Assembly: GCA_030533035.1 (NCBI GenBank)
Contig: JAUNJW010000007.1
Location: 4,266 to 18,340 of the forward strand
Length of the DNA: 14,075 nucleotides
Direction: 5' to 3'
Origin: Erysipelotrichaceae bacterium
GTDB taxonomy: Bacteria; Bacillota_I; Bacilli_A; Erysipelotrichales; Erysipelotrichaceae
Shown here: piece by piece, positions 1 to 14,075 of the stretch
How positions within the stretch are numbered: the stretch's first letter is position 1
Layout of the letters: each line of letters begins with the position of its first letter
Notes under the pieces: model-generated
What the model saw: the letters and a program-made list of their open reading frames with translations, nothing else
Told to the model about the DNA's origin: nothing
The model's database searches: none
Translations under genes and position numbers: made by a program

Positions 1-234
1 AGATACAGGATGCAGCTGGACAACACCGTGGGCGTCATTGACGCGGACTATTATGAAGCGGACAACGAAGGCCACATCATGTGCAAGCTGATCAATGATA
101 CCCGTGAAAACAAAACACTGGAAATCGAAGCCGGCAGGGGAATGGTGCAGGGCATCTTCCTGCCGTTCGGCATCACTGAGGATGATGAGGCTGATTCACA
201 GCGCACCGGCGGCTTCGGCAGCACGACAAAGTAG
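1..234 (+). CDS. dut: dUTP diphosphatase (dUTPase), C-terminal part, 5' truncated by the window
   Basis: dUTPase hydrolyses dUTP to dUMP and pyrophosphate, which keeps uracil out of DNA and supplies dUMP for thymidylate synthesis. Only the last 77 or so residues are visible, and the reading frame is open to base 1, so the true start lies upstream; the ATG at 10 is internal. The trimeric dUTPase signatures are present in order: the GVIDADYY stretch (motif III, uracil and sugar recognition), the RGMVQGIFLPF segment, and the glycine-rich C-terminal arm QRTGGFGST (motif V, which closes over the phosphates of the neighbouring subunit's substrate). The stop is followed after 14 nt by the methionine aminopeptidase gene with no terminator between, so the two are probably co-transcribed. 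The family call is strong. The exact subfamily cannot be judged without the N-terminal half. Confidence 0.93.
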   Translation, partial: RYRMQLDNTVGVIDADYYEADNEGHIMCKLINDTRENKTLEIEAGRGMVQGIFLPFGITEDDEADSQRTGGFGSTTK

Positions 235-248
235 AAAGCAGGACTTGT

Positions 249-1103
249 ATGGACGAAAAACTCTGGGCTGAAATAGATGAAAAAGAACCCATTCCCGAAC
301 ATATCCGGGAAAGGATGGAACAGCTGCGCGCCAGAAGGCGGACCGTTCCGGAAGACAGGCTGATCAAGCGGCCGACAATGATCGAAGGCATCCGCAAAGC
401 CGGCATTGTCAACACCGGCGTTCTCGATGAAGTCGCAAAACATATCAAAGCCGGCATGACCACCCAGCAGATCGACGACATCGTTGTCGAATACACGCAT
501 GCCCATGGCGGCATCTGCGCCCCGTACGGCTTTGAGGGATATCCCAAGAGCGTGTGCACTTCCATCAACGAGGAAGTCTGCCACGGCATTCCTTCCAAGC
601 TGAGAAAGATCCATGACGGCGATATTATCAATGTCGACGCGACGACAATCGTTGACGGCTATTACGCCGACGCTTCCCGCATGTTCATGATCGGCAATGT
701 TTCCGAACAGAGACGGAAGCTGGTCGAAGACACAAAGAAGTGTCTTGAGCTCGGCATCGCGGCAGCCCAGCCGTGGGCGCATATCGGCGACATCGGCTAT
801 GCCATCGCGAAGTTTGCCCACAAACAGGGCTACAGCGTTGTCCGTGAACTCGGCGGACACGGCGTCGGGTGCGATTTCCATGAAGATCCCTTCGTTGCCC
901 ATGTCGGCACAAAGGGGAAGGGCATGGTTCTGGTTCCGGGCATGGTCATCACGATTGAGCCGATGATCAATCTGGGCAAGGCAGGCGTGGTCATCGATCC
1001 CTACAATGACTGGACCATTTACACGGCCGACCGCAGGGACTCCGCCCAGTGGGAGCACACCATTCTCATCACCGAAACAGGAAATGAAATCCTGACATAC
1101 TGA
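249..1103 (+). CDS. map: Type I methionine aminopeptidase with N-terminal extension
   Basis: This cytoplasmic metalloenzyme removes the initiator methionine from nascent proteins after deformylation. The 284-residue product has the full dinuclear metal site, with spacing matching the E. coli enzyme: Asp130 and Asp141 (11 apart), His204 in GGHGVG (74 after the first Asp), Glu237 in TIEPM and Glu269 in QWEHT. The substrate-site His is at about 112 in INEEVCHGIP. About 33 residues precede the point where the E. coli protein begins. This extension (roughly residues 1-35) is charged, contains a PIPEHI segment, and has no CxxC or SEC-C zinc motif. The ATG at 249 is preceded by AGGA at 240-243. The gene lies 14 nt behind dut, and a strong terminator follows at once, so it ends its transcript. 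Family assignment is very secure; the role of the extension is unknown. Confidence 0.97.
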   Translation: MDEKLWAEIDEKEPIPEHIRERMEQLRARRRTVPEDRLIKRPTMIEGIRKAGIVNTGVLDEVAKHIKAGMTTQQIDDIVVEYTHAHGGICAPYGFEGYPKSVCTSINEEVCHGIPSKLRKIHDGDIINVDATTIVDGYYADASRMFMIGNVSEQRRKLVEDTKKCLELGIAAAQPWAHIGDIGYAIAKFAHKQGYSVVRELGGHGVGCDFHEDPFVAHVGTKGKGMVLVPGMVITIEPMINLGKAGVVIDPYNDWTIYTADRRDSAQWEHTILITETGNEILTY

Positions 1104-1111
1104 CTGATCAG

Positions 1112-1143
1112 GCAGCTGTGCAGATACAGCTGCTTTTTCTTTG
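1112..1143 (+). terminator. Rho-independent terminator after map
   Basis: A perfect 8-bp stem (GCAGCTGT at 1112-1119 with ACAGCTGC at 1126-1133) encloses a 6-nt loop and runs directly into a T-rich tail (TTTTTCTTT). It starts 8 nt after the map stop codon and ends the dut-map transcript. Confidence 0.9.
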
Positions 1144-1186
1144 TGCAGGGAGCCGGCCTTTTCCCGCTCACCCCGGCCTCATCATC

Positions 1187-1195
1187 TGCTACAAT
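1187..1195 (+). promoter_or_regulatory. Extended -10 promoter for the pyrophosphatase gene
   Basis: TGC-TACAAT is an extended -10 element (TGn plus a near-consensus -10 at 1190-1195). No good -35 box is seen at the usual 17-nt spacing (CTCACC at 1167-1172 matches weakly). The transcript would start near 1202, giving a leader of about 23 nt that contains GGAGA at 1213-1217, ahead of the ATG at 1225. Confidence 0.7.
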
Positions 1196-1224
1196 ATAGG
1201 CAGTAATCAATTGGAGAGTGAATC

Positions 1225-2859
1225 ATGGATAATCATATTTATGTAACCGGTCACAGACATCCGGACAGTGACGCCATCTGTTCGGCCCTGTCTTATACCA
1301 GTCTTCTCAACCGGACCGGCAAGCCGGCGATTGCCTGCCGCCAGGGTCCGCTGAATGAAGAAACGAAATTCATCCTCAAGCGCTTCGGCCTTGAAAACCC
1401 GCTGCTGCTGACTGACGCCAGAATCACCCTGGCTGAAATGGACCTGGACAAGCCGGCGATGATCCGTCCGGACGAAACCGTCCACCACGCCTGGCATGTG
1501 ATGCTGGAAAAGCAGAACCGTATCCTGTTTGTCGGCAATGAAGACAACACGCTCGCCGGCATCGTCACCACCAGCGACCTTTCCCGGGTCAGAATCCATC
1601 CGGACGCTGATCTGGCAACCCTGATGTCGACCGCTTCCCTGTCAAATATCGCCAGGACCGTCGGCGGCCGGATCGTGACAGCACCGGAAAACTTCCGCCA
1701 GAACGGTGTTGTCTACGTCATTACCCTCGATGAGCTGGAGGTCGGCAGATACAATCTCAAAGACAGCATCGCGCTGCTTTCCTCGGACGCCGAAAAACAG
1801 AGAATGATCATCGAAAGAGGCGTGAAGCTGATGGTCATCACCTGCGGCGTGGAGGTCAGTGAAAGCGTCATTGCCCTGGCAAAGGAAAAGGACTGCGCCA
1901 TCATCGCGACCCCGCATAACACGATGCACGTCGCCAGGGTCATCACCGAAAGCTATTCGGTTGACCAGGTTATGACAAAGGATGTCATGACATTCCAGGA
2001 CAGCGAATATATCGATGAAGTCGCGGCCAAGATGTTCAATTCGAGAGTCCGTTCTTTCCCGGTCATCAACAGCAAGGGGGAGATCGCCGGCGCGATTGCC
2101 CGCTACCATACCAGAAATTACCAGAAGAGAAAGATTGCCCTGACCGACCACAGCGCAGTCAACCAGTCGATCGGCCATCTCGATTCCGCCCAGATTGTGG
2201 CGATCGTTGACCACCACCACATCGGCAATGTCACGACTGATCTGCCGATCGAATACAGAAACCACAGATGCGGCTGCACCTGCACAATCGTCACAACCCT
2301 GTTCAAAGAAGCCGGGCTGGAACCTGAACCGCAGATTGCCGGCATCATGATGTCCGCCATCCTCTCGGATACGCTGAACTTCAAGTCGGCGACCACCACC
2401 CAGGAAGACAAGGACACCGTCGCCTATCTGGCAAAGATTGCCGGCATTGAGGATGTGCAGGCCTATGCCAGGGAGATGCTCGGGGCTTCCGTCGCGCTTA
2501 AGGATTCCTCACCGCATGAGATCCTCAACCGCGACCTCAAGAACTACGAAATCGGCAAATACAAGTTTGCCATCGGCCAGACCAACTACGGCCGCATTGA
2601 AGAGGTCCAGTCCATCCTGCCGGAATTCAAGGCAAATATGGAAAAGGAACAGGCCGAAAACAAGCTCGACCTCATGGTCATGCTGTTTACGGATGTCATG
2701 GGCGAAGGCTCCCAGTTCATCTATTACGGCCCGCTGTCCGAGATCATGAAGGATGTCATCGAGACACAGTTCGATGAGCATTCCGGCTTCGACCCGAAGA
2801 TCATCTCCAGAAAGCAGCAGCTCATGCCCAAGCTTTCCGAACTGATCAAGAATCTCTGA
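1225..2859 (+). CDS. ppaC: Family II (Mn/Co-dependent) inorganic pyrophosphatase with regulatory CBS-DRTGG-CBS insert
   Basis: The enzyme hydrolyses pyrophosphate to two phosphates in the cytoplasm, driving biosynthetic reactions forward. The 544-residue chain starts with the DHH-superfamily metal motif GHRHPDSDAI (His10, Asp14, Asp16) and carries the second motif DHHHIGN (from Asp329). It ends with the DHHA2 domain and the substrate-binding SRKQQ motif (Arg529, Lys530). A regulatory insert of about 230 residues lies between the first and second metal motifs. It consists of a CBS domain (about 70-125), a DRTGG-type domain (about 133-240) and a second CBS domain (about 241-298). In characterised CBS-PPases this insert binds AMP or ADP (inhibitory) and ATP or diadenosine polyphosphates (activating); DRTGG is associated with Ap4A binding. 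That regulation is inferred here from architecture alone. The gene is monocistronic, with its own promoter, a Shine-Dalgarno 7 nt before the ATG and a terminator. Confidence 0.96.
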   Translation: MDNHIYVTGHRHPDSDAICSALSYTSLLNRTGKPAIACRQGPLNEETKFILKRFGLENPLLLTDARITLAEMDLDKPAMIRPDETVHHAWHVMLEKQNRILFVGNEDNTLAGIVTTSDLSRVRIHPDADLATLMSTASLSNIARTVGGRIVTAPENFRQNGVVYVITLDELEVGRYNLKDSIALLSSDAEKQRMIIERGVKLMVITCGVEVSESVIALAKEKDCAIIATPHNTMHVARVITESYSVDQVMTKDVMTFQDSEYIDEVAAKMFNSRVRSFPVINSKGEIAGAIARYHTRNYQKRKIALTDHSAVNQSIGHLDSAQIVAIVDHHHIGNVTTDLPIEYRNHRCGCTCTIVTTLFKEAGLEPEPQIAGIMMSAILSDTLNFKSATTTQEDKDTVAYLAKIAGIEDVQAYAREMLGASVALKDSSPHEILNRDLKNYEIGKYKFAIGQTNYGRIEEVQSILPEFKANMEKEQAENKLDLMVMLFTDVMGEGSQFIYYGPLSEIMKDVIETQFDEHSGFDPKIISRKQQLMPKLSELIKNL

Positions 2860-2884
2860 TCCGTCAGAACATCTTAAAGAGAAG

Positions 2885-2910
2885 AGCCATCTCCGGATGG
2901 CTTTTCTGTT
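2885..2910 (+). terminator. Rho-independent terminator after ppaC
   Basis: A 7-bp stem, AGCCATC (2885-2891) with GATGGCT (2896-2902), has a TCCG tetraloop and is followed by TTTTCTGTT. It begins about 25 nt after the ppaC stop. Confidence 0.85.
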
Positions 2911-2939
2911 GAGAATGACGTAATGCGGCCGCCATATTT

Positions 2940-2948
2940 TGGTAGAAT
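2940..2948 (+). promoter_or_regulatory. Extended -10 promoter immediately upstream of the hydrolase operon
   Basis: TGG-TAGAAT (2940-2948) is an extended -10 element ending only 7 nt before the ATG at 2956. Transcription starting about 7 nt past the -10 would begin at or next to the A of that ATG, giving a leaderless message. No convincing -35 box lies at 16-18 nt spacing; TTGAGA at 2909-2914 is about 28 nt away. Confidence 0.6.
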
Positions 2949-2955
2949 TATTGTT

Positions 2956-4038
2956 ATGAAGAACATGAATATTGAAGATTACCTGCTGTGGCGGGGAGAC
3001 ATACCTTTTTCAAAAGATCCGTTCAATCTTGTCGACGCGGTCATTTTCTGCGAGCTTGCCTATGTGAACTTTGAACCGGCCGGACTGCTCGGCTGCGGCG
3101 AAAAGACAATGCCGCTGAAGGAAGCCGGCAGGATCATCATGGAGAAGGACGCCTATGAGCTGAAAACTCTCAACGGCGGCGAAGAAGAATTCTTCAATCT
3201 GGCCTGGCAGTCGGAACGGTTCGGCAATGTGCTGATCCGCTATTATGAAGAGATCTTTGAACCGGAGGAGGAAGCGCAGTTTTCCGCCGTCCATTTCCAG
3301 TACGGTTCCCACGAAACCTTTGTGGCGTTCCGGGGCACCGACGCCTCGATCGTCGGCTGGCGTGAGGATTTCATGATTTCCTTCACCCTGACCCAGTCCC
3401 AGAAATACGCCGCGGAATATCTGAGCAAAACCCTGAAGCCGGACATGGTCTACAGGGTCGGCGGCCACTCCAAGGGCGGCAACCTTGCGATGTATGCATT
3501 TGCCCATCTGCCTGAAGAAAAACAGGCAATGGTTGAGCAGGTTTACGTCATGGACGCCCCGGGCTTTGCGCCGGATGTGTTTGACCGCAGCCTGCTTGAA
3601 CCGCTGAATGACAAAACCACAAAGCTGATGCCGGAGTTCTGCATCATCTCAAGAATCTATGAAGTTGAGTTTGAAAACACGGTCATCATTGACTGCACCG
3701 GCATTTCCACCCAGCAGCATGACCTGATTACCTGGCTTGTTTACGGCCCCAGGATGCGGACAAAAGAAAAGACAAATATCATCTCTGACAAAATCATGGA
3801 AGTCATCATGCGCTGGGCTTCGCATGAGTCCATTGAAAACCGTGAGATTTTTGTCCGGGAAGTCTTTGACGCGATCGGTGCCTCCGGCGCCAGGGACATC
3901 ACGAAGATTTCCGCCCGCGGCTATATGAAGATTCTCGAGGCGCTCTCAAAAACTTCGGACCAGGCCAGGGATGTGCTGGCGGATCTTGGCAGAACGCTGC
4001 TTGGCGGCGAGCAGAAAGAAGGTGCGAAAGATGCTTGA
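2956..4038 (+). CDS. Mbeg1-like (DUF2974) alpha/beta-hydrolase family protein
   Basis: This is a predicted cytoplasmic serine hydrolase of the lipase-like Mbeg1/DUF2974 group; its substrate is unknown. The 360-residue chain begins with the family's typical N-terminus (NIEDYLLWRGDIPF, then DPFNLVDAVIFCELAYVNF). It has the strand FVAFRGTD and the nucleophile elbow GHSKGG with Ser172, then YVMDAPGF, a likely site of the catalytic acid. No signal peptide or membrane segment is visible. An in-frame ATG at 2923 would add 11 residues, but it lies upstream of the -10 box and does not match the family start. ATG 2956 has no Shine-Dalgarno, and ATG 2965 is an alternative. The 3' end overlaps rnz by 8 nt. 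Co-transcription with a lipid kinase would suit a lipid-related role, but that is only inference. Confidence 0.85.
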   Translation: MKNMNIEDYLLWRGDIPFSKDPFNLVDAVIFCELAYVNFEPAGLLGCGEKTMPLKEAGRIIMEKDAYELKTLNGGEEEFFNLAWQSERFGNVLIRYYEEIFEPEEEAQFSAVHFQYGSHETFVAFRGTDASIVGWREDFMISFTLTQSQKYAAEYLSKTLKPDMVYRVGGHSKGGNLAMYAFAHLPEEKQAMVEQVYVMDAPGFAPDVFDRSLLEPLNDKTTKLMPEFCIISRIYEVEFENTVIIDCTGISTQQHDLITWLVYGPRMRTKEKTNIISDKIMEVIMRWASHESIENREIFVREVFDAIGASGARDITKISARGYMKILEALSKTSDQARDVLADLGRTLLGGEQKEGAKDA

Positions 4039-4957
4039 TGTATGTCTGCTGGGAACCGGCGGAACCGTGCCTCTGCCCCAGCGCTGGCTGACGTCCTGCT
4101 GGTTGCAGTGTGAAGGCAGCGCCGTTCTGATCGACTGCGGGGAAGGAACCCAGATCGCCCTCCATGAGCAACGGATTTCCTGCAAGCATATCGACATGAT
4201 TTTCCTGACCCATTACCATGCCGACCATACCGCCGGCCTGCCCGGGCTTCTGCTGTCGATGGCCAAATCCGACCGCACCGAACCGGTAGTTGTTGCGGGA
4301 CCGAAAGGCATTGAGGATTTCCTGAAGGGTGTCATGTTGATTGCCAGATATGTTCCCTTTGAAATTTATTACAAAGAAATCACCAGCAGGGAAGAAACCT
4401 TTGAAGCCGGCAATATGTCATTCACAGCTTTCCAGCTGAAGCACTCCGTGCCATGCTACGGCTATGAAGTCAATGTCAGGCGGACAAGGCGCTTTGATCC
4501 TGAAAAGGCGGAAGCCCTCGGCATCCCCAGACGCTTATGGGGGACACTGCAGAAGGGGGAAAGCGCAGAATATGAAGGCCGGACCTTTGAGCCTGAAATG
4601 GTGCTTGGCGAAGAAAGAAAAGGAATCAAAATGGTCTACGCGACCGACACAAGACCATGCAATTCCCTGAAAGAACACGCAAAGAACGCTGACCTGCTGA
4701 TCACCGAAGGCATGTACGGGTGTAAGGACGGCCTGGAAAAGGCCGTGGCCAACAAGCACATGACCATGCAGGAGGCGGCGGCTCTTGCCAGAGATGCCGG
4801 CGTCCGTCAGCTCTGGCTCACCCATTTTTCCCCGAGCGAGCATAATGTCACCGAATACCGGAATGAAATCCGTGCAATCTTTGAGGATACCCTGATTTCA
4901 GATGACGGCCAGCGGACAGACCTGGCTTTCAGCCATGAGGAGAAAGACAATGATTAA
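4031..4957 (+). CDS. rnz: Ribonuclease Z (tRNA 3'-processing endonuclease)
   Basis: RNase Z cleaves the 3' trailer of tRNA precursors, mainly those lacking an encoded CCA. The 308-residue product is the usual length of the short bacterial form. It opens with the family start LDVCLLGTGGTVP. The metallo-beta-lactamase zinc motif THYHADH carries His61, His63, Asp65 and His66, two positions off the B. subtilis numbering. YATDTRP supplies the later metal Asp, TEGMYG follows, and LTHFSP holds the C-terminal His. The flexible-arm region lies near residues 150-185. The start was placed at ATG 4031, inside the end of the hydrolase gene, because it matches the family N-terminus and has GAAGG upstream. 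A frame extension back to 3971 encodes only overlap with the previous gene. It overlaps the next gene by 8 nt, so translation of the group is probably coupled. Confidence 0.95.
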   Translation: MLDVCLLGTGGTVPLPQRWLTSCWLQCEGSAVLIDCGEGTQIALHEQRISCKHIDMIFLTHYHADHTAGLPGLLLSMAKSDRTEPVVVAGPKGIEDFLKGVMLIARYVPFEIYYKEITSREETFEAGNMSFTAFQLKHSVPCYGYEVNVRRTRRFDPEKAEALGIPRRLWGTLQKGESAEYEGRTFEPEMVLGEERKGIKMVYATDTRPCNSLKEHAKNADLLITEGMYGCKDGLEKAVANKHMTMQEAAALARDAGVRQLWLTHFSPSEHNVTEYRNEIRAIFEDTLISDDGQRTDLAFSHEEKDND

Positions 4958-5903
4958 GGCAGTGATCAATCCGGCCGGCGCCAATGGCGGCACCCTGAAA
5001 ACATGGCAGAAAGCCCAGGCGCTTCTGAAGGAAAAGAAAGCGGACTGCGAAGTGTACTTTTCATCGCAGACTGAATCCATCGCGGACATTGTCAGAAAGC
5101 TCACCTCATCAGGTGAGGAAGTGACGCTGCTGCTGTTCGGCGGCGACGGCACAATGAATGAGGCGGTCAACGGCATTGCGGATTTTGAAAAGACAAAAGT
5201 CGGCTTTGTGCCGTGCGGCTCCGGCAATGACCTGGCCAAGGCGCTGGGTATTTCACGTGATCTGAATACAATCCTTGACAGTGTGATCGAAAACAGAACA
5301 GTCAGAGAACTGGATGTCGGTGAACTGACAGTCCATAAAAGCTATGACAGGGACGGAAAGCTGATTTCGGATGAGGATTTTACCAGACGATTCAATATCA
5401 GCTCAGGCATGGGCTTCGACGCGGAAATCTGCGCCCATGTGGAATCCTCGGAAACCAAGAAAGTCCTCAACGCCGTCCATCTGGGCAAACTGAGCTACAT
5501 TGCCCAGGCCCTCAGGGTGATTTTCCTGGCGCCGCGGGCGGATACGGAAATCACTCTGGACAATGAGAAGACAATCCGTCTGGAACAGCTGCTTTTTGCC
5601 TGCGCCATGAATTCCCGGTATGAAGGCGGCGGCTTCATGTTCGCCCCGGAAGCGGATCCCTGCGATGGGGTCCTGGATATTGTCGCGGCGGACCATCTGA
5701 GCCGTTTCGACTTCTTCCGGATGTTTCCCTATGCCTATACCGGCGCCCATGTGAAGTTTAAGGGCGTTTCGGTTGAAACCTGCCGGCAGGCGGATATCAG
5801 AACCGATATTCCCCTGTGGCTCCATACCGACGGCGAGGTCATCGGCCTGTCCGATGATATCACCCTGCGGATTTCCGGTCTGAAAATGAAGATGGCGGTC
5901 TGA
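4950..5903 (+). CDS. Diacylglycerol kinase-like lipid kinase (DgkB/YegS/BmrU family)
   Basis: This is a predicted soluble or peripheral membrane ATP-dependent lipid kinase. In Gram-positives the family member DgkB recycles diacylglycerol released by lipoteichoic acid synthesis to phosphatidic acid. The 317-residue chain has the DAGK catalytic signature: INPAGANGG near the N-terminus, the nucleotide loop FGGDGTMNEAVNG (GGDGT at residues 64-68), and PCGSGNDLAKALG (GSGND at 90-94). The C-terminal half adds NISSGMGFDAE and ends with a HTDGEV segment conserved in the family. The ATG at 4950 was chosen over an upstream in-frame start at 4902. It overlaps the rnz stop by 8 nt, has GAGGAG 7 nt upstream (4937-4942), and gives the standard MIKAVINP start. 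DgkB versus another YegS-type substrate specificity cannot be decided from sequence alone. Confidence 0.9.
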   Translation: MIKAVINPAGANGGTLKTWQKAQALLKEKKADCEVYFSSQTESIADIVRKLTSSGEEVTLLLFGGDGTMNEAVNGIADFEKTKVGFVPCGSGNDLAKALGISRDLNTILDSVIENRTVRELDVGELTVHKSYDRDGKLISDEDFTRRFNISSGMGFDAEICAHVESSETKKVLNAVHLGKLSYIAQALRVIFLAPRADTEITLDNEKTIRLEQLLFACAMNSRYEGGGFMFAPEADPCDGVLDIVAADHLSRFDFFRMFPYAYTGAHVKFKGVSVETCRQADIRTDIPLWLHTDGEVIGLSDDITLRISGLKMKMAV

Positions 5904-5904
5904 C

Positions 5905-6909
5905 ATGAGAATCACTGATTTCGGAATCCGCGCCGGCGAAGGAATCCCGGGAAAAAACAATCTCATTACAGATGTGGCCGGTGTGAAAGCCGGTCACTGC
6001 ACTATCGATGAAGGGAATGTGCATACCGGCGTGACTGTGGTCATTCCCTGTGACAATGTTTACAAAACAAAACCGGTGGCGGCTGTCCACGTGATCAACG
6101 GCTTCGGCAAGACAGCCGGGCTGATGCAGGCGGAGGAACTGGGAAACATTGAGTCTCCCATTGCCCTGACCAATACGCTCAGCGTCCATGCCGGCCTGGA
6201 AGGCCTGGTGCGTTATACGCTTGAAACAGACAAAGATGCCAGGACCTTCAATCCGGTCTGCGGCGAAACCAACGACTCCCGGATCAGTGACATCACGGCA
6301 ATGGCGGTGAGTGCGGAACATGTTCAGAAGGCAATCGAAAACGCCTCAGAAATGTTTGCAAGAGGCGCTGTCGGCGCCGGCAGGGGAACAGTCTGCTTCG
6401 GCCTCAAAGGCGGGATCGGCTCAGCTTCACGGCAGGTGGCAATCCGGGGGAAGACCTATACCCTGGGTGTTCTTGTCCAGTCGAATTTCGGCGCGATGAA
6501 AGACCTGACGATCAGCGGCGATCCCATCGGCAGAAGAATCGCGGCAAAGCTGAACGGTGAAAAGGAAGGGGACAGAGGATCCGTCATGATCATCCTGGCC
6601 ACAGATCTGCCGGTGGATTCCAGACAGCTTAAGCGCATCCTGAAAAGATGCGAAACCGGCCTGGTCCGCCTCGGCTCAAGGCTCGGCCACGGCTCCGGGG
6701 ACGTCGTGATCGGCTTCACCACAGCCAATGCAATGGGAAAAACGGAAGGGATCATCAGTCATGAAATCCTGCCGGAACATCTTCTCGAACAGCCGTTCCG
6801 GATGGCTGGCGAAGCGGTGGAGGAGGCGGTGCTTGATTCCATGATCAATGCGGAAGCCATGGAAGACCTTGAGGGCAGAACCGTTCACAGTCTCAGGGAA
6901 TTTCTTTAA
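5905..6909 (+). CDS. P1 family (S58, DmpA-like) self-processing aminopeptidase
   Basis: This is a predicted N-terminal nucleophile hydrolase of the DmpA/BapA group, which release N-terminal residues (L- or D-amino acid or beta-peptide substrates) after autocatalytic cleavage into two chains. The 334-residue sequence begins ITDFGIRAGEGIPGKNN and ITDVAGVKAGH, both typical of P1 peptidases. The putative cleavage site is Gly225-Ser226 in DRGSVMI, making Ser226 the new N-terminal nucleophile. Asn194 in QSNFG lies 32 residues earlier, the same spacing as Asn218 and Ser250 in Ochrobactrum DmpA. The following ATDLPV and the RLGHGSGDVVIGFTTAN segment complete the beta chain. No signal peptide is visible, so it is probably cytoplasmic. 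It starts 1 nt after the lipid kinase stop with a poor Shine-Dalgarno, implying translational coupling. It is the last gene of the operon. Physiological substrate is unknown. Confidence 0.92.
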   Translation: MRITDFGIRAGEGIPGKNNLITDVAGVKAGHCTIDEGNVHTGVTVVIPCDNVYKTKPVAAVHVINGFGKTAGLMQAEELGNIESPIALTNTLSVHAGLEGLVRYTLETDKDARTFNPVCGETNDSRISDITAMAVSAEHVQKAIENASEMFARGAVGAGRGTVCFGLKGGIGSASRQVAIRGKTYTLGVLVQSNFGAMKDLTISGDPIGRRIAAKLNGEKEGDRGSVMIILATDLPVDSRQLKRILKRCETGLVRLGSRLGHGSGDVVIGFTTANAMGKTEGIISHEILPEHLLEQPFRMAGEAVEEAVLDSMINAEAMEDLEGRTVHSLREFL

Positions 6910-6922
6910 GATTTTTACTCAG

Positions 6923-6950
6923 AGGAACCTGCGGGTTCCTTTTCCTGTGT
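6923..6950 (+). terminator. Rho-independent terminator of the hydrolase-rnz-kinase-peptidase operon
   Basis: A 7-bp stem, AGGAACC (6923-6929) with GGTTCCT (6934-6940), has a TGCG loop and a TTTCCTGTGT tail. It starts 13 nt after the peptidase stop. Confidence 0.88.
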
Positions 6951-6976
6951 ATGGATGGCGTCCGGTTCAGATGGTT

Positions 6977-6985
6977 TGATATAAT
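6977..6985 (+). promoter_or_regulatory. Extended -10 promoter of the GTPase-nuclease fusion gene
   Basis: TGA-TATAAT (6977-6985) is an extended -10 with a perfect -10 hexamer. It ends 8 nt before ATG 6994 and 5 nt before GTG 6991. Initiation about 7-8 nt downstream would give a message starting at or within a few bases of the start codon. No -35-like hexamer stands out at 17 nt spacing (GGCGTC), and no Shine-Dalgarno fits between. Confidence 0.7.
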
Positions 6986-6993
6986 TATTAGTG

Positions 6994-9486
6994 ATGAAAA
7001 GACTTGTGACAGGCATCGTGGCCCACGTCGATGCCGGTAAAACCACATGCATTGAAAGCATGTTATATAAATCAGGCTCCATCCGCAGACTGGGAAGGGT
7101 GGACCATAAAGACGCCTTTCTTGACTATGACGAACAGGAGCGCGACCGCGGGATCACGATCTATTCCAAGGAGGCCTGCTTCACATGGAAGGATACGGAA
7201 ATCTTTGTGATTGACACCCCCGGCCATGTCGACTTTTCGGCGGAAATGGAGCGCGCCCTGCAGGTGCTTGACCTGGCCGTCATCCTGATCAATGGCCAGG
7301 ATGGGGTGCAGTCTCATACCGAGACGATCTGGAAGTGCCTGGAACATTACAATGTGCCGGCCATCCTCTTTGTCAACAAGATGGATATTTCCTATCACAC
7401 CGAAGAAGAACTGCTGGCAGACCTGCAGAAGAAATGTTCCCCGGACTGCTTTGTCTGGGGCTCTGACGAAAGCATGGAACAGCTGGCCACCGCCAATGAG
7501 GACATGCTGGAAGTTTATCTCGGGGAAGGCACAATTCCCATGGACATGATCCGCCAGGCCGTTCTTTACCGGCAGTGTTTCCCTGTGTTATTCGGGTCTG
7601 CCCTCAAACTCAGCGGGATTGACGAACTGCTGGACGCCATCGCTTCCTGCGCCGAAGAAAAAGAATATCCGGAAGAATTCGGGGCCCGCGTCTATAAGAT
7701 TTCGGCCGATGAAAACAACGCCCGGCTGACCCATATGCGGATCACCGGCGGAAAATTAAAAGCCAGACAGCTGCTGGGGGAAGATGAAAAAGCGGATCAG
7801 ATCCGCATCTATTCCGGCAAAAGCTACCGCATGATCGATGAAGCGGAAGCCGGCATGATCGTGGCTGTCAAAGGACCTGAGCATATCGAGGCCGGCCAGG
7901 GGCTGGGGTTTGAGGAGGATTCTGAAAAGCCGCTGCTGGATCCGTACATGGATTATGAGCTGCTGCTGCCGGAAGGGGCGGACGCCCTGATGATGGCAGA
8001 GACAATCCGCCGCCTGGCCGATGAGGATCCCCAGCTTCATATCACTTCCGAAACGGACAGCGGAAAGATCCGGGTTTCCATCATGGGCGAAATGCAGATG
8101 GAAGTCCTGCAGAAAAGAATCTTTGAGCTCAGCGGCCTTCACGTCGGTTTCTCCGCCGGCGGGATTATATACAAGGAAACAATTCTTGAAGAAACCGAAG
8201 GGGCGGGCCACTTCGAACCGCTGCGCCACTATGCTGAAGTCCATGTCCGGCTGGAGCCTCTGGAAAGAGGATCCGGCATCGAAGTTGTCTCGGAGTGCTC
8301 CACTGATGTTCTCTCCGCCTCCTGGCAGCGCAGCATCCTTTCCATCCTGGAAAGAAGCCGTCACAAAGGCGTGCTGACCGGTTCCCTGCTGGATGATGTG
8401 CGCATTGTCTTGACCGCCGGCAAGGGCCATCTCAAGCATACCGAGGGCGGCGACTTCCGCCAGGCAGCCAGAAGGGCGGTCAGGCAGGCGCTGATGAAAA
8501 CAGAGTGTGTTCTGCTTGAACCGTATTATTCCTTTACCTTGACCCTGCCGTCCGCGGTTCTTTCCAGAGCGCTGTATGATCTTGAGACAAAAGGCGCCCA
8601 GGTGGAAATTTCGGACCAGAGCGATGACACGATGGTCATCAAAGGCAGGGGACCTGTGCGGACCCTGATGAATTACCAGATGGAGGTCACTGCCTATACA
8701 AGAGGCACCGGCCGCTTCACCTGCATGGCGGACGGGTATGATCTGTGCGCGGAGCAGGATGCGATAGTAAGCCGGATCGGCTACGATCCCGAAGCGGATC
8801 TGCGCAATCCCTGCGGTTCGGTCTTCTGTGCCCATGGTTCCGGCTACTACGTGCCCTGGGACAAGGCGGACGCCTTAATGCATGTGCAGCCGCAGAAGGA
8901 AAGAAGCACCTCCTCTTACCGGACACGGGCATACAAAGTCCAGGAAGAGGATCTGATGAATGTGCTGAAATCTGCCGGCGGCAACAACCGCAACGAGAAA
9001 AAGCGCGACACCCGAAAGGTGAAGCCGAAAGCGCCGGAGGAAAAGAAACAGAAGCCGGTACTAAAGAAAGAACTGCCGCCGTGCCTGATCGTCGACGGAT
9101 ACAACATGATCTATTCCTGGGACGAGCTCAAGGAACTCGGCGAAACCGACATCACGACCGCGCGGGAGATGTTAATCGATGAGCTGCTGGCCTACCAGGC
9201 TTATCTGAAGTGGCATATGATCATCGTCTTTGACGGCTATAAGGTGCAGGGCAACACCGGCACCCATATCCGCCAGAAGAACGTCGAGATCGTCTATACC
9301 AGAACCAATGAAACCGCCGATGAGTATATCCAGAAGATCGCGGCCGAACTGAGGAACACCTATGACATCACGGTCGCTTCCTCGGACGCCCTGATCCAGA
9401 ACGCTGTCTTTGCCCAGGGAGCCCTGCGCATGAGTTCCCGTGAACTGCTGTCAAGAATTGAACTTCTGAAAAAGGAATTCGTTTAG
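6994..9486 (+). CDS. TetM-like translational GTPase fused to a Rae1/YacP-type NYN endoribonuclease domain
   Basis: The 830-residue protein joins two ribosome-related modules. Residues 1 to about 630 form a complete EF-G/TetM-type GTPase: P-loop AHVDAGKTT (10-18), switch I RGITI (52-56), DTPGH (74-78), NKMD (128-131) and GSAL (G5), then beta-barrel domain II. The EF-G-type domains III-V follow, with HTEGGDFR in domain IV and LEPYYSF introducing domain V. A Lys/Glu-rich, probably flexible linker occupies about 632-697. Residues 698-830 match B. subtilis Rae1 (YacP) motif for motif: VDGYNM (Asp701), VFDGYKVQG (Asp747), NETADEYI (Asp776), SSD (Asp798), then QGALRMSSREL. Rae1 cleaves mRNA in the ribosomal A site during translation, and TetM-type GTPases enter the same site, so a ribosome-targeted nuclease is the natural inference. 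The domain IV tip differs from TetM, so tetracycline resistance should not be assumed. ATG 6994 is preferred to GTG 6991; neither has a Shine-Dalgarno. Confidence 0.92.
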   Translation: MKRLVTGIVAHVDAGKTTCIESMLYKSGSIRRLGRVDHKDAFLDYDEQERDRGITIYSKEACFTWKDTEIFVIDTPGHVDFSAEMERALQVLDLAVILINGQDGVQSHTETIWKCLEHYNVPAILFVNKMDISYHTEEELLADLQKKCSPDCFVWGSDESMEQLATANEDMLEVYLGEGTIPMDMIRQAVLYRQCFPVLFGSALKLSGIDELLDAIASCAEEKEYPEEFGARVYKISADENNARLTHMRITGGKLKARQLLGEDEKADQIRIYSGKSYRMIDEAEAGMIVAVKGPEHIEAGQGLGFEEDSEKPLLDPYMDYELLLPEGADALMMAETIRRLADEDPQLHITSETDSGKIRVSIMGEMQMEVLQKRIFELSGLHVGFSAGGIIYKETILEETEGAGHFEPLRHYAEVHVRLEPLERGSGIEVVSECSTDVLSASWQRSILSILERSRHKGVLTGSLLDDVRIVLTAGKGHLKHTEGGDFRQAARRAVRQALMKTECVLLEPYYSFTLTLPSAVLSRALYDLETKGAQVEISDQSDDTMVIKGRGPVRTLMNYQMEVTAYTRGTGRFTCMADGYDLCAEQDAIVSRIGYDPEADLRNPCGSVFCAHGSGYYVPWDKADALMHVQPQKERSTSSYRTRAYKVQEEDLMNVLKSAGGNNRNEKKRDTRKVKPKAPEEKKQKPVLKKELPPCLIVDGYNMIYSWDELKELGETDITTAREMLIDELLAYQAYLKWHMIIVFDGYKVQGNTGTHIRQKNVEIVYTRTNETADEYIQKIAAELRNTYDITVASSDALIQNAVFAQGALRMSSRELLSRIELLKKEFV

Positions 9487-9491
9487 GAGGT
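9485..9491 (+). promoter_or_regulatory. Strong Shine-Dalgarno containing the upstream stop codon
   Basis: AGGAGGT (9485-9491) lies 5 nt before the ATG at 9497. It includes the last two bases of the TAG stop (9484-9486) of the GTPase-nuclease fusion gene. A ribosome finishing the first gene would cover the start site of the second, which suggests coupled or competing initiation. Confidence 0.85.
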
Positions 9492-9496
9492 AATCC

Positions 9497-10195
9497 ATGA
9501 CTGAAAAGAAACCGCCGAAAATCCACCCTGTGAAATGGGTCCGCCTCGGTCTCTTCACGGCTGCCGCCATTTTCCTTCTGCTGGCATTCAGCCATATGCC
9601 TTCCATTCAGAATATTATTATGCCGGATCATGCCGCCGCCCCTGATGACGTCATGGGCTACAAAGATTCGGAAATCACCGAAATCATCGCCACCGAAAAC
9701 CGCGAGCTGAAACAGCTGATCGTCTATGAGCAGGATGTCGAAGCCGCCATGGACATCACGGACATGTTCCTGGACATTGAGTGGTTCAAAAAGAAACAGA
9801 CCGTTCATCTGACCGCCACCGCGGAATATATCATTGACCTGGCAAAGATCACGGAGGACGATGTCTCCGTCAACCGGGCGGACAGAATCATCACCGTGAC
9901 AATTCCAAGGGCGGAGCTCAAGAATGTCGTGATTGATTTCTCCAAAACCACCTTCGATGACATTGAGCGCAACATCTTCGGCTGGGGCGATATCAAGCTC
10001 ACCCCGGAACAGACCAACGAAGTGGAAAAAGACCTGCAGGAAGCCCTTTTGGAGGAGGCGTCGCAGACGCCGTATCTTACCTCAGCCGACCTGGCCGGCA
10101 TGCGCCAGGTGGAGGCTGTCTACAGAAAGGTGCTCACCAATCTGAACAGCCAGGCCCAGATCGTTGCTGTCCTGGAGATGGATCAGAACAACTGA
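9497..10195 (+). CDS. Membrane-anchored DUF4230 family protein
   Basis: This is a 232-residue protein of the DUF4230 family, whose biochemical role is unknown. A short basic cytoplasmic tail (residues 1-16, EKKPPKIHPVKWVR) precedes one hydrophobic segment (about 17-32, LGLFTAAAIFLLLAFS), giving a predicted N-in, C-out single-pass anchor. The extracytoplasmic part (about 60-220) shows the family pattern: EITEIIATENRELKQLIVYEQ, then TATAEYIIDLAKITEDDVSVNR, ITVTIPRAEL, and a helical C-terminal region. No catalytic motif or lipobox is visible. It follows the GTPase-nuclease gene by 10 nt with an overlapping stop and Shine-Dalgarno, and a terminator follows at once, so it is the second and last gene of that operon. 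Whether it works with the GTPase-nuclease or is only co-transcribed is open. Confidence 0.82.
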   Translation: MTEKKPPKIHPVKWVRLGLFTAAAIFLLLAFSHMPSIQNIIMPDHAAAPDDVMGYKDSEITEIIATENRELKQLIVYEQDVEAAMDITDMFLDIEWFKKKQTVHLTATAEYIIDLAKITEDDVSVNRADRIITVTIPRAELKNVVIDFSKTTFDDIERNIFGWGDIKLTPEQTNEVEKDLQEALLEEASQTPYLTSADLAGMRQVEAVYRKVLTNLNSQAQIVAVLEMDQNN

Positions 10196-10222
10196 CACAG
10201 CGGAAACGCTGTGTTTTCTCTT
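10195..10222 (+). terminator. Rho-independent terminator starting at the DUF4230 stop codon
   Basis: A perfect 8-bp stem, ACACAGCG (10195-10202) with CGCTGTGT (10207-10214), is closed by a GAAA (GNRA) tetraloop and followed by TTTCTCTT. The first stem base is the A of the TGA stop codon (10193-10195), so a ribosome terminating there would sit on the hairpin's left arm. Confidence 0.9.
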
Positions 10223-10249
10223 GAAAGAAAAGGTTTACCGCATTAAACT
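10221..10249 (+). promoter_or_regulatory. Probable promoter of the blaI-blaR1-like operon
   Basis: TTGAAA (10221-10226) and TAAACT (10244-10249) are separated by 17 nt, and each matches consensus reasonably (5/6 and 4/6). This puts the start site near 10256, between the two operators. TATTAT at 10250-10255 is an alternative -10 but lacks a well-placed -35. Confidence 0.45.
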
Positions 10250-10275
10250 TATTATAGGTTTAATAAAGTAAACCT
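10231..10275 (+). promoter_or_regulatory. Twin 20-bp dyad operators for the BlaI-type repressor
   Basis: Two inverted repeats have identical geometry. The first (10231-10250) has arms AGGTTTA and TAAACTT around a 6-nt spacer (CCGCAT). The second (10256-10275) has arms AGGTTTA and TAAACCT, a perfect 7-bp dyad, around ATAAAG. Their centres are 25 bp apart with a 5-bp gap. They overlap the predicted -10 and start site, and the repressor's Shine-Dalgarno (AAAGGAG, 10279-10285) follows. Paired dyads in front of the repressor gene are usual for BlaI/MecI systems, although the half-site GTTTA/TAAAC differs from the TACA/TGTA core known from staphylococcal bla and mec. Confidence 0.8.
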
Positions 10276-10290
10276 CAGAAAGGAGAAACT

Positions 10291-10653
10291 ATGAATACTC
10301 CGAAAATCCACGAAAGTGAATACCGGTTCTGTGAAGTTTTATGGGCAAACGAGCCTGTCAACAGCACGGAACTTGTGGCCCTGTGCAAAGAAAAACTCGG
10401 CTGGTCCAAAGCCACCACCTATACAGTGATCCGCCGCCTGTGCGAAAGAGGGGTATGCCGCAGTGAGAACGCTGTTGTCACCTCCCTGGTCTCAAAGGAA
10501 GAAGCGGAGGTTTCTGAAATTGACGAATTGATGGAAAAGAAATTCGGCGGCTCCCTGCCGGCATTCATCGCTGCCATTGCCAGACAAGAAAAGCTGAATG
10601 ACAAAGATATTGCAGAGCTTGAAGCGCTGATCCGGGCAAAGAAAGGGGAATGA
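10291..10653 (+). CDS. BlaI/MecI/CopY family transcriptional repressor
   Basis: This is a 120-residue winged-helix repressor, the usual length for BlaI and MecI. The N-terminal DNA-binding domain (about 1-75) shows ESEYRFCEVLWANEPVNSTEL and the recognition-helix region GWSKATTYTVIRRLCERG. The C-terminal helical dimerisation part (about 76-117) has MEKKFGGSLPAFIAAIA and DIAELEALI. Ala91-Phe92 lies where the Asn101-Phe102 bond of staphylococcal BlaI is cut during induction, so proteolytic inactivation is plausible but unproven. The ATG at 10291 has AAAGGAG 5 nt upstream. It probably represses its own operon through the twin dyads at 10231-10275. The stop overlaps the first possible start of the M56 sensor, the standard arrangement for such pairs. 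Whether it also controls distant genes cannot be seen. Confidence 0.93.
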   Translation: MNTPKIHESEYRFCEVLWANEPVNSTELVALCKEKLGWSKATTYTVIRRLCERGVCRSENAVVTSLVSKEEAEVSEIDELMEKKFGGSLPAFIAAIARQEKLNDKDIAELEALIRAKKGE

Positions 10654-10655
10654 GT

Positions 10656-12518
10656 ATGGAAGCACTGTTCCTGAGATATCTCAATCTTTCTCTCCGCGCC
10701 TGCTGGCTGATTCTTTTCATCCTGCTGATCCGCGCCGTCTTTTCCAGAGCGCCGGGGAAATACCGTTTCTTCCTATGGGCGGCCCTGGGCCTGCGGCTGC
10801 TGTGCCCGCTGACATTTGAAAGCGCTGTTTCACTGCTTCCCAAAGGGGATGCGGTTCCTATGGATATTTCCATGTCGCGGATCCCGCAGATTGATACCGG
10901 TGTGCGGATCATCAACCAGACTGTCAACCCGGTCCTCATTTCCAGATTTGCGCCGTCTCCCGGTGACAGCGTCAATCCGCTGCAGGTCTGGAACTATATC
11001 GCTTCCATTGTCTGGATTGCGGGTATGGCATGCCTCATCCTGTATCTCGTCATTTCCTCCGTCCTGATCCATAACAGAATGAAGGAAGCGGTTCTGCTGT
11101 ATGACAATGTCTATGAAAGCGAAAGAACGGATTCCGCCTTTGTCTTCGGAATCCTGAAACCGAAAATCTATCTGCCTCTGCATCTTTCCGATTCCGAGAA
11201 ACGGTATATCATTGCCCATGAGAAAGGCCATATTGCCCATGGCGACCACATCCTGAAGCCGCTGGCTTTCCTGGTCCTGTCCGTCCACTGGTACAATCCG
11301 CTGGTCTGGCTGGCATACCGCCTGTTTACCCGTGACATTGAATACGCGTGCGATGAAACCGTACTTTCCGGATTAAGTGAAAATGAACATGCGGATTACG
11401 CGGCTGTTCTTCTGAAAAGCGCTGCCCGCGGCCATCTCATGATATCGCCGGCTGCCTTCGGCGAATCGGATGTCAAGGGCCGGATCAGAACAGTTCTGGA
11501 TTACCGGAAGCCTTCTTTCTGGGCCGGGATTGTCCTGCTGGTATGCGCCGTGATTGCGGCGGTCAGCTTCCTGTCCGATCCGGTTAAAAAAGATGAGCGC
11601 ACAGAACCGGAACCCATACCTGACGTGACGCCGGAGCCGGCGGCTGAAAAAACGCTTGAAATGGAAGAGGAGCGTACGGAAGAACCGTACACGGTTCATT
11701 ACAGAACTTCGGACAAAGCATATCTTGACCGTTTTGAATCGCTTCTCGTCGCAGTCATGAACGCAGACGATGAGGGAATTGCTGAGCTGAACGCAGACGG
11801 TGAATATGACAATATCATGGATTTCCGGCTGGACAGCGGGGCAGGTTTCTTCGGCTTCCAGGCCGGCAGATTCCCGCACGGCTCTGTTATGTACGAGAAT
11901 GTGCTGTACGTTGAAGCCGGCACAAAAACCGGCGGAAAAGTGACAGCCCGCAGGGCATATCTGATACCGGCTGATTCTGAAACCGCAAAGGAAATGCAGG
12001 AGTTTGTCAATGAGATCCGCTCCGCTTCCTCCTCACAGACCTATGATCCTGCCCGTGATCCGGAAAGTATCAGGACCGCCATGAACAGGCTGGGCAGCCC
12101 GGAGGAATACGGCATCCCGTTCTGCAAACACTTCGAGATGAGCAATATGGAAGCCTGGGATGAATTCATGAATCTCGTTAACGCAGGCATCCCGTGTTCC
12201 ACTTACGTCGCCAGCTATACAATCGAGGGGGATATTATTTACAGCTATCTCCAGTATGACGGCAATGATTTCTTCTTCGCGGTGGATTCTTCAAGGGACA
12301 AGTTCGGCGGGGATGAGGATTTCTTTTACACACAGAAGAAACATATCTCGTATGTGCAGGATGTCATCACCGATGAAAGCGACGGCAGGAAGTTCGATAC
12401 GTACACCGCTGTGCTTGCCGATGAACAGTACGGCACCTATGAAGAAATCAGGCAGGCCCAGTTAAGGGAAGATGATGTCTGGTGGATCTGGGGTTTTCAG
12501 AAAGTACATGAAAACTGA
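10656..12518 (+). CDS. BlaR1/MecR1-type M56 family membrane metalloprotease sensor with unrecognised extracytoplasmic domain
   Basis: This is a predicted integral membrane sensor-protease that, by analogy with BlaR1, would trigger loss of its partner repressor after sensing an external signal. The 620-residue chain has hydrophobic segments at about 9-26, 36-53, 110-138, 195-220 and 288-306. The cytoplasmic M56 zinc site is HEKGH (His188, Glu189, His192), with a probable third ligand Glu229 in EYACDE. VLDYRKPSFW precedes the last membrane span, as is usual in this family. Residues from about 309 begin with a Pro/Glu-rich stretch and form an outer domain of about 310 residues. I see no penicillin-binding SxxK, SxN or KTG set there, so beta-lactam sensing is not supported. 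ATG 10656 was chosen over ATG 10650 because AAGGGG at 10643-10648 is 7 nt away and the protein then starts MEALFLRYLN, as relatives do. Either start overlaps or abuts the repressor stop. Confidence 0.88.
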   Translation: MEALFLRYLNLSLRACWLILFILLIRAVFSRAPGKYRFFLWAALGLRLLCPLTFESAVSLLPKGDAVPMDISMSRIPQIDTGVRIINQTVNPVLISRFAPSPGDSVNPLQVWNYIASIVWIAGMACLILYLVISSVLIHNRMKEAVLLYDNVYESERTDSAFVFGILKPKIYLPLHLSDSEKRYIIAHEKGHIAHGDHILKPLAFLVLSVHWYNPLVWLAYRLFTRDIEYACDETVLSGLSENEHADYAAVLLKSAARGHLMISPAAFGESDVKGRIRTVLDYRKPSFWAGIVLLVCAVIAAVSFLSDPVKKDERTEPEPIPDVTPEPAAEKTLEMEEERTEEPYTVHYRTSDKAYLDRFESLLVAVMNADDEGIAELNADGEYDNIMDFRLDSGAGFFGFQAGRFPHGSVMYENVLYVEAGTKTGGKVTARRAYLIPADSETAKEMQEFVNEIRSASSSQTYDPARDPESIRTAMNRLGSPEEYGIPFCKHFEMSNMEAWDEFMNLVNAGIPCSTYVASYTIEGDIIYSYLQYDGNDFFFAVDSSRDKFGGDEDFFYTQKKHISYVQDVITDESDGRKFDTYTAVLADEQYGTYEEIRQAQLREDDVWWIWGFQKVHEN

Positions 12519-12531
12519 GCACTGATTTTTC

Positions 12532-12566
12532 AGGCAGCTGCCTCAAAGCAGCTGTCTTTTGTGTTT
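12532..12566 (+). terminator. Rho-independent terminator after the M56 sensor gene
   Basis: A 9-bp stem, GGCAGCTGC (12533-12541) with GCAGCTGTC (12548-12556, one G-U pair), has a CTCAAA loop and a TTTTGTGTTT tail. An extra A-T pair can form at the base. It starts about 14 nt after the stop. Confidence 0.88.
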
Positions 12567-12604
12567 GCCGGTCATGGACAAACTGGTCTTCTGTATCTCT
12601 TCAG

Positions 12605-12613
12605 TGGTACAAT
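12605..12613 (+). promoter_or_regulatory. Extended -10 promoter of the ornithine cyclodeaminase-arcA operon
   Basis: TGG-TACAAT (12605-12613) is an extended -10 without a clear -35 at 17 nt. The start site would fall near 12620, giving a leader of about 24 nt with AAGGAAA ahead of ATG 12644. I found no convincing ARG-box dyad next to it. Confidence 0.65.
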
Positions 12614-12643
12614 TCAAGTAAAGAAGAAAAGGAAATAATCATT

Positions 12644-13729
12644 ATGTTTGTTATGCCTGAATACAGAGAACCGGACTTTTCGGCTGCGGTTTTTCAAAGC
12701 GCTCCAGACGTGAAAATGGAGCCCTGTGAAAAAGACGGCGTCGTGCCGGAGTATTTTCATTCCACCTCAATTTACCCGGAATATTTCAAAATAAACGGGC
12801 AGTGGATCCTGGCGGCGGAGAGCCGCATGGACAGCTGCGTGGTGTGCCGGGAAAACGGAACTCTCGATGTTGTTGAGCAGAGAAATGTGAAAAAAGGGGA
12901 CATGGTCATTCTCGGCCGCTCGGAAAAGTGCGAGGAGGGGATCTATCTTCATGTCGACGGCTTTGCCGAAGACAATGGAGACATCGACGACCAGTTCAAG
13001 TTCCGCGGCAACCGTTCCAGAGAGACTGCCTTTGCGCGGGACTACAACACAATCTATGAGCTTTTCGAATATGAAAAAGAACATGGCAAGATTGTCTTTG
13101 TCATGGGGCCGGCCTGTTCCTTTGACTTTGACTCGAGAAAAGCGATGGAATCGCTGGCGGACAAGGGCTATGTCCATGGCCTGCTGGCCGGCAACGCGCT
13201 GGCTACCCATGACCTGGAAGCCGGTCTGCTCGGAACGGCGCTCGGCCAGGATGTCTATACCCAGAGATCCCAGCCCAACGGCCACTACAATCATCTTGAT
13301 GTGCTGAACAAAGTCAGAAGATGCGGTTCCATCCCGAAGTTCATCGAAGAATACAAAATCGACAACGGCATTATCTACGGCCTTGTCAAAAACAATATTC
13401 CGTTTGTGCTGACCTCCTCGATCCGTGACGACGGACCGCTGCCGGAAGTGATCGCCGACGCCTATGAAGGCCAGCGGCAGATGAGAAACATGTTAAGGGA
13501 CGCGACAACGATTGTCTGCCTGGCCACCCAGCTGCATTCCATCGCGGCCGGAAATATGATTCCTTCCTTCCGCGTGCGGGAAGGAAAGGTAAGACCGGTC
13601 TTCTTCTACTGCGTCGATATTTCAGAATTTGTGACCAACAAACTCCATGACAGGGGCAGCCTCGGCGCCGTGACCCTGGTGACCAATGTGCAGGACTTCG
13701 TCTGCCTGCTGGATAAAGGTGTCAAATGA
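12644..13729 (+). CDS. TIGR00300 / LOR-SDH family protein, probable NAD-dependent ornithine cyclodeaminase
   Basis: The predicted reaction is ornithine to proline plus ammonia, by the archaeal/cyanobacterial type of ornithine cyclodeaminase (Methanococcus MMP1218; C-terminal part of cyanobacterial AgrE/ArgZ), which is unrelated to the mu-crystallin type. The 361-residue chain shows the LOR/SDH-like part at about 30-115: [37 protein letters not shown]. The cofactor-binding core follows: [32 protein letters not shown] (GNALATHD at 183-190), [53 protein letters not shown] and [16 protein letters not shown]. The ATG at 12644 has AAGGAAA upstream. Its stop overlaps the arcA start by 4 nt (ATGA), which ties it directly to arginine deiminase and supports the ornithine-proline assignment. 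Substrate specificity is inferred from family and neighbour. Confidence 0.82.
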
Positions 13730-14075
13730 CCCAGGGCATCCATGTCACATCTGAAATCGGTCCGCTGAAGAAAGTCCTCCTCCACCGGCCGGGGCGGGAA
13801 CTGCTCAACCTGGTGCCCGACAGGCTCGGCGAACTGCTGTTTGATGATATTCCGTACCTCGAAGCGGCGGCCCGCGAACACGACGCCTTCGCGAAGATCC
13901 TGCGGGATCATGGCGTTGAGGTTGTTTATCTTGAGGACCTGATGACGGAAGTTCTCACCCTGCGGCCAAGGCTGACCGACGCCTTTCTTGACCAGTGGCT
14001 TAAGGAAGGCAACATCCGCACCGAAAAGTGGAAGAAGAAGCTGAAGAAATATCTGACCGATAATTTCAAAGGGAA
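13726..14075 (+). CDS. arcA: Arginine deiminase, N-terminal part, 3' truncated by the window
   Basis: Arginine deiminase hydrolyses arginine to citrulline and ammonia, the first step of the ADI pathway, which yields ATP and neutralises acid. The first 116 residues are present and the frame stays open to the window end. The N-terminus matches the family closely: [21 protein letters not shown], then [25 protein letters not shown] (with the FDDI segment that contributes to the guanidine-binding site) and [14 protein letters not shown]. The ATG overlaps the upstream TGA in an ATGA arrangement, with AAAGG at 13715-13719 as Shine-Dalgarno, so translation is coupled to the ornithine cyclodeaminase gene. 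The catalytic Cys, His and remaining acidic residues would lie beyond the window. ADI-pathway partners such as ornithine carbamoyltransferase and carbamate kinase might follow but cannot be seen. Confidence 0.95.

Follow-up and report, generated by a model that had tools for sequence, protein, structure and literature searches.

The window, as we call the whole 14,075-nucleotide stretch of Erysipelotrichaceae DNA analyzed here, carries a single frame in which a five-domain GTPase of the EF-G family leads through a flexible linker into a Rae1/YacP-type NYN nuclease (Table 1). An intact one-frame fusion of GTPase and nuclease had been proposed in the initial annotation, and this reading is borne out, with both catalytic sites kept. 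Domain II of the GTPase scores marginally below its Pfam cut-off. In the predicted structure of the fusion protein, residues 1–598 match EF-G chains, and the best 50 rows for the full model hold EF-G, EF-2, RF3 and spliceosomal chains; TetM is absent from these 50 rows, an absence that excludes nothing. The linker, with a median length of 72 residues when counted from Trp622, has a modeled pLDDT below 50 at residues 635–649, 662–667 and 669–687. By eye, its conserved helix is present too in those shortened or nuclease-only relatives that were read (L236–L239).

Table 1. Features of the fusion gene and its start region, in window coordinates.
Feature	Residues	Position	Strand	Basis or remark
TATAAT with TG before it		6980..6985	+	ends 8 nt before the fusion ATG; region 6980–6993
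Fusion gene, translational GTPase + NYN_YacP (Rae1-type) nuclease	830 aa	6994..9486	+	one intact frame
G domain	5–220	7006..7653	+	P-loop AHVDAGKTT, switch I RGITI, switch II DTPGHVD and NKMD all present
EF-G-type domains II, III, IV, V	229–588	7678..8757	+	Pfam and structure model
Subfamily motif GHFEPLRHYAE, domain IV start	405–415	8206..8238	+	sequence comparison
Subfamily motif KHTEGGDFR, domain IV tip loop	481–489	8434..8460	+	sequence comparison
GTPase C-terminal extension with S[VI]FC..G....W	589–634	8758..8895	+	also in unfused relatives
Basic, mostly disordered linker	635–695	8896..9078	+	pLDDT, composition, length
Conserved linker helix	651–661	8944..8976	+	structure model, column conservation
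NYN_YacP nuclease domain	698–828	9085..9477	+	ends ~30 residues short of the usual end
Asp701, aligned with first Asp of the Rae1 active site	701	9094..9096	+	alignment
Asp747, active-site Asp	747	9232..9234	+	alignment
Asp776, active-site Asp	776	9319..9321	+	alignment
Asp798, active-site Asp	798	9385..9387	+	alignment

No Shine-Dalgarno sequence lies upstream of the fusion start, and this, together with the TATAAT hexamer so close to the ATG, suggests that the transcript is possibly leaderless. Among 12 Erysipelotrichaceae starts, the window's included, a TATAAT-like hexamer lies 4–14 nucleotides upstream in 7 (1.15 expected by shuffling) and a Shine-Dalgarno in 2; at 62 clostridial starts the hexamer is found in 3 (7.2 expected) and a Shine-Dalgarno in 38. 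The same leaderless-like look is shared by 8 of 94 other genes of these loci, in a comparison whose choice of starts was crude.

Between an S58 peptidase gene and the fusion we noticed by eye a hairpin at positions 6924–6943 (GGAACC-TGCG-GGTTCC followed by TTTT), absent from the hairpin scan list, which could terminate transcription from upstream immediately ahead of the promoter-like site. A DUF4230 gene with a good Shine-Dalgarno (9497–10195) starts 10 nucleotides past the fusion and is followed by a terminator-like hairpin (10194–10215), so that the two genes may share a transcript; a similar DUF4230 gene occurs in only one of 80 fetched loci, that of the nearest relative (L018). Elsewhere the window holds a BlaI-type repressor paired with a BlaR1-type M56 peptidase that ends in DUF4362 (10291–12518), and a DHH-DHHA2 phosphatase, presumably a pyrophosphatase, with inserted CBS and DRTGG domains (1225–2859). 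Scanned against Rfam, the window gave no match at a family's gathering score. The window's neighbor genes recur, if anywhere, in L018, one of them also in L092, and across the 80 loci and the window no flanking cluster that might mark a partner gene holds one place in more than 3 loci.

Named genomes, when scanned, returned at least 595 relatives. Of the closest 80 loci, all in other genomes, 79 carry the fusion in one frame, while the last runs into the end of its contig; their hosts include Erysipelotrichaceae, Lachnospiraceae, Oscillospiraceae, Clostridiaceae, Desulfitobacteriaceae and others. The NYN region, searched among proteins of similar full length, found 1,209 matches, and EF-G-type domains and NYN are both present in the 120 among the matches listed. 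The initial annotation had warned of a frameshift or assembly error that joined two genes. Copies with a broken frame do exist elsewhere (G045 and G675), but nothing speaks for such an error in the window copy, and since the fusion is conserved across independent assemblies we consider that reading refuted, with a negligible chance of being right. The other point on which the annotation had wanted reassurance, substitutions in the NYN active site across orthologs, turned up none: in an alignment of 113 sequences of at least 800 residues, window included, Asp701, Asp747, Asp776 and Asp798 are invariant, as are Lys16, Thr75, His78, Lys129 and Asn704. Neighboring residues such as Ile54, Asp80 and Met130 deviate in one sequence each.

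The fusion GTPase shares with the TetM/TetO ribosomal protection proteins (RPPs) a G domain and domains II–V in identical order, and its closest solved-structure match is TetM, at 247 bits. It differs from them in its domain IV motifs, in its place in the tree and in bearing an extra C-terminal extension and a nuclease. Against the NCBIfam tet_protect model it scores 392 bits where the curated cut-off is 775, its unfused relatives score 408–427, and a control RPP (L177) reaches 892; against the NCBIfam EF-G model it scores 281 bits (cut-off 659.4). The tip loop motif KHTxGGDFR marks fused and unfused members of the subfamily, the corresponding loop being STPADFR in TetM and the control RPP and DSSEMAFK in the EF-G row. 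A GHFEPLRHYAE-type motif is likewise common to fused and unfused members and absent from the control RPP, two RPP-like rows and one EF-G row; the pattern GxGHxEPLxHY occurs in 232 of the 237 proteins that were fetched with a length of 450 residues or more. Membership among the tetracycline protection proteins was rejected on the score and the missing STPADFR loop.

In a tree of the GTPases the subfamily is separated from three RPP-like rows (SH-aLRT 99). The unfused members, proteins of about 650 residues from some clostridia that carry both motifs and no NYN, contribute 12 genome copies that group together (92). The fused copies make up a second set (98), within which are nested five metagenomic proteins that have no NYN and are possibly real losses. 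In the NYN tree the fused domains make up one set (97) among clostridial Rae1 rows, with two rows that are not fused inside it, the short NYN fragment P0159 and L143. Both trees come from quick searches, leave many forks open and carry warnings about long branches and letter composition; the fused copies fall into one main lineage, and a single fusion event would be the simplest reading. By these comparisons, the GTPase is a distinct subfamily, Tet-like and not tetracycline-specific. The TetM/EF-G-type label of the initial annotation thus stands as regards the EF-G-family domain plan and falls as regards kinship with drug-displacing TetM, and its suggestion that the factor recognizes a drug-bound ribosome finds no support, because the GTPase belongs to a separate subfamily with domain IV motifs of its own and lies far below the tet_protect cut-off.

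This bears on a role in antibiotic resistance. The available text of Atkinson 2015 (PMC4342817) describes Tet proteins of ten clostridial species that acquired a YacP-like NYN domain, the same combination with EF-G-type domains as in the window, and offers them as a possible new resistance mechanism, in which a ribosomal protection protein would remove tetracycline-like drugs and make use of RNase activity. The TetM domain plan, the match to TetM and the database labels of some relatives as tetracycline protection proteins agree with it. We nonetheless find this reading improbable: besides the low score, the different tip loop and the separate tree set, the fusion is usually present in a single copy per genome, in genomes that have no rae1, and among 23 plasmid records with an NYN match, only 2 of the 10 listed have that match under a gene named as a GTPase.

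Twelve of these 23 plasmid records are from Clostridioides and none is from Ligilactobacillus; a rae1-like NYN domain gene lies on NZ_CP149721.1, NZ_CP149712.1 and NZ_CP149680.1 of Clostridioides difficile (96–99 kb, filed as plasmids). Separately, 17 listed plasmid records of Ligilactobacillus salivarius (H14–H30) encode a GTPase 46–47% identical to that of the fusion over domains IV–V, mostly annotated as a tetracycline protection protein; judged by sequence, these are probably unfused members of the fusion subfamily.

The nuclease of the window matches the NYN_YacP profile with 148.2 bits (curated cut-off 24.6) over positions 1–133 of 166 and has the Rae1 fold. Its four Asp residues align with those of YacP, so the acidic residues that had been claimed as kept are indeed in place. 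Beyond Asp798 the window protein continues for 32 residues, close to the shortest fused tail (30) and against medians of 62 in fused and 65 in stand-alone loci, in a comparison that counts loci, some of them overlapping, so that its totals are not independent. Lacking the full-length C-terminal end, the window nuclease is by sequence a Rae1-like domain and not Rae1 proper. Compared with Rae1/YacP of Bacillus subtilis (5mq8, 5mq9), which has no GTPase, the fusion adds a GTPase and a linker helix, lies apart from rlmB and sigH, and has an NYN domain without about 30 C-terminal residues. This shortened NYN end is the main doubt about the window copy: in B. subtilis the substitution R166P, which falls in the missing region, was recovered among loss-of-function suppressors, according to the part of PMC6613710 available to us.

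The initial annotation had also asked whether genomes with the fusion lack a separate rae1, and they do. In the genome from which the window comes, 84% complete, the fusion itself is the single NYN_YacP match. Across the host order the domain is found in 105 of 148 genomes, with one match each, and in 95 of them the frame has at least 700 residues. Five of the 10 short frames look contig-cut (G071, G101 and G038, judged from position only, with G132 and G133); two others are without domains IV–V, two are NYN only, and one has a break between the GTPase and NYN frames. Samples of the host class and phylum, which overlap with the host order, contain 20 of 198 and 39 of 392 genomes over the NYN cut-off, the 39 frames having at least 819 residues in 37 cases and 615 and 160 residues in the other two.

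Among 291 genomes of a clostridial class, 188 exceed the cut-off: 99 are fused, 84 have a stand-alone rae1, and 5 with cut or broken frames of 313–618 residues were left out of the split. None of the 291 carries both, where 28.6 would be expected if the two were independent (no correction for kinship). Fusion and stand-alone rae1 are mutually exclusive in these genomes. One stand-alone case, G848, has a 760-residue frame reaching a contig end and an NYN near the end of another contig, and probably represents a fusion divided between two contigs, so that 83 is a fairer count than 84. One clostridial genome (G757) has two fusions, and second matches of about 21 bits, below the cut-off and in another frame, in three fused genomes (G760, G825 and G866) and in G534 were taken as noise. 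A second class has the domain in 40 of 82 genomes (29 of fused length, 9 alone, 2 fragments). An unfused GTPase of the family is present in 10 of 65 stand-alone-rae1 genomes (56 of the 84 in the first class and all 9 in the second; 64 rather than 65 without G848) and in 1 of 12 genomes for which no NYN is listed (12 of 102 no-match genomes), which gives no clear signal linking that GTPase to rae1 in these 65 and 12 genomes.

The usual place of rae1 points the same way. At 37 stand-alone rae1 loci, which are those that happened to be fetched, rlmB precedes rae1 in 32 and sigH follows it in 29, with both in 25, and mrnC is often nearby as well. These gene names rest on similarity to reading frames labeled after the B. 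subtilis operon, with TIGR00186 as the test for rlmB; the accessible part of PMC6613710 reports that yacO, its rlmB homologue, is co-transcribed with rae1 and works in one pathway with it. In 30 fusion genomes of our choosing, the window's own among them, no rae1 lies within 1.5 kb on either side of rlmB, and sigH is the next recognized gene there in 22; the window's own genome reads mrnC, rlmB, sigH (L233). In one of the 30 (L221) a DGYN string stands at the front of the sigH frame, which we take as chance. The fusion therefore seems to stand in for a separate rae1 in these bacteria.

The neighborhood of stand-alone rae1 also fits an alternative, in which the NYN domain trims or cuts rRNA or tRNA and the GTPase serves in ribosome assembly or recycling: rlmB and mrnC, its neighbors, are presumably rRNA genes, again going by similarity. 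A role of this kind has been proposed for YacP-like NYN domains (cited in the available text of Atkinson 2015, PMC4342817). However, PMC10100781, available in part, presents Rae1 of B. subtilis as an mRNA nuclease that depends on translation, and we give RNA maturation little credence, marginally less even than resistance.

We lean, with a little more confidence than doubt, to the reading that the fusion is the one Rae1 its host has, an mRNA endonuclease that works on ribosomes and is lastingly joined to a translational GTPase, Tet-like without being specific to tetracycline, and that this GTPase probably brings the Rae1 domain to ribosomes. Besides the shortened NYN end, the unfused GTPases that do not clearly follow rae1, and the domain losses and A-site competition described below, two findings count against it. 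No NYN over the cut-off is present in 103 of the 291 clostridial genomes, which means that some bacteria do without the function. The exclusion, too, rests on few independent switches: a tree of rlmB requires at least 6 changes between the fused and stand-alone states, of which well-supported branches force 2.

Relatives that have lost parts of the protein bear on how far the nuclease depends on the GTPase. In one genus of the window's family the domain is present in 32 of 36 genomes: 22 have full-length fusions, one of them two; G006 and G100 have domains I–III, linker and NYN and are without IV and V, as judged from tblastn and the translation read; 6 have NYN alone, in frames of 201–226 residues; and two further frames are cut by contig ends. 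The two NYN-only frames that were read (G145 and G135) retain the linker helix, by eye, and all four Asp. Subfamily domains IV–V were found nowhere in the 6 NYN-only and 2 shortened genomes, where the best match had 99 bits, at the level of EF-G, a narrow gap from the 126 and 167 bits of full-length controls of the same genus. The GTPase is thus dispensable in that genus, and not indispensable everywhere. As the nuclease outlasts the GTPase, the sequences at hand argue that cutting would be the central activity, with the GTPase in a helping role.

Splits also occur outside that genus. In the clostridial genome G867 (L143 / L245) a separate NYN of 173 residues from its ATG (frame 190) lies away from rlmB and sigH; it groups inside the fused NYN set, the same genome also encodes an unfused GTPase that belongs to the other set, and this is likely a secondary split of the fusion. 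At positions 1030–3476 of L240 (G045), the GTPase and NYN frames overlap in different phase, which points either to a gene pair that has split or to an error in sequencing.

Such relatives lend some weight to a looser arrangement, in which the NYN domain would do the work of Rae1 alone, the GTPase would have a separate job on the ribosome, and the fusion would provide only equal amounts and proximity, with no GTP-gated delivery. NYN-only forms, the separate fused-type NYN of G867 beside an unfused GTPase, and unfused GTPases both with and without rae1 all agree with it. On the other side, the fusion has been maintained in many families, the 113 sequences show no variation at either site, and few splits seem to occur among the 80 closest loci. 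We hold the loose arrangement to be unlikely, though it deserves to be weighed.

For the tethered Rae1 that we favor, we infer that the fusion would bind ribosomes, be gated by GTP, have mRNA as its target and cut in the A site. EF-G-type GTPases place domain IV in the ribosomal A site, which is also where Rae1 cuts mRNA. Domain IV and the Rae1 domain could hardly share one A site and would compete, so a picture of simultaneous occupancy must give way to sequential or alternative occupancy; the linker would in principle be long enough to span from the factor site to the decoding center. In the sequence of events we propose, the GTPase in its GTP form would bind the factor site of ribosomes with an empty or blocked A site. 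Upon GTP hydrolysis, it would swing away or leave, and the NYN domain, on its linker of about 70 residues with the small docking helix, would enter the vacated A site and cut the mRNA. With the mRNA cut, the transcript would be released to decay and the ribosome could be rescued.

A more specific form of this model is a GTP-clocked mRNA cutter. Here the dedicated GTPase subfamily would probe ribosomes and hydrolysis would set the moment at which its attached nuclease enters the A site, which would confine cutting to ribosomes that have stalled and spare those still translating; in the form without domains IV–V, the nuclease would replace the A-site finger. We put this forward tentatively, as a possibility that falls well short of probable. 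If true, it would account for the recruitment of Rae1-type enzymes in these bacteria, and the fusion would be the first translational GTPase known to us that carries a built-in mRNA-cutting effector.

The initial annotation had thought it possible that similar fusions exist as database entries and knew of no functional description. The 1,209 matches agree with the first part and our literature search, which found no functional study of or experiment on the fusion, with the second, while the domain pair itself had been in print since 2015. As far as that search reached, three things are new: that the fusion excludes rae1, that its GTPase forms a separate subfamily, and that its relatives make up a deletion series; Condon 2018, on the distribution of Rae1, may mention the fusion. 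Set against the one or two sentences that the available text of the 2015 report gives to the subject, our analysis finds the fusion in Erysipelotrichales as well as across Clostridia, to the exclusion of rae1, and in a subfamily that stands apart from tetracycline protection proteins. There is thus reason to rename relatives that databases now call tetracycline resistance factors, a label that could inflate counts of resistance genes in gut metagenomes.

The fusion offers a way to test how Rae1 reaches particular ribosomes. Nature offers a series of full-length proteins, proteins without domains IV–V, the nuclease alone and the GTPase alone. With this series, and with many gut bacteria in which the nuclease is built into the GTPase and has no separate gene, both recruitment to the ribosome and gating by GTP become directly testable.
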